Below, one piece after another: positions 1-64,000 of a stretch of DNA of 64,000 nucleotides. Each line of letters begins with the position of its first letter. Position 1 is the first letter of the stretch. The position numbers and the translations under genes are program-made. Source of the DNA: Halorubrum lacusprofundi ATCC 49239 (GTDB lineage: Archaea; Halobacteriota; Halobacteria; Halobacteriales; Haloferacaceae); contig NC_012029.1 in NCBI RefSeq assembly GCF_000022205.1, forward strand, positions 1,798,001-1,862,000, written 5' to 3'. The notes beneath the pieces are model-generated. The model saw nothing but the letters and a program-made list of their open reading frames with translations. It was not told where the DNA came from and ran no database searches.

Positions 1-1
1 C

Positions 2-1324
2 CTCCGCGAGGAGGCGTTCGACCTCCGGCTCCGCGAGCGCGAGGACGGCGCTTTCGAGCCCGTTTCCGAGGAGCCCGTCCCGGCGCCCGGCTGGGCGCCG
101 ACGGCACTGCCCGAGAACTACTCGTTCGCCTTAGAAGACCTGCTCGTCCGCGAGTTCGGCGCGAACTGGCACCGCGAGGAGTCGGGAGACAAACTGCGCG
201 AGGCGGTGCGTCGGCTGAAGGACGACTACCTCTACGGCAACGACGTGGCGTACGACCGGGTCGCGGCGCTCGGCTACGCGATCTACCACCTGCCCGCCTA
301 CTACGCGACGATCGGCTACGTCCTCGACGACCTCACCGAGAACGGGCTGCTCGACCGGACCCTCCGCGTCCTCGACGTGGGTGCGGGTGTCGGCGGTCCC
401 GCGCTCGGACTCCACGACTACCTCCCCGATGACGCCGTCGTCGACTACCACGCCGTCGAGCCGAGCGCAGCCGCCGACGTGCTCGACCGGATGCTCGACG
501 AGACGGGGCGGAACTTCCGGCCGACGATCCACGAGGAGACGGCGGAGTCCTTCTTTGGGATCGACGGCGGGGCAAAAAGCGGTGACAACGACCCCGACGA
601 GTTCGATCTGGTCGTGTTCGGGAACGTCCTCTCGGAGCTGGACGACCCGGTCGCAGTCGTCGAGGCGGCGCTCGGGCGGCTCGCGGACGACGGGAGCGTC
701 GTCGCGTTCGCGCCCGCCGACCGCAACACCGCCATGGGACTCCGAGAGGTGGAGCGCGCGGTCGCGACCCCCGAGACCGGCGTCGAGACGTACTCGCCCA
801 CGCTCCGGCTCTGGCCGGACGCGACCCCCTCGGACGGTGGGTGGTCATTCGACGTGGCCGACGACCTCGATATCCCGCCGTTCCAGCGCCGGCTCGACGA
901 GACCGCCGAGCGCGGCTCGACTGACGAGCCGGGCGAGTTCGTCAACGTCGACGTCCAGTTTGCGTACGCGATTCTCCGCCCGGACGGAAAACGACGGGTG
1001 GACGTGCAGGCGAACGACGGTCGCTGTGCGCGCATGGCCGACTCGGAGGAGCACGTCACCGACCGTGTGAACTACCTCGCCGTGAAGCTGAGTCACGACC
1101 TCAGCGACGGCGACAACGCCCTCTACCGCGTCGGTGACGGCTCGCAGACGGTGGATCACTACCTCGTCTGCACACGCGAGACCGTCCTCAACGACGACCT
1201 TCGAACCGCCGACTACGGCTCGGTCGTCTTCGTCGAGAACGGGCTCGTGCTCTGGAACGACGACGAGGGCGCGTACAACGTGGTCGTCGACGACGAGACG
1301 GTCGTCGATCTGGTTGCGCCCTGA
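2..1324 (+). CDS. Rsm22-like methyltransferase (5' truncated)
   Basis: The reading frame is open from base 2 with no start, so the N-terminus lies left of the window; about 440 residues are visible. The first in-frame ATG-like start at 206 falls inside the conserved region, so it is unlikely to be the true start. A SAM-binding motif I, VLDVGAGVGG, is encoded near 370-400, and a motif IV-like stretch, VVFGNVLSELDDP, near 613-650. This layout fits the Rsm22/METTL17 family, which associates with the small ribosomal subunit and is predicted to act on rRNA or in ribosome assembly. The substrate is inferred from family. No downstream partner is close: the next gene starts 230 bases later and has different base composition. 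Confidence 0.7.
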   Translation, partial: LREEAFDLRLREREDGAFEPVSEEPVPAPGWAPTALPENYSFALEDLLVREFGANWHREESGDKLREAVRRLKDDYLYGNDVAYDRVAALGYAIYHLPAYYATIGYVLDDLTENGLLDRTLRVLDVGAGVGGPALGLHDYLPDDAVVDYHAVEPSAAADVLDRMLDETGRNFRPTIHEETAESFFGIDGGAKSGDNDPDEFDLVVFGNVLSELDDPVAVVEAALGRLADDGSVVAFAPADRNTAMGLREVERAVATPETGVETYSPTLRLWPDATPSDGGWSFDVADDLDIPPFQRRLDETAERGSTDEPGEFVNVDVQFAYAILRPDGKRRVDVQANDGRCARMADSEEHVTDRVNYLAVKLSHDLSDGDNALYRVGDGSQTVDHYLVCTRETVLNDDLRTADYGSVVFVENGLVLWNDDEGAYNVVVDDETVVDLVAP

Positions 1325-1523
1325 GGGGGCCGCGAACATCACCGGGACGGCCACACTGCAACGAGGAAGCGGACGACGAGCAGTGCTGGACCGCCGGGAA
1401 GGTCGACTTGGAGGACAGAGGGCATTTAAATCCTGTTCAGACAACAGGAACAAAAAGATTGCTTCGAACGCGCACGTTGTGGTCTCACCTCTACTGCTAA
1501 TTCGGGCTGTACCAATGTGCATA

Positions 1524-1531
1524 CTTATAAG
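1524..1531 (+). promoter_or_regulatory. TATA box of the ZIP transporter gene
   Basis: CTTATAAG lies about 27 bases upstream of the ATG at 1556, the normal spacing for a leaderless haloarchaeal transcript. It falls inside the longer GTG-initiated version of the frame (from 1517), which argues for the ATG as the true start. Confidence 0.55.
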
Positions 1532-1555
1532 CACTATATCATTCAAAGGCAAGCA

Positions 1556-2410
1556 ATGACGCTTGAGCTTACGGAGATGTTTATCCAAGTCGTCGGGACA
1601 TCCCCGGTGATACAGGCACTCGCTGGGGGTATCATCATTGCCCTAATGAATCTCTTCGGTGCGTCGCTCATTCTCGTCTGGCGAGATCCGTCTGAACGGG
1701 CCCTCAATGGTCTGCTTGGATTCGCGGCCGGTGTAATGCTCGCAGCAGCCTTTACCAGCCTCATAATCCCTGGTATCGAAGAGTATTCTGGAGGGAACCC
1801 GGTTCCGACGCTTATCGGTGTGGGGATCGGCGCACTATTTCTCGATCGGGCGGACGCACTGGTTCCCCACGCACACTATCTTCTGACTGGCGCTCGTCGA
1901 ACGGACGCAGCGAAACCGAAGGAGACGCTCCCAGTCACTGACCAGCGGTTGGCCGGCGTCGTCCTGTTCATTTTAGCCATCACGCTGCATAACATCCCTG
2001 AAGGGTTAGCCGTTGGTGTCGGGTTCGGCGCAGCCGGGGGAAATCCGGCACAGCTCGGAAGCGCGCTGTCGTTGATGGTTGCGATCGGTCTCCAAAATAT
2101 TCCTGAGGGATTGGCTGTGTCTGTGGCAGCGGTAAACGCCGGCCTCGACCGTCGGCTGTACGCTGCAATCGCCGGTATCCGGGCCGGAGCCGTCGAGATC
2201 CCATTAGCGGTGCTGGGGGCTGTCGCCGTGGCGACAATCGAGCCGCTATTGCCATACGCAATGGGGTTCGCCGCTGGGGCGATGTTGTTCGTCATCTCTG
2301 ACGAAATCATCCCTGAGACCCACAGGAGTGGGTACGAACGCACAGCGACGCTCGGACTCATGGCGGGCGTCATCATTATGCTGTACTTGGATATCGCGTT
2401 AGCTAGTTGA
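1556..2410 (+). CDS. ZIP family divalent metal transporter
   Basis: Encodes 284 residues of a multi-span membrane protein. Two ZIP signature helices are visible: HNIPEGLAVGVGFG and, about 35 residues later, LQNIPEGLAVSV. Their His and Glu residues form the binuclear metal site of the family. A short charged loop lies before the first signature. The expected role is uptake or efflux of zinc or a related divalent ion across the cytoplasmic membrane. The start at 1556 is chosen because a TATA box sits 27 bases upstream. Codon use is clearly more A/T-rich than in neighbours (for example ATT, TTA and AGT codons), suggesting recent acquisition. Metal specificity cannot be read from the sequence. 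Confidence 0.85.
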   Translation: MTLELTEMFIQVVGTSPVIQALAGGIIIALMNLFGASLILVWRDPSERALNGLLGFAAGVMLAAAFTSLIIPGIEEYSGGNPVPTLIGVGIGALFLDRADALVPHAHYLLTGARRTDAAKPKETLPVTDQRLAGVVLFILAITLHNIPEGLAVGVGFGAAGGNPAQLGSALSLMVAIGLQNIPEGLAVSVAAVNAGLDRRLYAAIAGIRAGAVEIPLAVLGAVAVATIEPLLPYAMGFAAGAMLFVISDEIIPETHRSGYERTATLGLMAGVIIMLYLDIALAS

Positions 2411-2485
2411 TCGCTCCTTCTGGGGCTGCTTGTGCTGAACTCTACCTTGTGTCGGAGACGCCAACTGTGTCAGATAGCGGGTGTT

Positions 2486-3229
2486 TCAGCCGACCGGTTC
2501 GATCAGCTCCGGCGCGTCGACGGCGGGAGAGTTCACCCGCGTCGACACCGGGTGCGCGGTTAGCTCGTCGGCCGGATACGGGTCCAGTAGCGCGGCGGCC
2601 TCGTCGGGGGCACCGCGGAGCCACGTCGCCTCCTCGTCCGGTTCCAAGATCACCGCCATCCGGTGGTGGAGGTCGGCGACGAGATCGTTCGGCTCGGTCG
2701 TCACGATTGTGAACGTCTCTATGGGTCCGCCGCCGTCGTCTGAATCGTCGTCCTCGCCCGCCCCGCCGCCGAACGCTCCGAGTCCCGTCTGCGTCGTCTC
2801 CGGTTCGGGCGGCTCCCACCGCTCGTAGAGCCCCGCCATCGCGAACAGTCGATCGTCCTCGAAGGCGACGCGGTAGGGGGTTGTTCCGCCGCCGCCGCGG
2901 TTCACGTCACTGTCGGGACCGCCCCCATCGACCCACTCGTAGAACCCGTCCGCGGGGACGAGACACCGCCGCCGCTCGAAGGCGTCGGCGAAACTCCGCT
3001 TCTCGCTGACCGTCTCCGCGCGGGCGTTGATCAGGTCGAACGACTCGTCGGCCCACGAGGGGGTCAGTCCCCATTCCATCCGCGTCGCGACGGTCGGGTC
3101 CTCGTCAGCGATCACCGGGAGGTCCTGCCCGGGCGCGCAGTTGTACCTCGGCTCGACGCCCGCGAAGTCGGCGTCGAATCGGGCTTCGAGGTCGGTAGCG
3201 GGAGTAAAGAGGGTGTAGCGGCCGCACAT
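2486..3229 (-). CDS. SOS response-associated peptidase, YedK/HMCES type
   Basis: Encodes 247 residues. The mature N-terminus is MCGRYTL, with the catalytic Cys2 that becomes residue 2 after Met removal and crosslinks to abasic sites in single-stranded DNA. The conserved Asn (NARAETVSEK), Glu (GFYEWV) and His (HHRMAVIL) of the SRAP active site are all present. Longer in-frame starts upstream are rejected because they would bury Cys2. A Gly/Glu/Asp-rich insert sits in the middle, a common halophile elaboration. The product should shield abasic sites during replication. A TTTAAG-type TATA element lies about 28 bases upstream, and the gene is divergent from the nuclease gene at 3342. Confidence 0.9.
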   Translation of the reverse strand: MCGRYTLFTPATDLEARFDADFAGVEPRYNCAPGQDLPVIADEDPTVATRMEWGLTPSWADESFDLINARAETVSEKRSFADAFERRRCLVPADGFYEWVDGGGPDSDVNRGGGGTTPYRVAFEDDRLFAMAGLYERWEPPEPETTQTGLGAFGGGAGEDDDSDDGGGPIETFTIVTTEPNDLVADLHHRMAVILEPDEEATWLRGAPDEAAALLDPYPADELTAHPVSTRVNSPAVDAPELIEPVG

Positions 3230-3341
3230 GGATACGGTCGGTTGGGGCCAGTGATACTTAAACGCCGCTCGGGCGGAATTGGCCGCGGGACACGCCGCCG
3301 CCTCCCGTCGGGTTTTTGCCCGCGCGTCGCCGCGGTCAGGT

Positions 3342-4106
3342 ATGCGCATCGAGAACAGCTTCATCCCGGTCGAAGGGGTCGGCGAGACGACGGAGCGTCG
3401 GATCTGGCGCGAGGGCGTCACCACGTGGGAGTCGTTCGACCCCGCCGTCGACGTCGCGGGCGTCGGCTCGACCACTGCCGACCGGATCGAGTCGTTCATC
3501 GCCGAGGCGCTGACGCACCTCGACGACGGCGACTCCGCTTACTTCGACCGCACCTTCCCCAGCGGGGAGCGCTGGCGGCTCTACGAGAACTTCCGCGAGG
3601 AGACCTGCTTTTTCGACATCGAGACGACCGGCCTCGACGAACACCGCGATCGGGTGACGACGGTGAGCTTCCACCGGGACGGGGAGACGACCACGCTCGT
3701 CGCCGGCGAGGATCTCACCGCGGAGCGGCTCCGCGAGCAGTTCGCCGACGCCAGCCTGCTCGCGACGTTCAACGGCGCCCGGTTCGATGTTCCCTTCCTC
3801 GAGACCGCCTTCGACATCGAGATCGACACGCCCCACCTCGATCTCATGTACCCCTGCAAGCGGATCGGACTCTCTGGAGGGCTGAAGCCGATCGAGAAGG
3901 AAATCGGGATCGAGCGCGACCGCCCGGACCTCTCGGGCCGGGACGCCGTCCGGCTCTGGCGCGAGTACGAACGCGGCGACGACGACGCGCTCGATACCTT
4001 GGTCTCGTACAACCGCGAGGACACGAAGAACCTCCGGACCCTCGCAGACACCGTCACCGAGACGCTCCACGAGGACGTGTTCGTCGGCGAAACTGTTGAG
4101 CGGTAG
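3342..4106 (+). CDS. HhH + RNase H-like (DEDD) nuclease, YprB type
   Basis: Encodes 254 residues. Residues about 5-55 resemble tandem helix-hairpin-helix DNA-binding motifs (PVEGVGETTERRIW and DVAGVGSTTADRI). They are followed by a 3'-5' exonuclease fold with the DxE motif FFDIETTGLD at residues 91-99, the FNGARFDVPFLE motif about 60 residues on, and a final YNREDTKNL motif. These are the four acidic DEDD residues. The ATG at 3342 is preferred to the frame start at 3279 because the extra peptide is low-complexity and overlaps the divergent promoter region. It is predicted to trim DNA or RNA ends. Divergence from a DNA-repair gene is suggestive only. Confidence 0.8.
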   Translation: MRIENSFIPVEGVGETTERRIWREGVTTWESFDPAVDVAGVGSTTADRIESFIAEALTHLDDGDSAYFDRTFPSGERWRLYENFREETCFFDIETTGLDEHRDRVTTVSFHRDGETTTLVAGEDLTAERLREQFADASLLATFNGARFDVPFLETAFDIEIDTPHLDLMYPCKRIGLSGGLKPIEKEIGIERDRPDLSGRDAVRLWREYERGDDDALDTLVSYNREDTKNLRTLADTVTETLHEDVFVGETVER

Positions 4107-4153
4107 TCTCGGTCGGCATCCACTTATAAATATCCGCTTATAAACGTCTCCGG

Positions 4154-5242
4154 CTACGTCGCTTCCGCGTCCACGTCTGGTTCCTCGGTGTCGGGGCTCT
4201 CGACATCTGACCCTCCGGAGTCTGATTCTTCGACGCCGGACTCGTCGGAGTCCGACTCCTCGCCGTCCGCGGAGTCGTCGCCGTCGGACGTCCCGTCCTC
4301 GTCGGATAGTTCGTCGGCGTCTGTCTCGCCGATCTCGTCGGCATCGCCCTCGTCTTCGCCGGCATCATCGCTCTCAGTCTCGCCCTCACCTTCGTCGCCA
4401 TCGCCGGTTTCTTGAACGAGTTTCATCTCGCCGCGAGCGCGGAGGGTGCCGTCGATCTCGGCGCCGTCGTGAACGACGAGATCGCCGGCGGAGACGTCGC
4501 CGAGCACGCGGGCGCCGGCTTCGACCGTGACGGTTCCGCCGCGAGTAGTGACGTCGCCGTGGATCGTCGTGTCCGCGCCGACTGTGATCCCCTCTCGGGC
4601 GCGCAGGGAGCCGAACACCTCGTTGCGCTCGCCGACGCGGATCGACTCCGCGCGGAGGTTGCCGTGGAGCCGACAGTCGTCGCCGACGCTCGCGGGCGTC
4701 GAAACGCGCCACGCGTCGTCGGAAATCTCGGCGCTACGCGGGACCAGCAGGGGGTCACGCACGTCTTCGCCGTCGGCGAGCGCCTCCGCCAGGTTGTCGG
4801 CCGCGTCGGTCTCGCCGAGCCGCAGGAGCTGAGAGAGGACGATGAAGTAGAAGACGAGGGTGGGGACGGGGTTGCGGATGACGATCCACCCGTTCGCCTC
4901 GAACCCCTCCTCGATCGTCACGTCGTCGCCGATGTCGAGGTCGCCGGAGACCATCAGTCGACCGGTGACGGTCACCCGCTCGCCGAGGTACGCGTCCTCG
5001 CCGACGAGGACGTTGCCGTCGACGGAACACCACGTGTCGAGCCGGCAGTCGCCCTCGGCCTCGATGTCGTTTTCGACGCTCACACGCTCGCCGAGCGCGA
5101 CGTTGCGCCCGCGGAGCCCGAACTCCACGGTCGACTGGCTGCCGACGAGCACGTCGCCGTCGGTGACGAGGTCGTGCTCCTCGACGGTCGTCCCGGATGG
5201 GACGGCGAGCTCCTCTATCGGACCGCCTCCCCTCAGCGACAC
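4154..5242 (-). CDS. Bactofilin-like polymer-forming membrane protein
   Basis: Encodes 362 residues from GTG 5242. Two blocks of short beta-helix repeats with G-D/G-x-V periodicity flank one hydrophobic segment (VPTLVFYFIVLSQLL) that looks like a membrane anchor. The last 90 or so residues are nearly all Asp, Glu, Ser and Gly. The repeats match the bactofilin/CcmA fold, which builds non-polar filaments. Halophilic archaea use related proteins (halofilins) in cell shape, but I cannot assign this one to a named member. The start is placed at 5242 because a TATA box on the minus strand (5266-5271) lies 26 bases upstream and inside the longer frame. The gene converges with the nuclease gene. Confidence 0.72.
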   Translation of the reverse strand: MSLRGGGPIEELAVPSGTTVEEHDLVTDGDVLVGSQSTVEFGLRGRNVALGERVSVENDIEAEGDCRLDTWCSVDGNVLVGEDAYLGERVTVTGRLMVSGDLDIGDDVTIEEGFEANGWIVIRNPVPTLVFYFIVLSQLLRLGETDAADNLAEALADGEDVRDPLLVPRSAEISDDAWRVSTPASVGDDCRLHGNLRAESIRVGERNEVFGSLRAREGITVGADTTIHGDVTTRGGTVTVEAGARVLGDVSAGDLVVHDGAEIDGTLRARGEMKLVQETGDGDEGEGETESDDAGEDEGDADEIGETDADELSDEDGTSDGDDSADGEESDSDESGVEESDSGGSDVESPDTEEPDVDAEAT

Positions 5243-5265
5243 ACCGAGAGAACTCTCTCCGTCCG

Positions 5266-5272
5266 TATAAAC
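5266..5272 (-). promoter_or_regulatory. TATA box of the bactofilin-like gene
   Basis: TTTATAC read on the minus strand, 26 bases upstream of the GTG at 5242. It overlaps codons of the longer open frame (start 5347), so that longer frame is probably not translated. Confidence 0.5.
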
Positions 5273-5418
5273 CGTGTGGGGTCGTCCGACGCTCGTCGGA
5301 CGGACGCGAGCGCTTCGTTGTCGTCGCGCTCGTACCGCCAGCGCCATCGAGTGTGCGACCCGTTGCCGAACCGTCGCGGTGTCACTACCCTTTTGAGGCC
5401 GGCGCTGAAGGGTTATAC

Positions 5419-5601
5419 ATGGGATTTGGATCGTACGACGAGAGCGAGCAGAAAGACCAGGACGTAGACACCGATGACGACAACGCCGTGAATGTCCACG
5501 AAAACGACCACGACGGCGAGGTCACCATCGAGGGCGGCGCGTCGACCGACGACCTCGTCGGGCGCCTCTCGGAGATGAAAGACGACGAAGACGACGAGTA
5601 A
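5419..5601 (+). CDS. Small acidic haloarchaeal protein (DUF5786-like)
   Basis: Encodes 60 residues beginning MGFGSYDESEQ and ending in an Asp/Glu run. About a third of residues are acidic and there is no Cys, signal or membrane segment. The N-terminal motif and size match, from memory, the haloarchaeal family DUF5786, whose function is unknown. The ATG at 5419 is chosen because the longer frame from 5197 reads antisense through the bactofilin-like gene. A TTTTGA element about 25 bases upstream may serve as its promoter. It lies in the same direction as the next small gene but about 90 bases separate them, so they may be separate transcripts. Confidence 0.75.
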   Translation: MGFGSYDESEQKDQDVDTDDDNAVNVHENDHDGEVTIEGGASTDDLVGRLSEMKDDEDDE

Positions 5602-5692
5602 GTCATCTGTCGTTGAACGCGGAAGCGCAGTTTTTCCGGTAGATCGCCGCCGTGTCACGCCCCTTTTACCCGGTCGCGGCCTACCCAGCCCC

Positions 5693-5890
5693 ATGAGTAC
5701 CGATCTGACGTTCACCGACGACGGCGTCGACGTCGTCTACGAGGGCACCGAGTTCGAACTTGAAAAAGACCTGATCGAGGAGGCGACGGGCAAGGGGTAC
5801 CGCGACGTCACCGACCACGAAGTGTTACAGATCGTGGCCAAAGAGCCCGCCCTCGACGGCGAGCCGGTGCGGATCGGCGACGTGCTGTAG
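5693..5890 (+). CDS. Small conserved haloarchaeal protein (DUF5800-like)
   Basis: Encodes 65 residues: a mixed beta/alpha protein with the motif VVYEGTEFELEKDLIEEATGK and a C-terminal VRIGDVL. No catalytic signature, metal ligands or membrane segment can be seen. It matches my recollection of the haloarchaeal family DUF5800, of unknown function. The start codon has a T-rich stretch (CCCCTTTTACC) about 28 bases upstream, consistent with a leaderless transcript. It is flanked by another tiny acidic protein gene, a common pattern in haloarchaeal core regions. Existence as a gene is well supported by codon use; the role is not known. Confidence 0.75.
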   Translation: MSTDLTFTDDGVDVVYEGTEFELEKDLIEEATGKGYRDVTDHEVLQIVAKEPALDGEPVRIGDVL

Positions 5891-5993
5891 GTCGCCGTGT
5901 CCGAGCCGCGGGATCTGTGACGGATCCGAGGGGAGTGCGACCGACTCGGTGTCGATACGGTACGATTTTACGAGTCCGTAGGGTTGAGCAAGT

Positions 5994-7177
5994 ATGAATC
6001 CGAGAGACGCCGTCTCAGCGCTCGTCGGCTCGAAGATCAGGGTCGCGCTCCTCGCGGTGCTCGTCCTCGGTGGGGCCATCGGCGGGGGCTTCGCCGCCGG
6101 GGCACTCGGCGTGCCGAGCGTCGCCGCCATCGACAACACCTTCGGCGACGTGACCAACGAGACCACGGCGATCGAAACGGATCTGGTCGTTTCGAACCCG
6201 AACCCCGCGGGATCGGGCTCGACGACGTCTCGGTGAACTACACGGTCTCGATGAACGATATCCAGATGGCGCAGGGCGGCCGGGAGGGTGTGCGCGTCGG
6301 CACCGGGAACTCCACGCTGGGACTCGAAACGCAGCTGCGGAACGAGGAGATTCCGCCGTGGTGGGTGAGCCACGTCCGCAACGGCGAGCGCACGACTCTC
6401 GACATCGATGCGACCGCGACCTCGGGCCGGCTCGGACGGAGCGTGGACTTCTCGCGGAGCCGCGAGATCCAGACGGATCTGCTCGGCGCCTTCAACTCCG
6501 ACGAGACGCGACCGGTGAACGCCGACAGCCCGCTGACGAGCGATCCCGTCCTCTACGTCAACGAAACGCGGGGCGAGTGGGGGAGCGTCAGCGAGTCGGA
6601 GACGCCGATCGAGATGGCGTTTACGGTGTACAACCCGAACATCGAGCCCTACGTGGTGACGGAGATCGGCTACGACATCACGATGAACGGGGTGGAGATG
6701 GGGTCGGGCCAGACCGATGAGGGATACAGCATCCCCTCGTACAGCACCGAGACGGTCGAGTTCACGACGGCGCTCCAGAACCGACACCTCGACGACTGGT
6801 GGGTCACCCACCTCGACGAAGAGGTCCGCGGGCACCAGGTGACCGGACTCCGGATCGAGTTTTACGCCGTGATCGAGTTCCCGACCGGCGAGGAGGCCAC
6901 CATTCCGCTGGATGCGCTCACCTACGAGGAGACGATCGAGACGGAAATCTTCGACGAGGGTAACGACGTGCGAAACGCCAGCGAGTCGTCGGAGGACGGG
7001 TCAGACGACGGCGGTGACGGAGACGACGGCGGCGAGACTTCGGACGGAACAACCAACGGCGGCAACACGACCGACGGCGGAAACGAAACGGACGACGGCA
7101 ACACCACCGAAAACGGAACCGATGACGGGACGGAGAACGGAACCGACGACGGCGACGACGGGGTTTTGCCGTTATAA
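5994..7177 (+). pseudogene. LEA14-type secreted/membrane protein gene, frameshifted
   Basis: The N-terminal part (ATG 5994) encodes a hydrophobic anchor (VALLAVLVLGGAIGGGFAAG) and a mature region ending LVVSNPNPAG. It then runs into a stop at 6234. The +2 frame continues with the expected sequence (IGLDDVSVNYTVSMN) through two LEA14/WHy-type beta domains and a Gly/Asp/Asn/Thr-rich acidic tail to 7177. Restoring one G in the run at 6209-6211 rejoins the frames, so a single-base deletion separates them. LEA type 2 domains occur in desiccation-linked proteins. Either this is a fresh pseudogene or a sequencing/assembly error. Its 3' end overlaps the convergent aminotransferase gene by 6 bases. 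Confidence 0.75.
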
Positions 7178-8269
7178 TACGTCGCCCAGTGCGTCCATCG
7201 CCTCGTCGACCCGACTGATCCGTGCGTTGTGTCCCATGTGACCGATCCGCAGGATGTCGTCCGCCAGCTCTCCGAGCCCGGTCGCGACGAGCACGTCGCG
7301 CTCCTCGCGGAGCCGACGCTGCAGCTCCTCGGCCCGTCCGGGCACGTGAAACGCGGTCACCGTCGGCGAGCTTCGCTCCGGGGCCGGGTACGGCTCCAGC
7401 CCCAGTTCCGCGCCGCGCTCGCGACACCGCGTCGCGGCCGCCCGGTGTCGCTCCCGAACCGCATCGAGTCCCTCCTCTACGAGCAGCCCGAGCGCCGCGT
7501 CGAGCGCCACGACCTCGGTCGTAAGGTGGGTGTACGGGAACCCCTCTGCAGTGTCTCGCCACGGGAGGAAATTTGTGTACAGCGAATGCGGGTCCCGCTC
7601 CTCCATCGCCGCCCACGCGCGGTCGCTGATCGCGGCGGTAGTGAGCCCCGGCGGCGCGCTGAAGCACTTCTGAGAGGCGCCGAGACAGACGTCGATCCGT
7701 CCTGTCGGCACCCGGACGCCGCCGAGCGACGAGACGGCGTCGACGACGGTGAGGATCTCCTCGTCGGCCTCATCGAGGAGGTCGAGCGCGGGCCCGAGGT
7801 CGTTGAGCGTCCCTGTCGGCGTTTCGCAGTGAACCATCGTCGCGAGGTCGAACTCGCGGTCGTCGTCCGCGAGGACCGACTCCAACTCCGCGAGCGGGAG
7901 GGAGTCGTCGTAGTCTGCCGAAACCAACGTCGCCTCGCCGCCGTAGTCCGCGACGAAGTCGGCGAAACCGTCGCCGTAGAGGCCATTCGAGAGACACAGC
8001 ACCTCGGTCCCGGGCTCGACCAGCGAGGCGATCGCGGCCTCGAGTCCCAGGATTCCCTCGCCGCCGGGGACGACGATGTCGCGTGTCGACGCCGCGGAAT
8101 CACCCCCAGTGTCACCGTCCGAATCGACTCCGTACACCGTCGCCAGCCGGTCGGTCAATCGGTTGTAGATCCCGTGGAATGCGGGGTCCACGTCGGGGTT
8201 TATGAGTTCGCGGCTCATCGTGTCGCGGACAGAGGCGGGGACCGCGGTGGGTCCCGGCGTCATGAGCAT
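7172..8269 (-). CDS. Class V aminotransferase (serine-pyruvate/alanine-glyoxylate type)
   Basis: Encodes 365 residues of a fold-type I PLP enzyme. The N-terminal signature MTPGPTAVP is typical of the alanine-glyoxylate/serine-pyruvate branch. The PLP-binding lysine is Lys201 in LGASQKCFSAPPG, and the preceding Asp in VVDAVSSLGG contacts the cofactor nitrogen. It probably moves an amino group between alanine or serine and a 2-oxo acid, in the cytoplasm; the exact substrates are not shown. Start: ATG at 8269, or ATG at 8263 which gives the same core. It stands alone, convergent with the LEA14-type gene. Confidence 0.87.
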   Translation of the reverse strand: MLMTPGPTAVPASVRDTMSRELINPDVDPAFHGIYNRLTDRLATVYGVDSDGDTGGDSAASTRDIVVPGGEGILGLEAAIASLVEPGTEVLCLSNGLYGDGFADFVADYGGEATLVSADYDDSLPLAELESVLADDDREFDLATMVHCETPTGTLNDLGPALDLLDEADEEILTVVDAVSSLGGVRVPTGRIDVCLGASQKCFSAPPGLTTAAISDRAWAAMEERDPHSLYTNFLPWRDTAEGFPYTHLTTEVVALDAALGLLVEEGLDAVRERHRAAATRCRERGAELGLEPYPAPERSSPTVTAFHVPGRAEELQRRLREERDVLVATGLGELADDILRIGHMGHNARISRVDEAMDALGDVL

Positions 8270-8411
8270 ACGCCGTCACCGGGTTCCACCGGTATAAGCG
8301 CGCCGTCGTCGATCGCTCCTGTCGACCTCCCGTCGTGGTCACGAGTAGCGTGCTTCGAACTGCCACCCTGCCGATACGTTAATAGGGTTCTGTCGCTTCG
8401 GTTGGGCCATA

Positions 8412-9029
8412 ATGATGCTCCCAACCCACGTGCTCGGCGGGATGCTGCTCGCCGCGCCGCTGGTGCGCGTGGCCCCGGAACTAGCTCCGATCGGATTCGT
8501 TGCCGGGTTCCTCGGCGGGCTCTTCCCGGATCTGGATATGTACGTCGGCCACCGCAAGACCCTCCACTTCCCTGTGTACTACAGCGCGTTCGCGGCGCTC
8601 GCTCTCTTCGCGGCCCTGGCGGTACCGTCGGCGGCGACCGTCGGCGCCGCCCTGTTCCTTCTCGGCGCGGCCGTCCACAGCGTCGCCGACATGTACGGCG
8701 GCGGACTGGAGCTGCGGCCGTGGGAGGGGAACTCCGACCGCGCCGTGTACGACCACTACCGCGGGACCTGGATCGCCCCGCGACAGCTCGTGCGGTACGA
8801 CGGCGCAGTCGAGGACCTCGCGCTGTCGATCGGGCTGTCGCTTCCCCTCCTCTACCTGCTCAACGGCCTGTTTCAGCAGGTCGTGCTCGGCACGCTCGTC
8901 GTCGCCGCCGTGTACACGATGACCCGGCGCCATCTCGCGGAGCTTGCGGCCTGGATCACCCCCTACGCTCCGGACGCCCTGTTGCCGTTCCTCCCGGACC
9001 GGTACCACGACGACGATCCGAAGCAGTAG
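8412..9029 (+). CDS. DUF457/YdjM-type membrane metal-dependent hydrolase
   Basis: Encodes 205 residues. The N-terminal motif PTHVLGGMLLAAPL followed by GLFPDLDMYVGHRKTLHF gives the conserved His and Asp residues of the DUF457 (YdjM/LexA-binding inner membrane) family. A further conserved HSVADMYGG carries His and Asp. At least three hydrophobic spans are visible, so it should sit in the cytoplasmic membrane with a metal site near the membrane face. The substrate is unknown. The start ATG at 8412 is followed at once by a second ATG at 8415; either is possible. A TTAATA element about 27-30 bases upstream may be its promoter. Confidence 0.75.
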   Translation: MMLPTHVLGGMLLAAPLVRVAPELAPIGFVAGFLGGLFPDLDMYVGHRKTLHFPVYYSAFAALALFAALAVPSAATVGAALFLLGAAVHSVADMYGGGLELRPWEGNSDRAVYDHYRGTWIAPRQLVRYDGAVEDLALSIGLSLPLLYLLNGLFQQVVLGTLVVAAVYTMTRRHLAELAAWITPYAPDALLPFLPDRYHDDDPKQ

Positions 9030-9221
9030 CGACGACAACAACCAGACGCAGTAGAATAGTCAATGTTCCTCACAACCACTTGGCCGATCGCCAGCGACGG
9101 CGATCTCGGATCAATCGATCCTCGCTGGCTCACACCATGTCTGTGGTTCGTTTACACTGATCTACCTTCATCATCTGGTGGTTTGTTACTCACCGGCGGG
9201 GTCCAGCCACAGAACAAGATA

Positions 9222-9242
9222 ACCTATACAGAAGTTATAGGT
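9222..9242. promoter_or_regulatory. Inverted repeat, candidate operator
   Basis: ACCTATA and TATAGGT form perfect 7-base arms separated by 7 bases, about 55 bases upstream of the TATA box at 9294. The size and spacing fit a dimeric winged-helix repressor site. No regulator gene is adjacent, so binding is speculative. Confidence 0.3.
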
Positions 9243-9266
9243 AGTGCCGCGTTCCTCATGCAGATA

Positions 9267-9281
9267 TAGTATTGTGTACTA
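9267..9281. promoter_or_regulatory. Inverted repeat just upstream of TATA box
   Basis: TAGTA and TACTA arms flank a 5-base spacer, ending 13 bases before the TATA box at 9294. At this distance a bound protein could block or recruit TFB/TBP. It is a candidate regulatory site for the DUF7512-like/TauE operon. Confidence 0.3.
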
Positions 9282-9293
9282 CGCCCAAAGCTG

Positions 9294-9299
9294 TTATAT
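9294..9299 (+). promoter_or_regulatory. TATA box of the exporter operon
   Basis: TTATAT centred about 28 bases upstream of the ATG at 9325. Transcription would begin at or next to that ATG, making the 21-codon ORF the first thing on the mRNA. Confidence 0.45.
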
Positions 9300-9324
9300 C
9301 CCACCGACTGCTACGGACAGGTAT

Positions 9325-9390
9325 ATGACCGAAATCGGACTGCGGGAGTCGTCGAGCGCGAGCCCGTCGAGCACGGAGGGGAAGCGATGA
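9325..9390 (+). CDS. Possible 21-residue leader peptide
   Basis: A short ORF (MTEIGLRESSSASPSSTEGK plus Arg) begins where a leaderless transcript from the TATA box at 9294 would start. Its stop overlaps the next start in an ATGA arrangement (9387-9390), which is typical of translational coupling. The peptide is Ser-rich with no domain. It could be a regulatory leader, or an unannotated small protein. Alternatively the ORF is accidental and transcription starts nearer 9387. There is no direct evidence of translation. Confidence 0.35.
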   Translation: MTEIGLRESSSASPSSTEGKR

Positions 9391-9545
9391 CCGGGACAGA
9401 GCTTCTGCCCGGTGCGTCGCCCACGGTGGCAGCGCTCGCCGTGCTCGGCCTGGTAGTCCTCGAAGCCGGGCTGTTGTATGCGGGATACGGGGTCCTCGAA
9501 GACCGGCTCGGTCCGGTCATCTTCAGACAGATCGCCCGGAGATAG
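9387..9545 (+). CDS. Small membrane protein (DUF7512-like)
   Basis: Encodes 52 residues. An N-terminal Gly/Pro segment is followed by one clear transmembrane helix (AALAVLGLVVLEAGLLYAGYG) and a basic tail (RQIARR). Small proteins of this design recur directly before TauE/SafE exporters in haloarchaea; I recall them as DUF7512. The gene ends one base before the exporter start at 9546, and its own start overlaps the 21-codon ORF, so all three are probably cotranscribed and coupled. A role as an accessory subunit or regulator of the exporter is inferred from position only. Confidence 0.7.
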   Translation: MTGTELLPGASPTVAALAVLGLVVLEAGLLYAGYGVLEDRLGPVIFRQIARR

Positions 9546-10592
9546 ATGTTCGGGCTACTCGGACTGACTCCTGGTCTCTTCGCGCTCTTCGTCGTCTTCG
9601 GCTTCATGGTCGGGGTGTTCTTCGGGTTCTTCGGGATGGGCGGATCGTTCCTCGTGACCCCCGCGCTGCTCATCCTCGGATACCCTGCCCCGGTCGCGAT
9701 CGGGAGTTCGATGACGTTCGTGTTCGGGACCGCCGTGATTGCGACGCTGAAACACCACGACACCGGGCAGGTAGACTACCGGCTCGGCGCGCTGATGTTC
9801 GTCGGGATCGCTCTCGGGATCGAGGGCGGCAGCCGGCTGGTGTTCGGGCTGGAGGCGCTCGGTATCGCGGAGGCGGTCGTCGGGATCGCGTACATCTTCG
9901 TGCTCGCGGCCATCGGCCTCCTCTTCACGCGGAGCGCGTTGAACGGCGACGATGAGGGCGACGACGAAGCCGGCGACGGCGACGCAAGCGATGAGAGCGG
10001 AGGGTCGAACGGAGACGACGATATCCCCGCGATCGCCCAGAAAGTCCAGTCGTACAACATCCCGCCGATGATGACGCTGGCGGACGGACAGAAAGCCTCG
10101 TTGTGGACAATCTCCGGCGTCAGCGCCGGCGTGGGAGTGATTTCCGGGTTCCTCGGCGTCGGCGGCGGGTTCGTCCGGATGCCCGCGATCTATTACGTGA
10201 TCGGCACCTCGCTCGCGGCCGCGGTCGGGACGAGCCTGTTCACCGGGCTACTCTCCGGGGGCGTCGGGGCGTTCACTTACGGGCGTGCCGGCGTAATCGA
10301 TCTGGGGATCGTCACTGCGCTGTTGCTGGGGAGCGCGCTCGGTGCCCGGATCGGCTCCGGGGCGACTGCATATGTGAACGAGGACGATGTGACCATCTAC
10401 TTCGGGATCATGCTGCTCATCGCGAGCATCGCCGTCGCGCTCGGCGAAGCGGCAGCGTGGCTCTCGATGCCCGTGCTCGACCAGATCAGCTTCGTCCTGC
10501 TCGTCGGCTCCGCGCTGTTCGTCTGCGCGACCATCCTCTACCACGGCGCCCTCGCGGTGCGGCGCGAGCGCGGCACGCCGCCGTCTGCGTGA
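9546..10592 (+). CDS. TauE/SafE family sulfite/sulfonate exporter
   Basis: Encodes 348 residues with eight or so hydrophobic spans in two halves. Each half carries a Gly-rich signature: FGFFGMGGSFLVTPALL in the first, SGFLGVGGGFVRMPAIYY in the second. This duplication is the mark of the TauE/SafE (DUF81) family. A cytoplasmic Asp/Glu/Gly-rich loop of about 35 residues joins the halves. The family exports small sulfur-containing or organic anions across the cytoplasmic membrane; the actual substrate is not indicated. It follows the 52-residue membrane protein without a gap. Confidence 0.87.
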   Translation: MFGLLGLTPGLFALFVVFGFMVGVFFGFFGMGGSFLVTPALLILGYPAPVAIGSSMTFVFGTAVIATLKHHDTGQVDYRLGALMFVGIALGIEGGSRLVFGLEALGIAEAVVGIAYIFVLAAIGLLFTRSALNGDDEGDDEAGDGDASDESGGSNGDDDIPAIAQKVQSYNIPPMMTLADGQKASLWTISGVSAGVGVISGFLGVGGGFVRMPAIYYVIGTSLAAAVGTSLFTGLLSGGVGAFTYGRAGVIDLGIVTALLLGSALGARIGSGATAYVNEDDVTIYFGIMLLIASIAVALGEAAAWLSMPVLDQISFVLLVGSALFVCATILYHGALAVRRERGTPPSA

Positions 10593-10628
10593 GCGTCGCT
10601 TCCGATTCCTCGCAGTGAAGTCGTCCCC

Positions 10629-11426
10629 TCAGTCGAGTCCCTCGATCGCGCGCGCCGCGTCGAGCACTTCGTCGTGGAGATTCCCGTTCGAGACGACGAG
10701 CCCGGTTGAGTCGTGTCGCCAGCGGTTCCCCTCGATATCCGTCGCTTTCCCCCCGGCCTGCCGAACCATGAACACGCCGGCGACGGAGTCCCACGGGTTC
10801 GCCCGCAGGTTCGAGATGGTCCCCTCCAGTCCGCCCGCGGCGACCGTCGGCAACACGATCTGTGCGGCGCCGAACCGGCGCAGGTCGCTGAATCGCCGAA
10901 CGATCGCCTCGCAGGCGGCGGCGTACTCGTCACGGGAGTCGAAGTCCCACCACAGCGTCGGGTCCACCGTGGCCCGCCGTGGATTAGACACGTCACTGAC
11001 GCACATCGACTCTCCGTTGCGGTACGCGCCGTCCGTGTCGGCGGTGTACACGTCGCCCAACGCGGGCGCGACGGTGGCCGCGGCGACCGGTTCGCCGTCG
11101 ACGACGGCCGCGACCGCGGTCCCCCAGACGCGGATGTCTCGGACGTAGTTGCTGGTGCCGTCGATCGGGTCGATCACCCACGCGGCGCCCGTCTCGGGGA
11201 CCGTCTTGCGCTCGTCCTCCTCTTCGCCCACGATCGCGTCGTCCGGGAACGTCTCGCGGATCGACTCGATCACGGTGCGCTGGGCCGCACGGTCCGCCTC
11301 CGTCACCACGTCGTCCTCGCCTTTGGTCTCGACGTCGATGTCGCTCCGGAAGCGATCGTTCGCAACCCGCGCGCCGGCCCGCGCCGCGCGCTCGGCGACG
11401 GCGGCGCGCTCGTCTGTGTCAGCCAT
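10629..11426 (-). CDS. Inositol monophosphatase family phosphatase
   Basis: Encodes 265 residues. The metal-binding signatures of the Mg2+-dependent, lithium-sensitive phosphatase family are present: GEEEDERKT, WVIDPIDGTSNYV and the C-terminal NPWDSVAGVFMVRQAGG. In archaea this family covers inositol-1-phosphatase and fructose-1,6-bisphosphatase activities, so it may serve gluconeogenesis or inositol lipid/solute synthesis; the substrate cannot be decided here. The start at ATG 11426 is preferred because TTTATA on the minus strand (11452-11457) is 28 bases upstream. A GTG two codons earlier is also possible. Confidence 0.87.
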   Translation of the reverse strand: MADTDERAAVAERAARAGARVANDRFRSDIDVETKGEDDVVTEADRAAQRTVIESIRETFPDDAIVGEEEDERKTVPETGAAWVIDPIDGTSNYVRDIRVWGTAVAAVVDGEPVAAATVAPALGDVYTADTDGAYRNGESMCVSDVSNPRRATVDPTLWWDFDSRDEYAAACEAIVRRFSDLRRFGAAQIVLPTVAAGGLEGTISNLRANPWDSVAGVFMVRQAGGKATDIEGNRWRHDSTGLVVSNGNLHDEVLDAARAIEGLD

Positions 11427-11545
11427 AGGCACGCTCCGAACGCCGAACGCGTATAAACGTCGATCCCGAGAGCGCCGGGGTCCGAATAATTAACTCAATT
11501 CCGAATCCGAGTACATTTAAGTGGGATCGCGACAGATGAGCGTGT

Positions 11546-11803
11546 ATGCACCCAGAGGAAGCGGTCCGCCAGCTTGAATACGCTATCGACGCCTCGCTCG
11601 ACGAGACCGGACAGCGCACGGCCGCCGGCTACCGCCCCACCTTCGAGCGCGTCGCCGACCACGCCGACGGGAGTGCCGTATACGCGCTCGCCGGCAAACT
11701 GGCCGACGAGGTCGTCGGGGGTGACCGGCCGACGCCGGCTGAGGCGAACGAGACCGCGGAGCGCGTGCTCGACGACCGGGCGTACACCGACGGCGGAGCG
11801 TAG
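11546..11803 (+). CDS. Conserved hypothetical protein, 85 residues
   Basis: Encodes an acidic, mostly helical 85-residue protein (MHPEEAVRQLEYAIDASLDE at the start). There are no Cys, no membrane segment and no recognised motif. An ATTTAAG TATA-like element at 11515-11521 is 28 bases upstream, and codon use is typical of the neighbourhood, so the gene is likely real. The flanking genes point away or lie on the other strand, so it is monocistronic. Function unknown. Confidence 0.6.
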   Translation: MHPEEAVRQLEYAIDASLDETGQRTAAGYRPTFERVADHADGSAVYALAGKLADEVVGGDRPTPAEANETAERVLDDRAYTDGGA

Positions 11804-12010
11804 GGCCGATCCCCGCCTGTTCGGCGGACGCCGTCGATCCTTTTCCTCTTAAATCCGATCGCTCGCCCAACGGCCGATCTGCCACAGGCGGACTCCCCAG
11901 TACCCAACGGGGAGGCGATCGCGACCCGCAAAATCGATGACCCGATCCCGCTCCGCCGGCTGCCGACCGAGACCGTTGATCTCGCGTGTGATGCGGTCGT
12001 CTGACGCAGT

Positions 12011-13255
12011 CTACAGCTCCACCCGCTCTCCCAGTTCGGGCGCGCTCGCGTCGAACCCGTCCCCGCGTAAGTCCGCCGCGAACGCCTCACAGCGATCACC
12101 GTGATTCACGAGCACCCGCGACCCCCGGTAGGACTCCAAGAACGCCTCCAACCCCCCGCGGTCGGCGTGCGCTGAGAAGTCGAACGACTCCACTCGAGCG
12201 CTGACGGGACGCACCGTCCCGTTTATCGCCAGCCGGCCGCGCTCCTGCAGCTCTCGGCCGGGCGTCCCCTCGACCTGATACCCTGTCAGCGTCACCGTGT
12301 TCGTCGGATTCGACCGAATCTCCGGGAGGTACGAGTGGACCGGACCGCCGGCGAGCATTCCGGAGGTAGTGATTATCAGCGCGTTGTCGCCGGCGATCCG
12401 TTTGCGCTGGCCGTCGCGACCGGTCACGAAGCGCGCGGCGCCCGTCGCCCGGCGGAGCGCCTCCGGATCGCGCAGGAACTCGGGATGCCGGCGGACCAGC
12501 CGCGTCACCTCGACGCCCATTCCGTCGACGTAGGGGGTCAGGTCGTTGGCCTCGGCGACGAGCATGAGCTCCTGGGTCCGCCCGATCGCGAACGCGGGCG
12601 CGACCACGGTGCCGCCCTCCCAGAGCGTCGTCCGCACGCGCTCGACCCATCGGTCCTCGACGACGCGGCGGTCCTCGTGGGTCACGTCAGCGTAGGTCGA
12701 CTCGCAGATCACCACGTCCGCGTCGGGCCGATCGGTCGTGCCCGACACCAGTCGCTGGTCGTCGGTGTGGAAGTCGCCGGTGTAGAGGAGACGGGTATTA
12801 CCGTCATCCACGAGTACGTGCGCCGATCCGGGGATGTGGCCGGCGTTGAACAGCGTGACCTCGTACGCGGTCCCGCCCGCCTCGACGACGAACGGCTCCG
12901 CGTAGGTGTGGCGCTCCTCGACCTCGCCGAGTCGCGCGACGTGCTCCTCCGAGAAGGGGCAGAGAGGGCTGTTGCCGTGGAGCTTCAGGGTGTCGCGCGC
13001 CAGCACTCGCGCGATCGCTGCGGTCGGCGGCGTCCAGTGGATTGTGGGGCGTCGGTCCCCTTTTAAGAGAGCCGGCACCGCGCCGACGTGGTCAAGGTGG
13101 CCGTGCGAGACCACCACCGCGTCGGGTTCGGGGTCGCGGAGGGGGTACTGCGGCGGGTCCGCGGTCAGCAGGCCGTAGTCGATGAGGAGCGCGTCGTCGA
13201 CGAGGACTGCGCTCCGACCCACCTCACGGGCACCGCCGAGAAACTCGACCTCCAT
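12011..13255 (-). CDS. Beta-CASP metallo-beta-lactamase nuclease
   Basis: Encodes 414 residues. The metallo-beta-lactamase motif SHGHLDHVG (HxHxDH) near residue 50 and GDFHTDDQRL supply the two-zinc site. A beta-CASP insert follows in the middle. The C-terminal part has IITTSGMLAGGPV and DFSAHADRGGLEAFLESY, the latter being the RMMBL-type motif with its terminal histidines. This matches archaeal CPSF73/RNase J-like enzymes, which cut or trim RNA. It lacks the KH domains of aCPSF1, so it is a shorter paralogue (aCPSF2 or aRNase J-like). It stands alone, with 113 bases to the upstream replication operon end. Confidence 0.85.
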   Translation of the reverse strand: MEVEFLGGAREVGRSAVLVDDALLIDYGLLTADPPQYPLRDPEPDAVVVSHGHLDHVGAVPALLKGDRRPTIHWTPPTAAIARVLARDTLKLHGNSPLCPFSEEHVARLGEVEERHTYAEPFVVEAGGTAYEVTLFNAGHIPGSAHVLVDDGNTRLLYTGDFHTDDQRLVSGTTDRPDADVVICESTYADVTHEDRRVVEDRWVERVRTTLWEGGTVVAPAFAIGRTQELMLVAEANDLTPYVDGMGVEVTRLVRRHPEFLRDPEALRRATGAARFVTGRDGQRKRIAGDNALIITTSGMLAGGPVHSYLPEIRSNPTNTVTLTGYQVEGTPGRELQERGRLAINGTVRPVSARVESFDFSAHADRGGLEAFLESYRGSRVLVNHGDRCEAFAADLRGDGFDASAPELGERVEL

Positions 13256-13368
13256 CGCTGGGAGCTACTTGCCCGCGGCGTTAGTGTTCGTCGGTCCCGA
13301 TGTCGGCAATACGCGCCGGCGAACGCGTCGCACGCGCCGTCAGCGCCGGCGAGCTTCGGGAGACGGGC

Positions 13369-14373
13369 TCAGTCGAGCCGTTCCGCGGCGTCCCGCTGAA
13401 CCAGCGGGTCCGCGTTCTCGGCGGGAAGGGTCACGACATCCTCGTTTGCGAGGTCGTACTCCCGCTCGTCGACTCCGAATATCGCCCCCACGTCGCGGGT
13501 GATCCTGACCGTGGCGCGGTCGGAGGAGTCGGCGGCGTCTGCAGTGTCTGCGGTCGCTTCGTCGTCGCTCTCGGCTGGGTCGTCGCTCGCGTCCGTGCCC
13601 GGTGTTCCCGGCGGGGCGGGCTCCGGCGGAACCGGTGTCGGACCGTCGCCAGCGGACGCGTCGTCAGCGGTTGCGTTACCGTCTGCTGGCGAACCGTCGG
13701 TCGCCCGTGACTCGCCGTCAGTCGTGACATCGGTCGTGGCGTCGAGGGCGTCGGCCACCTCGTCGTCCGAACTGCCCATGGCGCCCGCGAGCGCGTCGGC
13801 GCTCTCCCCGGTCCCGGGGGCTTCGTCGTCTTCGCCAGACGGCGTTTCGGCCGGGGGCTCGGGATCCGGCGCGGGCGGGGCCGAGTCTGCGGTGGCGCTC
13901 TCGTCCGTCGACGGGGGCGCGTTCGTCGCATCTCCCAGCGGTGTCGCGTCGTCCGTCGGTACGGCGTCAGTCGACGCCGGAGGTGCCTCGCCGGCGAGCA
14001 CGTCGAGCACGCGGGACTTGTTCTCGCTGATCCGGTCGACGAGGTCGTCGAACAGCTGTCGTTCCTCCGTGGTCATGCCGTCGGCGTCGACCGGCATGTC
14101 CGCCGCCGCGAACGACGCGAGCTTGACGACCTTGCCGACGCGACGCTCGTACAGCGCCTCCGCAACCTCCTCGGCGGTCTCGACCTCGTCCGACATCCGC
14201 CGCACGTCGTCGTCGGAGAACGGCTTTGCGACCTGCTCGGCGCGGCGGTCGCGGGCCGCGCGCAGGTCGGCGACGTAGGCGGCCACGTCGTCGTAAAAGG
14301 AGTCCCGCAGGTGCTGGAGGCTGTCCTTGCGGCGTTCCTTCGCTTGGGCCGATCTGAGCTCGTCGAGTTTCAT
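13369..14373 (-). CDS. gins51: GINS complex subunit Gins51
   Basis: Encodes 334 residues. The first 135 form a helical GINS A-domain (starting [19 protein letters not shown]). They are followed by about 130 residues of Ala/Asp/Glu/Pro/Thr low complexity, and a C-terminal B-domain of about 55 residues ([20 protein letters not shown]). The split A-linker-B plan is that of archaeal Gins51, part of the replicative helicase with MCM and GAN/RecJ-like proteins. The start overlaps the priS stop in an ATGA, so the two are translationally coupled. The linker is much longer than in non-halophilic archaea; whether it binds partners is unknown. Confidence 0.85.
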
Positions 14374-15533
14374 CGTTCGGGGGCTTTCCGCGCCTCGCCG
14401 CGGGCCATCAGGAAGACCCCCGCGAACTCGGGCACGGTGTTTCTACCGGGTTCAACTCTAACGCGCTCACCGTTTAATTCTACCGTCCGATCGACATCGG
14501 TCTCGATCCGGATCTCGCGGCCGACGAACCGGTCGGGAACGGCGTCCCGGAGCGGATCGAAGGCGTCCAGATCGTCGCGATCGATCGGCGTGACGACGAG
14601 TCCAGATCCGCCGTGAAGCGTCCTTGGAAGTCGGATGAGCCGCCGCGTGTCGGTGGTGACTGGCTCGTCGATCGGTGCGGTGTCGGTCGCGGTCACGCGC
14701 GCAGCGAGCGCGGAGACGAGGCGGCGAACGCCGGGGCCCCCGGCCTCTACGTTGCCCTCGCGGACCGCGGTGGGGTTGCGGTCGAAGGCCCCGAGGATCG
14801 TCTCCGCACGTCCCTCGCCGATCCCGTCGAGTTCCATCAGTCGCTCGCGGGCGTCCTCGGCGTCCATCTCGCGGAGGTCGTCGGCGTACTCGATCAGGGC
14901 CTCGTGGACTCGCGCGCCCCAGCCGCCCTCGGTGCGGAGGACGCGCTTGGTCGTGCCGCGCTCGGAGACCGTCCGGATCAGGCCCTCTGTGTCGAGGTCG
15001 ATCGCGCGGACGTAGTCGACGACCTCGCGGCGCGCCTCGCTGTCCAGCTCTCGCACGCTCTCGTCGCGAACGTGGACGTGGTACCCGCGTCCGCCGGAGA
15101 AGACGACGGTGAGGTCGTCGAACGAGAAGTCATCTTCGAGGAAGTCGAGGAGTCGCAGGAGCGCCTGCTTGCACTCGGCGAGCATCTCGGGGTAGGAGGT
15201 TGCGTCCGGGTCGACGCCAGGGAGGTGGTCGGCGTCGAGGTCGAAGACGAGGTCGGCGGAGCGCCACCCCTTCTGCGACATCGTCGACGCGCCGGGATCG
15301 TCGTAGCGGGCGGCCGAGAAGTACGCGTGACGGGGCGCGTTGTCCGCGAAGAACGTGTCCACGTCGCCCAGATCGTACAGCGACTGATGCCGGAGCATCG
15401 TCGTGCCCGACCCGGGGGTCCACGGGATGTGGCCCCACTCGCGGAGGTTCGCGTCCGGCGGGAGCGCCGGCGAGGCCCGGCGGTAGTAGTCGCCGAACCG
15501 ACCCTTGAGGTACTCGCGCGTCCGGTCGTCCAT
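14370..15533 (-). CDS. priS: DNA primase small (catalytic) subunit
   Basis: Encodes 387 residues. Conserved features of archaeal/eukaryotic primase PriS are visible: [19 protein letters not shown], the catalytic acidic pair in [11 protein letters not shown], and [15 protein letters not shown], whose Ser-Gly-Gly-Arg-Gly-x-His motif binds the nucleotide. A helix-hairpin-like element ([19 protein letters not shown]) lies in the middle. With PriL it makes RNA/DNA primers for both leading and lagging strands. The start ATG at 15533 is preferred over the frame start at 15566, which would run into the divergent promoter. It is the first gene of the priS-gins51 operon. Confidence 0.93.
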
Positions 15534-15623
15534 CGTCTCATCGAGTACCGGCGGTCGACGTATCAACGTATCGTTCGCCGGCGAGCGCGCGGACCGAGCA
15601 ATCGACCCGTCAGTCCGGATCGC

Positions 15624-15630
15624 TTTTATT
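15624..15630 (+). promoter_or_regulatory. TATA box of the Na+/Ca2+ exchanger gene
   Basis: TTTTATT sits about 28 bases upstream of the ATG at 15656, supporting that start over the upstream in-frame codon at 15629. Confidence 0.45.
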
Positions 15631-15655
15631 GTCGCCTTCCGAGAAGCGTGATCGT

Positions 15656-16636
15656 ATGACCTCGGGAACGGCGATCGTTCAGGTCGGGGTCGTCGTCATC
15701 GCCGTCCTCGGGCTGTGGATCGGCGCTCGCGCGCTCGTCGACGCGACCGTTCGAGTGGCGCGGCGGTTCGGCGTCGGCGAGCTCACGATCGGACTGACGA
15801 TCGTCGCGATGGGGACCTCGACGCCCGAGCTCGTCGTGACGGTCGACGCGGCGCTTGCGGGGCTCGGCGAGATCGGCGTCGGCAACATCATCGGCTCTAA
15901 CGCCTACAACCTCGCGTTCATCCTCGGCGCGGTGTCGCTGCTGCGGGTCATTCCCGTCGAGCGGTCGCTGGTCCACCGCGACGGCGCCGCGCTGGTGCTC
16001 TCGACGCTCGTCGGTGCCGCCGCTCTCTTCGATCGGACGGTGACCGGCGTCGAGGGCGCCCTCCTCGCGGGGCTGTTCGTCGCGTACACCGCCTACCTCG
16101 TCCGCGATGAGCGCACGGCGCGCTCGATCGACACCGAGTACGCGGACTCGCGGGTCACGGGAGCGATTCCGGACGGTCTCTCGGAGCGCGGCCGCGACGC
16201 GCTGCTGCTCGTCGGAGGGCTGGCCCTCGTCTTGGTCAGCGGGCACTTCATGGTCGAGGCGGCGTCAACGCTCGCGCGATCGGCCGGGGTCTCGGACTGG
16301 GCGATCGGCGGGACGATCGTCGCGGCGGGGACGTCGACGCCGGAACTCGCCGTGTCTCTCGTCGCGATGCGACGGGGTCACGTCGGGATGTCCGTGGGAA
16401 ACGTCGTCGGGAGCAACGTGTTCAACGTGCTCGGAATTATGGGGATCGCGGCCTTCCTCCGGCCGCTCGCGGTCGGCGGCGCGGCAATCGAGACGGTCCT
16501 CTGGCTGACAGTCGTCACGGTCGTCATGGTCGTCGCGCTGTGGTCCGGACGGCGGCTCTCCCGCACTGAGGGCGCCCTCTTCGTCTGCTCCGAGGTGAGT
16601 CGGTGGACGCTGGGACTGTTGCGCATCTTCGGCTGA
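15656..16636 (+). CDS. CaCA family Na+/Ca2+ (or K+) antiporter
   Basis: Encodes 326 residues with about ten membrane spans in two inverted halves. The alpha-1 repeat has [14 protein letters not shown] and [14 protein letters not shown]; the alpha-2 repeat has [14 protein letters not shown] and [14 protein letters not shown]. These are the ion-coordinating motifs of the YrbG/NCX_Mj branch, both complete with their Glu and Asn/Ser ligands. It should export Ca2+ (or another cation) in exchange for Na+. The start is placed at 15656 by the TATA box 28 bases upstream. It is divergent from priS. Confidence 0.92.
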
Positions 16637-16738
16637 GCCGGGCCGCGGCGGGTGCGATCGGCGCCCTCGCGACCCCAGCCGTCGGAGAGACATCCGAACC
16701 GTTATCGGTTGTGGCGTGGACGGTATAGCCGTTGTACG

Positions 16739-18505
16739 ATGGATACCGTCTTTCTCGCGCACGTTTCCGTCTTCGCGCTCTCGGCGCTCGCATGCTTCGC
16801 GGCCGTCCCTCGTGCTATGGACGTCGGACACCCCGAAACCCGCGAAGGGCTGGTTGGCCTCCTCCTCACGGTCGCCGTCTGGTCGAGTGGGTACGTCGGG
16901 TACCTCGTCGCGCCGGGCGAGTCGCTCAAACTGGCGTTTTACATCGTCGGATTCGTCTTCGCGCTGCTCGCGGTCGGCGCGTGGCTCTACTTCTGTGCCG
17001 CTTACACCGGCCGCTCCCCGCGTCACGCACCCTACAGGTGGCTTGTCGTCGGCGTGTTCGCGGCGATAAGTCTGCTGAAGGTCACCAACCCGCTCCACGA
17101 GCTCTACTTCACGACGGCGTGGGTCACCGAGCCGTTTCCGCACCTCGCGATCCGGCACGAGCTGCTCTACTGGGCGGTCCTCGGGCTCTCGTACGCCATC
17201 ATCGCGGTCGGCTTCTTCATGTTGATCGAACAGTTCTACTACGCCGGCGCCGACAGTCGACCGCTCGTCGCGCTGATCTCCATCACGGCGATTCCGACGG
17301 TCGCGACCGTCTTCGGCGGAGAGCTGTCGTGGCTCCTCCCGTTGATGTACGAGCCGCCCGGTGTGTCGCTTTTCGCCGTCGGTACGCTGTTCGTCTACCT
17401 CCGGCGATTCGAGGCGATCCGGTTCGCGGCCGAGAGCAACGACGCGACGATTTTCCTCGATAAGTCCAGGCGAATCCGCGATTACAACCGGGCCGCGCGC
17501 CTGCTGTTCCCGTCGCTCCACGGAGCGATCGGCGAGCCCCTCGACGCCGTGCTCCCGCGACTCGCCGTCGGCAGTGATGCAGACGGAGTTATCGCGGTGG
17601 AGGGTGTGACGCTGGACGAGGACGACGCGTCGATCCAGACGCAGGAGCCGACCCGGAGCCCCCGGTTCTTCCACATCTCCCGAAACGAATTCACCACCGG
17701 CGGCGTGACATTTGGCGAGCTGCTCACGATCGATGACGTCACCGATCGGGAGCGGTACCGGATCCAGCTAGAGGAGCGGACCGAACAGCTGGAGGCGCTG
17801 AACCGGGTGGTCCGCCACGACATCCGCAACGACATGGCCGTGATCCACGGCTGGAGCGAGACCCTCCGCGACCACGTCGACAAGGAGGGACAGGATGCGC
17901 TCGACCGCGTGCTCCGGAAGTCCACGCACGTCATCGAGCTCACCGAGACGGCCCGTGACTTCGTCGATTCGCTCACCGGAGACGCTGTGCTCGAAGCGAA
18001 GCCGACCGATCTGGGGGACGTGTTGACGACCGAGATACAGGCCGCGCGGGACTCCTTCCCGAATGCGACGTTCCGCGTGCCCGCGGACCCGCCCCGGGAT
18101 ACCGTGCTCGCGAACGAGATGCTCGCGTCGGTGTTCCGGAACCTCCTGAACAACGCTGTCCAGCACAACGACACCGACGCCCCGGAGGTGACGGTCACCT
18201 GCGAGGAGACCGACGATCGGATCCGCGTCCGGGTCGCCGATAACGGGCCCGGCGTTCCCGACGCGGAGAAAGACGAGATATTCGGCAAAGGCGAGAAGGG
18301 TCTCGACAGCGCCGGCTCCGGGATCGGACTCTACCTCGTGTCCGTCCTGACCCGGCAGTTCGGAGGCGACGTGTGGGTCGAGGACAACGAGCCGCGCGGC
18401 GCCGTCTTCGTCGTCGAGCTCTTGAGAGCCGAGGGCAACGCGGCCGACGACCAGCCAGCGGAGTCCGTCGAATCGACGGGTTCGGCCGCGCCGCCGGATC
18501 GATGA
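16739..18505 (+). CDS. Sensor histidine kinase with N-terminal 7TM domain
   Basis: Encodes 588 residues. The first 230 or so hold seven hydrophobic spans, the 7TM histidine-kinase sensor module. A PAS-like domain (ESNDATIFLDKSRRIRDYN) follows. The HisKA dimerisation domain has the phospho-acceptor His360 in RVVRHDIRNDMAVIHGW. The HATPase domain has NLLNNAVQHND (N box), DNGPGVPDAE (G1) and GSGIGLYLV (G2). No response regulator gene is next to it, as is usual in haloarchaea, where many kinases act through unlinked partners. The start at 16739 is chosen because membrane span 1 begins at once; a GTATAG element lies about 20 bases upstream. The signal sensed is unknown. Confidence 0.9.
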   Translation: MDTVFLAHVSVFALSALACFAAVPRAMDVGHPETREGLVGLLLTVAVWSSGYVGYLVAPGESLKLAFYIVGFVFALLAVGAWLYFCAAYTGRSPRHAPYRWLVVGVFAAISLLKVTNPLHELYFTTAWVTEPFPHLAIRHELLYWAVLGLSYAIIAVGFFMLIEQFYYAGADSRPLVALISITAIPTVATVFGGELSWLLPLMYEPPGVSLFAVGTLFVYLRRFEAIRFAAESNDATIFLDKSRRIRDYNRAARLLFPSLHGAIGEPLDAVLPRLAVGSDADGVIAVEGVTLDEDDASIQTQEPTRSPRFFHISRNEFTTGGVTFGELLTIDDVTDRERYRIQLEERTEQLEALNRVVRHDIRNDMAVIHGWSETLRDHVDKEGQDALDRVLRKSTHVIELTETARDFVDSLTGDAVLEAKPTDLGDVLTTEIQAARDSFPNATFRVPADPPRDTVLANEMLASVFRNLLNNAVQHNDTDAPEVTVTCEETDDRIRVRVADNGPGVPDAEKDEIFGKGEKGLDSAGSGIGLYLVSVLTRQFGGDVWVEDNEPRGAVFVVELLRAEGNAADDQPAESVESTGSAAPPDR

Positions 18506-18596
18506 CGCTGACCGGGACAACCGTAGTCTGACGTATGAGGATGGTGGCGCCGGTTTCGGCGCAAGTCACAACCTCCTGCTCGGTGAACGAGACTGT

Positions 18597-19331
18597 ATGT
18601 CCACGAACGCCGACGCCAGTCTCACCCTCGTCCGCAACGCCACGGTCCTCGCGACCGTGGGCGAGACGACTTTCCTCGTCGATCCGCTGTTCGCGCCGCA
18701 GGGCGCGTTGCCGCCGATCGATGACACACCGAACGACCGCGCGAACCCCCTCGTGCCGATGCCAGACGTCGACAGGTCGCACGACGCGGTGATCGTTACC
18801 CACCGCCACCCCGATCACTTCGACGACGCGGCGAAGGCGGAGTTGGATCCGGACGTCCCGCTGTTTTGCCAGCCCACCGAGGCCGACGCGTTCGTCGACG
18901 AGGGGTTCACCGACGTGCGGCCCGTCGAGGACGCGGCGTCGTTCGCGGGGGTCACCCTCCACCGGACGCCCGGCCGTCACGGCCACGGGGAACGGGCCGA
19001 GCGGATGGGACCGGTCTCCGGGTTCGTCCTCGAAGGCGACGAGACGCTGTACCTCGCCGGCGACACGGTCTGGTACGAGCCGGTCGCGGAGACACTGGCC
19101 CGGTTCGAGCCCGACGCGGTCGTCCTCAACGGCGGCGCGGCGCGGTTCAACGAGGGGGAGCCGATCACCATGGGCGTCGACGACGTCGCCGCCGTCCGCG
19201 AGGCCACCGACGCCGCGATCGCCGTGGTCCACATGGAGGCGATCAACCACTGTCTGCTCTCGCGCGAGGAGTTACGGTCGGAGACAGAGGACGTGCTGGT
19301 CCCGGAAGACGGGGAAGAGATCGAACTGTAG
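18597..19331 (+). CDS. MBL-fold metallohydrolase, UlaG-like
   Basis: Encodes 244 residues. The metal motif THRHPDHFDD (HxHxDH), a later PGRHGHGERAE, GDTVWYEP and a C-terminal HMEAINHCL give the zinc ligands expected of a UlaG/L-ascorbate-6-phosphate-lactonase-like metallo-beta-lactamase fold. The natural substrate is not deducible. It follows the histidine kinase in the same direction after about 90 bases, so it may have its own promoter. The start is the first ATG after the gap. Confidence 0.8.
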   Translation: MSTNADASLTLVRNATVLATVGETTFLVDPLFAPQGALPPIDDTPNDRANPLVPMPDVDRSHDAVIVTHRHPDHFDDAAKAELDPDVPLFCQPTEADAFVDEGFTDVRPVEDAASFAGVTLHRTPGRHGHGERAERMGPVSGFVLEGDETLYLAGDTVWYEPVAETLARFEPDAVVLNGGAARFNEGEPITMGVDDVAAVREATDAAIAVVHMEAINHCLLSREELRSETEDVLVPEDGEEIEL

Positions 19332-19396
19332 TCGTGCTACTGCGCCAAAAGCGTCGTTCTCGCGCCGCTCTTTGGTCGTCGGTCGTCGCGGAAAAG

Positions 19397-19470
19397 GTCC
19401 GGGTGCGAGAATCGAACCCGCGTCTCAGCCTCCACAAGGCTGAAGGATAGTCCACTACCCTAACCCGGAC
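19397..19470 (-). tRNA. tRNA-His (GTG)
   Basis: Reads on the minus strand as a 74-nt cloverleaf with anticodon loop TTGTGGA (anticodon GTG) on stem CAGCC/GGCTG, and T arm CGCGGGTTCGATTCTCG-like. The acceptor is 8 bp (GTCCGGGT with ACCCGGAC), so the extra G-1 typical of tRNA-His is genome-encoded and pairs with the C discriminator. No CCA is encoded. Confidence 0.95.
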
Positions 19471-19628
19471 ACGCGTCGATATCTATCTCGCTTTGATAAA
19501 TAACCGTTACGACTCCCGGACGGGCGTGTGGTGTGGTGTCGTCTGGTAGCCGAGATCGCTAACCGACGCGTCGACCGCCCCGACGACCACGCCGCTTTTA
19601 CTCCCAGCCGGCGTATCTGCGGGCAACC

Positions 19629-20084
19629 GTGGCGTTCACCGACAAGATCTACGTGAAGAACCACCGGCAACTCGCCTCCCAACTGGAGACGAACATCCCG
19701 AAAGGGGCCTTCGCCGGCGCGACCCTCGACATGCTGTTTACCGGCGACGGGCTCTCGAAGCTCGACTCGACGACGCAGGACCGAATCTTGGACTTCGCGG
19801 AGGACTTCCTCGACTGCGACTGTCAGGCGAACCCCTACTGCGGCTGCGCGGAGGAGAAGTTCATGCGATACGTGTTGGAGCTTCGGGCTGAGGGACTCGG
19901 CCCGCAGGCGATCGTGGACGTGATGAGCGACGACTACATGGTGTACGCGTACACCGGCGACGTGCTCTCGTTCCTCGACAACTCGGTGCGGCAGCTGGAG
20001 GCGGTCGAGACCCTCTCCGACGTCGAGGGCAACGAGGAAATGTCGGAGCGAGCGAGGCGAGCGAAGCGGGAACTGTCGGGGTGA
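19629..20084 (+). CDS. DUF5814-like protein with Cys cluster
   Basis: Encodes 151 residues from GTG 19629. The N-terminus (FTDKIYVKNHRQLASQLETN) and the motif LDCDCQANPYCGCAEEKF stand out. The five closely spaced Cys (CDC...CGC) look like a metal or Fe-S binding knuckle. The rest is helical. I recall this as the haloarchaeal DUF5814 family, related to a domain attached to some superfamily 2 helicases; that link is from memory and should be treated as tentative. It lies between tRNA-His and a long repeat region and has no operon partners. Confidence 0.65.
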   Translation: MAFTDKIYVKNHRQLASQLETNIPKGAFAGATLDMLFTGDGLSKLDSTTQDRILDFAEDFLDCDCQANPYCGCAEEKFMRYVLELRAEGLGPQAIVDVMSDDYMVYAYTGDVLSFLDNSVRQLEAVETLSDVEGNEEMSERARRAKRELSG

Positions 20085-20143
20085 GGAGCGTTCGTCGTCG
20101 CTGTTTGTGATGTGTGCGACGTTTTCGGAGCGTCGATCGTCCA

Positions 20144-20270
20144 TTTATAAGTAATCGTCGCCGTCGGCGGGTCGGTGACGAGCGTCGTTGGTGTTCCGGT
20201 CGATCATTTATAACTAGTTGATCGTGGACCGACAGTGAATTCTTCCAAAGCCCCAGCCGCTCGCTTATAA
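20144..20270 (+). repeat. Loosely tandem TTTATAA-started units
   Basis: TTTATAA or CTTATAA recurs at 20144, 20207 and 20264, spaced 63 and 57 bases, each followed by a related A/G-T-T-G/C and CG-rich stretch. Units two and three run into the same 19-base box, CTTCCAAAGCCCCAGCCGC (20242-20260 and 20299-20317). The units are diverged, so this is an old or mosaic array. Confidence 0.5.
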
Positions 20271-20292
20271 GTGGTTGACAGCGGATCAGTGA

Positions 20293-20562
20293 CGAACACT
20301 TCCAAAGCCCCAGCCGCGAGGACGGCGCACGCTCGCTGCGGCCCTCAGTCGCTCACTGCGTTCGCTCCTTGCGGTCCTTACGTCACCTGCGCCGTCCTCG
20401 CGGCTGCCCCTTTGGGTCCCACCCCCACCGCAACCACACCTCACACCTCCCCAGCCTCGTCGGTCGCCCGTCGCTTCGCTCGGGCGACCGACTCCCTCGC
20501 GCGTGCGGCTCGCGGGTCGATGGCCCGCTCGCCGGCACGCGCCACCCCACGTCTGTTTATAA
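20293..20562 (+). repeat. Hairpin-rich dispersed repeat, copy 1
   Basis: About 270 bases bounded by CGAACACTTCCAAAGCCCC on the left and CGCGCCACCCCACGTCTGTTTATAA-type sequence on the right. Inside, bases 20302-20329 and 20388-20415 are 28-base inverted copies with about three mismatches, and 20459-20492 forms a perfect 12-bp hairpin (GTCGGTCGCCCG arm). The same left box, a middle CTCACAC..CCCA.CCTCG box and the right box recur in the copy at 44653-44858, with different hairpins between them. Confidence 0.6.
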
Positions 20563-20649
20563 GTGTCGCCGCCGAGAGCCGAGTGACTGACTTCCCACCC
20601 GCGTGGAGCGGTCGAACGGTCTAAGTGCGCTCGCACCCGAACTCGGCCA

Positions 20650-21543
20650 ATGAGTCTTCGGCCCGCGTGGCTGACCTTCAGGCGATACGCGGCGACGACG
20701 ACCGGGATGACGCTGGTGTTGTTCGCGCTCGGCGTCTACACCGCGGCGACCGGCTCGGGACTGGCGTGTCAGGCCCAGTGGCCGCTCTGCTCCGACCAGT
20801 TCATCCCCGAGATGACGATCAACCCGGACTTCATCGAGTGGTTCCACCGCGTGTGGGCGATGGTCACCGGGTTCCTCATCATCGGCGTCGCCGGCTGGAC
20901 GTGGTTCGGGGATCGAGATCGCCGAACCCGTCTGGCAGCGACGCTCGCGGTCGCGATCCTTCCGCTGCAGATCACGGTCGGCGCGCTCACCGTCACCCTC
21001 GGCGGGCTCGTTCCCGGCGGGTACACGGTCTCGACGCACGCCGCCCACCTGATCGTCGCGCTGGCGATCTTCACGCTGCTCGGGTTAGCGACGATCTGGG
21101 GCGGCGGCCGCGGCTCCCCGCGACTGCTCCGGGCCGCGATCGGGGTCGCCGCGGTCGGGATCGTCGCTAGCGCGGTGTTCTCCCGGGCGGTTCCCTTCGT
21201 CACCTACTCACCGGGCGCGCAGGCGGGCTTCTACGTGACCGGACTCGCCGGCCACCTCGGGCTCGTGGCGGCCATCGCGTACGCCACGGAGGCCGTCCGA
21301 ACCGGCTACGCGGGACTCGACCGCTCGACCGCGAAGACCGTTCGCCTGCTCGCCGCCGGGTCGATGGCCGCGCTGGTCGGAACCCTGCTGTTGGGCCGCG
21401 ATCTGGTGTTGTACACCGCGTTCTGGCAGCGGCTCAACCTCGTCGCGCTCGGCGTCGCCGCCACGCTCGCGATCGGTGCCGCGTGGACCGTCAGAGGCCT
21501 CGGCTCGGAGGGGACGACGGCGGACCCCGTCCGCGGCGACTGA
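20650..21543 (+). CDS. ctaA: Heme A synthase, COX15/CtaA family
   Basis: Encodes 297 residues with eight predicted membrane helices in two similar halves. Conserved heme-ligand histidines are visible in EWFHRVWAMVTGF, STHAAHLIVALAI and TGLAGHLGLVAA. A Cys pair (GLACQAQWPLC) in the first extracellular loop matches the disulfide of the family. The enzyme oxidises heme O to heme A for cytochrome oxidase. No other oxidase assembly gene is adjacent. The start is the first ATG downstream of the repeat region. Confidence 0.88.
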   Translation: MSLRPAWLTFRRYAATTTGMTLVLFALGVYTAATGSGLACQAQWPLCSDQFIPEMTINPDFIEWFHRVWAMVTGFLIIGVAGWTWFGDRDRRTRLAATLAVAILPLQITVGALTVTLGGLVPGGYTVSTHAAHLIVALAIFTLLGLATIWGGGRGSPRLLRAAIGVAAVGIVASAVFSRAVPFVTYSPGAQAGFYVTGLAGHLGLVAAIAYATEAVRTGYAGLDRSTAKTVRLLAAGSMAALVGTLLLGRDLVLYTAFWQRLNLVALGVAATLAIGAAWTVRGLGSEGTTADPVRGD

Positions 21544-21691
21544 CCGCGTCGACTCCGCACCGACCCACTGGCTCACCCGCTCAGCGGATCACTCGGGTGA
21601 GAACCAGCCGGAGACGGGCACGACGCCCCGTCCGACTGCGACCCCCGCACGAGGAGGAAAGGTTGAAATCAGTTCCCGTTCACCCACAGGT

Positions 21692-22495
21692 ATGTCATAC
21701 CGCACGGAGACGGACATAAGCCGTCGGACGTACCTGAAGCTGACCGGCGGGGCCAGCGCCGTCGGGCTGACCGGCGTCGCCGGCTGTCTCGGCGACGGGG
21801 GGGACAGTACCACGATCACTCCGGGCACCGCACCCGGCTTCCCGCCGTTCGAGATGCAAGAAGACGGCGAGCTGGTCGGCTTCGACATCGATCTGCTGGA
21901 GGCCGTCGTGGACGAGACTGAGTACGAACTGGGCGAGTGGGCCACCTTCGAGTTCGACTCGCTCATCCCCGCGCTCACGCAGAACGAGGAGATCGACGTG
22001 ATCGCCGCCGCGATGACGATCACCGAGGACCGCCAGGAGACGATCGCCTTCTCTGACCCCTACTGGGAGTCGGATCAGGCGATCCTCGTGCGCGAAGGCG
22101 GCGACTTCCAGCCGTCGGCGTGGGAGGACTTCGAGGGCGTCAGTGTCGGCGCGCAGTCCGGGACGACCGGCGCCGATCAGGTCCAGTCGAACCTCGTCGA
22201 TCCCGGGCTCGTCGCCGAGGACGACTACCGCACGTACGGAAGCTACGTCCTCGCGGTCGAGGACCTCGAAAACGAGAACATCGACGCCGTCGTCATCGAC
22301 CTCCCGGTCGCGGAGACGTTCGCGGCCAACCGCGACGTAGAAATCGCGTTTATCGAAGAGACCGGCGAGCAGTTCGGGTTCGGCCTCCGGCAGGGCGAGT
22401 CGGAGTTCCAGTCGGCGCTGAACGACGGGCTCGCGACCGTCCGCGACGACGGGACGTACAGCGAGATCACGAACACCTGGTTCGGACAGGAGTAG
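21692..22495 (+). CDS. ABC transporter substrate-binding lipoprotein (polar amino acid type)
   Basis: Encodes 267 residues. The N-terminus SRRTYLKLTGGASAVGLTG is a Tat signal (SRRxYLK) ending in a lipobox (GVAGC), so the protein is exported folded and anchored by a lipidated Cys. The mature part is a type II periplasmic-binding fold (FPPFEMQEDGELVGFDIDL, IDVIAAAMTITEDRQ, AFSDPYW), the bacterial SBP_bac_3 family that binds polar amino acids. It leads a four-gene operon with two permeases and one ATPase. ATG 21692 is chosen to keep the Tat motif near the N-terminus; the longer frame runs through intergenic sequence. Confidence 0.9.
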   Translation: MSYRTETDISRRTYLKLTGGASAVGLTGVAGCLGDGGDSTTITPGTAPGFPPFEMQEDGELVGFDIDLLEAVVDETEYELGEWATFEFDSLIPALTQNEEIDVIAAAMTITEDRQETIAFSDPYWESDQAILVREGGDFQPSAWEDFEGVSVGAQSGTTGADQVQSNLVDPGLVAEDDYRTYGSYVLAVEDLENENIDAVVIDLPVAETFAANRDVEIAFIEETGEQFGFGLRQGESEFQSALNDGLATVRDDGTYSEITNTWFGQE

Positions 22496-22496
22496 G

Positions 22497-23300
22497 ATGT
22501 CGGACCCGGCGACGCTCGCGCTCGCGGCGGTCGACAGCCTCGGCGCCGCGGGAGCGCCGTCGGCCGCGCCGGGCCAGCCGCTCATCGACTTCGTCTCGCG
22601 GCTCGTCGGCGAGGCCGCGGACTGGGAGTTCGTCTTCAGCAACGCCGACTACCTCGGCGTCGGCGCCCTGTTGACGATTGGGCTCACGGCCGCATCGATA
22701 CTCCTCGGGTTCGTCGTTGGCTTTCCGGCCGGCGCGGTCGAGGTGTACGGCGACGGCCCCCTCAAACGGGTCGTCAGCGCGGCCGGGATCGTGCTCCGCG
22801 GGACACCGATCGTCGTGATCCTCATCGTGATGTACTTCGTCGTCGGCGTCCCGCAGATCAACCTCGGTGTCGCCTCGATCTCCTCGGCGATGACGGCCGG
22901 AATCTTGGGGCTCGGCCTACGCAGCGCCGCGTACCAGTCGCAGATCTTCCGGGCGACCTTATCGAGCGTCGACGACGGCCAGCTTGAGGCCGGGCGCTCG
23001 ATCGGGCTCTCGCGATTCGAGGCGGTTCGATACGTCGTCGTTCCGCAGGCTCTGCGCCGGTCGATCCCGGGCTTTCAAAACGAGTTTACGATCGTGTTGA
23101 AAGATACGAGCATCGTATTCGCAATCGGGCTCGCGGAGCTGCTGACTCGGGGATACGACCTGTTCTCGGAGCAGACGACCGCAGTGCTCGAAGTCATCTT
23201 GTTCATCAGTGCAATCTACTTCGTCCTCACGTTCACGACGAACCGCGCGCTTGACCGCCTCGGCGACTACTACGCAATTCCGGAGGGGGAGTCGGCGTGA
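22497..23300 (+). CDS. Amino acid ABC transporter permease (first)
   Basis: Encodes 267 residues of a HisM/GlnP-type inner membrane subunit. After a nonpolar N-terminal segment, five or so membrane spans follow. The EAA-like cytoplasmic loop (QLEAGRSIGLSRFEAVRYVVVPQAL) docks to the ATPase. The gene starts one base after the binding-protein stop and its own stop overlaps the ATPase start (GTGA), so expression is tightly coupled. It probably forms a heterodimer with the second permease. Confidence 0.88.
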   Translation: MSDPATLALAAVDSLGAAGAPSAAPGQPLIDFVSRLVGEAADWEFVFSNADYLGVGALLTIGLTAASILLGFVVGFPAGAVEVYGDGPLKRVVSAAGIVLRGTPIVVILIVMYFVVGVPQINLGVASISSAMTAGILGLGLRSAAYQSQIFRATLSSVDDGQLEAGRSIGLSRFEAVRYVVVPQALRRSIPGFQNEFTIVLKDTSIVFAIGLAELLTRGYDLFSEQTTAVLEVILFISAIYFVLTFTTNRALDRLGDYYAIPEGESA

Positions 23301-24043
23301 GTGATGACAACTTCCTTCGCGTGGCGGACGTCTCGAAGTGGTACGGCGAAGAGCAGGTGCTCCGCGATGTTTCCTTCGAGATGGACCGGGGCGATGTGAC
23401 TGTCCTGATCGGTCCCTCTGGCTCCGGGAAGTCGACCATGCTGCGCTGTGTCAACCGACTTGCGGAGGCGCAGGAGGGGTCGATCCTGCTGGACGGCGAG
23501 GAGGTACTCTCACCGGATCTCGACGTCAACGATCTCCGCCGCGAGGTCGGGATGGTGTTCCAGGGGTTCAACCTGTTCGCGCACCTCACCGCGGTCGGCA
23601 ACGTCGCGCTCGGCCCGCGCCGCGTGCTCGGGCTCTCGGAGACGGAGGCCCGCGACCGCGCTGAGGCCCAACTCGAACGCGTCGGGCTCGGCGAGCAGCT
23701 CGACTCCTACCCCGCGGAGCTGTCCGGGGGCCAACAGCAGCGCGTCGGCATCGCCCGCGCGCTGGCCATGGAGCCGAAGCTGATGTTATTCGACGAGCCG
23801 ACGAGCGCGCTCGACCCGGAGCTCATCGGCGAGGTGTTAGAGGTGATGCACGGGCTCGTCGACGAAGGGATGACGATGCTCGTGGTCACCCACGAGATGA
23901 GCTTCGCCCGGGAAGTCGCCGACGAGATCGTGTTCCTGGACGACGGCCACGTGGTTGAACGCGGGCCGCCCGAACAGCTGTTCGATCACCCCGAGGAGGA
24001 GCGGACCGGCCGGTTCCTCGAACGGATCGCGAGTCACGACTGA
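23297..24043 (+). CDS. Amino acid ABC transporter ATP-binding subunit
   Basis: Encodes 248 residues from a GTG start that overlaps the previous stop. The HisP/GlnQ-type ATPase motifs are complete: Walker A GPSGSGKST, Q-loop VFQGFNLFAH, signature LSGGQQQRVGIARAL, Walker B LMLFDEPTSALDP and the H-loop VVTHEM. It powers the importer formed with the two flanking permeases. Placement between the two permease genes is unusual but seen in some polar amino acid systems. Its stop overlaps the next ATG. Confidence 0.93.
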   Translation: MSDDNFLRVADVSKWYGEEQVLRDVSFEMDRGDVTVLIGPSGSGKSTMLRCVNRLAEAQEGSILLDGEEVLSPDLDVNDLRREVGMVFQGFNLFAHLTAVGNVALGPRRVLGLSETEARDRAEAQLERVGLGEQLDSYPAELSGGQQQRVGIARALAMEPKLMLFDEPTSALDPELIGEVLEVMHGLVDEGMTMLVVTHEMSFAREVADEIVFLDDGHVVERGPPEQLFDHPEEERTGRFLERIASHD

Positions 24044-24969
24044 TGGCGAGCGCGACGAGACCCGCGACGGTCCGGGAACGCGTGGCCGACTCCGACCGCT
24101 CGGTCGGCCGACTCCTCCTCGTCACGGCCGGCGCGCTGTTCTGGGGCTGGCTCGTCGTGAGCTGGGTCAATCGGTGGCTCGGCGGAGTCATTGTGCCGAT
24201 CGGCCAACCACTCGTTCCGCCGGGGGCCGTCGAGACGGCTCTCGGATCGATTCCGGGGATCGCCGCGTACGCGGCCGACGCCGCCTTCGTCGTCGAGATG
24301 ACCCCCGCTCTGTCGCGCGGGACGTGGCTCACGGTCGTGATCACCGCGATGAGCCTTGTTCTCGGATTCTTCATCGCGGTTCCGCTGGCGGTAACCCGTG
24401 TGTACGGTCGGTTCTCGGCGTGGCTCTCGCTGGCGTACACGGAGCTGTTACGCGGCACTCCACTCTTGGCGCAGCTGTTCGTGCTCTACTACGGGCTCAA
24501 CCTTGCGAGCTACGTGCCCGGTTCAGTCTCCGGCGTGTTCGCGCGGGACGTGGTCTGGGTGGCGATCCTCGGGTTCACGCTCAACGGGGCCGCCTATCAG
24601 GCCGAGTACATCCGAGGCGCCTTAGAGAGCGTCGAGGAGGGGCAGATCACCGCCGGCCGTGCGATCGGGCTGTCGAAGGTGGAGACGATATACTACGTCG
24701 TGCTCCCGCAGGGACTCCGGTACGCGATCCCATCGTGGACCAACGAGTTCGTCTACCTGATCAAGTACTCGTCGCTTGCGGCCTTCATCACGGTCCCCGA
24801 GCTGTACTACCGGGCCGACCAGATCGCTTCCGAGACGTTCCGCTACACGCTCATCTTCGTTGTGACTGGACTGACGTACCTCGCGTTGGTTCTCACCGCC
24901 TCGAAGCTGATGGAGCGCGTCGAGGAGAGGGTGGCAATTCCGGGGCTCGGCACCGAGAGCCAGGAGTGA
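24043..24969 (+). CDS. Amino acid ABC transporter permease (second)
   Basis: Encodes 308 residues, longer than the first permease by an N-terminal extension with one extra hydrophobic span and a periplasmic segment. The core has the HisQ/GlnP membrane fold and the EAA loop (EEGQITAGRAIGLSKVETIYYVVLPQ). The start overlaps the ATPase stop (TGATG). The two permeases differ enough that a heterodimeric channel is likely. It closes the operon, and the next gene is convergent. Confidence 0.88.
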   Translation: MASATRPATVRERVADSDRSVGRLLLVTAGALFWGWLVVSWVNRWLGGVIVPIGQPLVPPGAVETALGSIPGIAAYAADAAFVVEMTPALSRGTWLTVVITAMSLVLGFFIAVPLAVTRVYGRFSAWLSLAYTELLRGTPLLAQLFVLYYGLNLASYVPGSVSGVFARDVVWVAILGFTLNGAAYQAEYIRGALESVEEGQITAGRAIGLSKVETIYYVVLPQGLRYAIPSWTNEFVYLIKYSSLAAFITVPELYYRADQIASETFRYTLIFVVTGLTYLALVLTASKLMERVEERVAIPGLGTESQE

Positions 24970-24975
24970 GCGGCG

Positions 24976-26049
24976 TTATCTCCCAAAGTCCGTAACGACC
25001 TCGACGCCCCGCGCATCGTACTCGCCCATCGCGGCGAGCCGTTCTGAGACCTCCGAGAGCGCCAGCTCCTCGCTCACCAGCGCGGCGGGGTCCACGTCGG
25101 TCGCCTCGACGAGCGCGAACAGGTCGTCGTAGCTGGTCGGGGGCATCCCGCGCGAGCCGACGAACGACACCTCCCAGCGAGTCATCCAGTCGGTCGGCAG
25201 CGACACCTCACCGCGCTCCGCCTCCGTGGTCAGTCCCACCTGCACGTGGGTCCCGCGGGGGCGAACGGACCGGACCGAGTTGCGGCACGTCTCGGCGATA
25301 CCGAGCGCGTCCACAGAAACGTCCGCCCCGCCGTCGGTGAGGTTTCGAACCCGGTCCGGAACCGTCTCCTCGTCGAGGTCGTTCGGATTCACAGTCTCGT
25401 CGGCCCCCAAATCGCGAGCGAGCGAGAGGGCGTCGTCGTCGACATCGACCGCGACGATCCGTGCCCCGAGCGCGTCGCCCAGTTGGACTGCCGAGAGCCC
25501 GACGCCGCCGCAACCGTGGACGGCCAGCCACTCGCCGCCGTCGAGTCCAGCCCGCTCCGCGAGGGCGTGATACGCGGTCATGTACCGGCAGCCGAGCGCG
25601 GCCGCGGCGGTCGCGTCGAGCCACGGCGGGCGCTCGACGAGGTTGTAGTCGGCGTCCGGGACGGCGACGCGCTCGGCGAACGCGCCGGGCGCCTCGGGCT
25701 CGAAGCCGAGCGCTCGCCCGTCGTCACAGACGTTCCCGTGTCCCTGCCGACAGCGCGGACAGGTGCCGTCGCCGAGCGAGAACGGAACGACGACGCGGTC
25801 GCCCGGCGCGAACCGGTCGACGGAGTCGCCGACGGTAACCACTTCGCCGGCGGGCTCGTGGCCGAGCACCTGTCCGCGGGGGACGCGATCGTCGGCCCAC
25901 TCGCCGTGGCCCGCCCACGCGTGCCAGTCGCTCCGGCAGACGCCACAGGCCGTCACGCGGACCACGGCGCCGTCCGGGCCGGGTTCCGGGTCGGGAACCT
26001 CGTGGATGTCCAGCGGTTCGCCGTACTCGCGGAGGATCGCCGCGCGCAT
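24976..26049 (-). CDS. Zinc-type alcohol dehydrogenase family protein
   Basis: Encodes 357 residues of the medium-chain dehydrogenase family. Catalytic zinc ligands are in ACGVCRSDWH and GHEPAGEV; the Rossmann motif is VHGCGGVGLSA. The structural-zinc loop reads CPRCRQGHGNVC, with only three Cys instead of the usual four, so that site may be altered or lost. It should oxidise an alcohol or reduce an aldehyde with NAD(P); the substrate is unknown. A TTTTAA element on the minus strand about 26 bases upstream is a plausible promoter. A perfect palindrome lies 104 bases upstream. Confidence 0.87.
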   Translation of the reverse strand: MRAAILREYGEPLDIHEVPDPEPGPDGAVVRVTACGVCRSDWHAWAGHGEWADDRVPRGQVLGHEPAGEVVTVGDSVDRFAPGDRVVVPFSLGDGTCPRCRQGHGNVCDDGRALGFEPEAPGAFAERVAVPDADYNLVERPPWLDATAAAALGCRYMTAYHALAERAGLDGGEWLAVHGCGGVGLSAVQLGDALGARIVAVDVDDDALSLARDLGADETVNPNDLDEETVPDRVRNLTDGGADVSVDALGIAETCRNSVRSVRPRGTHVQVGLTTEAERGEVSLPTDWMTRWEVSFVGSRGMPPTSYDDLFALVEATDVDPAALVSEELALSEVSERLAAMGEYDARGVEVVTDFGR

Positions 26050-26341
26050 ACCACCACCACGATCCGACGTCGATTAAAACTGCGTTCCGCTCTCGGCCGG
26101 CATCTGCGTTACTTGGATCCGCCGCCTTGCAGTGTCTGAGGCGCGACCCAAACACATATTGTATGTGGCATATCTGTGGAGAAAATTTGCCGGCCAACTT
26201 TGTTTTCAGCCACACACTGCTCTTTTAACGGGTTTAGAACGCATATTATGTCTCTGAATTAACTAGAATATTGGTAATAGGATTGATTTTTGAGAAAGAT
26301 TTATTATTCTACAGTAAGGTGTGGCAGGTGTGACGCAGCCG
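26050..26341. other. AT-rich divergent intergenic region with palindrome
   Basis: No gene seen. Bases 26140-26310 are much more A/T-rich than the surroundings. They contain CACATA-TTG-TATGTG (26153-26167), a perfect 15-base palindrome. It sits between the divergent dehydrogenase and histidine kinase genes, so it could control either. A TTTATTA element at 26301-26307 probably drives the kinase gene. Confidence 0.5.
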
Positions 26342-27463
26342 ATGGACCGTCGGCCGGGAGTCGCGTATCGACGACCGGACGGCGACCCGACCCAATTTAC
26401 CGTCGAGGCCGCGGGTGAGTCGCGTCTCAACACCGACGCGCTGCCGCAGACTGACTGGCTCCGAGTCGTCGAACCAGACGACAGAGACCGGCTTCGCGAC
26501 GCGCTCGACGGGGACGCGGTCGACGTGACGTATCGGCTCACGGTCGACGGCGAGTCCGCGTGGGTCCACGAGCGCGGCGCGCGCGACGAGAGCGGTGATA
26601 TCGTCGGCTACCTCTTCTCTGCCGACGATCGGGTCGAGCGTCGTAAACAGCTCGAACAGCAGCGAGAGCGGCTAGAAGAGTTCGCTAGCGTGGTCTCTCA
26701 CGACCTGCGGAATCCGCTCTCCGTCGCCGTCGGAAACATCGAACTGGCCCGGGAGTTCGACGGCGAGGAGGTCGACGAGCGGTTGGACCGCGCGCACGAC
26801 GCGCTCGACTGGATGGACGACCTCATCTCGGATGTCCTCGCGCTCGCCCGCGAGGGCCGATCGGTCGAGGAGACTGCAACCACCGATCTCCGGAGTGTCG
26901 TGGATCAGGCCTGGCGGACGGTCGGCGCCCCCGAAGGCGTCGTCCTCGCCGTCGACGAGCCCCTGCCGCCCGTCGAGTGCGATCGGAGCCGGCTCCGACA
27001 GGCGTTAGAGAACCTCTTTCGGAACGCGATCGAACACGGGACGCCGGAAACGCTCTCCGTCGATCCCGTCGAACAGAACGCCGGTAGATCGACCGACAAC
27101 ATCGATCCCGAGACGTTCGGCGGAGGTATCTCCGAATCCGGGATCGTCGATTTCGAGAGTGCGGCCGACTCCGACCCGTTGCTCCGGGTCTTCGTGGGGC
27201 GGCTACCGAACGGATTCTACGTCGCCGACGACGGCACGGGGATCGACCCGTCAGAGCGCGACGCCGTGTTCGATCCGGGCCACTCGACCGAGAGGGACGG
27301 GACGGGATTCGGGCTCTCCATCGTCGAACGCATTGCGGAGGCCCACGGCTGGGAAGTTTCGGTCACCGAGAGCCGTACGGGCGGCGCTCGTTTCGAGTTC
27401 ACCGGCGTCGACCTCGTTGACGCCGAGGAAACCGACACCGTTGGCACCGTGCCAAGCGAGTGA
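26342..27463 (+). CDS. Soluble sensor histidine kinase
   Basis: Encodes 373 residues with no membrane span. A PAS-like N-terminal domain (residues about 15-100) precedes HisKA with phospho-acceptor His120 in FASVVSHDLRNPLSVAVGN. The HATPase has NLFRNAIEHG (N box), ADDGTGIDPSERD (G1) and GTGFGLSIV (G2). A Gly/Asp/Ser insert of about 40 residues interrupts the ATPase domain. Start codons GTG 26321, GTG 26330 and ATG 26342 are all in frame; the TATA element fits initiation at 26330 or just after, so the exact start is uncertain. No partner regulator is adjacent. Confidence 0.85.
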   Translation: MDRRPGVAYRRPDGDPTQFTVEAAGESRLNTDALPQTDWLRVVEPDDRDRLRDALDGDAVDVTYRLTVDGESAWVHERGARDESGDIVGYLFSADDRVERRKQLEQQRERLEEFASVVSHDLRNPLSVAVGNIELAREFDGEEVDERLDRAHDALDWMDDLISDVLALAREGRSVEETATTDLRSVVDQAWRTVGAPEGVVLAVDEPLPPVECDRSRLRQALENLFRNAIEHGTPETLSVDPVEQNAGRSTDNIDPETFGGGISESGIVDFESAADSDPLLRVFVGRLPNGFYVADDGTGIDPSERDAVFDPGHSTERDGTGFGLSIVERIAEAHGWEVSVTESRTGGARFEFTGVDLVDAEETDTVGTVPSE

Positions 27464-27526
27464 TATTTATACCGTAACGAGCGCTGCGCCGCAGTGACTA
27501 CCAGATAGTCCGTCCGTCGCTCCCGT

Positions 27527-29029
27527 TCACACGAAATCGCTCAGTCCTGCCTGCCCGTCGTCATCGTCGTCGTTCCCGTCGTTAGCATCGCTTCCGTCGC
27601 CGTCGGTTGTCCCGTCCGCGTCCCCGTCGTCGCCGGAACTGCTCGCTGTACCGCTCGCATTCGTCGTCTCGCCGTCCGACGCTCCGAGGTCGTCCGCTGC
27701 GTGGCGGCCGCCGGCGAAGGCGCCCTCGGCGTGGTCCTCCATCCGCTCCTCGCGGAGCGCCTGCGCGTCTTCGGCGATCGACGCCACCTTGTTCGTCGAT
27801 TCGCCGGAGCCGGTGACGAAGGCGATTCCCGCCTCGTCGAGGTCGTAGGCGGCCGCCATCGCGACCGTCAGCTCGCGGGGCTTGCAGTGGTGGGTGACCG
27901 CCTCCAGAAACGGGAGCACCTCGCGACGCGCGGTTGCGACGCTGCACCCGCTCTTGGCAGCGATCTGCCCGACCACCTCGTCCGCGGTCGCGTCGGAAGG
28001 GCTCCAGAACTGCGGGCGGCCGTAGCGCGTCCACCCGCCCTTGGTCCCGTCGCGGGCGGCGGCGACGCCCGCGGCCGCGTTGTCGGTGGCGTAGCGCCAG
28101 TACGAGTAGTTCTGGGTGGCCCGGACGCGCCCCAGCCACACGTCGGCGTTCGCGAGGAAGTCGTACGCGCGCACCACCTCGCTCGGGTCGTACACGTCCA
28201 AGACGTTGTTCTCGATCCACTTCGTCAGGTCGTCGGGCGTCTCGTCGACGGCGTACGCCGACTGAAGCGCCTCCTCCGCCGATTCCTCTTTGAGGACCGC
28301 ATCGAGGTACGGGAACAGCCCGAGCGCCTTGTCGCGGTCGCCGGTGACCACGTCCTCGACCGCGATCGAATCGCGCCCCTCCGTGGCGGCCTGCAGGTCG
28401 TTGATCGCGCCACGGAGGTCGCCACGGTTTCGCTCCGCGATCCGTTCGAGCGCGTCCGACTCGAACTCGATCCCCTCCTTGCGACAGATGTCGCGGAGGA
28501 CGGGGACGATGGAGCGCGCGGAGACATCGCGGAACTCGATCTCCTGTGTGGCGTTCCGGAGCCCGCGCGCCATGTCGTAGTAGTCGTTGGCGATGAGGAC
28601 GATGGGCTGACCCGACTCCTTGACCAGCTCCGTGATTGCGCTCGCGCCCCCGCGGTCGTAGTTGCCGTGGATGTTGTCGGCCTCATCCAGAATCACGAGC
28701 TGGCGGGAGGCCGTGTCGCCGCCGGCCGCGCCGCCGCCCGCCGCGCTCCCGCCGAGGGTGGCGTTGCGCGCGGCCCGCCCCGCGAAGCGCTCGATGACGT
28801 CGGCGGTGCGCTGATCGGAGGCGTTCAGCTCGACCGTCTCCCACCCCATGTCGTTCGCGAGCGCGTGGGCCGCGCTCGTCTTCCCGACGCCCGGGCTCCC
28901 GTGGAGGACGACGGCCTCGTGGTGATCGTCCCACGAGCGCGCCCAGTCCGCGAACGCGTCGCGGGCCTTGTCGTTGCCGCGGACCTCCGAGAGCGTGCTC
29001 GGGCGGTACTTTTCCGTCCAATCGGCCAT
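27527..29029 (-). CDS. rfcL: Replication factor C large subunit
   Basis: Encodes 500 residues. It has the clamp-loader AAA+ motifs WTEKYRP, Walker A HGSPGVGKTSAAHAL, Walker B LVILDEADNIHG, the sensor-1 region PIVLIANDYYD and the C-terminal helical collar. An Asp/Glu/Gly/Ser tail of about 70 residues ends in QAGLSDFV, a PIP-box-like motif (Q-x-x-L-x-x-F) for docking to the sliding clamp PCNA. With small subunits it opens and loads PCNA onto primed DNA. ATG 29029 (MADWTEKYRP) is the natural start; the frame upstream of it is spurious. Confidence 0.95.
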   Translation of the reverse strand: MADWTEKYRPSTLSEVRGNDKARDAFADWARSWDDHHEAVVLHGSPGVGKTSAAHALANDMGWETVELNASDQRTADVIERFAGRAARNATLGGSAAGGGAAGGDTASRQLVILDEADNIHGNYDRGGASAITELVKESGQPIVLIANDYYDMARGLRNATQEIEFRDVSARSIVPVLRDICRKEGIEFESDALERIAERNRGDLRGAINDLQAATEGRDSIAVEDVVTGDRDKALGLFPYLDAVLKEESAEEALQSAYAVDETPDDLTKWIENNVLDVYDPSEVVRAYDFLANADVWLGRVRATQNYSYWRYATDNAAAGVAAARDGTKGGWTRYGRPQFWSPSDATADEVVGQIAAKSGCSVATARREVLPFLEAVTHHCKPRELTVAMAAAYDLDEAGIAFVTGSGESTNKVASIAEDAQALREERMEDHAEGAFAGGRHAADDLGASDGETTNASGTASSSGDDGDADGTTDGDGSDANDGNDDDDDGQAGLSDFV

Positions 29030-29157
29030 TACCGGAGCAAGGAGCGAGCCGCGTTTAGTGATTGCGGAGCAGCGTCCGTCGCGGCCACTCGGCGATCCGG
29101 CCGTGCGCGCCTGCGACTCGGTCGTCGAGGCGCCCCGACCTGTCACCACCTTCGACC

Positions 29158-30258
29158 TCAGTCGGCCGCGATGACCGCCTCGTCGTCGTCAAGCGCGGGA
29201 CGACCGACCAAGCGGTCGAACGAGAGCGGGCCGGACCCGAGCGTGAAGACGGCCGACGCCATTCCGAACAGCGCGACGTGGGCGAGGACGGGGTCGTCCG
29301 GGAGCCCGAACAACGTCGCCGTGAACAGCACGAACGAGAGCGCGGCCGCGCCGCGGGTGAAGAACCCGGCGATCAGCGCCAGCCCCACCGCTATTTCGGT
29401 CACACCGGCGCCGACGACCCACAGCCCCGGGTCGACGGGGACGACCGACGTGAGATCGTACTTCTCGACGACGAGCAACGCCCGGCCGGGGTCCGCGAGC
29501 TTCTCTATGAGCCCGAGGTACACGAACGTGATTCCCATTCCGACTCGGAGAATCGTCGGGACATACCGGCGTAGTGGGGCCGTTGGCGCGTCGAAAAACG
29601 ACTTCAGGTGGTGGACGGGATCGATCCGACCGTAGTACGACCCCGGCGTACTCGCGACCGCCAGCAGCATGTCGTCGGCGCTCGGCCGACCGCTGCCGAG
29701 GATCACGAGCGCGACTAACACCGGGACGTACTCCATCGCGATGACGACGGCGGGGTCGGCCGCGAGGAGGACCCACGCGTACATTATTAGTCCAACTGTC
29801 GCGGCGATCCGCGTCGCGAGCCCGAAGAGGATGAAGAAACCGATCCCGATGAACAGTACTCGGAGGACCGGGCTCGATCCGGTGTCGAACGCGAGCGTCG
29901 GCGCGAAGAGGTATCCCTGAAACCCGGCGCCGACGAGGGGAAGCCCGATGGCGAGTCGCAGCATCCACGGGACGAGGTCCCCGTAGCCGACGAGCTTCTC
30001 GCGGAGGATGACCACGTCGGTGATCGTCGGTCGTACCCAGAGATACGCGGCGAGCCCGGCGATCGCGACGAGGCCGCTCCCCGCGAACACCGCGGCGTTC
30101 AGCGGCTCCGACAGCACCTCGACGGTGAACGTCACCGCGTCGATCGGGTCTCCCGTGTCTTCGGTGACGTAATCGACGTGAGCCGCGACCGGTCGCGCGA
30201 CGAGCGTCGCGAACAGGGCGAGCGCGGCAACGGCGACCGGTCGGGAACGAACGGACAT
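29158..30258 (-). CDS. DoxX family membrane protein
   Basis: Encodes 366 residues. An N-terminal signal-like helix (VAVAALALFATLVARPVAA) is followed by about 50 mostly extracellular residues, one span, and then a block of further spans that includes the DoxX-type motif LRVGMGITFVYLGLIEKL and VGAGVTEIAVGLALIAGFFTR. DoxX proteins are linked to respiratory or sulfur redox processes, but the role of this one is not evident. It is longer than typical DoxX (about 130-170 residues) and seems to contain two related halves. No redox partner is adjacent. Confidence 0.75.
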   Translation of the reverse strand: MSVRSRPVAVAALALFATLVARPVAAHVDYVTEDTGDPIDAVTFTVEVLSEPLNAAVFAGSGLVAIAGLAAYLWVRPTITDVVILREKLVGYGDLVPWMLRLAIGLPLVGAGFQGYLFAPTLAFDTGSSPVLRVLFIGIGFFILFGLATRIAATVGLIMYAWVLLAADPAVVIAMEYVPVLVALVILGSGRPSADDMLLAVASTPGSYYGRIDPVHHLKSFFDAPTAPLRRYVPTILRVGMGITFVYLGLIEKLADPGRALLVVEKYDLTSVVPVDPGLWVVGAGVTEIAVGLALIAGFFTRGAAALSFVLFTATLFGLPDDPVLAHVALFGMASAVFTLGSGPLSFDRLVGRPALDDDEAVIAAD

Positions 30259-30440
30259 ACTCCTTCTACGAGCCGAACGTACCTAACGGTGTTTCCTCAT
30301 GGACGTTCGGGAGCGACCCTGAAACGGTCGATCCCTCCATCTGTGTATGACTGGCAGATTAGCTAGGCAGGTCTCCGCATATCAGATCGCCGTAAGGCAG
30401 CTACGCTGCCCGGTGTCACACTGTTTCCGTAAAATTCGTA

Positions 30441-30511
30441 TGGGACCGCTGAGAGTCGAACTCAGGTCATACGGACCCCATCCGCATAGGATACCACTAC
30501 CCCACGGTCCC
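30441..30511 (-). tRNA. tRNA-Pro (GGG)
   Basis: Minus-strand cloverleaf of 71 nt: acceptor GGGACCG/CGGTCCC, anticodon stem TGCGG/CCGTA with loop ATGGGGT (anticodon GGG), T stem CTGAG/CTCAG with TTCGACT loop, discriminator A. No intron and no encoded CCA. Confidence 0.94.
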
Positions 30512-30586
30512 TGTCTGCATCCGAAAAGATGAGAGTCCGGTAATTAAGGACTTCGTTTCATTCGTCGGCCACCGACCGCGACGACC

Positions 30587-31618
30587 TCAGACGAGGACGC
30601 GCTCCAGCGACACGACGACTCCCGACTCGGCGTCGGGGTCGCCGACCAGTCGCCCGAGACAGACCGCGGCGCCGTCAGGGGTGTGGCAGGCGACGAGCGG
30701 GGGGTCGCGATCGGTGTCGTCCCCGTCGTCTCCCTCCCCGCCTTCCGACACCGAGTCCACGTCGATGACGCCGGGGGCGTAGACGGGCGCGCCGGTGGCC
30801 ACATTGCGCGCGGCGGAGGGAGCGATCGTCACCGACGGGAGATGGACCAGCGCGTCCTCGGCGGGGCGGACGACCTCGCGGAGGAACGCGTCGTCGCCCT
30901 CCTCGGCCCACGTGAGCCCGTCGACGAGGTCCTGTAAGGGGTGCAGGTCGCGGTCGTCGAACGGGTCGGTGGCGGTGCGGCGGAGATGGCCCATGTGCGC
31001 GCCGACGCCCGTCGCGAGGCCGATGTCGTGACACAGCTTCCGGATGTACGTCCCGGACTCACACCGGATCCGGAGGAGCGCCTGTCGGTCGTCGACCTCC
31101 AGCACGTCGAGATCGTAGATCGTACGGGTTCGGAGCCGGCGGGTCACCGCGCTCTTGCGCGGCGGCTTCTGGTAGATCTCCGCCTCGAATTCGGCGACCA
31201 CGTCGCGGAAGTCCGCGGGAGGCGACCCGTGAAGCTCCAGCACCGAGACGTACTCCTTGCTTCCCTCCAAGAAGACCTGTGCGGCCCGGGTCGCGTCGCC
31301 GGTCAGCGTCGGGAGACAGCCGGTGACCTTGGGGTCGAGCGTCCCCGCGTGCGCGACCCCGTGGATCGGGGACCCGTCCGGATCCAGCGTCGCCAGCGTC
31401 TCGTTGATCGCGTCGCGCACCCACGCGGAGAGCTGGTGGGAGGAGGGACCGGCGGGCTTGTCGACGTTGACGACGCCGAACCGGAGCAGTTCCGGGACGG
31501 AGCGCTGGTCCGGCGGGGATCTGAGGGGGTCGACGGCGTCACCGTCGGCATCCGCGTCGGCGTCCCGCCCGGTGTCCGCCCCCGTGTTCGCATCGGTATC
31601 GTCTGAGTGTCGGGTCAT
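30587..31618 (-). CDS. cbf5: Pseudouridine synthase Cbf5 (H/ACA complex catalytic subunit)
   Basis: Encodes 343 residues. An acidic 40-residue N-terminal extension precedes the TruB/Cbf5 catalytic domain, with the active Asp in HAGTLDPKVTGCL and the KP motif VDKPAGPSSHQLSAW. RCESGTYIRKLCHDIG is the conserved RNA-binding stretch. A C-terminal PUA-like domain follows (PVYAPGVIDV to VVVSLERVLV), carrying an acidic insert. Cbf5 converts uridine to pseudouridine in rRNA and probably tRNA, guided by H/ACA RNAs with Nop10, Gar1 and L7Ae. It follows cytidylate kinase at 22 bases, a gene pair common in archaea. Confidence 0.93.
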   Translation of the reverse strand: MTRHSDDTDANTGADTGRDADADADGDAVDPLRSPPDQRSVPELLRFGVVNVDKPAGPSSHQLSAWVRDAINETLATLDPDGSPIHGVAHAGTLDPKVTGCLPTLTGDATRAAQVFLEGSKEYVSVLELHGSPPADFRDVVAEFEAEIYQKPPRKSAVTRRLRTRTIYDLDVLEVDDRQALLRIRCESGTYIRKLCHDIGLATGVGAHMGHLRRTATDPFDDRDLHPLQDLVDGLTWAEEGDDAFLREVVRPAEDALVHLPSVTIAPSAARNVATGAPVYAPGVIDVDSVSEGGEGDDGDDTDRDPPLVACHTPDGAAVCLGRLVGDPDAESGVVVSLERVLV

Positions 31619-31640
31619 GCGGGTATGGTTGGTTCGGCGG

Positions 31641-32219
31641 TCAGAAGTCGTAGCTCACGCCCTCGATCGGCGCCTTCCCCTCGTCGGTCGCGGGGTCGTA
31701 CGCGTCGATGGTCGCGACGAGGACGTCGATGAACCGCTCCGGTCCCCATCGGGCGGTGTTGTACGCGGCGTCGTAGATCGAGAGGTCGCCGATGTCGATG
31801 TCGTAGTACTCGCGGTACCGCTTCTTCTCGGAGGCCTCGCGGCGCTCGGTCTCCGCTTTCGCGCGGTCGACGGGCTTCTCCTCTCGTTCGGCGATGCGCT
31901 CGGCGCGGGTCGACACGGGAGCGTCGAACCAGAACCGGAAGTCGGCATGGTCCGCGGAGAGCCACCCGGCGAGCCGCGACTCCAACACGAGGTCGTCGCG
32001 GGTCGTGGCGATCTCGTGGAGTCGACGGTCCAAATCTCGGTCGATCTGGGGGTCCTCCTCCGCGAACTCGTTGAACTCGACGGGCGTCATGTCGCGTTCG
32101 GCGGCCATCTCGCGGAAGATATCGCCGCCGGACACGTGATCGAGGCCAAGTCGATCGGCGAGTCCTGCAGCGTTCGTGCTCTTCCCGCTTCCCGGCGGGC
32201 CGGAGACGGTGATCAACAT
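31641..32219 (-). CDS. cmk: Cytidylate kinase
   Basis: Encodes 192 residues. The P-loop is GPPGSGKST at the N-terminus; the LESRLAGWL and [12 protein letters not shown] stretches match archaeal CMP kinase. Its NMP-binding region ([15 protein letters not shown]) precedes the LID-like Arg/Glu-rich helix. It phosphorylates CMP and dCMP with ATP. ATG 32219 gives the canonical MLITVSG start; the frame above it is not conserved-looking. It is upstream of cbf5 in the same operon. Confidence 0.92.
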
Positions 32220-32312
32220 ATCGCTACTGCGCGGGTGTCGTTCAAAACGGTTGTCGTTCGGCGCGCGGGCAGTGAAGAGCATCAGCAAGACGCCGCCGAA
32301 CACGGAGCAATC

Positions 32313-32645
32313 TTACTGATCTCGGGTCGCCGCAGTCATCGACCAGACTGCGACTGCGCCGAGCAGAACAGCCGGGATGAGCGGTAAAGCGAGGTACGTC
32401 GCGAAAAACGAGAACCCGAGCGCCCCCGCCGCGTACGGGTATACGTAGATAATCCCGGGAATAACGAGGACGCACGTGAAAAGCACCGCCGTCAGCGCCC
32501 ATCCCTTTCGCCCGAAGCCGTCGGCCTCGGGTTCGGACACCGAAACGGCCGGATCAGCGCCGTCACTCCCGCCGCCCTCGCTCGGCACGTGGACGTAGCC
32601 GCCGTCCGTGCTCTCTCTGGCGTCGCCGTCGGCTTCAGAGCTCAC
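32313..32645 (-). CDS. Hypothetical protein with two membrane spans
   Basis: Encodes 110 residues from GTG 32645, overlapping the end of the dehydrogenase gene by 11 bases. The first 47 residues are acidic (Ser/Glu/Gly/Asp); the rest forms two hydrophobic helices (LTAVLFTCVLVIPGIIYVYP and a second from residue about 75). The overlap suggests coupling to the upstream dehydrogenase. I do not recognise a family. A small haloarchaeal membrane protein of unknown role. Confidence 0.6.
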   Translation of the reverse strand: MSSEADGDARESTDGGYVHVPSEGGGSDGADPAVSVSEPEADGFGRKGWALTAVLFTCVLVIPGIIYVYPYAAGALGFSFFATYLALPLIPAVLLGAVAVWSMTAATRDQ

Positions 32646-33675
32646 TATCGGGCTTTACGACCACTTTGCCAAAGCCCTCACGGTTCTCGATCATCTCGTG
32701 TGCACGCGCGGCCTCGCTCATCGGAAGTGTGTCGCGGATGTGCGGCTCGAAGGTACCGTCCCAGACGAGCTCCAGCACGTCGTCGACCTCGCCGGGGGTC
32801 GCCATCGTCGACCCGATTACGGACAGCTGGTTCCAGAAGATCCGGTTGAGCCCGGCGTCGGGATTCGGACCGGTGGTCGCGCCGCAGGTGACGAGCCGAC
32901 CGCCCTTCGCCATCGACTTCAGCGAGTCGGGGTAGGTGGCTTCGCCGATGTGGTCGACGACGACATCGACGCCGCGCCGACCGGTCAGCTCGGCGATCTC
33001 GTCGGCGAAGTCGTTCGTCTCGTAGTCGATGACGTGGTCGGCGCCGCACTCCTCGGCGTGCGAGAGCTTCTCCTCGGTGGAGGCGGTCGCGAACACCTCA
33101 CAGCCCGCGTGGTCGGCGATCTGCACCGCGGCGTGGCCGACGCCGCCGGAGGCACCCAAGACGAGGACCTTCTCGCCGGCCTCGATGTCGGCGCGGGTCT
33201 GGAGCATCCGCCACGCGGTCTGGAAGACGAGGGAGGCGGAGCCGGCAACCTCCCAGTCAACGTTCGAGGGGACCGGGACGAGGTTCTCGGCGGGGACGGC
33301 CGCGAGTTCGGAGTGGACGCCTCGAACGTGCTCCCCAATAATGTGGAACGACGGGCAGAGCGATTCTTCACCATGTCGACAGAACTCACACTCGCCACAG
33401 GAGACGCCGGCGCTCACGGCGACGTGGTCGCCGGGCTCAAACCGCGTCACGCCCTCGCCGACTGCCTCGACGACGCCGGCCGCGTCACTGCCGGGAATGT
33501 GGGGCATCTCCAAGTCGATTCCGGGCATCCCGCGACGCGTCCAGATGTCGAGGTGGTTCAGCGCGCCCGCCTTAACGTCGACAAGGACTTCGCCGCGGTC
33601 GGGCTCGGGATCCGGGAAATCGCCGTACTCGATCACGTCGCGGTCGCCGTGGGCGTCGAACTGGACGGCCTTCAT
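32635..33675 (-). CDS. Zinc-binding dehydrogenase (quinone reductase/alcohol dehydrogenase type)
   Basis: Encodes 346 residues of the medium-chain dehydrogenase family. It has the catalytic region GALNHLDIWTRRG and HIPGSDAAG, a structural-zinc loop CGECEFCRHGEESLC with four Cys, and the cofactor motif LGASGGVGHAAVQIA. Unlike the enzyme at 24976, the structural zinc site is complete. It probably reduces a quinone or enone or oxidises an alcohol with NADPH. ATG 33675 (MKAVQFDAHG) is the natural start; the longer frame adds only seven residues. Confidence 0.88.
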   Translation of the reverse strand: MKAVQFDAHGDRDVIEYGDFPDPEPDRGEVLVDVKAGALNHLDIWTRRGMPGIDLEMPHIPGSDAAGVVEAVGEGVTRFEPGDHVAVSAGVSCGECEFCRHGEESLCPSFHIIGEHVRGVHSELAAVPAENLVPVPSNVDWEVAGSASLVFQTAWRMLQTRADIEAGEKVLVLGASGGVGHAAVQIADHAGCEVFATASTEEKLSHAEECGADHVIDYETNDFADEIAELTGRRGVDVVVDHIGEATYPDSLKSMAKGGRLVTCGATTGPNPDAGLNRIFWNQLSVIGSTMATPGEVDDVLELVWDGTFEPHIRDTLPMSEAARAHEMIENREGFGKVVVKPDSEL

Positions 33676-33914
33676 GCCCGGACCCATCCGCGGCACCCAC
33701 TAAACAGTACGCCAAACGGCTCTCCCTGCTCGTTTCTGGTTGGGCCGTCGTTTCCGATCGGTGAGAACCGACGAGGCCTGCGCTCCGAGGCGTGTGACGC
33801 CTCCACAGTCTCCGGTGCTTTCGTGATGTTTAAGTACTGAAGGCGGGACCATACGGATGCACGAACTGCAGGGGCGCCGGGTCCCGAGTCCACGAGGGCG
33901 ATGATACGACGCGA

Positions 33915-34000
33915 GTTGCGGTAGCCAAGCCTGGCCCAAGGCGCAGGGTTGCTAACTCTGTGGCGTCACTGCCTCCGGGGTTCGAATCCCCGCCGCAACG
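33915..34000 (+). tRNA. tRNA-Ser (GCT)
   Basis: Class II cloverleaf of 86 nt: acceptor GTTGCGG/CCGCAAC, anticodon loop TTGCTAA (anticodon GCT) on stem CAGGG/CTCTG, an extended variable arm, T arm CGGGGTTCGAATCCCCG, and discriminator G. It lies 57 bases before the S13 gene and is probably cotranscribed with the ribosomal operon. Confidence 0.95.
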
Positions 34001-34057
34001 CTCGAACGGACCGAGTACCGCCGGATTCGCGCCGGTAGGACTCACCACAACCAACAC

Positions 34058-34582
34058 ATGAGCACGGAAGAATCACAGGACGACTCACCGGAGGAGGAGG
34101 AAGACCTCCAGTACTTCGTCCGGATCGGGGGCGCTGACCTCGACGGGACGAAGACGGTCGAGCGAAGCCTGTCCGAACTCGACGGCATCGGCACGCGCAC
34201 GGCGCGGCTGGTCGCCGAGAAGGCCGACGTGGACCGAAACGCCACGTTCGGGCTCCTCGACGAGGATGACCTCGACGCGGTGGTTGACATCGCCGAGAAC
34301 CTCGAAGACCACGTCCCGTCGTGGATGACGAACAGACAGAACGACTTCTACTCCGGAGAGACGACGCACCTCGTCGGCACCGACGTCAGCGAGAAGCGTC
34401 GCCACGACATCAACCGGATGAAGATCATCGAATCGTATAAAGGCGTTCGCCACAAGCGCGGCCAGAAGGTACGCGGCCAGCGCACGAAGTCCACGGGACG
34501 GTCCGAGGGCACCATTGGCGTCAACGTCGAGGAGATCCGCGAGGAGATGGCGGAAGAAGAAGCAGCGGGTGACGAGGAATGA
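34058..34582 (+). CDS. rps13: 30S ribosomal protein S13
   Basis: Encodes 174 residues. After a short acidic N-terminal extension, the universal S13 fold is evident: [27 protein letters not shown] (a helix-turn-helix/H2TH motif) and the basic C-terminal [19 protein letters not shown]13 sits at the head of the 30S and contacts tRNA and the 50S. It opens the operon with S4, S11 and Rpo3, a fixed archaeal order. An acidic tail ([13 protein letters not shown]) is a halophile feature. Its stop overlaps the S4 start (ATGA). Confidence 0.97.
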
Positions 34583-35106
34583 GCACCGGGAAAAACACCA
34601 AGGGCTACGAGACGCCGAACCACCCGTACCAGGGCGAGCGCATCGCCGAGGAGTCCGATCTCCTCTCACGGTACGGTCTGAAGAACAAAGAGGAGTTCTG
34701 GCGCGCTCAGTCCGAGCTGCGTAGCATGCGCCGCGAGGCGCGTCGCCTGCTCGGCGAGGCCCAGGGTGACGTCGACGTCGCTCAGGAGGCCGGCGCAGAG
34801 TTCGTCGCACGGCTCCGCCGGATCGGTATCCTCGGCGACAACGACGATATCTCCGCGGTCCTCTCACTGGACGTGACCGACCTGCTCGAGCGCCGTCTCC
34901 AGACGGTCGCCTACCGACAGGGGTTCGCGTCCTCGACTCAGCAGGCCCGACAGTTCATCGTTCACGGCCACATCACCGTCGACGGCGCCCGCGTCACGCG
35001 CCCGTCGGTGAAGGTCGACGTGGACGACGAAGGCGCAATCGCCTTCGACGAGAACAGCCCGCTCGCGGACGATCTCCACCCCGAGCGCGCGGAGTCACAG
35101 GAGTAA
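34579..35106 (+). CDS. rps4: 30S ribosomal protein S4
   Basis: Encodes 175 residues with the archaeal S4 N-terminal region ([21 protein letters not shown]) and a C-terminal S4 RNA-binding domain ([20 protein letters not shown]). The archaeal form lacks the zinc-binding cysteines of some bacterial S4 proteins. It nucleates 30S assembly at the 5' domain of 16S rRNA. ATGA overlap with S13; 6 bases to S11. Confidence 0.97.
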
Positions 35107-35112
35107 CCCACC

Positions 35113-35502
35113 ATGAGTGAATCCGAGGACGGAAAGTGGGGCATCGCCCACGTGTACGCGTCGTTCAACAACACGCTCATCACGGTCACCGACGAGACGG
35201 GCGCCGAGACGATCGCCAAATCGTCCGGCGGCACCGTGGTGAAGCAGAACCGCGACGAGGCGTCGCCGTACGCCGCCATGCAGATGGCGGAAGTCGTCGC
35301 CGAGCGCGTCAAGGACGCCGGCTTAGAGGGCGTGCACGTTCGCGTGCGCGGTCCCGGCGGCAACCTCAACAAGTCCACCGGTCCCGGTGCGCAGGCGACG
35401 ATCCGCGCGCTCTCGCGTGCGGGCGTCGAGATCGGTCGGATCGAAGACGTCACGCCCATCCCGCACGACGGGACGAAGGCGCCAAAGAACAAGCGAGTCT
35501 GA
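35113..35502 (+). CDS. rps11: 30S ribosomal protein S11
   Basis: Encodes 129 residues with the S11 signatures [36 protein letters not shown] and the C-terminal [19 protein letters not shown]11 lines the platform of the small subunit near the Shine-Dalgarno helix. It is six bases after S4 and one base before Rpo3. Confidence 0.97.
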
Positions 35503-35503
35503 C

Positions 35504-36256
35504 ATGACGGAAGACGACTTCGACGTCCAGTACGTCGAACGGGACGATCGCAGCGCGCGGGTGCTGATCCGCGGGCTCACCCCGGCGTTCGCGAACGGCA
35601 TCCGCCGCGCGATGATCGCCGACGTCCCGACGTTCTCGATAGACACCGTCAGGTTCGTCGAGAACTCCTCCGTCATGTTCGACGAGATGATCGGGCTTCG
35701 ACTGGGGCTCATTCCCCTGAAGACGCCGCTCGACGACTTCGAGGTCGGCGACGAGGTCACTCTCGCGCTCGACGTCGAGGGTCCGGCGACGGCGTACTCC
35801 GGCGACATCGAGAGCGCGGACCCGCTCGTCGAGGTCGCCGACGACAATATCCCGATCATCGAGCTGAAGGAGGGACAGCGACTGGAGTTCGAGGCCGACG
35901 CAGTGCTCGACACCGGTAAGGAGCACGCCAAACATCAGGGCGGCGTCTCCGTCGGCTACCGCCACCTCCAGCGCGTCTCGGTCGAGGGCGACCTCGGCGA
36001 GTTCGACGACGACGAGCCGCGGATCCTCCGCGGGGTTATCGAGACACCCGACGGGGAAATCGAACTTACCGACGAGTTCGACAACGATCTCTCGGAGCGG
36101 TTCCCCGGGAAAGAAGTCAGCGTCGAGGATGTCCCCGGCGCGTTCGTGTTCCACATCGAGACGGACGGTTCGTTCAGCGTCGAGGAACTGCTGCTCCGCG
36201 CCATCGACTCCATCGAGGAGCGCGCGGACGAACTACAGACGAAAGTCGCGGTCTAA
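35504..36256 (+). CDS. rpo3: DNA-directed RNA polymerase subunit D (Rpo3)
   Basis: Encodes 250 residues, the archaeal equivalent of Rpb3 and of the bacterial alpha N-terminal domain. The alpha-like motif [18 protein letters not shown] near the N-terminus and [19 protein letters not shown] at the C-terminus form the dimerisation surface with Rpo11. There is no cysteine in the protein, so it lacks the Fe-S cluster found in subunit D of some archaea. ATG 35504 follows the S11 stop by one base. It is the last gene before the structured region and tRNA-Leu. Confidence 0.96.
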
Positions 36257-36268
36257 CGTAATGACGGA

Positions 36269-36399
36269 CCTTCAAACCACACACACGGCGCTCGCCCCTG
36301 CACGAAGCTGCGGCGCCGCATTCCGATCCGACGTGGCGTCGGATCGGCCCGGATCCGAGTCGGGTCGTCCCGACGACGGGACCGAAAGTGGTTTGAAGG
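36269..36399 (+). ncRNA. Candidate structured RNA, 12-bp closed multi-stem
   Basis: CCTTCAAACCAC (36269-36280) pairs perfectly with GTGGTTTGAAGG (36388-36399), closing 107 bases. Inside are an 11-bp hairpin with a 3-base loop (CCGATCCGACG, 36323-36333, with 36337-36347), a 6-bp hairpin GTCGGG-TCGT-CCCGAC, and a GGCGC/GCGCC stem around 36287-36317. The layout suggests a multibranched RNA within the Rpo3 to L18e transcript, ending 24 bases before tRNA-Leu. A 131-base mobile element with 12-base terminal repeats is the main alternative; no clear target duplication is seen. Confidence 0.4.
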
Positions 36400-36423
36400 G
36401 AGCCGGATTACGCAGGAGTGCAC

Positions 36424-36508
36424 GCAGGGATAGCCAAGTCAGGCCAACGGCGCAGCGTTCAGGGCGCTGTCCTGTAGAGGTCCGCAGGTTCAAATCCTGC
36501 TCCCTGCA
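36424..36508 (+). tRNA. tRNA-Leu (CAG)
   Basis: Class II cloverleaf of 85 nt: acceptor GCAGGGA/TCCCTGC, anticodon stem CAGCG/CGCTG with loop TTCAGGG (anticodon CAG), a short variable stem, T arm GCAGGTTCAAATCCTGC, discriminator A. It is embedded in the ribosomal/RNA polymerase operon, 39 bases before the L18e start, so processing should release it from the long transcript. Confidence 0.95.
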
Positions 36509-36547
36509 CTCCGTTTTCACTAACTCTCCACTTCAGGAGGGACAGCT

Positions 36548-36901
36548 ATGAGTAGCAAGACGAATCCGAAACTACAGAACCTCATCGCCGATCTGAAGTC
36601 GGTCTCGCGCGATTCCGGTGCCAACGTATGGCAGGACATCGCCGCCCGACTGGAGAAGCCACGGCGCACGCACGCTGAGGTCAACCTGGGCCGCATCGAA
36701 CGGTACGCTCAGGAAGACGAGACGGTCGTCGTCCCCGGCAAGGTGCTGGGCAGCGGTGTGCTCGAAAAGAACGTCACCGTCGCCGCCGTCGACTTCTCGG
36801 GCACTGCCCGCACGAAGATCGACCAGGCCGGCGAAGCGGTGTCGCTTGAACAGTTCGTTGAACAAAATCCCGAAGAGAGCAACGTCCGGGTGATTCGATG
36901 A
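36548..36901 (+). CDS. rpl18e: 50S ribosomal protein L18e
   Basis: Encodes 117 residues of the archaeal/eukaryotic L18e family (related to L15). Conserved stretches are [32 protein letters not shown] and [14 protein letters not shown] Shine-Dalgarno-like GGAGG (36537-36541) lies before the ATG, reasonable for an internal operon gene. The stop overlaps the L13 start (ATGA). Confidence 0.96.
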
Positions 36902-37347
36902 GTCTCGCAAAGATCGACGCGGACGTCGTCGTCGACGCCCGGGACTGCATCCTCGGTCGCGTCTCGTCGAAGGTCGCCCAGCGCGTCCTTGACGGCGAGA
37001 CGGTCGCCGTCGTCAACGCCGAGCGCGCGGTCATCACCGGTAACGAGGAGGCGACGATGGAGACGTACCACACTCGCGCGGAGCTCGGCTCCGACAGCGG
37101 GCCGTACTACCCCAAGCGCCCCGACCGAATCTTCAAGCGTGCCATCCGCGGCATGCTACCGTACAAGACGGAGGACGGCCGCGAGGCACTCTCGAACGTC
37201 CGCGTCTACGTGGGCAACCCCTACGAGCGCGACGAGGACGCCGAGACCGTCGTTCTCGACGGCACCTCGCTCGACCGCCTCTCGAACATCAAATTCACGA
37301 CGCTCGGGGACATCTCCGAGTCTCTGGGAGCCAACGTCACATGGTAA
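36898..37347 (+). CDS. rpl13: 50S ribosomal protein L13
   Basis: Encodes 149 residues. Family features include [35 protein letters not shown] and [21 protein letters not shown]13 binds 23S rRNA early in large-subunit assembly. It overlaps L18e upstream (ATGA) and S9 downstream by 7 bases, consistent with one coupled unit. Confidence 0.96.
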
Positions 37348-37739
37348 CTAACACCTCAGGCAAGAAGAAGACGGCCGTCGCCCGCGCCACCGTGCGCGAC
37401 GGCGAGGGCCGCGTTCGCATCAACTCCCAGCCAGTCGAGCTGGTCGAACCGGAGCAGGCGCGACTCAAGATGCTGGAGCCGTTCCGCATCGCGGGCGAAG
37501 AGCTCCGCGCAGACGTCGACATCGAGGTCAACGTCGAGGGCGGCGGCTTCAGCGGCCAGGCCGACGCGACGCGGACCGCCATCGCGCGCGGTCTCGTCCA
37601 GCACCTCAGCGACGCCGAGCTGCGCGACGCGTACATGAACTTCGACCGCACCCTGCTGGTCAACGACGTCCGCCAGTCCGAACCCAAGAAGTGGGGCGGA
37701 CCCGGCGCGCGTGCCCGCTACCAGAAGTCCTACCGCTGA
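37341..37739 (+). CDS. rps9: 30S ribosomal protein S9
   Basis: Encodes 132 residues with the S9 signatures [20 protein letters not shown] and [21 protein letters not shown]. The C-terminus is the conserved [17 protein letters not shown], which reaches the P-site tRNA in the decoding centre. It overlaps L13 by 7 bases and is followed by Rpo10 after 12 bases. Confidence 0.96.
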
Positions 37740-37751
37740 GGTGATTCAGTC

Positions 37752-37946
37752 ATGATGATTCCCGTCCGGTGTTTCACGTGCGGCAACGTCGTGGGTGAAC
37801 ACTGGGAGGAGTTCAAAGAGCGCGCCCGCGAGGGCGACGAGGACCCCGGCAAGGTGCTCGACGAGCTCGGCGTTGACCGGCACTGCTGTCGCCGGATGAT
37901 GGTCAGCCACCGTGACCTCGTCGACGTCGTTTCGCCGTACCAGTAA
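37752..37946 (+). CDS. rpo10: DNA-directed RNA polymerase subunit N (Rpo10)
   Basis: Encodes 64 residues. The four zinc ligands of the Rpb10 family are present: RCFTCGNV near the N-terminus and [12 protein letters not shown] near the C-terminus (CxxC ... CC). It bridges Rpo3 and Rpo11 in the polymerase assembly platform. Two consecutive ATG codons (37752, 37755) could start it; the first is used. Rpo6 follows after three bases. Confidence 0.96.
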
Positions 37947-37949
37947 TCC

Positions 37950-38129
37950 ATGTCAGAACAGCGATACAATCGATACGAGAAGGCACGAATCCTCGGCGCG
38001 CGAGCGCTGCAGGTGTCCTACGGGGCGCCCGTGCTGATCGACACGGATCAAACGGAGCCTATCCTCGTCGCCGCCGAGGAGTACGACGCGGGGGCGCTCC
38101 CCTTCACCGTCCGGAGGGAGTCCAACTGA
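37950..38129 (+). CDS. rpo6: DNA-directed RNA polymerase subunit K (Rpo6)
   Basis: Encodes only 59 residues: [20 protein letters not shown], then [25 protein letters not shown]-type sequence ending [10 protein letters not shown]. This is the Rpb6/omega family, with the conserved [14 protein letters not shown] motif that clamps the C-terminus of the largest subunit. It starts three bases after Rpo10 and its TGA stop overlaps the enolase ATG, so it is coupled to both. Confidence 0.95.
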
Positions 38130-39331
38130 TGACCCGAATTACCGGCATTTCGCTGCGTCGCGTGCTCGACTCGCGCGGCAACCCCACCGTCGAGGCCGAC
38201 GTGCTCACCGAGTCCGGCGGCTTCGGCCGCGGGGCAGCGCCCAGCGGGGCCTCGACCGGCGAGTACGAAGCGATCGAACTCCCGGCCAACGAATCCATCG
38301 CGAAGGCCCGCGAGCACGCGGTTCCACGCCTCGAAGGCGTCTATGCGGGCGACCAGCGCGCCGTCGACAACGCACTGCGCGCCGCCGACGGGACGGATGA
38401 CTTCTCCGCGATCGGCGCCAACAGCGCGGTCGCGATCTCGATGGCGGCCGCGAAGGCCGCCGCCGACGTGCTCGGTGCGCCGCTGTACCAGCACCTCGGG
38501 GGCGCGTTCCGCGGTGAGAATTTTCCGATTCCGCTCGGCAACGTCGTCGGCGGCGGAGAGCACGCCAAGGAGGCGACTCACATCCAGGAGTTCCTCGCGG
38601 CACCCGTCGGCGCACCGAGCGTCTCGGAGGCCGTCTTCGCGAACGCCGCGGTCCACGCGGCAGTCGCGGACGTGCTCGACGAGCGCGGCGTGCCGGCTGC
38701 GAAGGGCGACGAGGGCGCGTGGGCGCCCCCGATCTCGGACGCGGACGCGTTCGAGGTCGTCGACGAGGCGGTCGACCGCGTCGAGGAGGACGTGGGCTTC
38801 GAGATCCGCTTCGGCCTCGATATGGCCGCCGCCGAGCTGTACGACGACGACCAGGAGGCGTACGTCTACGGCGAGGAGACGAAGTCGACCGACGAGCAGA
38901 TCGACTACGTCGCCGACCTCGTCGACGAGTACGACCTCGCGTACGTCGAGGACCCGCTCGACGAGAACGACTACGAGGCGTTCGCGGAGCTGACCGACCG
39001 GGTCGGCGACCGGACGATGATCTGCGGCGACGACCTGTTCGTCACCAACGTCGAGCGGCTCCAGGAAGGGATCGACACGGGCGCGGCCAACAGCATCCTG
39101 ATCAAGCCGAACCAGATCGGGACGCTGTCGGACACGTTCGACGCTATCGAACTCGCCGCTCGCAACGGGTACGAGACGATCATTTCCCACCGCTCGGGCG
39201 AGACGGAGGACACGACCATCGCACACCTCGCCGTGGCGACCGATGCCGGGTTCATCAAGACCGGCACGGTCGGCGGCGAGCGCACCGCCAAGCTGAACGA
39301 ACTGGTCCGCATCGCGGACGACGCGGTATGA
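38129..39331 (+). CDS. eno: Enolase
   Basis: Encodes 400 residues. Enolase landmarks are complete: [25 protein letters not shown] (mobile loop), [11 protein letters not shown] with the Mg2+ Asp, [12 protein letters not shown] with Glu and Asp ligands, [22 protein letters not shown] (catalytic Lys) and [13 protein letters not shown]. It interconverts 2-phosphoglycerate and phosphoenolpyruvate. The placement between RNA polymerase subunit K and S2 is the usual archaeal arrangement. Its start overlaps the Rpo6 stop. Confidence 0.96.
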
Positions 39332-39347
39332 CGGGCTCACACCACGC

Positions 39348-40154
39348 ATGACGGAAGACAACGACGCGGTCGAACTCGACGACGACGCGGAGACCGAGGC
39401 GGTCGACGCGGCGGTCGAGGAGGAGGCCGACACGACCGAGGAACCGACCGCCGACGCGGCTGCCGAGGAGGCACCCGCCGACGCCGAACCCGACGCGACG
39501 GAAGACGCGGGCGACGACGCCGACGAGGAGGAAGACGCCTCCCCGTTCGACGACGACGTCATGCCCGATGACGACGTCGACCTGCTGATCCCGGTCGAGG
39601 ACTACCTCTCTGCCGGTGTCCACATCGGGACCCAGCAGAAGACGAAGGATATGGAGCGGTTTATCCACCGCGTCCGCGACGATGGCCTGTACGTACTCGA
39701 CGTGAGTACGACGGACCAGCGGATCCGCACAGCCGCGGACTTCCTCAAGAACTACAACCCTGAGCAAATCCTCGTCACGTCCTCGCGGCAGTACGGTCGG
39801 TTCCCGGCCGAGAAGTTCGCGGACGCCATCGGCGCCCGCGCCCGCACGGGACGCTTTATCCCCGGCACGCTGACGAACCCCGACTACGCCGGCTACATCG
39901 AGCCGGATGTCGTCGTGGTCACGGACCCGATCGGGGACGCACAGGCCGTCAAGGAGGCCATCACTGTCGGCATCCCGGTCATCGCGATGTGCGACTCCAA
40001 CAACCAGCTATCGAACGTCGATCTGGTTATCCCGACGAACAACAAGGGTCGACGCGCGCTGTCGGTCGTCTACTGGCTGCTCGCCAACGAGACGCTCGAC
40101 CGCCGCGGCGCCGACACTGTGTTCGCCCTCGACGACTTCGAGGACGAACTGTAA
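39348..40154 (+). CDS. rps2: 30S ribosomal protein S2
   Basis: Encodes 268 residues. The first 65 are almost entirely Ala, Asp, Glu and Thr, an acidic extension. The S2 core follows: [42 protein letters not shown] and [31 protein letters not shown]2 is added late to the 30S near the exit of the mRNA. It ends the operon; a hairpin with a T run follows 14 bases after the stop. The acidic extension is longer than in most S2 proteins but common in halophiles. Confidence 0.95.
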
Positions 40155-40167
40155 GTCGGTTTTCGAC

Positions 40168-40184
40168 GTCGAGTTCGACTTTTT
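40168..40184 (+). terminator. Putative terminator of the ribosomal operon
   Basis: GTCGA-GT-TCGAC forms a 5-bp stem directly followed by TTTTT (40180-40184), 14 bases after the S2 stop. Archaeal termination mainly needs the T run; the stem may be incidental. The next gene is on the opposite strand, so a stop signal is expected here. Confidence 0.4.
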
Positions 40185-40260
40185 GTGAACGCTCCGAGTT
40201 GTGCCCGAGCGGCGGCGCTCGTACGACCCCCAGAGCAAAAAGAGCGATCGTGGCCGCCGT

Positions 40261-40605
40261 TTACAGGAGATCGATCGTGAGCGGGTAGCTCCAGACCTCG
40301 CCCTCGGCCGCCTTCACCGCGGCAATGACGATGAACACCATATTGAGGAGTCCGAGCAGGGGGAGCAGCAAGATCCCGATCCCGACGATGATCAGAACAC
40401 CAGCGACGATCGAGTAGATCGTAAACCAGATCTGCCAGTTTATCGCCGCGCGCGCGTTCGCCTTCACGAACTCGTCGTCGGTGACGAGAAAGACCACGAG
40501 CGGGCCGATCAGCCACGTGAACAGCGCGAGGATGTGCGTTATCGCCGCCAGGGTGGTGTTGTCATCGGATCCGCCGGCACCGACGCTTGTTGTTGTGGAT
40601 GCCAT
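40261..40605 (-). CDS. DUF4870/Tic20-like membrane protein
   Basis: Encodes 114 residues with three hydrophobic spans. The DUF4870 pattern is visible: LAAITHILALFTWLIGPLVVFL, then FVKANARAAINWQIWFTIYS and a third helix IIVGIGILLLPLLGLLNMV. These small proteins are related to Tic20-type components but have no settled role in archaea. The ATG at 40605 follows a run of Thr-rich residues, and the longer frame runs through non-conserved intergenic sequence. It is convergent with the ribosomal operon. Confidence 0.75.
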   Translation of the reverse strand: MASTTTSVGAGGSDDNTTLAAITHILALFTWLIGPLVVFLVTDDEFVKANARAAINWQIWFTIYSIVAGVLIIVGIGILLLPLLGLLNMVFIVIAAVKAAEGEVWSYPLTIDLL

Positions 40606-40630
40606 GGGTACGGGATCTCGAGCCGGATAT

Positions 40631-41227
40631 TTAGGTGTTGTCGCGGTCGGTGCTCTCCGCCTCTCTCGTCGCCGATTTCCCGTCTTCCGCCGCGGGAACG
40701 TCATGGGTCCACCGCGGCTCGATCTCCCGGTTCGCGAGCACAACCCGATCACCGGTGTCTGTGTCGATCCGGGTCTTTCGGAGTTCGATCGCAGCGACTG
40801 TCCCGGTCACGCCCTTCGCTTCGACGCGGTACCCCGGGTTGAAGTCGGGGTCGCGGAGGAGGTACACGCCCGCCACGGTATCTTCGATCATCTCGGAGAG
40901 TGCGTACGAGATACCTAACGCGATGAAGCCGACAGCGGTGCCCAGACTCGCCGCGATGTCGCCCATGCCGACGACCTTCAGGAACGTCAGTGCAACGCCG
41001 AACCAGAGGAAGATCGCCGCGAGCGTGGCGATGAGATCGCCCACGAGCTCTCGGTCACCGACGTATATCCGATCGATCGAAGACCGGACGAGCGTGAGGA
41101 CGATTCGCACCGTCGCGTACGCCAACGCGAGGAAGACTAGCCCCGAGAGCAGTCGCGGTATCGCGACCGCCAGGCTCTCGATAAAGTTCGTGAGCGACCG
41201 TGTCAAAAGCGACGGGAGCGTCGTCAT
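40631..41227 (-). CDS. MscS-like mechanosensitive channel, short form
   Basis: Encodes 198 residues with three or four predicted membrane spans. The MscS pore-like helix (GDIAASLGTAVGFIALGISYALSE) and a short beta domain (FNPGYRVEAKGVTGTVAAIELRKTRIDTDTGDRVVLANREIE) are visible. The larger C-terminal cage domain of typical MscS is absent, so this is a truncated or minimal version. It may respond to membrane tension during osmotic down-shift. Located between DUF4870 and the divergent mvk gene. Confidence 0.75.
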   Translation of the reverse strand: MTTLPSLLTRSLTNFIESLAVAIPRLLSGLVFLALAYATVRIVLTLVRSSIDRIYVGDRELVGDLIATLAAIFLWFGVALTFLKVVGMGDIAASLGTAVGFIALGISYALSEMIEDTVAGVYLLRDPDFNPGYRVEAKGVTGTVAAIELRKTRIDTDTGDRVVLANREIEPRWTHDVPAAEDGKSATREAESTDRDNT

Positions 41228-41356
41228 AGCGCGCACGACAGCGGCCGGCGGTGAAAAGGTGACGGGGTCGGAGGGCCTTGCCGTTCCACAACGACCCTCG
41301 TCCACGACGGCCCGGCAAGCGCAACGCCTGTAAGCACGCGGAGAGAGTGGATTCGT

Positions 41357-42373
41357 ATGACCGTCTGTGAAGCGCCGGGGAAGGTGTACCTCTTCGGCGA
41401 ACACGCCGTCGTCTACGGCGAACCCGCCGTGCCGGCGGCGATCGAGCGACGCGCCACGGTGACCGCCGAGCCCCGCTCAGACGACCACGTCCGCGTCGAG
41501 GCCGAGGACCTCTCGCTCAACGGGTTCACCGTCGAGTACGCCGGCGGTACCGGCGACCGGCCCGACGTGGACGTGCCGGCCCCGCTGGTCGAGGCCGCGA
41601 TGGGTTACGTCGACGCCGCGGTCCGGCAGGCCCGGGACGCGGCTGACGCGCCCGACGCCGGCTTCGACATCACCGTCGAGAGCGACATCCCGCTCGGCGC
41701 CGGACTCGGATCGTCGGCCGCCGTCGTGGTCGCGGGGATCGATGCCGCGACGCGCGCGCTCGGCGAACCGCTGGACCGCCGCGAGCTGGCCGACCGCGCG
41801 TACCACGCGGAGTACGAGGTGCAGGACGGACAGGCCTCTCGGGCCGACACGTTCTGCTCGACGATGGGCGGGGCGGTCCGCATCGAGGGCGACGACTGCG
41901 AGCCGATAGAGGCGCCGAACCTTCCGTTCGTCGTCGGTTTCGACGGCGGCGCCGGCGACACCGGCGAACTCGTCGCCGGCGTCGGCGAACTCCGCGAGGA
42001 GTACGGATTCGCCGCCGACACCGTCGAGTCGATCGGCGACGTGGTGCGGACCGGCGAGAAGCTGCTCGCCGACGCCGTTTCGGAGGCCGATCCGTCGCCG
42101 GAGCTGCTCGCTGAGCTCGGGGAGCTCATGGACTTCAATCACGGGCTGCTCTCCGCGCTGGGCGTCTCCGCGCGTTCGCTCGACGCGATGGTGTGGGCCG
42201 CCCGCGATGCTGGCGCCCACGGCGCGAAGCTCACCGGCGCGGGCGGCGGCGGCTGCATCGTTGCGCTCGACGCGAGCGACGCGAGCGAGACCGCGCTCTC
42301 CTTCACGCACGGGTGCGAGGAGGCGTTCCGCGCGGAGCTCGCGACCGAGGGTGTCCGGGTGGTGGAGCCGTGA
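41357..42373 (+). CDS. mvk: Mevalonate kinase
   Basis: Encodes 338 residues of the GHMP kinase family. Motif 1 is KVYLFGEHAVVYGEPAVPAAI, motif 2 is DIPLGAGLGSSAAVVV (ATP loop), and motif 3 is GAHGAKLTGAGGGGCIVAL. It phosphorylates mevalonate to mevalonate-5-phosphate in isoprenoid lipid synthesis. The stop overlaps the start of the isopentenyl phosphate kinase gene (GTGA). It is separated from S2 by two opposite-strand genes, an interruption of a cluster that is often contiguous in archaea. Confidence 0.95.
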   Translation: MTVCEAPGKVYLFGEHAVVYGEPAVPAAIERRATVTAEPRSDDHVRVEAEDLSLNGFTVEYAGGTGDRPDVDVPAPLVEAAMGYVDAAVRQARDAADAPDAGFDITVESDIPLGAGLGSSAAVVVAGIDAATRALGEPLDRRELADRAYHAEYEVQDGQASRADTFCSTMGGAVRIEGDDCEPIEAPNLPFVVGFDGGAGDTGELVAGVGELREEYGFAADTVESIGDVVRTGEKLLADAVSEADPSPELLAELGELMDFNHGLLSALGVSARSLDAMVWAARDAGAHGAKLTGAGGGGCIVALDASDASETALSFTHGCEEAFRAELATEGVRVVEP

Positions 42374-43176
42374 GCGCGGATCGCGGGGCGTCTGGGACGG
42401 AGCGGACAGATGACGCCTCGGCACCCCCGGTCGTGCTCAAGCTCGGCGGGAGCCTGATCACGGACAAGAACCGCCCGGAGACGCTCGACGACGCGGCGCT
42501 CGCCGCGGCCTGCGACGCGGTTGCGAGTGCGCTCGCTGACGGCGCGGTCGATCGGCTCGTCGTCGTCCACGGCGGCGGGAGCTTCGGTCACCACCACGCC
42601 AGCGAACACGGCGTCTCGACGACGGCGGGGACCGCCGACGCCGGCGCAGTGATGGACATCCACAGCGCGATGACGGAGCTGAACCGCGCCGTCCTCAACC
42701 GGCTCCACGAGCGGGACGTGCCCGCGGTGCCGGTTCACCCACTGTCGCTTTCGGCTCGCCTCGAAGGCCCCGACGGCGACCTCGACCTGCCGCTCTCCTC
42801 GACGGCGACGCTGCTCGGCGAGGGGTTCGTTCCCGTGCTCCACGGCGACGGCGTCGCGACCGCGGGGGCCGGCGTCACCGTCGTCTCCGGAGACGAGCTT
42901 GTCGTCGAGCTTGCGGTCGGGCTCGGCGCTCGACGAGTCGGGGTCTGCTCCACGGTGCCGGGCGTTCTCGACAGTGATGGCGAGGTGATCCCGTCCATCG
43001 ATTCGTTCGAGGCGGTCGCCGACGCGCTCGGCGCGAGCGACGCGACCGATGTCTCGGGCGGAATGGCCGCGAAAGTGCGGGAACTATTGGCGCTTGACGC
43101 GCCGGCGCACGTGTTCGGCGCCGCGGGACTGGAGCCGTTCCTGCGCGGCGAGGATGCCGGAACGCGGATCGACTGA
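42370..43176 (+). CDS. ipk: Isopentenyl phosphate kinase
   Basis: Encodes 268 residues from GTG 42370. The amino acid kinase fold motifs are VVLKLGGSLITDK, VVHGGGSFGHHHASEHG (with the characteristic His that defines IPK) and the C-terminal DVSGGMAAKVRELLAL. It turns isopentenyl phosphate into isopentenyl diphosphate, the last step of the archaeal alternate mevalonate route. Coupling with mvk by a 4-base overlap fits the shared pathway. Confidence 0.93.
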   Translation: MSADRGASGTERTDDASAPPVVLKLGGSLITDKNRPETLDDAALAAACDAVASALADGAVDRLVVVHGGGSFGHHHASEHGVSTTAGTADAGAVMDIHSAMTELNRAVLNRLHERDVPAVPVHPLSLSARLEGPDGDLDLPLSSTATLLGEGFVPVLHGDGVATAGAGVTVVSGDELVVELAVGLGARRVGVCSTVPGVLDSDGEVIPSIDSFEAVADALGASDATDVSGGMAAKVRELLALDAPAHVFGAAGLEPFLRGEDAGTRID

Positions 43177-43251
43177 CCGGGAAGCCGGCGGATCAGGGTC
43201 GTTCGAGGCCCGTACAGAACCCTTATTCGACCCACGACCCTCCCTCCGGAC

Positions 43252-44289
43252 ATGAACGAAGCGGACGTACGGGAGCGGCTCGTGGACGTGCGGGACCCCG
43301 ACCTCGGCGACGACATCGTCTCGCTCGGGCTGGTGAACGACGTCGAGGTGGACGACGATGAGATCCGCATCTCGCTCGCGCTCGGTGCCCCGTTTTCGCC
43401 GCACGAATCGGCGATCGCCGACGATGTCCGAGCGGCGCTTGCCGACACCGGGCTCGACGTGGAGCTGTCGGCGTCGATCCCGGACGATCTGGAGCCGGAC
43501 GAGCAGGTGCTCCCCGGGGTGAAGAACGTAATCGCGGTCGCCTCAGGGAAGGGCGGCGTCGGCAAGTCGACGATGGCCGTCAACATTGCGGCCGGGCTCT
43601 CGGCGCTTGGCGCGCGCGTCGGGTTGTTCGACGCCGACGTGTACGGGCCGAACGTCCCGCGGATGGTGTCGGCGGAGGAGCGCCCGCAGACCGACGGCGA
43701 GACGATCGTCCCGCCCGAGCGCTTCGGCGTGAAACTGATGAGTATGGACTTTCTCACCGGCGAGGACGACCCCGTCATCTGGCGGGGACCGATGGTCCAC
43801 AAGATAATCACCCAGCTCGTCGAGGACGTGGAGTGGGGCGAGCTCGACTACCTCGTAATGGACCTGCCGCCGGGGACCGGCGACACCCAGCTCACGATCC
43901 TCCAGACGCTCCCGCTGACGGGCGCCGTGATCGTCACCACGCCGCAGGAGGTTGCGCTCGACGACGCGGTGAAGGGCCTCCGGATGTTCGGTAAACACGA
44001 CACGAACGTGCTCGGGATCGCCGAGAACATGGCGGGCTTCCGGTGTCCGGACTGCGGCGGCTTCCACGAGATATTTGGCTCCGGCGGCGGGAAAGCGTTG
44101 GCGCAGGAACACGATCTTCCCTTCTTGGGCGGTGTCCCGCTCGACCCCGCGGTCCGGACCGGCGGCGACGACGGCGAGCCGGTCGTCTTAGAGGAGGGTG
44201 AGACCGCGGACGCGTTCCGGGTGATCGTGGAGAACGTCGCGAACAACGCCGGAGTCGTGCGCCGTCGCGGGGTGAGCGAGGGGCGATGA
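43252..44289 (+). CDS. Mrp/NBP35 family Fe-S carrier ATPase
   Basis: Encodes 345 residues. The N-terminal 80 or so are an MIP18/DUF59 domain (VRDPDLGDDIVSLGLVNDV). The ATPase domain has a deviant Walker A (SGKGGVGKSTMAVN), FDADVYGPNVPR and LVMDLPPGTGDTQLT. A CPDCGG pair near residue 265 may hold a bridging Fe-S cluster. This family delivers Fe-S clusters to client proteins. The DUF59-ApbC fusion is the full-length archaeal form. It overlaps the next small gene (ATGA). Confidence 0.92.
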   Translation: MNEADVRERLVDVRDPDLGDDIVSLGLVNDVEVDDDEIRISLALGAPFSPHESAIADDVRAALADTGLDVELSASIPDDLEPDEQVLPGVKNVIAVASGKGGVGKSTMAVNIAAGLSALGARVGLFDADVYGPNVPRMVSAEERPQTDGETIVPPERFGVKLMSMDFLTGEDDPVIWRGPMVHKIITQLVEDVEWGELDYLVMDLPPGTGDTQLTILQTLPLTGAVIVTTPQEVALDDAVKGLRMFGKHDTNVLGIAENMAGFRCPDCGGFHEIFGSGGGKALAQEHDLPFLGGVPLDPAVRTGGDDGEPVVLEEGETADAFRVIVENVANNAGVVRRRGVSEGR

Positions 44290-44624
44290 GCGGGGAGCGA
44301 AGCGAGTCGGACGGCGGGGAGGGAGCGGGTAGTGAAGGCGACGAGCCTGACGCCCTCGACGCCGCCGGCATCGATCCAGTCGTACCCGAGTCGGCCGCTG
44401 ACGCGGCGGACGAGGCGTTCGCCGAGGATGACGAGGTCCGCGCGTTCCTCCGCGAGATAGCCGGGGACGTGTGGGGTGACAGCTCCGAGAGCAAGCAGCT
44501 CTCGGCGATCCTCTACCGCGTGTCGGACCTCTACGACCCCGACGAGCAGACCTCTCCCGAGGAGATCTATCTGAACGTCCGGCACATCATGCGGATCAAA
44601 GCGCAGGGCGGGATCGAGCGGTAA
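44286..44624 (+). CDS. Hypothetical acidic protein after Mrp
   Basis: Encodes 112 residues. The first 50 are low-complexity acidic (Ser/Gly/Glu/Asp/Ala); the rest is helical, with VRAFLREIAGDVWGDSSESKQLSAIL and LNVRHIMRIKAQGGIER. No known motif. The ATGA overlap with the Mrp gene suggests coupled translation and a possible role in Fe-S or a related process, by position only. Confidence 0.65.
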   Translation: MSGERSESDGGEGAGSEGDEPDALDAAGIDPVVPESAADAADEAFAEDDEVRAFLREIAGDVWGDSSESKQLSAILYRVSDLYDPDEQTSPEEIYLNVRHIMRIKAQGGIER

Positions 44625-44652
44625 TACGGGATCGTTTCTGCCAGCAGTGTGG

Positions 44653-44858
44653 CGAACCACTCCAAAGCCCCACCCCGACCGCACCGCAGCCTCACACTCC
44701 CCAACCTCGCGGTTCGCGCTCTTCGAGCGCTCACCGCGTCCAGCGAGAATCGAAGATTCTCTGGCAGCCGGCGCGTAGCGCCGGCGACCTCGCACGCGTT
44801 CCTCGTGGCCGCCGATGGCGGCCACTCGGAGGCGCGCGCCACCGCAGTTTGTTTATAA
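44653..44858 (+). repeat. Hairpin-rich dispersed repeat, copy 2
   Basis: About 206 bases that start CGAACCACTCCAAAGCCCC and end GCGCGCGCCACCGCAGTTTGTTTATAA-like, sharing these ends and a middle CTCACACTCCCCAACCTCG box with copy 1 at 20293-20562. Between the boxes lie other hairpins: GCGCT/AGCGC, AGAATC/GATTCT, GCCGGCGC-GTA-GCGCCGGC and GTGGCCGCC-GAT-GGCGGCCAC. No ORF in it is credible. It sits between the Mrp operon and a convergent lipoprotein pseudogene. Confidence 0.6.
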
Positions 44859-44892
44859 ACCGGTGAGTCTGATTTCGGTGTCGATCGGTGAG

Positions 44893-45274
44893 TCACACCG
44901 CCTCTTCTAACACTGTCTCGTCGCCGTGGCGGACTTCGACGCGTTCCGGAACGGCCGCCTCCGTGAATTCGACGGCGATATCGTAGGGATGCGTTTGGCC
45001 GATATCGGAGCACGGGCCGCCGTCCCAGTCGGGATCGTCCTGGGTGGTCAGCCGGAGCAGTAGGCGGTCGGCGTCGAGGTCGGCCTCGATCAGGTCGACG
45101 CGGTAACAGTCCCGCGAGCCGTCGAGCAGCCGTCCCCTGACGGTGACGCGCGGCGGAGGGTTACCTCGGCGCCGTCGACGGTTTCGGGAATCTCGCCCCA
45201 CAGCGGGGTCGGACAGCCGGCGAGCGAAGCGGTCGAGACGGCGCCGCGGTCGCGAGGAGGGCTCTGCGGCGCAT
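44893..45274 (-). pseudogene. Small lipoprotein gene with two frameshifts
   Basis: Reading down the minus strand from ATG 45274, the start [11 protein letters not shown], a lipobox stretch VSTASLAGC followed by [17 protein letters not shown], and a C-terminal part ([19 protein letters not shown] to VLEEAV) lie in three frames. One missing base near 45242-45245 and another near 45150-45152 rejoin them into a Sec/Tat-type lipoprotein of about 125 residues. Both errors are in GC repeats. It is either decayed or the assembly has two base deletions. The mature part has no recognised domain. Confidence 0.6.
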
Positions 45275-45370
45275 GGTGGAGAGCCGCCCGGCGGCCGAGT
45301 AAACTTTGTGACGGGTGGTATCTCACCGATCGATCGTTTCATACTGATAGCACGTCTCACGGTAACACAC

Positions 45371-46492
45371 ATGAGTGACGACCGGATTCCCGTGACCGTT
45401 CTCAGCGGGTACCTCGGCGCCGGGAAGACGACGATGGTGAACCACCTGCTCGCGAACCCCGGCGACAGGCGGATCGCCGTCATCCTGAACGACATGGGCG
45501 AGGTGAACGTCGACGCCGAGCTGGTCGCGCGAGAGAACGATGAGGAGGGGATCGTCGACCTCTCGAACGGCTGCATCTGCTGTCGGCTGCAGGACGACCT
45601 GCTGAGCGAGGCCGCGACGCTCGCGGAGTCCCGCGAGTTCGACTACCTCCTCGTGGAGTCGTCGGGCATCTCCGAGCCGATCCCGATCGCGCGGGCGTTC
45701 ACGGAGGGGACCGAGGACTCCGATATCGACCCGACCGAGCGCTTCCGGCTCGACACGATGGTCACCGTCCTCGACACCTACGGCTTCTGGAAGGAGTTCG
45801 ACGCCGGTGAGAACCTGCCGGGCGACGGGGAGTCGACCGAGGACCGCCCCCTCGCGGACGTGCTCGTCGAGGGGATCGAGTTCTGCGACGTGCTCGTGAT
45901 GAACAAGACGGATATGGTTCCCGACGACGTGCTCGATGAGATCGAGTCGGTCGCCGAGCGGCTCGGCCCGCGGGCGAAGCGGATCCGGACGAGCTACTCC
46001 GAGGTCAACCCTGACGAGGTGCTCGACACCGGACGGTTCGACTTCGAGACGGCCACGCGGTCGCCGGGGTGGAAGCGCGAGATTGCGGAAAGCGAGGGCG
46101 AACACGGTCACGAGCCAGCAGCCGGCCAGCACGAACACGATCACGCCGAGGGCGCCGCCGCGGCCCACGGCGTCGACTCGTTCGTCTACCGCTCGGCCGA
46201 CGCCCTCGATCCCGAGTCGTTCGCGAACTGGCTCCACGACTGGGACGGCGCGATTGTGCGGGCGAAGGGTGTCGCCAACGTCGCGGGGACGGACGAGGTC
46301 ATCGGCGTGAGTCAGGCCGGTCCCTCGGTGCAGGCGGGACCGATCGGCGAGTGGGGGCCCGACGACGACCGCCGCACGCGACTCGTGTTCATCGGCAGCG
46401 AGATGGACGAAGCGCGGATCCGCGGAGAGCTCGACGAACTGGCGGCGTCGAACCCTGAATCGGTCGAGAACGCGGACGCGTTCCCGCTCTGA
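45371..46492 (+). CDS. CobW/COG0523 family GTPase (metal chaperone)
   Basis: Encodes 373 residues. Motifs in order: [20 protein letters not shown] (P-loop), [12 protein letters not shown] (CxCC metal-binding), [14 protein letters not shown], and VMNKTDMVP (NKxD). A His-rich stretch ([17 protein letters not shown]) sits before the C-terminal domain. The COG0523 group delivers zinc, cobalt or nickel to client enzymes, powered by GTP. ATG 45371 is taken as the start; a longer frame from 45143 reads through the lipoprotein region antisense. Metal identity is not shown. Confidence 0.9.
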
Positions 46493-46516
46493 ATCGGCTC
46501 GGTCGACCGGTCCGAG

Positions 46517-46669
46517 TCAGATTCCCAGTTCCGCCTGCAGGTCGTCCCAGTCCTCGTGGAATCCGTGGGTGGACTCCGTCTCGGCGCCGACCGCCGACTG
46601 GTAGATGTCGTCGTACTTCAGCAGCTCACCCCAGCCGTCGTGGAACGCCCAGTTGCAGTACTTACACAT
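46517..46669 (-). CDS. Tiny CxxC protein, 50 residues
   Basis: Encodes MCKYCNWAFHDGWGELLKYD, then a short acidic C-terminal part ending DLQAELGI. One CKYC pair plus two His (FHDGW, GFHEDW) may bind zinc. ATG 46669 is used; ATG 46696 would add nine residues. The peptide is real-looking in codon use but has no known family. It is convergent with the CobW-like GTPase gene. Confidence 0.5.
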   Translation of the reverse strand: MCKYCNWAFHDGWGELLKYDDIYQSAVGAETESTHGFHEDWDDLQAELGI

Positions 46670-46834
46670 ACGGGCTGCAACGCGCGGGACGGACATACCG
46701 GTTTCGGCGGTACAGGCGCGAGTGGGCGTCTCGAGGTCGTCGACGGGTCCGATCCTCCGCGGGCGCCGACAGAGTGAACTCCGCTCGTGACGTACGAGAC
46801 CCATCAACCGCGGATCGGTCGTGGCGAGACACTC

Positions 46835-47002
46835 ATGGTTACATACAGGCGCGGCGGACACGTTCAGAGCGGCGACGATGCGGTCGAGCGGGGCTGCGAC
46901 CACTGCGGCTGGCACTGTGTCGCCGATGGGTATCCCGAGCTGATCGGGCGGTACCAGTCTCACCTCCGAGACGAACACCCGAAGGCGTGGCTCCGGACCT
47001 GA
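46835..47002 (+). CDS. Tiny zinc-finger-like protein, 55 residues
   Basis: Encodes 55 residues with CDHCGWHC followed by RYQSHLRDEHPK, a C2H2-like arrangement of a CxxC pair and two late His. ATG 46835 is chosen; an earlier start at 46787 is possible. Such single zinc-finger proteins are numerous in haloarchaea and some are regulators or stability factors. Role here unknown. It lies back to back with the CxxC protein at 46517. Confidence 0.55.
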   Translation: MVTYRRGGHVQSGDDAVERGCDHCGWHCVADGYPELIGRYQSHLRDEHPKAWLRT

Positions 47003-47059
47003 CCGTCGGAGCGGGTCGAAAAAGTCGGAACAGCGAGGATGAAGGCGTAACGCGGCCAC

Positions 47060-48241
47060 TCAGGGTTCGAGCAGGACCTTCGTGACGCCCTCCTCGCGGG
47101 CGTCGAACGCCTCGTACATCTCCGGCGCCTCGTCGAGGTTGACGCGGTGGGAGACGACCCAACTCGGGTCGGCGCGCCCCTCGATGATCATGTCGCGGAG
47201 GTAGCGGTTGTACGACTTGACGTTACACTGGCCCGTACCGCACTTGAGTCCCTTCTCGAAGAACTTCCCGAAGTCGATTCCGAGTCGCCCCTGCGCGGCC
47301 ATGTCGTCCGGTGCGCCCGGGTCCTCCGGCACGTACAGGCCGGGGATACCGAGCTCGCCGGTCGGACGGACCACGCGAATGAGGCTGTTGATCACGACCG
47401 CCGGATTCTCCTTGGCTGGGTCGTACGAGTAGTCCTCGGATTCGGTGTCGACGTCCTCGGGGTCGGTCGCCTGATACCCGACCGCGTCGACGCCCTTGTC
47501 GACCATCCCGCCGTGTTCCTCGATGATCTGGTCGACCGGGTCGCCCTCGGAGAAGTCGATGGCGGTGGCGTCGCAGTTCTCCTCGGCCAGTTCCAGCCGG
47601 CTCGGGACCTGGTCGACGACGTATATCTCTGCCGCGCCCTTGATCTTCGCGCTGTACGCCGCCATCAGTCCGACCGGGCCGGCCCCGAAGATGGCCACCG
47701 ACTCGCCCGGCTGGAGGTTCGCCAGTTCCGTGCCGTGCCAGCCGGTCGGGAAGATGTCCGCGAGCAGTGAGAACGCGTCCTCGTGCTCGTCGCCCTCCGG
47801 GAGTTTCAGGGCGTTGTGGTCGGCGTACGGCACGCGAAGCTTCTCCGCCTGTCCGCCCGGATACGGCCCCATGGCGACGTAGCCGTAGGCGCCGCCCGCG
47901 AAGCCGGGGTTGACGTTGGTACAGAAACCGGTGTATCCCTCTTCGCAGTTCTGACAGAACCCACAGGAGACGTTAAACGGCATCACAACCCGGTCACCTT
48001 CCTCTAGCGTCGAGACGGCCTCACCGACTTCGCTCACGATCCCCATATTCTCGTGGCCGAACACGATTCCCTCCTCGGCCGCGGTTCGCCCCTCGTACAT
48101 GTGGAGGTCGGAGCCACAGATACACGACGTCGTGATGTCGATCACGACGTCGTTCGGGTGTTCGATCTCCGGGTCATCTACCTCTTCGATAGCCACGTCG
48201 TACGGGCCTTGGTATACAACAGCTCTCATGGTTCGATCCAT
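47060..48241 (-). CDS. Glutathione-independent formaldehyde dehydrogenase-like enzyme
   Basis: Encodes 393 residues, longer than standard zinc alcohol dehydrogenases. Catalytic zinc region SCICGSDLHMYEG and GHENMGIV; structural zinc loop CGFCQNCEEGYTGFC; Rossmann motif FGAGPVGLMAAYSAKIKGA. Specific inserts (PDDMAAQGRLGIDFGKFFEKG, CNVKSYNRYL) match the formaldehyde dehydrogenase branch that keeps NAD bound and needs no glutathione. It probably oxidises aldehydes. The start at 48241 gives MDRTMRAVVYQGP; ATG 48229 is also possible. An AT-rich region lies upstream. Confidence 0.87.
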   Translation of the reverse strand: MDRTMRAVVYQGPYDVAIEEVDDPEIEHPNDVVIDITTSCICGSDLHMYEGRTAAEEGIVFGHENMGIVSEVGEAVSTLEEGDRVVMPFNVSCGFCQNCEEGYTGFCTNVNPGFAGGAYGYVAMGPYPGGQAEKLRVPYADHNALKLPEGDEHEDAFSLLADIFPTGWHGTELANLQPGESVAIFGAGPVGLMAAYSAKIKGAAEIYVVDQVPSRLELAEENCDATAIDFSEGDPVDQIIEEHGGMVDKGVDAVGYQATDPEDVDTESEDYSYDPAKENPAVVINSLIRVVRPTGELGIPGLYVPEDPGAPDDMAAQGRLGIDFGKFFEKGLKCGTGQCNVKSYNRYLRDMIIEGRADPSWVVSHRVNLDEAPEMYEAFDAREEGVTKVLLEP

Positions 48242-48512
48242 GTAAATGATGGACGCCCAGTATTCTAAACGTTTTTACATTATATTATACTGTTAATAAA
48301 TTGAGTTACAATTCAATCACACGTCTCTCGTCAGGGACGCCTCGTCGATAACGAGAACGGAGCAGACGGAATCGCCGGCTGAGTCGTCGTCCAACGCGAC
48401 CGATCCGTCGAGGGCATCGACGTCACTGGAGGTGTCGACGCCGTCGCGGGTCGAGACGGAGGCGGTCCGACTTTCCGTAATGACTATCCCCGGTCCCGAT
48501 GAATCGGGAGGT
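48242..48512. other. AT-rich intergenic region
   Basis: No gene recognised. Bases 48265-48325 are strongly A/T-rich (for example GTTTTTACATTATATTATAC) and include an ATTGA/TCAAT inverted repeat (48300-48317). This is the likely promoter and control region of the divergent formaldehyde-dehydrogenase-like gene and possibly of the small gene at 48513. Confidence 0.5.
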
Positions 48513-48830
48513 ATGGACTGGCCACACGACCCCGATGGCGAACAGGGGAGCGAGGGCAGGCGGCAGTACGGGCACGCGGTGCTCGCGAAGAAGATCAACG
48601 AGGAGGAGGACTTCCCGCTGTCGGCCGCCGACTACGTCGAGCAGTACGGCGACCACCCGATCCGGATCGACTACGAGACGGTCGTCTCCGTCGAGGAGAT
48701 CTTCGGGGGCGTCGAGAAAGAGGAATTCGGGGACTTCGTCGAGTTCCACCAGGAACTCGGGCGCGCGATGCGCGAGAACGGCTACTGGTTCTACGAGGGT
48801 GCTGAGCAGTTCGTCGACGGTAGCGCGTAA
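48513..48830 (+). CDS. DUF5785-like small haloarchaeal protein
   Basis: Encodes 105 residues starting MDWPHDPDGEQGSEGRRQYG. It has a conserved YGDHPIRIDYETVVSVEEIF in the middle and FVEFHQELGRAMRENGYWFYEGAEQFV at the end. Family match (DUF5785) is from memory; no function is known. ATG 48513 is preferred to the longer frame because of the conserved MDWPHDPDGE start. It has no close operon neighbour, and its stop faces the split 5'-nucleotidase gene. Confidence 0.72.
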   Translation: MDWPHDPDGEQGSEGRRQYGHAVLAKKINEEEDFPLSAADYVEQYGDHPIRIDYETVVSVEEIFGGVEKEEFGDFVEFHQELGRAMRENGYWFYEGAEQFVDGSA

Positions 48831-49943
48831 GCGGGTTCTGTTCTCTCACCGCGCGGCTTCGACTGACCTCACTCACCGGCTCTCGCCGGTTATCTCTTCT
48901 CGATTCTGGATCTCGATCCGGCCTTCGATCCGGGGGTCGATCCCGTGTTCACGGGCGTAATCTGCGAGCACCTCGTACTGGATGTCGGCCTCGTCGACCC
49001 GGTGGCGCTGCGCGAGCGTCGGGAACTCGTGGTCGGAGTGGAGCAGGTACTCCGAGACGGCGACGGTGTAGTGTGCCTCGGGGTCGATCGGCTCGCCGCC
49101 GACAGTGGCCTCCAGAAGTCGCTCGCCGTCGGCGTCCCAGACGACCCGCGCGTTCGAGACGTGGCCGTGCCACCAGTCATCCTTTCCGAAGTCCACGTCC
49201 GGCGCAGCCATCTCGCGGAGCACGTCGCGCAGCTCCGCGCCGGTGACGGACGCGAGCGCCACGGGCTCCTCGAACGGAATGAGGCTGATCAGATCGGCCT
49301 TCGTCACGTCGCCGACCCACGGGTCGCCCTGTCGGAGGCCGCCCGCGTTCGACAGCCCCACGTCGGCGTCGAGTGCCCAGCAGAACGCGTCCGCGGCGAA
49401 GTTTCCGACGCGGCACTCTCCACCGTGGACGACCTCACCGGTCCGCTCGATCGGCTCGTCGACGCGATCGACGACCTCGTCGAGGTCGGCGGCAGCCATC
49501 CGCTCTTCGAGGGCAGCTTCGAGCCCGGCGATCGGCTCGACGCCGTCAGGCTCGTGGAGGGTCGCGGTGGGGACGGCGTCCTCGCCGTCGTCCCTCTCCC
49601 CGGCGTCCCCCGCCCCGCCGAGGTCGACCTCGACGACGGTCTCGCCGTTGACTCCGGGGCGGACCAGCAGGGTGTCGGCCACGCACTCGTTGCGCGGGCT
49701 GTGGATGTGACCGCCGAGGATCACATCCACGTCCAGTTCGCGGGCGAGGTCGTCGTCGCCCGCGCCGAGGTGCGAGAGGACGACGGCGTGATCGAGGCCG
49801 TCGCCGTTCTCGGCGACCTCGGCGCGCATCTCGGCGAGCGCGTCACTCGCGGCGGCGACGGGGTCGTCGAACGTGAGGTCGGCGGCCATCGGGTTTAGAG
49901 AGTCGGTCGCGGGGTCGGTGACGCCGACGAACCCGATAGTCGT

Positions 49944-51397
49944 TACTTCCCGAACGAGTCGAGAGGGTGCTGCCTGAACGCCACAAAATAGTCACTTTCT
50001 GTATAATTTGACGGTCAGTCTCGGCTGCTCCCACGAAGTAGATCGAGGAAGTTCCAATTCACCGCTTTGGACAGACGATGTTACCCGGATTTCGACGGTA
50101 TCTGCCGAAAGCTGTCGCTCACCGCCAACTGACAGGCCGTGGGCTGACCCCGGTCAGCCCGCGGCCGTTGCCTGTGATGCTGGCACTCCAACCCCGTTCG
50201 CTTTGATCTTCCACCGGCGGCGTAACTCCTCTTCCAGCTCATGACGAATCCAGTCACAGAACGTCTTGAACGTGAACTCCTCGGGCAGGTCGCGCCCGCC
50301 CCGCCGTGGGCGGGCGACGACCGCCCACCGTAGCACCAGCCACAGGTTCTCCAGCAATGCCGCGACCAACATGATGGCAAACCGCACGACGGGATCACGC
50401 GTCGTCGTGATCCCGCGTGCTTGCCGAAGTAAGCGATAGGTCGTTTCGATGCCTGAACGCTTCCTGTAGCGGTGTTCGACCTGCTTCGCTGAGCGATCAG
50501 TAACGCCACACGCCACGTAGCCACGAACGACCTCGCCGTGCTTGCCTCGATCTCCGTTCTGGTAGGAGACAGCGACCGCGAGCGGGAAGCGCAGTTCCCG
50601 CTCGCTGTCCTTGTACATGCGATAGGTCGTCATGTACGACTTGTGAGTTTCGAGTTTGTCCTTCATGCGCTCGCCCTTCTTGGGCACGTGAACGACCGTT
50701 GGGGCGATATCACGAGCGCGGCGGATGACGCGCTCGTTGTAGAATCCGCTGTCGGCAAGCAAGAGATCGATCTCGAAGGGATAGTTTTCGACGCGGGCGA
50801 GCACGCGCTCGACCGCGTCAGCCTCATCTTCGTCACTGCGGACGTAAGTCATCGCCAGCGTCACCGGCTTCCCGTTCGAGACGACGTACGCCGTGCAGTA
50901 GCGGTGGCAGGTCGTAGTCCCGTCCTTAGGAGCCATCGAACAGAGTTCGCCTTTCTCAGCATGGTGCTCGCCGTGGTAGGGATTGTCGATGAAGTCGATG
51001 GAGACGGTTCTCGACCGGTCAGGGTCGAAAATCGTCATGGCGAGCCGTGCGAGCAGAAGGTTGGCAACGACCTCAAGCCACTGACGGTTGAGTGTGTGGA
51101 GCCACCTCAAGACAGTGTCGTCACACGGCGTTCCCTCGGTATCGTTGCAGGTGTCCCAAATCGAGTTCTGGTTAGTGCAGGCTAGGATGACGACGAGCCA
51201 GATGTCGCCGGGGTCGAGGGGGCTCCCCTCGACACCCGGCAACGGGAGTGGCGTAATGACCTCTTCCGCTACGTCTTTGACATCCGACGCCGAAAGGTAC
51301 TCGTCTGGATCAGGTATGGTGAACACATCCAGATCCAGACACTTTCTTGTGGTTAATTTAGCGATTCAATTCAGCTGATTACGCTGCTTGGGAAGTA
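49944..51397 (-). mobile_element. Insertion sequence, about 1.45 kb, ISH3-like
   Basis: The element lies between directly repeated CCGATAGT (49933-49940 and 51398-51405). Its ends are inverted TACTTCCC (49944) and GGGAAGTA (51390-51397). The left end has three extra bases (CGT), so the duplication may be 8 bases, or 11 with two mismatches. One transposase gene of 390 codons is carried. Size and transposase style suggest the haloarchaeal ISH3 group, though typical ISH3 duplications are shorter; the family call is tentative. Confidence 0.8.
50154..51326 (-). CDS. IS transposase (DDE type, ISH3-like)
   Basis: Encodes 390 residues. A catalytic DDE core can be read as SIDFIDNPYHGEH (first D), EIDLLLADSGFYNERV (second D) and RYRKRSGIETTYRLLRQA (the E in a Y-(R)-x-x-x-R-x-x-x-E pattern). 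The protein appears complete, with no frameshift, so the element may still move. The C-terminal stretch is basic. It is the only gene of the element. GC content and codon use are a little lower than in neighbours. Confidence 0.85.
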   Translation of the reverse strand: MFTIPDPDEYLSASDVKDVAEEVITPLPLPGVEGSPLDPGDIWLVVILACTNQNSIWDTCNDTEGTPCDDTVLRWLHTLNRQWLEVVANLLLARLAMTIFDPDRSRTVSIDFIDNPYHGEHHAEKGELCSMAPKDGTTTCHRYCTAYVVSNGKPVTLAMTYVRSDEDEADAVERVLARVENYPFEIDLLLADSGFYNERVIRRARDIAPTVVHVPKKGERMKDKLETHKSYMTTYRMYKDSERELRFPLAVAVSYQNGDRGKHGEVVRGYVACGVTDRSAKQVEHRYRKRSGIETTYRLLRQARGITTTRDPVVRFAIMLVAALLENLWLVLRWAVVARPRRGGRDLPEEFTFKTFCDWIRHELEEELRRRWKIKANGVGVPASQATAAG

Positions 51398-51780
51398 CCG
51401 ATAGTTGCGCCGTCGATCCGGCGAACCGTCCACGGGACGACACCCTCGTCGCGGCCGAACGGGTCGCCGTTCTCGTCGCGGACGTTCGCGGAGACGAACG
51501 TCGCGGTCGCGTCGTCGACGAGCTCGCGAAGGGGATCCGGTCCGTAGTCGAACTCGTGGTTGCCGAACGTGTCGAGGAGGGTGTCGGTCGCGGCGTAGAA
51601 GTCGAGGACCTGCCGGCCGGTCGCGACCAGCGAGAGGACGCCCGGGGCGGTGGTGTCGCCGGTGGCGACGACGGCAGCGTCGGGGCCCGACAGCTCTCGG
51701 ATCCGGCCGGCGAGGCGGGCCGCTCGCTCGGGGGCGTCGAAGACGTTCTCGATATCGGAGTAGTGAACGAGACGGACCAT

Positions 51781-52070
51781 TCGATATGAGTGAGGAAGAG
51801 CGAGCGACGCTTAAAAAGCGCGGAGTTCGGGCAGTACTCTGGCGTCGAGACGCTGCGCAGCCGCTCGGGAGAACCGCTGCGAACGCCGTGGCTAAAGCGG
51901 GTCCTTCCCCGTGAGCCCCGCTCGCACACGCGCAGGTCATTGAAAGCGCTTTTATGGATGTCCGGACTAGGTCGCTTCACAGCCTCTGTGGGGTTGATGA
52001 TGTGCCGTTCCGATAGGGACCGACCACGGGACGGACACGCGAGCCCGCACGGAGGATAGGTGAACAACAT
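51781..52070 (+). other. Leader region of the L7Ae operon
   Basis: No gene supported. A TTTTAT TATA element near 51950 would start a transcript about 90 bases before the L7Ae ATG. The leader contains TGATGA (51995-52000), which looks like a box C/kink-turn half, and a GGTGA ribosome-binding site 7-8 bases before the ATG. Archaeal L7Ae proteins can bind kink-turns in their own leaders; the partner strand here is not clear. Confidence 0.4.
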
Positions 52071-52433
52071 ATGCCCGTTTACGTAGACTACGAAACCCCA
52101 GCCGACCTCGCCGAGCGATCGCTTGAGGCGCTCGAGGTCGCCCGAGACACCGGTACCGTGAAGAAAGGAACCAACGAGACCACGAAGGCCGTCGAGCGCG
52201 GCAACGCCGACCTCGTCATCGTCGCCGAGGACGTCTCTCCCGAAGAGATCGTGATGCACCTCCCCGAGCTTGCCGAGGAGAAGGGCATCCCGGTCGTCTT
52301 CGTCGACACGCAGGATGAAGTCGGCCACGCCGCCGGCCTCGAAGTCGGCTCGGCCGCCGCCGCCGTCATCGACGCCGGTGACGCCGACGACGACGTCGAG
52401 GATATCGGCGAGAAGGTCGCGGAGCTCCGATAA
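52071..52433 (+). CDS. rpl7ae: 50S ribosomal protein L7Ae
   Basis: Encodes 120 residues. The L7Ae signature is [29 protein letters not shown], with the later [20 protein letters not shown]7Ae binds kink-turns in rRNA, box C/D and H/ACA guide RNAs and RNase P. It opens a tight operon with S28e, L24e and Ndk. It has a leader of about 90 bases, unusual where many genes are leaderless, suggesting post-transcriptional control. Confidence 0.96.
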
Positions 52434-52439
52434 CCACCC

Positions 52440-52664
52440 ATGAGCGCAGAAGAGGGCACCGGCGACTCGACGACCGCGGAGGTCATCGAGGTCGTCGGCA
52501 AGACCGGGATGCACGGCGAGGCCATGCAGGTCAAGTGCCGCATCCAGGAAGGATCGAACCAGGGCCGGATCATCACCCGGAACGTCCTGGGCCCCGTCCG
52601 CATGGGCGACGTGCTCCAGCTCCGGGAGACCCAGCGCGATGCCGACTCCATCGGAGGGCGATAA
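52440..52664 (+). CDS. rps28e: 30S ribosomal protein S28e
   Basis: Encodes 74 residues of the archaeal/eukaryotic S28e family with the OB-fold core [19 protein letters not shown] and the conserved C-terminal [13 protein letters not shown]. It lies near the mRNA exit of the 30S subunit. Six bases separate it from L7Ae and three from L24e. Confidence 0.95.
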
Positions 52665-52667
52665 CGA

Positions 52668-52856
52668 ATGGTTGAGACACGCACCTGCGACTACACCGGC
52701 GAAGAAATCGAGCCCGGCACGGGCACGATGTACGTGAAGACGAACGGACAGATCCTCCACTTCGTCGACTCGAAGGCGGAGAAGAACTACTTCCTCGGCC
52801 GCGAGGCGCGCGACCTCGAGTGGACCGAGGAAGGGCGCAATCAGGGTGGCGAGTAG
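52668..52856 (+). CDS. rpl24e: 50S ribosomal protein L24e
   Basis: Encodes 62 residues. The N-terminal CDYTGEEIEPGTGTMYVKTNG and FVDSKAEKNYFLGREARDLEWT match L24e. Only one Cys is seen where zinc-binding members have four, so the zinc site is absent in this lineage. It runs directly into ndk, with no intervening base. Confidence 0.94.
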   Translation: MVETRTCDYTGEEIEPGTGTMYVKTNGQILHFVDSKAEKNYFLGREARDLEWTEEGRNQGGE

Positions 52857-53336
52857 ATGAGCCACCACGACGAGCGCACTTTCGTGATGGTCAAGCCCGA
52901 CGGCGTGCAGCGCGGCCTCATCGGCGAGATCGTCTCCCGCTTCGAGGAGCGCGGGCTGAAGCTCGTCGGCGGCAAGTTCATGCAGATCGACGAGGACCTC
53001 GCTCACCAGCATTACGGTGAACACGAGGGCAAGCCGTTCTTCGACGGCCTCGTCGACTTCATCACCTCCGCCCCCGTCTTCGCGATGGTGTGGGAGGGCG
53101 CAGACGCGACCCGACAGGTCCGATCGATGGTCGGCGAGACCGACCCCGCCGAGTCCGCCCCGGGCACGATCCGCGGCGACTTCGGCTTAGACCTCGGCCA
53201 GAACGTGATCCACGCGTCGGACCACGAGGACGAGGGCGCCAACGAGCGCGAGATCGACCTGTTCTTCGACGAGGAGGAACTCGTCGACTACGGCCTCGAC
53301 ACCGCGGCGTGGGTGTACGAGGACGAGCAGCACTGA
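52857..53336 (+). CDS. ndk: Nucleoside diphosphate kinase
   Basis: Encodes 159 residues. The family motifs are [18 protein letters not shown] (Lys contact), GATDPAE-like loop [17 protein letters not shown], and [18 protein letters not shown] with the phospho-histidine in NVIHASD. It equilibrates nucleoside di- and triphosphates. It is directly after L24e. The C-terminal extension is acidic. Confidence 0.95.
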
Positions 53337-53498
53337 ACGGCGACGGCGCTTTTCACTTTGTTCGATGCCGCTTTTCCGTGAGCGGTAGCTATTCCGACAC
53401 ACCTCGTTTCCGGTGAAATCACATCTGAAATTCGGCGACTGCAGCGGGAAGCCAGCGTATTCCGAGTGATAAACCCGCCTGCAATGAGCCTCGACGCC

Positions 53499-54740
53499 TC
53501 AGTCGGACAGCGCAACGATCCGCCCGTCCTCGGCGACGATGAGTACCTCGGCGCTTCCGTCGCCGGTCACGTCCGCGAACAGCGGCCCCCCGTACACGAC
53601 GGCGGTACCGATATTGCCGCGGGCGATCGCCTCGCCCTTCTGGTTCAGTGCGAGCACGCCTCCATCCCGATTCACCACGACCGGGCCCGGAGAGCCGTCG
53701 CCGGTCACGTCCGCGACACCGGGAGCGTTTACCCGCGTATCGCCGCCGTACTGCTGTTTCCAGACGACTTCTCCGTCGAGCAGGTCGACCGCCCAGATGC
53801 TGCCGCTCCCGCCGACGTGGACGCGACCGGGGTCTGCGTCGCCGACGGCGACGGGTAGATCCTGTAGCCCGACCTCGTAACGGGTTCCGCCGTCGGAAAC
53901 GTCGATCGTCTCTAGGTTGCCGTTCGCGCCGCCGAGCGCGAGCACCGGGCCGCTGCGCGTGTCGGCCGCGCTCCAGCTCAGGGGCGTGACCGACGGGGTC
54001 GTCGTCCACCGGGCCTCGCCGGTCGCGTCGAGCAGGCTGATCGAGCGATCGCCGTCGGCCGCGGTCGCGACCGCGAGCCCGCGGGCGGTGTCGGCTCCGT
54101 CGTCCGCGCTGCCGTTAGCGTCACCGCCGAAGTCGACGGCCAGCGGCCGACGATTCACCGGCGCGTCGAGGTCTGTCTCGAACACCGTCTCGCCGGCGGC
54201 GTCGACGGCTCGGACTCGTCCGTCGGTCGTGACCGCGGCGATCTCGGCGTCGCCATCGCCGTCGAGGTCACCGATCGCTGGCCGGAGCCCGCCCGGTCCG
54301 CCGAGGTCGACGGCGAGCCGCTCGGTTCCGTCAGCCGGGTTGAGGACGATGAGCGATCCCGATTCGGTCGTGAACGCAACCACCTCGTCGCCGCCGAGTT
54401 GGCCGGCGACTAGCCCGCTCGTCGCGGGGGGATCGGTGCCGTCGTCGGCAGTATCGCTCCCGCCGACAGCCGTCTTCCACTCCACGCCGCCGCCCACGGC
54501 GGTGGCGCGTATCGTTCGATTCCCGTCCTCGACCGTCGACTGGATGACGAGCGAGTCCCCGTCCATGGTGGCGACGACCGCACCGCTGCCGTCGTCGCCG
54601 GCGACGGGCTCGGATTCCCAGACGACCTCGGCGTCGATCGTGGCGTCATCGACGCCGACGAACGCGAAGAGCGCGACGCCGACGCCGGTCGCGCCGCCGG
54701 CCAACAGGATCAGACTCGCGAACAGAACGCGGCGGTCCAT
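53499..54740 (-). CDS. Secreted PQQ-like beta-propeller/FG-GAP protein
   Basis: Encodes 413 residues. An N-terminal uncleaved anchor or signal (LFASLILLAGGATGVGVALFAF) is followed by repeated beta strands with PQQ-like motifs (VVWESEPVAG, GEVVWKQQYGG) and FG-GAP Ca2+-type loops (GDLDGDGDAEIAAV, DVTGDGSPGPVVV, DVTGDGSAEVLIV). This pattern is a BamB-like beta-propeller on the outside of the membrane. In haloarchaea such proteins are common and of unknown partner. No lipobox is seen. Confidence 0.8.
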   Translation of the reverse strand: MDRRVLFASLILLAGGATGVGVALFAFVGVDDATIDAEVVWESEPVAGDDGSGAVVATMDGDSLVIQSTVEDGNRTIRATAVGGGVEWKTAVGGSDTADDGTDPPATSGLVAGQLGGDEVVAFTTESGSLIVLNPADGTERLAVDLGGPGGLRPAIGDLDGDGDAEIAAVTTDGRVRAVDAAGETVFETDLDAPVNRRPLAVDFGGDANGSADDGADTARGLAVATAADGDRSISLLDATGEARWTTTPSVTPLSWSAADTRSGPVLALGGANGNLETIDVSDGGTRYEVGLQDLPVAVGDADPGRVHVGGSGSIWAVDLLDGEVVWKQQYGGDTRVNAPGVADVTGDGSPGPVVVNRDGGVLALNQKGEAIARGNIGTAVVYGGPLFADVTGDGSAEVLIVAEDGRIVALSD

Positions 54741-54818
54741 TACCGATCGGTTCGGTCGGCGGCGTGATACCCCTGTCGGATGCGACGGTGGGGACCTACA
54801 GCGTGACGGCGGGAGAGA

Positions 54819-55544
54819 CTACAGCAACGTCGCGACGCGATTTGCGTGCTCCGAGCCGACCCGATCACGGAGGGTGTCAAGGTCGCGCTCGCCGTCGACG
54901 TTCACGAGGTAGACCGCGCCGTCCGGCCCCCCGTACGCGCCGTGGAAGTCGTAGACGAAGCCGTACACCTCGGCGTCGGCCGCCTCCTCGGTCTCTCGGG
55001 CGATCGCCACCTGCTCGTGGACGTTGTACTCGACGAGGCGGTTCCGGACGCTGGGGCCGTCCTCGCCGTCCCCTTCGTCGGCGGTTTCGTCGCTGTCGCC
55101 GTCCCCGTCGAGCGCGTCGAGGCCCGCCTCGACGATCGGAACGAGGTCCTCAACGTCGGCCCTGATGCCGGGTTCTGCGGGGAGTTCGCCGGTCCGAGCT
55201 GCCGAGAGGGCGGCGCCAACCGCGCCGCACCCGGTGTGTCCGACGACTACGAGCACGTCCGTGTTGGTGTGAGCGAGCGGGTACGCGACGCTGCCGTCGA
55301 GCACGCGCTCGCCGTCGACGCGGTCGCTCACGCGGTTCCCGATGTTGCCGGCGGTAAAGAGGTACCCCGGGCGATCGACCGCCCACATGCCTTCCTGGGA
55401 CACGCGGGAGTCCGAACAGCAGACCGAGACGACTGGGGGCTGCTGGCCGTCGCGCTGGGCGTCGAGGTCAGCAGCGGCGGCGGAAGCGACGTGCTCGTCG
55501 TTGCGATCGAGGAGTTCGATCAGGAGGTCTCGGCTCATACGCAT
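54819..55544 (-). CDS. Beta-class carbonic anhydrase
   Basis: Encodes 241 residues. The zinc ligands are in VVSVCCSDSRV (Cys, Asp) and VVVGHTGCGAVGAAL (His, Cys). An acidic insert (DGDGDSDETADEGDGEDG) occurs late. It interconverts CO2 and bicarbonate. Start is ATG 55544 or 55538, both close. Unlike plant-type beta enzymes this looks compact and archaeal. No partner gene is evident. Confidence 0.9.
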   Translation of the reverse strand: MRMSRDLLIELLDRNDEHVASAAAADLDAQRDGQQPPVVSVCCSDSRVSQEGMWAVDRPGYLFTAGNIGNRVSDRVDGERVLDGSVAYPLAHTNTDVLVVVGHTGCGAVGAALSAARTGELPAEPGIRADVEDLVPIVEAGLDALDGDGDSDETADEGDGEDGPSVRNRLVEYNVHEQVAIARETEEAADAEVYGFVYDFHGAYGGPDGAVYLVNVDGERDLDTLRDRVGSEHANRVATLL

Positions 55545-55663
55545 CGACTCGTGCCCGAGTTTGAAAAGTGAGACGGACGGGGCGAGAATCGGAGCCGAGG
55601 CGAGGACCGGAGTCAGGGCAAGAACCGGAGCGAGGGGAGGAGAAACGGACCGTTCGAGGCCGT

Positions 55664-55798
55664 TCAGGCAACCAGTCCGACGATCTGTACCAGGAATCCG
55701 ACGACGAAGACGGCGAGGAGGACGATCGTCGCCACCACCACCGCGGGCGAGAGCATCTCGTCGTCCTGATCGAGCACGAGCGACTCCATGTCTTTCAT
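55664..55798 (-). CDS. 44-residue single-span membrane protein
   Basis: Encodes 44 residues: MKDMESLVLDQDDEMLSPAV, then one strong hydrophobic helix (VVATIVLLAVFVVGFLVQIV). The acidic N-terminus would face the cytoplasm if it follows the positive-inside rule, although the charge is inverted. Too small for function prediction. The longer frame upstream to 56341 reads antisense through aIF1A and is not credible. Confidence 0.45.
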   Translation of the reverse strand: MKDMESLVLDQDDEMLSPAVVVATIVLLAVFVVGFLVQIVGLVA

Positions 55799-56036
55799 GC
55801 GAAACCCGTCGTCGCGACGGGGTTTGAACGCTTCGCTCGGCGGAGCGCCCGATCCGAACGGGGCGCCGATGGAGGGCGAAATCGCCGAACCGCCGCGCTC
55901 GGTGGGGCGGCTCCCGGCGGCGAGTGAGTGAGGCAACTGAGCGCTGACGACGGCCGTCGGGTCATGCGATCCTGAGCCGCCTCCGACTCGTGCCAACGTC
56001 CAACACACGAGACACGCGCACACGTATCTCCCATCA

Positions 56037-56043
56037 CTTATAC
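56037..56043 (+). promoter_or_regulatory. TATA box of aIF1A
   Basis: CTTATAC lies 26 bases upstream of the aIF1A ATG at 56066, consistent with a leaderless transcript. Confidence 0.5.
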
Positions 56044-56065
56044 GCGTGACCGTCATACTGACTGT

Positions 56066-56350
56066 ATGAGCGAAGAATCCGGGCGTCGGAACCTCCGAAT
56101 GCCCAACGACGACGAAGTGTTCGCCGTGGTGACGGAACACCTCGGCGGAAACCACGTGCGGCTGCGCTGCGTTGACGGCAAGACGCGAATGGGCCGGATC
56201 CCCGGCCGCATGAAGTACCGGACGTGGATCAGCGAGGGCGACGTGGTCCTCGCGGAGCCGTGGGCCTGGCAAGACGAGAAGGCGAACGTCGAGTGGCGGT
56301 ACGACGACGACGACGCGGACCAGCTCCGACGCGAAGGCCACATTCAGTAA
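56066..56350 (+). CDS. eif1a: Translation initiation factor aIF1A
   Basis: Encodes 94 residues of the S1/OB-fold factor: [40 protein letters not shown] and [19 protein letters not shown]. It binds the A site of the small subunit during start-codon selection. The acidic C-terminal tail is the halophile version. It stands alone with its own promoter. Confidence 0.95.
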
Positions 56351-56552
56351 CGCCGCGACGCGACGCCGCAGACCGGCTCGGCGGTGTAGCGCACAAGATA
56401 TTTAAAACAGAGCGAGCGACTGCGTTGGCTATTTATAAACAGCAGCGGCGATCGTGAGTCGGCTCGGTCCCCGTTCGGCCGGATCATTCTGTCGGTCCGA
56501 TCGTTGTGCCGGCCGACCCGTTCCATCGACCCGATCGCTGAGTCCCGCTCTG

Positions 56553-57695
56553 TTATCGACTGAACTCGATCGCTGCGCCCTGTCCGAAGCCGACACAGAG
56601 GGTCGCAAGGCCGCGGTCGGCGTCGCGCTTCTGCATCTCGTGGATCAGGGTGACGGGGAGTCGCGCGCCGGAGGCGCCGAGCGGGTGGCCGATGGCGATG
56701 GCGCCGCCGTTGACGTTGTACTGCTCCTCGTCGATTCCGAGTTCGCGGCGGGAGTACTCACACTGGGAGGCGAACGCCTCGTTGAGCTCGACGAGGTCGT
56801 AGTCGTCGATGGTCCGACCGGCGCGGTCAAGCAGGCCGCGCGTCGCGGGCACCGGGCCGATCCCCATCACGGTGGGGTCGACGCCGGCGACGTTGTTCGT
56901 GCCGACCTCCGCGAGCACGTCGAGCCCGTGGTCTTCTGCGAACGCCTTGCTCGTGACGAGCGTCAGCGACGCGCCGTCCGAGATCTGCGAGGAGTTCCCC
57001 GCGGTCACCGTGCCGTCCCCCGTGAACGCCGGCGAGAGGCCGGAGAGCTTCTCGGCGGTCGTGTCCGGGCGGATCCCTTCGTCTTCGTCGATCAGGCCGT
57101 CGTCGGTCTCCACGGGGACGATCTCGTCGTCGAAGCGTCCCGACTCCGTCGCCTCGGCGGCACGCTGGTGGCTCCGGGCGGCGTACTCGTCTTGGGCCTC
57201 GCGGCTCACCTCGTACTCCTCGGCGACCTTCTCGGCGGTCATTCCCATCTGGAGCTGAAAGACGTTGTACTGCTCCGACAACTCGGGGTGGAGGTGTTCG
57301 TAGGAGTCGCCGTCCATCGGGACGCGACTCATATTCTCGACGCCGCCGGCGATGATGCAGTCGCGGTTCCCGGCCGCGATGGCGTCCGCTGCCGAGATGA
57401 TCGCCTGCATCGAGGAGGCGCACCAGCGGTTGATCGAGGTCGCCGGTACCGATTCACCGAGGTCAGAGAGGAGCGCGATGACGCGGGCGACGTTGTTGTC
57501 CTGTTCGGTCCGCTGCTGGGCGACCCCCCACATCAGGTCGTCGACGTGGTCGCCGGTCAGCCCGGTCTCCGCGAGCGTGTGGTCGATGAGGCGCGTCGAA
57601 AGATCCTCGCTGCGGACGTCCGCGTAGACGCCCCCGTCGCGTCCCTGCGGCGTTCGGTAGGCTGCGGCGATAACCGGAGTGGTCTCGTCTGTCAT
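56553..57695 (-). CDS. Acetyl-CoA acetyltransferase (thiolase)
   Basis: Encodes 380 residues. The nucleophile Cys is in [12 protein letters not shown] (usual form CxSG; here CASS). The second region is [16 protein letters not shown] with its His, and the third [12 protein letters not shown] (usual CxGGGQG; the Cys is present, Gly replaced by Phe). These substitutions suggest a divergent but still competent thiolase. It condenses or cleaves acyl-CoA: acetoacetyl-CoA formation or beta-oxidation. No fatty-acid gene is next to it. Confidence 0.87.
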
Positions 57696-57765
57696 GAACG
57701 ATCACTGGCCGGTCGGGCACTTAAAACGGCGTGGAACCCGGGTGAATCTGACCGAAGTTTATCAT

Positions 57766-59331
57766 TTATTCCGCGAGGAGGCTCTCGCCGGTCATCTCTG
57801 TGGGTCGATCGAGGCCGATCAGGTCCACGAGTGTCGGGGCGATGTCACACAGCGACCCCCCGTTTCGGATCTCGCACCCGCCGTCGTCGCTGTCGGGGGT
57901 CAAGTAGACGAACGGAACCGGGTTGAAGGTGTGAGCGGTGTGGGGGTTTTCGAGAGTCCCCATATCGTCAGCGTTGCCGTGGTCGGCCGTCACGACCGCG
58001 TGGCCGCCCGCGTCGGCGACCGCGTCGAGGAGGCGATGGAGCTGTGCGTCGACCGCCTCGACCGCCTCGACCGCGGCGTCGAAGTCGCCGGTGTGACCCA
58101 CCATGTCGGGGTTGGCGTAGTTGAGGACCATCAGGTCTGGGTCCTCTTCAGTGATGATCCCGACCGCCTCGTCCGTAAGCTCCGGCGCGGACATCTCCGG
58201 CTGGAGGTCGTACGTCGGCACGTCCGGACTTTCGACGATCTCGCGCCGCTCGCCGGGGAACTCCACCTCGCGGCCGCCGTTGAGGAAGTACGTCACGTGC
58301 GGGTACTTCTCCGACTCGGCGATCCGGAGTTGGGTGAGTCCCGCCTCGGAGACGACCTCGCCGATGGTGTTCGCGGGCATCTGGGGCGGGAACGCCACCG
58401 GGAACGCGAACGTCTCGTCGTACTCGGTCATCGTGGTCATCCGGATCCCCGGCTGGTCGAGGTCGAACGTCCAGTCGGGACGCGTGTCGGTGAGCATCCG
58501 GACCAGTTGCCGGGCGCGATCGGCCCTGAAGTTGAAGAAGACGACCGCGTCGCCGTCGGCGAGGGCGGGGGCGCCGGCGACCAGCGTCGGCTCGATGAAC
58601 TCGTCCGTCTCGCCGCGAGCGTGGGCCTCGGTCGCGGCCTCGACCGCCGTCTCGGCCTCGTGGAGCGCCTCGCGCTCGACGATGGCGTCGTACGCCTTCT
58701 TCGTCCGCTCCCAGTTCTCGTCGCGGTCCATCGCGTGATAGCGTCCCGTCACGGTCGCGACGTGACCGGTCCCGCGCTCGTCGGCCTTCGCCGTCACGTC
58801 CGCGAGGAATCGGTCGGCGATCTCCGGGGCGGTATCGCGGCCGTCGGTGAACGCGTGGCTCGTCGCTGGCACCCCGGCGTCGGCGGCGGCGTCGATCAGC
58901 GCGAGCAGGTGCTCGACGTCCGAGTGGACGCCGCCGTCGGAGACGAGCCCCATGAAGTGGACCCGCCCCCCGGTCGAGGCGGCGTGATCGAGCGCGCCCG
59001 CGATGGCGTCGTTATCAGACAGCGATCCCTCCGCGAGCGCGTCGGAGATCCGGGTGTACGCCTGCTTGACGACCCGTCCCGCGCCGATGTTCAGGTGGCC
59101 GACCTCGGAGTTTCCCATCTGGCCCTCCGGAAGCCCCACGCGCCGGCCGTGGACGACGAGTCGACCGTTCGCGCCGCGCTCGGTCGCGGTGTCGAACGTC
59201 GGCGTGTCGGCCGCCGCGACCGCGTCGCGTCCCGCCGGCCGACCTGAGGGGTCGACCGTCTCGCCGTCCTCACCGTCGCCCGCTCCACCGCCGAGACCCC
59301 ATCCGTCGAGAATGATGAGCGCCGTTTCCAT
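57766..59331 (-). CDS. gpmI: 2,3-bisphosphoglycerate-independent phosphoglycerate mutase
   Basis: Encodes 521 residues. N-terminal ALIILDGWGLG (metal-binding Asp), GQMGNSEVGHLNIGAGR (catalytic Ser), DGRDTAP, GRYHAMDRD and C-terminal VVTADHGNADDM, with HTFNPVPFVYL, mark the alkaline-phosphatase-fold iPGM. It interconverts 3- and 2-phosphoglycerate, next to enolase in the pathway but not in the operon. ATG 59331 begins METALIILDGW; the frame extension to 59562 is not conserved-looking. It is divergent from an ArsR-type gene. Confidence 0.94.
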   Translation of the reverse strand: METALIILDGWGLGGGAGDGEDGETVDPSGRPAGRDAVAAADTPTFDTATERGANGRLVVHGRRVGLPEGQMGNSEVGHLNIGAGRVVKQAYTRISDALAEGSLSDNDAIAGALDHAASTGGRVHFMGLVSDGGVHSDVEHLLALIDAAADAGVPATSHAFTDGRDTAPEIADRFLADVTAKADERGTGHVATVTGRYHAMDRDENWERTKKAYDAIVEREALHEAETAVEAATEAHARGETDEFIEPTLVAGAPALADGDAVVFFNFRADRARQLVRMLTDTRPDWTFDLDQPGIRMTTMTEYDETFAFPVAFPPQMPANTIGEVVSEAGLTQLRIAESEKYPHVTYFLNGGREVEFPGERREIVESPDVPTYDLQPEMSAPELTDEAVGIITEEDPDLMVLNYANPDMVGHTGDFDAAVEAVEAVDAQLHRLLDAVADAGGHAVVTADHGNADDMGTLENPHTAHTFNPVPFVYLTPDSDDGGCEIRNGGSLCDIAPTLVDLIGLDRPTEMTGESLLAE

Positions 59332-59488
59332 ACCACTTGTTCCCGGCGGCGGGGTAACTACCCTTCGCTCCGGTCGACCATCCAGGGGCGAGAGACGAAG
59401 AAGCGGAGAGAACGACCGCCCGCGGGAGGGCGATTGGTCCGTCACAGGTGAGTCAGCCTTTTCCGTCTCCGACGCTAACCATACGTTA

Positions 59489-60160
59489 ATGGACTCCGCG
59501 GTACTGCTTGATCTCCTTGGGAACGAGAACCGGCGACGCATCCTCCGGCTGCTCGCCACCAAGCCCTGTTACGTCACGGAGATCTCGGAGTACCTCGACG
59601 TGAGCCCGAAAGCGGTGATCGACCACCTGCGAAAGTTGGACGAGGCCGGTCTCGTCGAGTCGACCACCGACGACCAGCGCCGCAAGTACTTCCGTATCGC
59701 TCAGAGCCTCCGACTGGAGGTAAGTGTCTCTCCGTACGGCTTCGGCGCGAAGAGCGCCTATCCCGCGAAGAACAGCTTCGACATGGCGTCACGGTGTCAG
59801 CATCTTTCGATAGAGATCCCCGACGACTCCGGGTCGTCGAGCGATTTGGCCGACCTCGCCGGCGAGTACGGCCGGCTCCAGGACCTCGACCGCGAACTCT
59901 CGCTGGCCCAGCGGTGGGTACAAGGGCGCGTCGAGGACACCCTGGCGGAGATCGACGAACGTCTCGGCACCGAGTCGGACAGCCGCTTTTTCGCGGCGGT
60001 GCTCGACGCGCTGGTCGAGACCGACGGCACACCCGCGGCGGTCGCCAACGAGGTCGGCGCCCGCGAGGAGACGGTGGCGGACGCCCTCCACCAGCTCGCC
60101 GACGTGGGGGTCGTCGCCCGCGACGGCTCCGCTGACGTGGATCACTACCGCATTCGGTAG
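59489..60160 (+). CDS. ArsR-type winged-helix transcriptional regulator
   Basis: Encodes 223 residues. The N-terminal 75 form a winged helix (DLLGNENRRRILRLLATKPCYV, then ISEYLDVSPKAVIDHLRKLDEAGLV and a wing DQRRKYFRI). A helical, acidic middle and a second winged-helix-like C-terminus (PAAVANEVGAREETVADALH) follow. It probably binds DNA as a dimer. Single Cys, so metal sensing is not obvious. ATG 59489 follows the spacer; the frame from 59003 is antisense to gpmI. Divergent from gpmI, which it may control. Confidence 0.85.
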   Translation: MDSAVLLDLLGNENRRRILRLLATKPCYVTEISEYLDVSPKAVIDHLRKLDEAGLVESTTDDQRRKYFRIAQSLRLEVSVSPYGFGAKSAYPAKNSFDMASRCQHLSIEIPDDSGSSSDLADLAGEYGRLQDLDRELSLAQRWVQGRVEDTLAEIDERLGTESDSRFFAAVLDALVETDGTPAAVANEVGAREETVADALHQLADVGVVARDGSADVDHYRIR

Positions 60161-60268
60161 CAGTCGGCGATTGTCTCCGGAGGAGAACTGTTCCCCGGAT
60201 GAACATGGATTCCCGCACGACCGGCCGCTTTCGGAACCTTTTGGCGCGCTCCCGGGAGAGGTCGGTGC

Positions 60269-61189
60269 GTGAGCCGAACACGGAACCTCTCGCTATTCCT
60301 TATCCTCGCCGCGGTGTGGGGATCGGCGTTCATGGCGATCAAAGCCGGGCTGACGTACTTTCCGCCGGTGTTGTTCGCCGCGCTCAGGTACGACGTTGCC
60401 GGCGTCGTCATGCTCGCGTACGCGGCGTACGTCGTCGACGATCCGATCCCGCGGGGACGCGACGAGTGGACCACCGTCGCCGTCGGCGCGACGCTGATCA
60501 TCGCTGCCTACCACGCGTTCCTCTTCATCGGCGAGAGCGACCCGGCTGTGACAAGCGCGGTCGCGGCCGTGATCGTGAGCCTCTCGCCCGTTCTGACGAC
60601 CGTCTTCGCGCGTGCCTTCCTCCCCTCGGAGCGGCTGACGCTGGTCGGCGTGGTGGGACTCCTCGTCGGGCTCGCGGGCGCGGTCGTGCTGGCCGCGCCG
60701 GACCCGAGCAATCTCACCGGCGGCGGCACGGTCGCGAAGCTGCTCGTCCTGCTGGCGGCCGCGTCGTTCGCGCTCGGCTCGGTGCTCACGCGGGCGTCCG
60801 ACGACGACCTCCCGATCGAGACGATGGAGGCGTGGTCGATGCTGCTGGGTGCCCTCCTGATGCATCTACTGTCGCTTGCGCTCGGCGAGTCGGTCGCCGA
60901 CGTGACGTGGAGCACGGAGGCAATGCTCGCGCTCGGATACCTCTCGATCGTTGCCAGCGGGCTCGGATTCCTCATCTACTTCGATCTCCTCGACCGGCTC
61001 GGTCCGATCGAGATCAACCTCGTCTCGTACGTCGCGCCGGTGTTCGCCGCGGTCTCCGGGTGGCTATTCTTGAACGAGGCGATCACATCGAACACCGTCG
61101 CCGGCTTCCTGATCATCTGCGTCGGCTTCGCGCTGGTAAAGCGGGCGGCGTTCAGAGACGCGCTCCGCGAGTACGGCGTCGTCGGGTGA
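60269..61189 (+). CDS. EamA/DMT family transporter
   Basis: Encodes 306 residues from GTG 60269. Ten hydrophobic helices form two EamA repeats; AAVWGSAFMAIKAGL at the start and SYVAPVFAAVSGWLFLNEAI in the second repeat are typical. Drug/metabolite transporters of this kind export or import small metabolites, but specificity cannot be read here. It stands alone with a short upstream spacer. Confidence 0.85.
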   Translation: MSRTRNLSLFLILAAVWGSAFMAIKAGLTYFPPVLFAALRYDVAGVVMLAYAAYVVDDPIPRGRDEWTTVAVGATLIIAAYHAFLFIGESDPAVTSAVAAVIVSLSPVLTTVFARAFLPSERLTLVGVVGLLVGLAGAVVLAAPDPSNLTGGGTVAKLLVLLAAASFALGSVLTRASDDDLPIETMEAWSMLLGALLMHLLSLALGESVADVTWSTEAMLALGYLSIVASGLGFLIYFDLLDRLGPIEINLVSYVAPVFAAVSGWLFLNEAITSNTVAGFLIICVGFALVKRAAFRDALREYGVVG

Positions 61190-61240
61190 GAACGCAGAGA
61201 CATACGAGAGACGATAACGCGACGCACGCTCGGCGTGGTT

Positions 61241-61247
61241 TTTATAC
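61241..61247 (+). promoter_or_regulatory. TATA box of the acetyltransferase gene
   Basis: TTTATAC centred about 25 bases upstream of the ATG at 61269, the expected spacing for a leaderless mRNA. Confidence 0.5.
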
Positions 61248-61268
61248 GCACCCGCGAGACGAGCGGGT

Positions 61269-61862
61269 ATGTTCCCCGAGACGATCGAGACGGACCGGCT
61301 ACGATTAGAACCCCGATGGCCCGAGAACGTCGATCTCGACGACTGCTACCGGATCTGCGCGTCGGATCCCGGCATCGACGAGGTCACCGAGTACGTGACG
61401 TGGGACCCCCACGAGACCAAAAAGGAGACGCTGGAGTTCCTCGAACGCGGCCGCGAACGGTGGGAGGATAACGAGGCGGCGAGCTACGTCATCCGCCCCC
61501 GTGAGGGCGAGGACGGCGCCGGCGAGATCGCCGGCTTCGGCGGCTTCAGTGTCGACTGGGAGAAACGGACCGCAGTCCTCGGCACGTGGCTCCGAAAGCG
61601 GTTCTGGGGCCGCGGCTACTCCGGTGAGCGCGCCGCGGCGCTCGTTGAAGTCGCCTTTGAGAACCTCGATCTCGATCTCGTCGCCGTTAGCCACCTCCCC
61701 GAAAACGCGCAGTCACAGCGGGCGATCGAGAAGTACGTCGACCGACTCGGCGGCCGCCGAGAGGGGTTGTTACGGAATCACATCACCGATCTCGACGGCA
61801 GCGTCCACGACGAGGTCCGGTACTCGATCTCGCAGGCGGAGTGGCGCGAGGCGACTCAGTAG
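61269..61862 (+). CDS. GNAT family N-acetyltransferase (RimJ/RimL type)
   Basis: Encodes 197 residues. The N-terminus IETDRLRLEPRWPENVDLDD and the acetyl-CoA loop RKRFWGRGYSGERAAALVEVAF (R/Q-x-x-G-x-G/A) define the family, with SHLPENAQSQRAIEKYVDRLGG near the C-terminus. It probably acetylates an N-terminus or small amine. Substrate unknown. A clear TATA box sets the start. Confidence 0.87.
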   Translation: MFPETIETDRLRLEPRWPENVDLDDCYRICASDPGIDEVTEYVTWDPHETKKETLEFLERGRERWEDNEAASYVIRPREGEDGAGEIAGFGGFSVDWEKRTAVLGTWLRKRFWGRGYSGERAAALVEVAFENLDLDLVAVSHLPENAQSQRAIEKYVDRLGGRREGLLRNHITDLDGSVHDEVRYSISQAEWREATQ

Positions 61863-61973
61863 TCGGAAAACAGGTGAGAACGACCGAGATGGCGATCGGG
61901 TAGCCGAACGGGTTCAGTGCTTGAGCTCACCGACCCAACAAACACTTACGACCGCCGAAACGACTCCGGGCAC

Positions 61974-62546
61974 ATGTCTGTCCCCGACCAATCGAACCGA
62001 ACGCGCGGAATTGTCGGCGGTGCGGCGGCTGGCGCCGTCGCGTACGTTCTCGGCTATCTGGTCGTGTACGTGACACAGGGCGACCGGATCGCGGAGGGGC
62101 TGTCGGGAGTCAACTTCTTCACCGAGCTGTTCGGCGGCGACCCGATCTCGACGTGGCAGGCCGCCGGCTGGCTGTTCTATAACGCACACTTCGTCGACAC
62201 CATGTCGCCCGGGGTGTTCGGCGGTGCGCAGTCGACGAACCTCATCATGGAGGCGGACGGCGGTTCGCTACTCTTCATCCTCCCGCCGCTCCTGCTCCTC
62301 GTCGCCGGTGTCGTCGCCGGGCGGGCTGCCGGCGCGTCCGACCCGGCCGAGGGGGCGCAGGCCGGCGCGTTCGTCCTCACCGGGTACCTCCCGCTCGCGG
62401 TGATCGGGGCGTTCCTGTTCCGGTACACCGTGGGCGACGGGAGCGTGGCGCCCGACCTCATCACCGCCGTGCTGCTCGCCGGCGCCGTCTATCCGGCCGT
62501 TTTCGGCGCGATCGGTGGAGCCGCCTCGTCGCTGCTGAGCGACTGA
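61974..62546 (+). CDS. Membrane protein of unknown function (DUF7978-like)
   Basis: Encodes 190 residues with four or five hydrophobic segments (AAAGAVAYVLGYLVVYV, FILPPLLLLVAGVVAG and others). A Gly/Ala-rich, weakly conserved core. The family name is from memory. No catalytic motif. ATG 61974 fits the conserved-looking start; earlier codons in the frame are not supported by a promoter. Confidence 0.6.
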   Translation: MSVPDQSNRTRGIVGGAAAGAVAYVLGYLVVYVTQGDRIAEGLSGVNFFTELFGGDPISTWQAAGWLFYNAHFVDTMSPGVFGGAQSTNLIMEADGGSLLFILPPLLLLVAGVVAGRAAGASDPAEGAQAGAFVLTGYLPLAVIGAFLFRYTVGDGSVAPDLITAVLLAGAVYPAVFGAIGGAASSLLSD

Positions 62547-62592
62547 GTCGGCGAACGGCCACCCCGTCCCGATGGCGCGCCTCGGAGAATTC

Positions 62593-63045
62593 TCAGTAGT
62601 CGATGTCCTCGGGGTCGACTCGGTCGCCGTACTCCCGCACGGGATCGACGGGGCGCCCCTCGTCCGTCTCGGGCGCGACGTAGTCGATGAACGCCTCGAC
62701 ATCCGGCTCTCGGATGCGGACCTCGACGTTGACCTCGCCGAGCTCGTCCGGCTCACCGACCGCGAAGTTGACGACGCCCTCGAACGCCGCCTGCTTTTTC
62801 AGCGAGAAGTCGAACCCCTCGTCGGTGCTGTTCTGCAGGAACACCCGCCGGGCCGTGTCGAGGATCTCCTGTTCGTGGAGCACGTCGGAGAAGGCGTCGA
62901 GGGTGTGTCCCTCAGCGACCAGTCGGCCGTCCTCGTGGATCGGCTCCGCGTCCGGGAACACGTTCCTGATCGCGTCGGCGACCCGGTCGGTCACCTCGGT
63001 GTCGCGGACGGGGGCCTCGATGCGCACGTCGATGCTGTAGATCAC
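62593..63045 (-). CDS. UPF0201 family RNA-binding-domain protein
   Basis: Encodes 150 residues: MIYSIDVRIEAPVRDTEVTD, RVADAIRNVFPDAEP, then an acidic C-terminus. It matches the archaeal UPF0201 family, which has an RNA-binding-like alpha/beta fold. The start overlaps the upstream ATPase stop by an ATGA, so the two are coupled. In some archaea the two domains occur as one fused protein, which supports a shared function. Confidence 0.85.
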   Translation of the reverse strand: MIYSIDVRIEAPVRDTEVTDRVADAIRNVFPDAEPIHEDGRLVAEGHTLDAFSDVLHEQEILDTARRVFLQNSTDEGFDFSLKKQAAFEGVVNFAVGEPDELGEVNVEVRIREPDVEAFIDYVAPETDEGRPVDPVREYGDRVDPEDIDY

Positions 63046-63662
63046 GAGCCGTCACCTCCGGCGTTCGGGGTCGCGGGATCTGCGTCGGCTACCTCGTCGG
63101 CGTTCCCCTCGCCTTCCGCGACGCCGAGCACCTCCCGGACGCGTCCCCGGAACGCCGCCAGCGTCCCGGTGTTGTCGATCTCGACATCGGCCCGTTCGAG
63201 CGTTTCGCCGAGGCCGAGTTCGATCTCGCGGGCGTCGCGCTCGCGGAGGGCCTCCAGATCGGAGTCGGACTCGTCGCGGCCGCGGTCGTCGAGCCGCTCG
63301 GCGCGGATCTCGAAGGGAGCGCGGACCGCCACGAGCGTGAAGTCGTCGCCGAACGCCTCCCGGAAGCGCTCCAGTTCGACGGTCGAGCGGAGCCCGTCGA
63401 CGAGCACGGTGTCGCGCTCGCCGTCGGCCGCCGCCTCCCGGATCAGCGGGAGCGTCCGGGTGGCGATCGCGTCGTCGCCCTCCTCCTCGCGGAGGGTGCC
63501 GGCCATTCGCCCGTGGTGTTCGGCCGGGTCGAGCCCGCGGCGGCGGCACTCGGCGCGGATCACGTCGCCCATGACGACGACCGGGATCCCCACCTCTTCG
63601 GCCACGTTCGCCGCCTCCCCCTTCCCGCTGCCGGGGAGGCCGACGGTTCCGATAACGTTCAT
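63042..63662 (-). CDS. UPF0200 family P-loop kinase-like ATPase
   Basis: Encodes 206 residues. P-loop GTVGLPGSGKGEAANV, then VVVMGDVIRAECRRRGLDP and a helical region with VLVDGLRSTVELERFREAF. It resembles dephospho-CoA kinase and other nucleotide kinases. The UPF0200/UPF0201 pair is fused in some archaea. The activity is unknown, though a nucleotide- or coenzyme-phosphorylating role is plausible. The C-terminal tail is acidic and low complexity. Confidence 0.87.
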   Translation of the reverse strand: MNVIGTVGLPGSGKGEAANVAEEVGIPVVVMGDVIRAECRRRGLDPAEHHGRMAGTLREEEGDDAIATRTLPLIREAAADGERDTVLVDGLRSTVELERFREAFGDDFTLVAVRAPFEIRAERLDDRGRDESDSDLEALRERDAREIELGLGETLERADVEIDNTGTLAAFRGRVREVLGVAEGEGNADEVADADPATPNAGGDGS

Positions 63663-63742
63663 TAGCGGCGAGTAGTCCCGTGTCGGACTTAGGTCTGCTG
63701 TTGGGGCGTGGGTGTCGACGTCGGCGCGAACCGTCGGCGTTT

Positions 63743-63749
63743 TTTATAC
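63743..63749 (+). promoter_or_regulatory. TATA box of tRNA-Arg
   Basis: TTTATAC (within TTTTTTATACG) lies about 26 bases upstream of the first base of the tRNA, a standard archaeal spacing. Confidence 0.5.
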
Positions 63750-63771
63750 GAGGCGGTTGAGATTGGAGTGA

Positions 63772-63846
63772 GGGCACATAGCTCAGCCCGGATAGAGCGT
63801 CGGACTTCTAATCCGACGGTCGTGGGTTCGAATCCCACTGTGCCCG
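63772..63846 (+). tRNA. tRNA-Arg (TCT)
   Basis: Cloverleaf of 75 nt: acceptor GGGCACA/TGTGCCC, anticodon stem TCGGA/TCCGA with loop CTTCTAA (anticodon TCT), T arm CGTGGGTTCGAATCCCACT, discriminator G. No encoded CCA. The 3' end is partly repeated downstream in inverted form. Confidence 0.95.
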
Positions 63847-63878
63847 TATCAGCGAGGAGCGCAGCGGCGAGCGAACCG

Positions 63879-63967
63879 GCACAGTGGGATTCGAACCCAA
63901 TCAGTTGCGCGCAGCGAGCGAAGCGAGCGAGCACGTCTGATTCTGGTTCGAATCCCGTCGTGCACGT
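63879..63967. repeat. Partial tRNA 3'-end copies (possible att scars)
   Basis: Bases 63879-63899 read on the minus strand as TGGGTTCGAATCCCACTGTGC, identical to the tRNA-Arg T arm and acceptor 3' side. Bases 63944-63966 read on the plus strand as a different T arm plus acceptor-like end (GGTTCGAATCCCGTCGTGCA). Between them is a GCGAGCGAAGCGAGCGAG stretch. Such fragments beside an intact tRNA are typical of integration/excision of tRNA-targeting elements. The window ends before any integrase could be seen. Confidence 0.5.
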
Positions 63968-64000
63968 TCTTTCCTGTGGTCACTCACGGGCACGACTGTC

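Follow-up and report, generated by a model that had tools for sequence, protein, structure and literature searches.

What is the modular repeat that fills the gap before the ctaA gene of Halorubrum lacusprofundi, in which fixed boxes alternate with exchangeable hairpins: a simple insertion sequence or REP, the remnant of a MITE, or a structured element of another kind? Our study addressed this question in a window of 64,000 nucleotides (the whole stretch of DNA analysed, C2:1798001-1862000, on the main chromosome of this archaeon), in the complete genome, and in other genomes of the class.

Architecture of the copies in the window

The element is ordered U-A-hairpin1-C-D-hairpin2-F-hairpin3-H-U and fills the gap before ctaA. 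This first copy (copy 1) extends on the plus strand from the outer TTTATAA to the right-hand TTTATAA, at 20144-20562, and has no T or I inverted-repeat ends of the kind described below for other copies. TTTATAA is found at 20144, 20207 and 20556, and CTTATAA at 20264. The first-pass annotation had read three units started by TTTATAA or CTTATAA, and this claim had to be corrected: the three TTTATAA motifs do not mark equal units, the tandem unit is one of 57 bp (TTTATAA to box end) that is present twice, and the right-hand TTTATAA (20556-20562, plus strand) is a separate end motif. The first unit lies at 20207-20263, from TTTATAA to three bases past the end of its A box, and the second at 20264-20320, from CTTATAA through the next A box, both on the plus strand. 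The presence of all the other features listed in that annotation was confirmed by re-reading their positions, including two 19-base boxes, a 28-base inverted repeat, a 12-bp hairpin, and end and middle boxes that recur at 44653-44858 with different hairpins.

The 19-base boxes are the A boxes, the first of them (CTTCCAAAGCCCCAGCCGC) at 20242-20260 (C2:1818242-1818260) and the second, at the base of hairpin 1, at 20299-20317 (C2:1818299-1818317), both on the plus strand and exactly 57 bp apart. Hairpin 1 (20302-20419; the minus strand folds better) is an imperfect hairpin of ~117 nt that is found class-wide, and our covariance model R2 matches it at C2:1818302-1818419:- with an E value of 7e-21. 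Its inverted repeat of 28 nt is 89% complementary (20302-20329 with 20388-20415), and the C box, CTGCCCCTTTGGGTCC (20404-20419, plus strand), forms a stem with the A box that is interrupted by a CCC/CCC (GGG/GGG) internal loop. The D box, CTCACACCTCCCCAGCCTCG, is the middle box (20440-20459, plus strand; C2:1818440-1818459) and is followed by hairpin 2 (20459-20492, strand not assigned), which is exchangeable among copies and in copy 1 is a perfect 12-bp hairpin (20459-20470 with 20481-20492). The F box, CTCCCTCGC (20492-20500, plus strand), then leads into hairpin 3 (20499-20542, strand not assigned), composed of GCGCGTGC...GCACGCGC around an inner variable stem, and into the H box (20539-20548, plus strand), which reads GCGCCACCCC in copy 1 and GCGCCACCGC in most copies.

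The second copy (44653-44858, plus strand) has lost hairpin 1 by deletion, and its hairpin 2 is unlike that of copy 1. It retains the core of an A box as a remnant (44661-44672), the D box (44696-44709), and the H box with the right-hand TTTATAA (44836-44858, the motif starting at 44852), all on the plus strand; two palindromic cassettes of unassigned strand, P5 of the GAGAATC type (44741-44764) and P1 of the GCCGGCG type (44765-44788), lie between the D and H boxes. In the window, the 12-base core of the A box matches 3 times where 0.08 matches are expected, and TTTATAA 9 times where the expectation is 0.14, so the recurrence of these boxes cannot be attributed to chance. Additional TTTATAA motifs lie outside both copies, at 4124-4144 (minus strand, a pair 14 bp apart) and at 56432-56439, and one of those outside the copies is near-palindromic, TTTATAAA; it is possible that the motifs at these two places are promoters or remnants of ends.

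Copies in the Halorubrum lacusprofundi genome

The genome analysed has three replicons and 3,692,576 bases, of which the main contig, C2, has 2,735,295; for strain ACAM 34, replicons of 2,735,295, 525,943 and 431,338 have been reported (PMC5018182), and the element goes unmentioned in the repeat-related passages of that genome paper. With the A and D boxes as queries, 85 clusters were identified genome-wide. The 19-base box occurs at 73 places with up to 2 mismatches, compared with 2 for the reversed pattern, and hairpin 1 gives 46 covariance-model matches at E <=1e-5, all the listed ones on C2. Every one of the 85 clusters is on the main chromosome, spread along it, and none was found on the two secondary replicons, which under an even spread would have a probability of 8e-12. 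According to a simple codon-usage gene finder, whose gene calls are approximate, all 85 clusters are intergenic and no gene is called inside the elements. Gaps between convergent genes are overrepresented (37 of 85 clusters versus 12 of 161 other gaps; Fisher p 1e-10), an effect whose size is approximate, given that the background gaps were drawn from the element loci themselves.

The spacing of the motifs is also conserved: 37 of the 58 genome-wide cases place the A box 37 bp from TTATAA, the right TTATAA begins 7-9 bp past the H box in 38 of the 45 scorable copies, and 21 clusters carry at least two A boxes. Hairpins 1, 2 and 3 vary among copies, often with short palindromic cassettes inside them (families P1-P10), and these cassettes occur 104 times inside or beside elements versus 3 times outside (~380 kb examined). 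Hairpin types are common to different loci and species. In three Halorubrum copies (L077, L108 and L186), and in no other copy, the apical part of hairpin 1 is flipped between the arms, an inversion that we infer, from sequence alone, to be a sign of strand switching or of recombination between arms.

Structure and covariation of hairpin 1

In an RNAalifold analysis of 58 Halorubrum sequences, hairpin 1 forms 27 pairs, 22 of them changed on both sides, and the mismatches interleaved with these pairs are more conserved than the pairs themselves: TC faces TC at one step in all 58 sequences, and C.C mismatches occupy three steps (CCC/CCC) in 56-57 of them. Read on the minus strand, these conserved mismatches become tandem GA/AG (GA/GA) and GGG/GGG. 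The structure is also shown by a multi-genus alignment made with MAFFT and not fitted to structure, in which 96.3% of the cells are paired (30-42% when slid), 27 of 33 pairs are double-changed, and 305 cells are double-changed versus 96 in shuffles. The covariation score of 0.637, compared with 0.197 for shuffled and 0.04-0.10 for slid alignments, lies beyond these controls, as expected of a structured RNA family. The outer stem is compensated across genera (CAAAG/CTTTG, GAAAG/CTTTC, GGAAG/CTTCC), and the minus-strand ends are GGACTCAAAGGGG...GGGGCTTTGG in copy 1 and GGACTGAAAGGGG...GGGGCTTTC in other genera.

The minus strand gives the more stable fold in 55 of the 58 Halorubrum sequences and in 36 of the 39 multi-genus sequences. 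In Halorubrum, A.C cells on the plus strand (equivalent to G.U on the minus strand) outnumber the reverse 36 to 14, or 26 to 14 without one pair that contributes 10 cells, and wobble-type cells favor the minus strand 37 to 12 in the multi-genus set. It is important to note that these cells are not independent; the asymmetry tips the balance slightly toward the minus strand and is not proof.

Distribution beyond the genome

The boxes are present in 49 of 52 congeneric genomes, in counts from 0 to 256 per genome, and the exact box CCAAAGCCCCAGYCGC was absent from other genera among the 137 sampled. The hairpin has a far wider distribution, and a family confined to Halorubrum was consequently rejected: such confinement holds for the exact box and not for the hairpin. 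Model R1 has matches in 134 of 170 genomes of the family. For model R2 the threshold was E 1e-4, at which 209 of the 252 genomes of Halobacteria, from 64 of the 74 genera, contain a match; the best matches fall below 1e-19 in seven further families, although some single weak R2 matches may be due to chance. In the genomes scored more deeply, hairpin counts range from 3 to 134. The 59 hairpin loci that we inspected, mostly from other genera, are all intergenic, and in other genera the orientation of the hairpin to its neighboring genes is even. The genes beside low-copy hairpins are ordinary ones, neither transposases nor TnpA/TnpB. Several other genera have inverted doublets, tail to tail at the GGGTGGGACTG side, an arrangement that is not typical of Halorubrum. 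Plasmids of other genera carry the hairpin too (33 records), and for the window element there is one partial plasmid match only. In other families the hairpin occurs without any of the ends known from Halorubrum; in Halorubrum it is set in a larger composite bounded by TTTATAA. In some other genera (L260, L263, L276 and others), the 3' arm of the hairpin and the A box are tandemly repeated downstream, and in these three loci the repeats have steps of ~57-75 bp with common locus-specific stem bases.

Two further origins were examined and discarded. No phage match supports a viral origin, and a known RNA family is rejected: in element loci sampled from seven sources within Halorubrum and seven in other genera, no Rfam family except tRNA (elsewhere in two loci) scored above its gathering score, and the six weak matches on copy 1 (E 0.12-4.2) are far below the cut-offs. 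Neither sequence strings nor key words retrieved a relevant paper from the PMC open texts, a search whose scope does not include figures or subscription papers. With matched base changes in its central hairpin across most of the haloarchaeal genera searched, the element looks like an undescribed structured repeat of wide distribution instead of something peculiar to this locus. The description of a modular family with fixed boxes and exchangeable hairpins that is not a simple insertion sequence or REP is supported, with 85 clusters, boxes in 49 of 52 congeneric genomes, and cassettes confined to the elements; the absence of further copies in the genome, which would have refuted it, is excluded by the same 85 clusters.

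Nested MITE-type ends

A part of the copies is nested in longer inverted repeats. The T end, GATAGCGGGAGTGNGTGTTGC, occurs with up to 3 mismatches at fourteen places, and in ~13 of the 85 clusters T repeats flank the core in inverted orientation at similar distances outside it. Some T ends (GATAGCGGGAGTG inverted repeats) run on into I ends beginning GGCTCTGTTGA; an IS5-family element located on the secondary replicons of the same genome has this terminal repeat, and IS5-type ends are common on those replicons; an initial assignment of these ends to the IS6 type was replaced by the IS5 family on the basis of annotated plasmid matches. The exact T sequence was found in Halorubrum only. H. yunnanense has a complete nested copy of ~590 bp (L188), and complete nested copies in general, at ~590-630 bp, are too short to encode a transposase and have the size of a MITE. 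Copy 1, which has neither T nor I ends, lacks the terminal inverted repeats that a MITE would possess.

In H. salsamenti, three near-identical cores are placed in differing outer flanks and their identity stops exactly at (T)GATCGATAGCGGG; the segment within the T ends has therefore been copied in one piece, through either insertion or conversion. The inverted-repeat ends of ~13 clusters also make it likely that the element has moved as a MITE, although this movement is inferred and not observed. GATC adjoins the T ends and is only a candidate target-site duplication, with no clean empty site found in a close strain. A single autonomous parent was rejected, as the T-ended loci of other species hold only short non-coding units.

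These results bear on the second refutation, that the copies are ordinary MITE remnants revealed by a complete autonomous element. It is met only in part: ~13 clusters have terminal inverted repeats and a few of them also IS5-type ends, but most copies, including copy 1, have none, and no autonomous element was found. Simple remnants are insufficient as an explanation, because covarying cores stand at orthologous positions and the central hairpin is class-wide.

Two other elements with IS5-type ends were observed in the genome. The one at G000:C1:35167 (L173) has a transposase of the ISH3 type beside it, and plasmid phalar01 of haloarchaeon DL31 (CP002989.1:111924-113494) matches it with 100% identity along 1571 bp. 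DL31 comes from the same Antarctic lake, which makes a recent exchange likely. The other, of ~487 bp on the second chromosome (G000:C1:345342-345828; L181/L182), has the same IS5-type ends and is probably a carrier MITE without the hairpin core.

Retention at orthologous sites

Retention was followed at two loci only. The element stands before ctaA, between the same two genes and in constant orientation, in 13 species including H. lacusprofundi; only remnants are left in two more species (L042, L047), the element is missing from four whose gene order is the same (L036, L043, L044, L045), and in L039 its presence is ambiguous. At the second locus, about ten species including H. lacusprofundi share it with its orientation unchanged, and the site is empty in others. 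Among the ctaA-site orthologs, identity amounts to 95-99% for boxes A, C and D and to 81% for the 4-fold sites of ctaA, and the left flank is unalignable, barely above shuffled (0.29 vs 0.23); the H box was excluded from this comparison, since its identity was spoilt by false matches. Retention itself is shown by these data, and its cause can be selection or conversion among copies, either of which could give this pattern and which cannot be separated.

TTTATAA resembles the haloarchaeal TATA box and is nearly palindromic. The possibility that the element is simply a set of tandem ctaA promoters was rejected, given that orthologs with and without it keep their own upstream motif nearest the start codon; as this conserved motif is independent of the element, the TTTATAA units are not needed for ctaA.

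Comparison with known systems

The closest comparison is with the PATEs (palindrome-associated transposable elements) of Haloquadratum walsbyi, which have been linked to IS605-type transposon ends (PMC3119063). Like the element, PATEs are non-coding, multi-copy and haloarchaeal, with palindromes near their ends, a heterogeneous interior and a short conserved terminal oligonucleotide (here TTTATAA), and are often invaded by other small repeats; correspondingly, hairpins 1 and 3 adjoin the TTTATAA ends at fixed spacing with no gene inside. Unlike PATEs, which were described in one species, the element has a longer, class-wide hairpin (~117 nt) with conserved mismatches, and no IS605-type link was found, although no collection of IS605-type ends was compared. 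SMR-A of Haloquadratum (PMC3119063) is also similar, at ~110 bp with inverted ends, high copy number, no target duplication seen and occurrence within palindromes of other repeats, but SMR-A copies of one type commonly share >95% identity, in contrast to the highly diverse stems of the element (no base-by-base comparison was made).

Bacterial REPs, REPINs and BIMEs are likewise intergenic imperfect palindromes with tens to hundreds of copies, inverted doublets and variable stems (PMC3116915, PMC3733652, PMC6006769). The element shares their inverted doublets and not their size or tags: REPs are 20-40 bp long, many are tagged with GTAG or CGTC, and they depend on RAYT transposases, while the element is archaeal, untagged and ~117 nt long, with no RAYT seen, albeit without a dedicated search. 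A 2018 survey found in archaea only the IS200 subclass of such enzymes (PMC6006769). With IS5-family MITEs the element shares the outer GGCTCTGTTGA ends, which match IS5-family terminal repeats on the secondary replicons, but these ends are on a minority of copies, and the core has its own structure and class-wide spread. Finally, it resembles Rfam structured RNAs in its covarying stem and conserved internal loops, and differs in having no match above the gathering score.

Favored reading and rival explanations

The reading that we favor, with a probability of roughly 0.5, is that of a non-autonomous mobile repeat recognized through its palindrome, similar to PATEs and REPINs and secondarily retained; its movement, its enzyme and any use by the host are inferred. 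Palindromic repeats recognized as single strands are known from REPINs (PMC3116915) and haloarchaeal PATEs (PMC3119063). In this view, the unit would move as non-autonomous DNA, an enzyme acting in trans would read the folded single strand, and in Halorubrum IS5-type MITEs would also have carried the unit. The conserved boxes would be the places of recombination, with hairpins and cassettes swapped among copies and the boxes fixed. Copies once placed, mostly downstream of genes, would be inherited long after immobilization, their structure being kept by host use or by mutual correction among copies.

This reading is preferred because of the intergenic copies, the swings in number, the inverted doublets and the conserved mismatches, taken together. 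All copies are intergenic, with box counts of 0-256 and hairpin counts of 3-134; the doublets are inverted as in REPINs (PMC3116915); TTTATAA is at fixed distances at both ends; a subset has T or IS5-type ends, with H. salsamenti cores in differing flanks; the hairpins covary and the cassettes are almost confined to elements; and two orthologous sites retain the element in constant orientation. Several observations speak against it. No transposase, autonomous copy or clear target duplication was seen (no search for a partner enzyme was made), nor any strain-level insertion (no closely related strains were compared), and the two orthologous sites document an element kept through a species radiation and do not show it moving. 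It is odd that a mobile element should be missing from secondary replicons on which IS5-type elements are numerous, low-copy hairpins are flanked by ordinary genes and not by transposases, and a functional RNA would account just as well for the conserved mismatches and the strand preference.

That functional RNA is the chief rival, and we consider it possible: a class-wide structured RNA or 3'-region RNA element, in which a minus-strand transcript would fold with tandem sheared GA pairs, be bound by a protein, and serve as a terminator, a stabilizer or a multi-copy non-coding RNA. Its transcription is inferred, as there are no RNA data. It is supported by class-wide conservation of sequence and structure with covariation, by mismatches more conserved than pairs, by the more stable minus strand and the wobble cells favoring it, by the enrichment between convergent genes (37/85 vs 12/161), and by boxes 95-99% identical at ctaA orthologs against 81% at 4-fold sites. 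Against it stand copy numbers from 0 to hundreds, with some genomes having none and no fixed partner gene, the inverted doublets, the MITE ends on some copies, and the even orientation to neighboring genes in other genera; in addition, G.T wobble in a single DNA strand gives the same strand asymmetry. As conservation, mismatches and strand preference are predicted by this rival too, only transcript data can decide between it and the mobile repeat.

A less convincing alternative, which we regard as unlikely, is that the copies are dead MITE relics, mobilized by IS5 long ago and decaying without selection, their conservation being due to gene conversion and self-correction of hairpins. The T and I ends on some copies, the IS5-type ends common on the secondary replicons, the apical inversions of three copies with their strand switching between arms, and the hairpin types common to different loci and species support it. 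However, self-correction would erase mismatches, which are in fact the positions that vary least; copies without MITE ends have intact hairpins, and other families have hairpins without the Halorubrum ends; and two genomes with 3 matches each (G403 and G612) point to mismatch conservation despite too few copies for conversion. An element of chromosome architecture, a site for a nucleoid or topology protein that punctuates the main chromosome like gyrase-binding BIMEs, is very unlikely, for it agrees with the main-chromosome restriction in H. lacusprofundi, the spread along that chromosome and the convergent-gene gaps, but not with box counts of 0 to >200 among congeners or with the hairpins on plasmids of other genera (33 records).

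A bolder reading remains possible, in which the hairpin would be a structured RNA, or an element of single-stranded DNA, found throughout the haloarchaeal class, with 3 to >100 copies in the closely examined genomes. Its tandem GA mismatches, in a regular array with 4-nt steps, would be recognized by an unknown protein; MITEs and palindromic cassettes would have captured the hairpin repeatedly, and the host would have kept copies next to genes, ctaA among them. Descriptions of intergenic palindromic repeats are much scarcer for archaea than those of bacterial REPs, and this hairpin family accounts for much of the unannotated, GC-rich intergenic sequence of haloarchaeal genomes. Recognizable by covariance in most haloarchaeal genera, in up to well over a hundred copies, it is a tractable handle: with its coordinates known, existing strand-specific RNA-seq data of many haloarchaea can be re-read, and the correlation of copy number offers a route to the cognate nuclease or binding protein.
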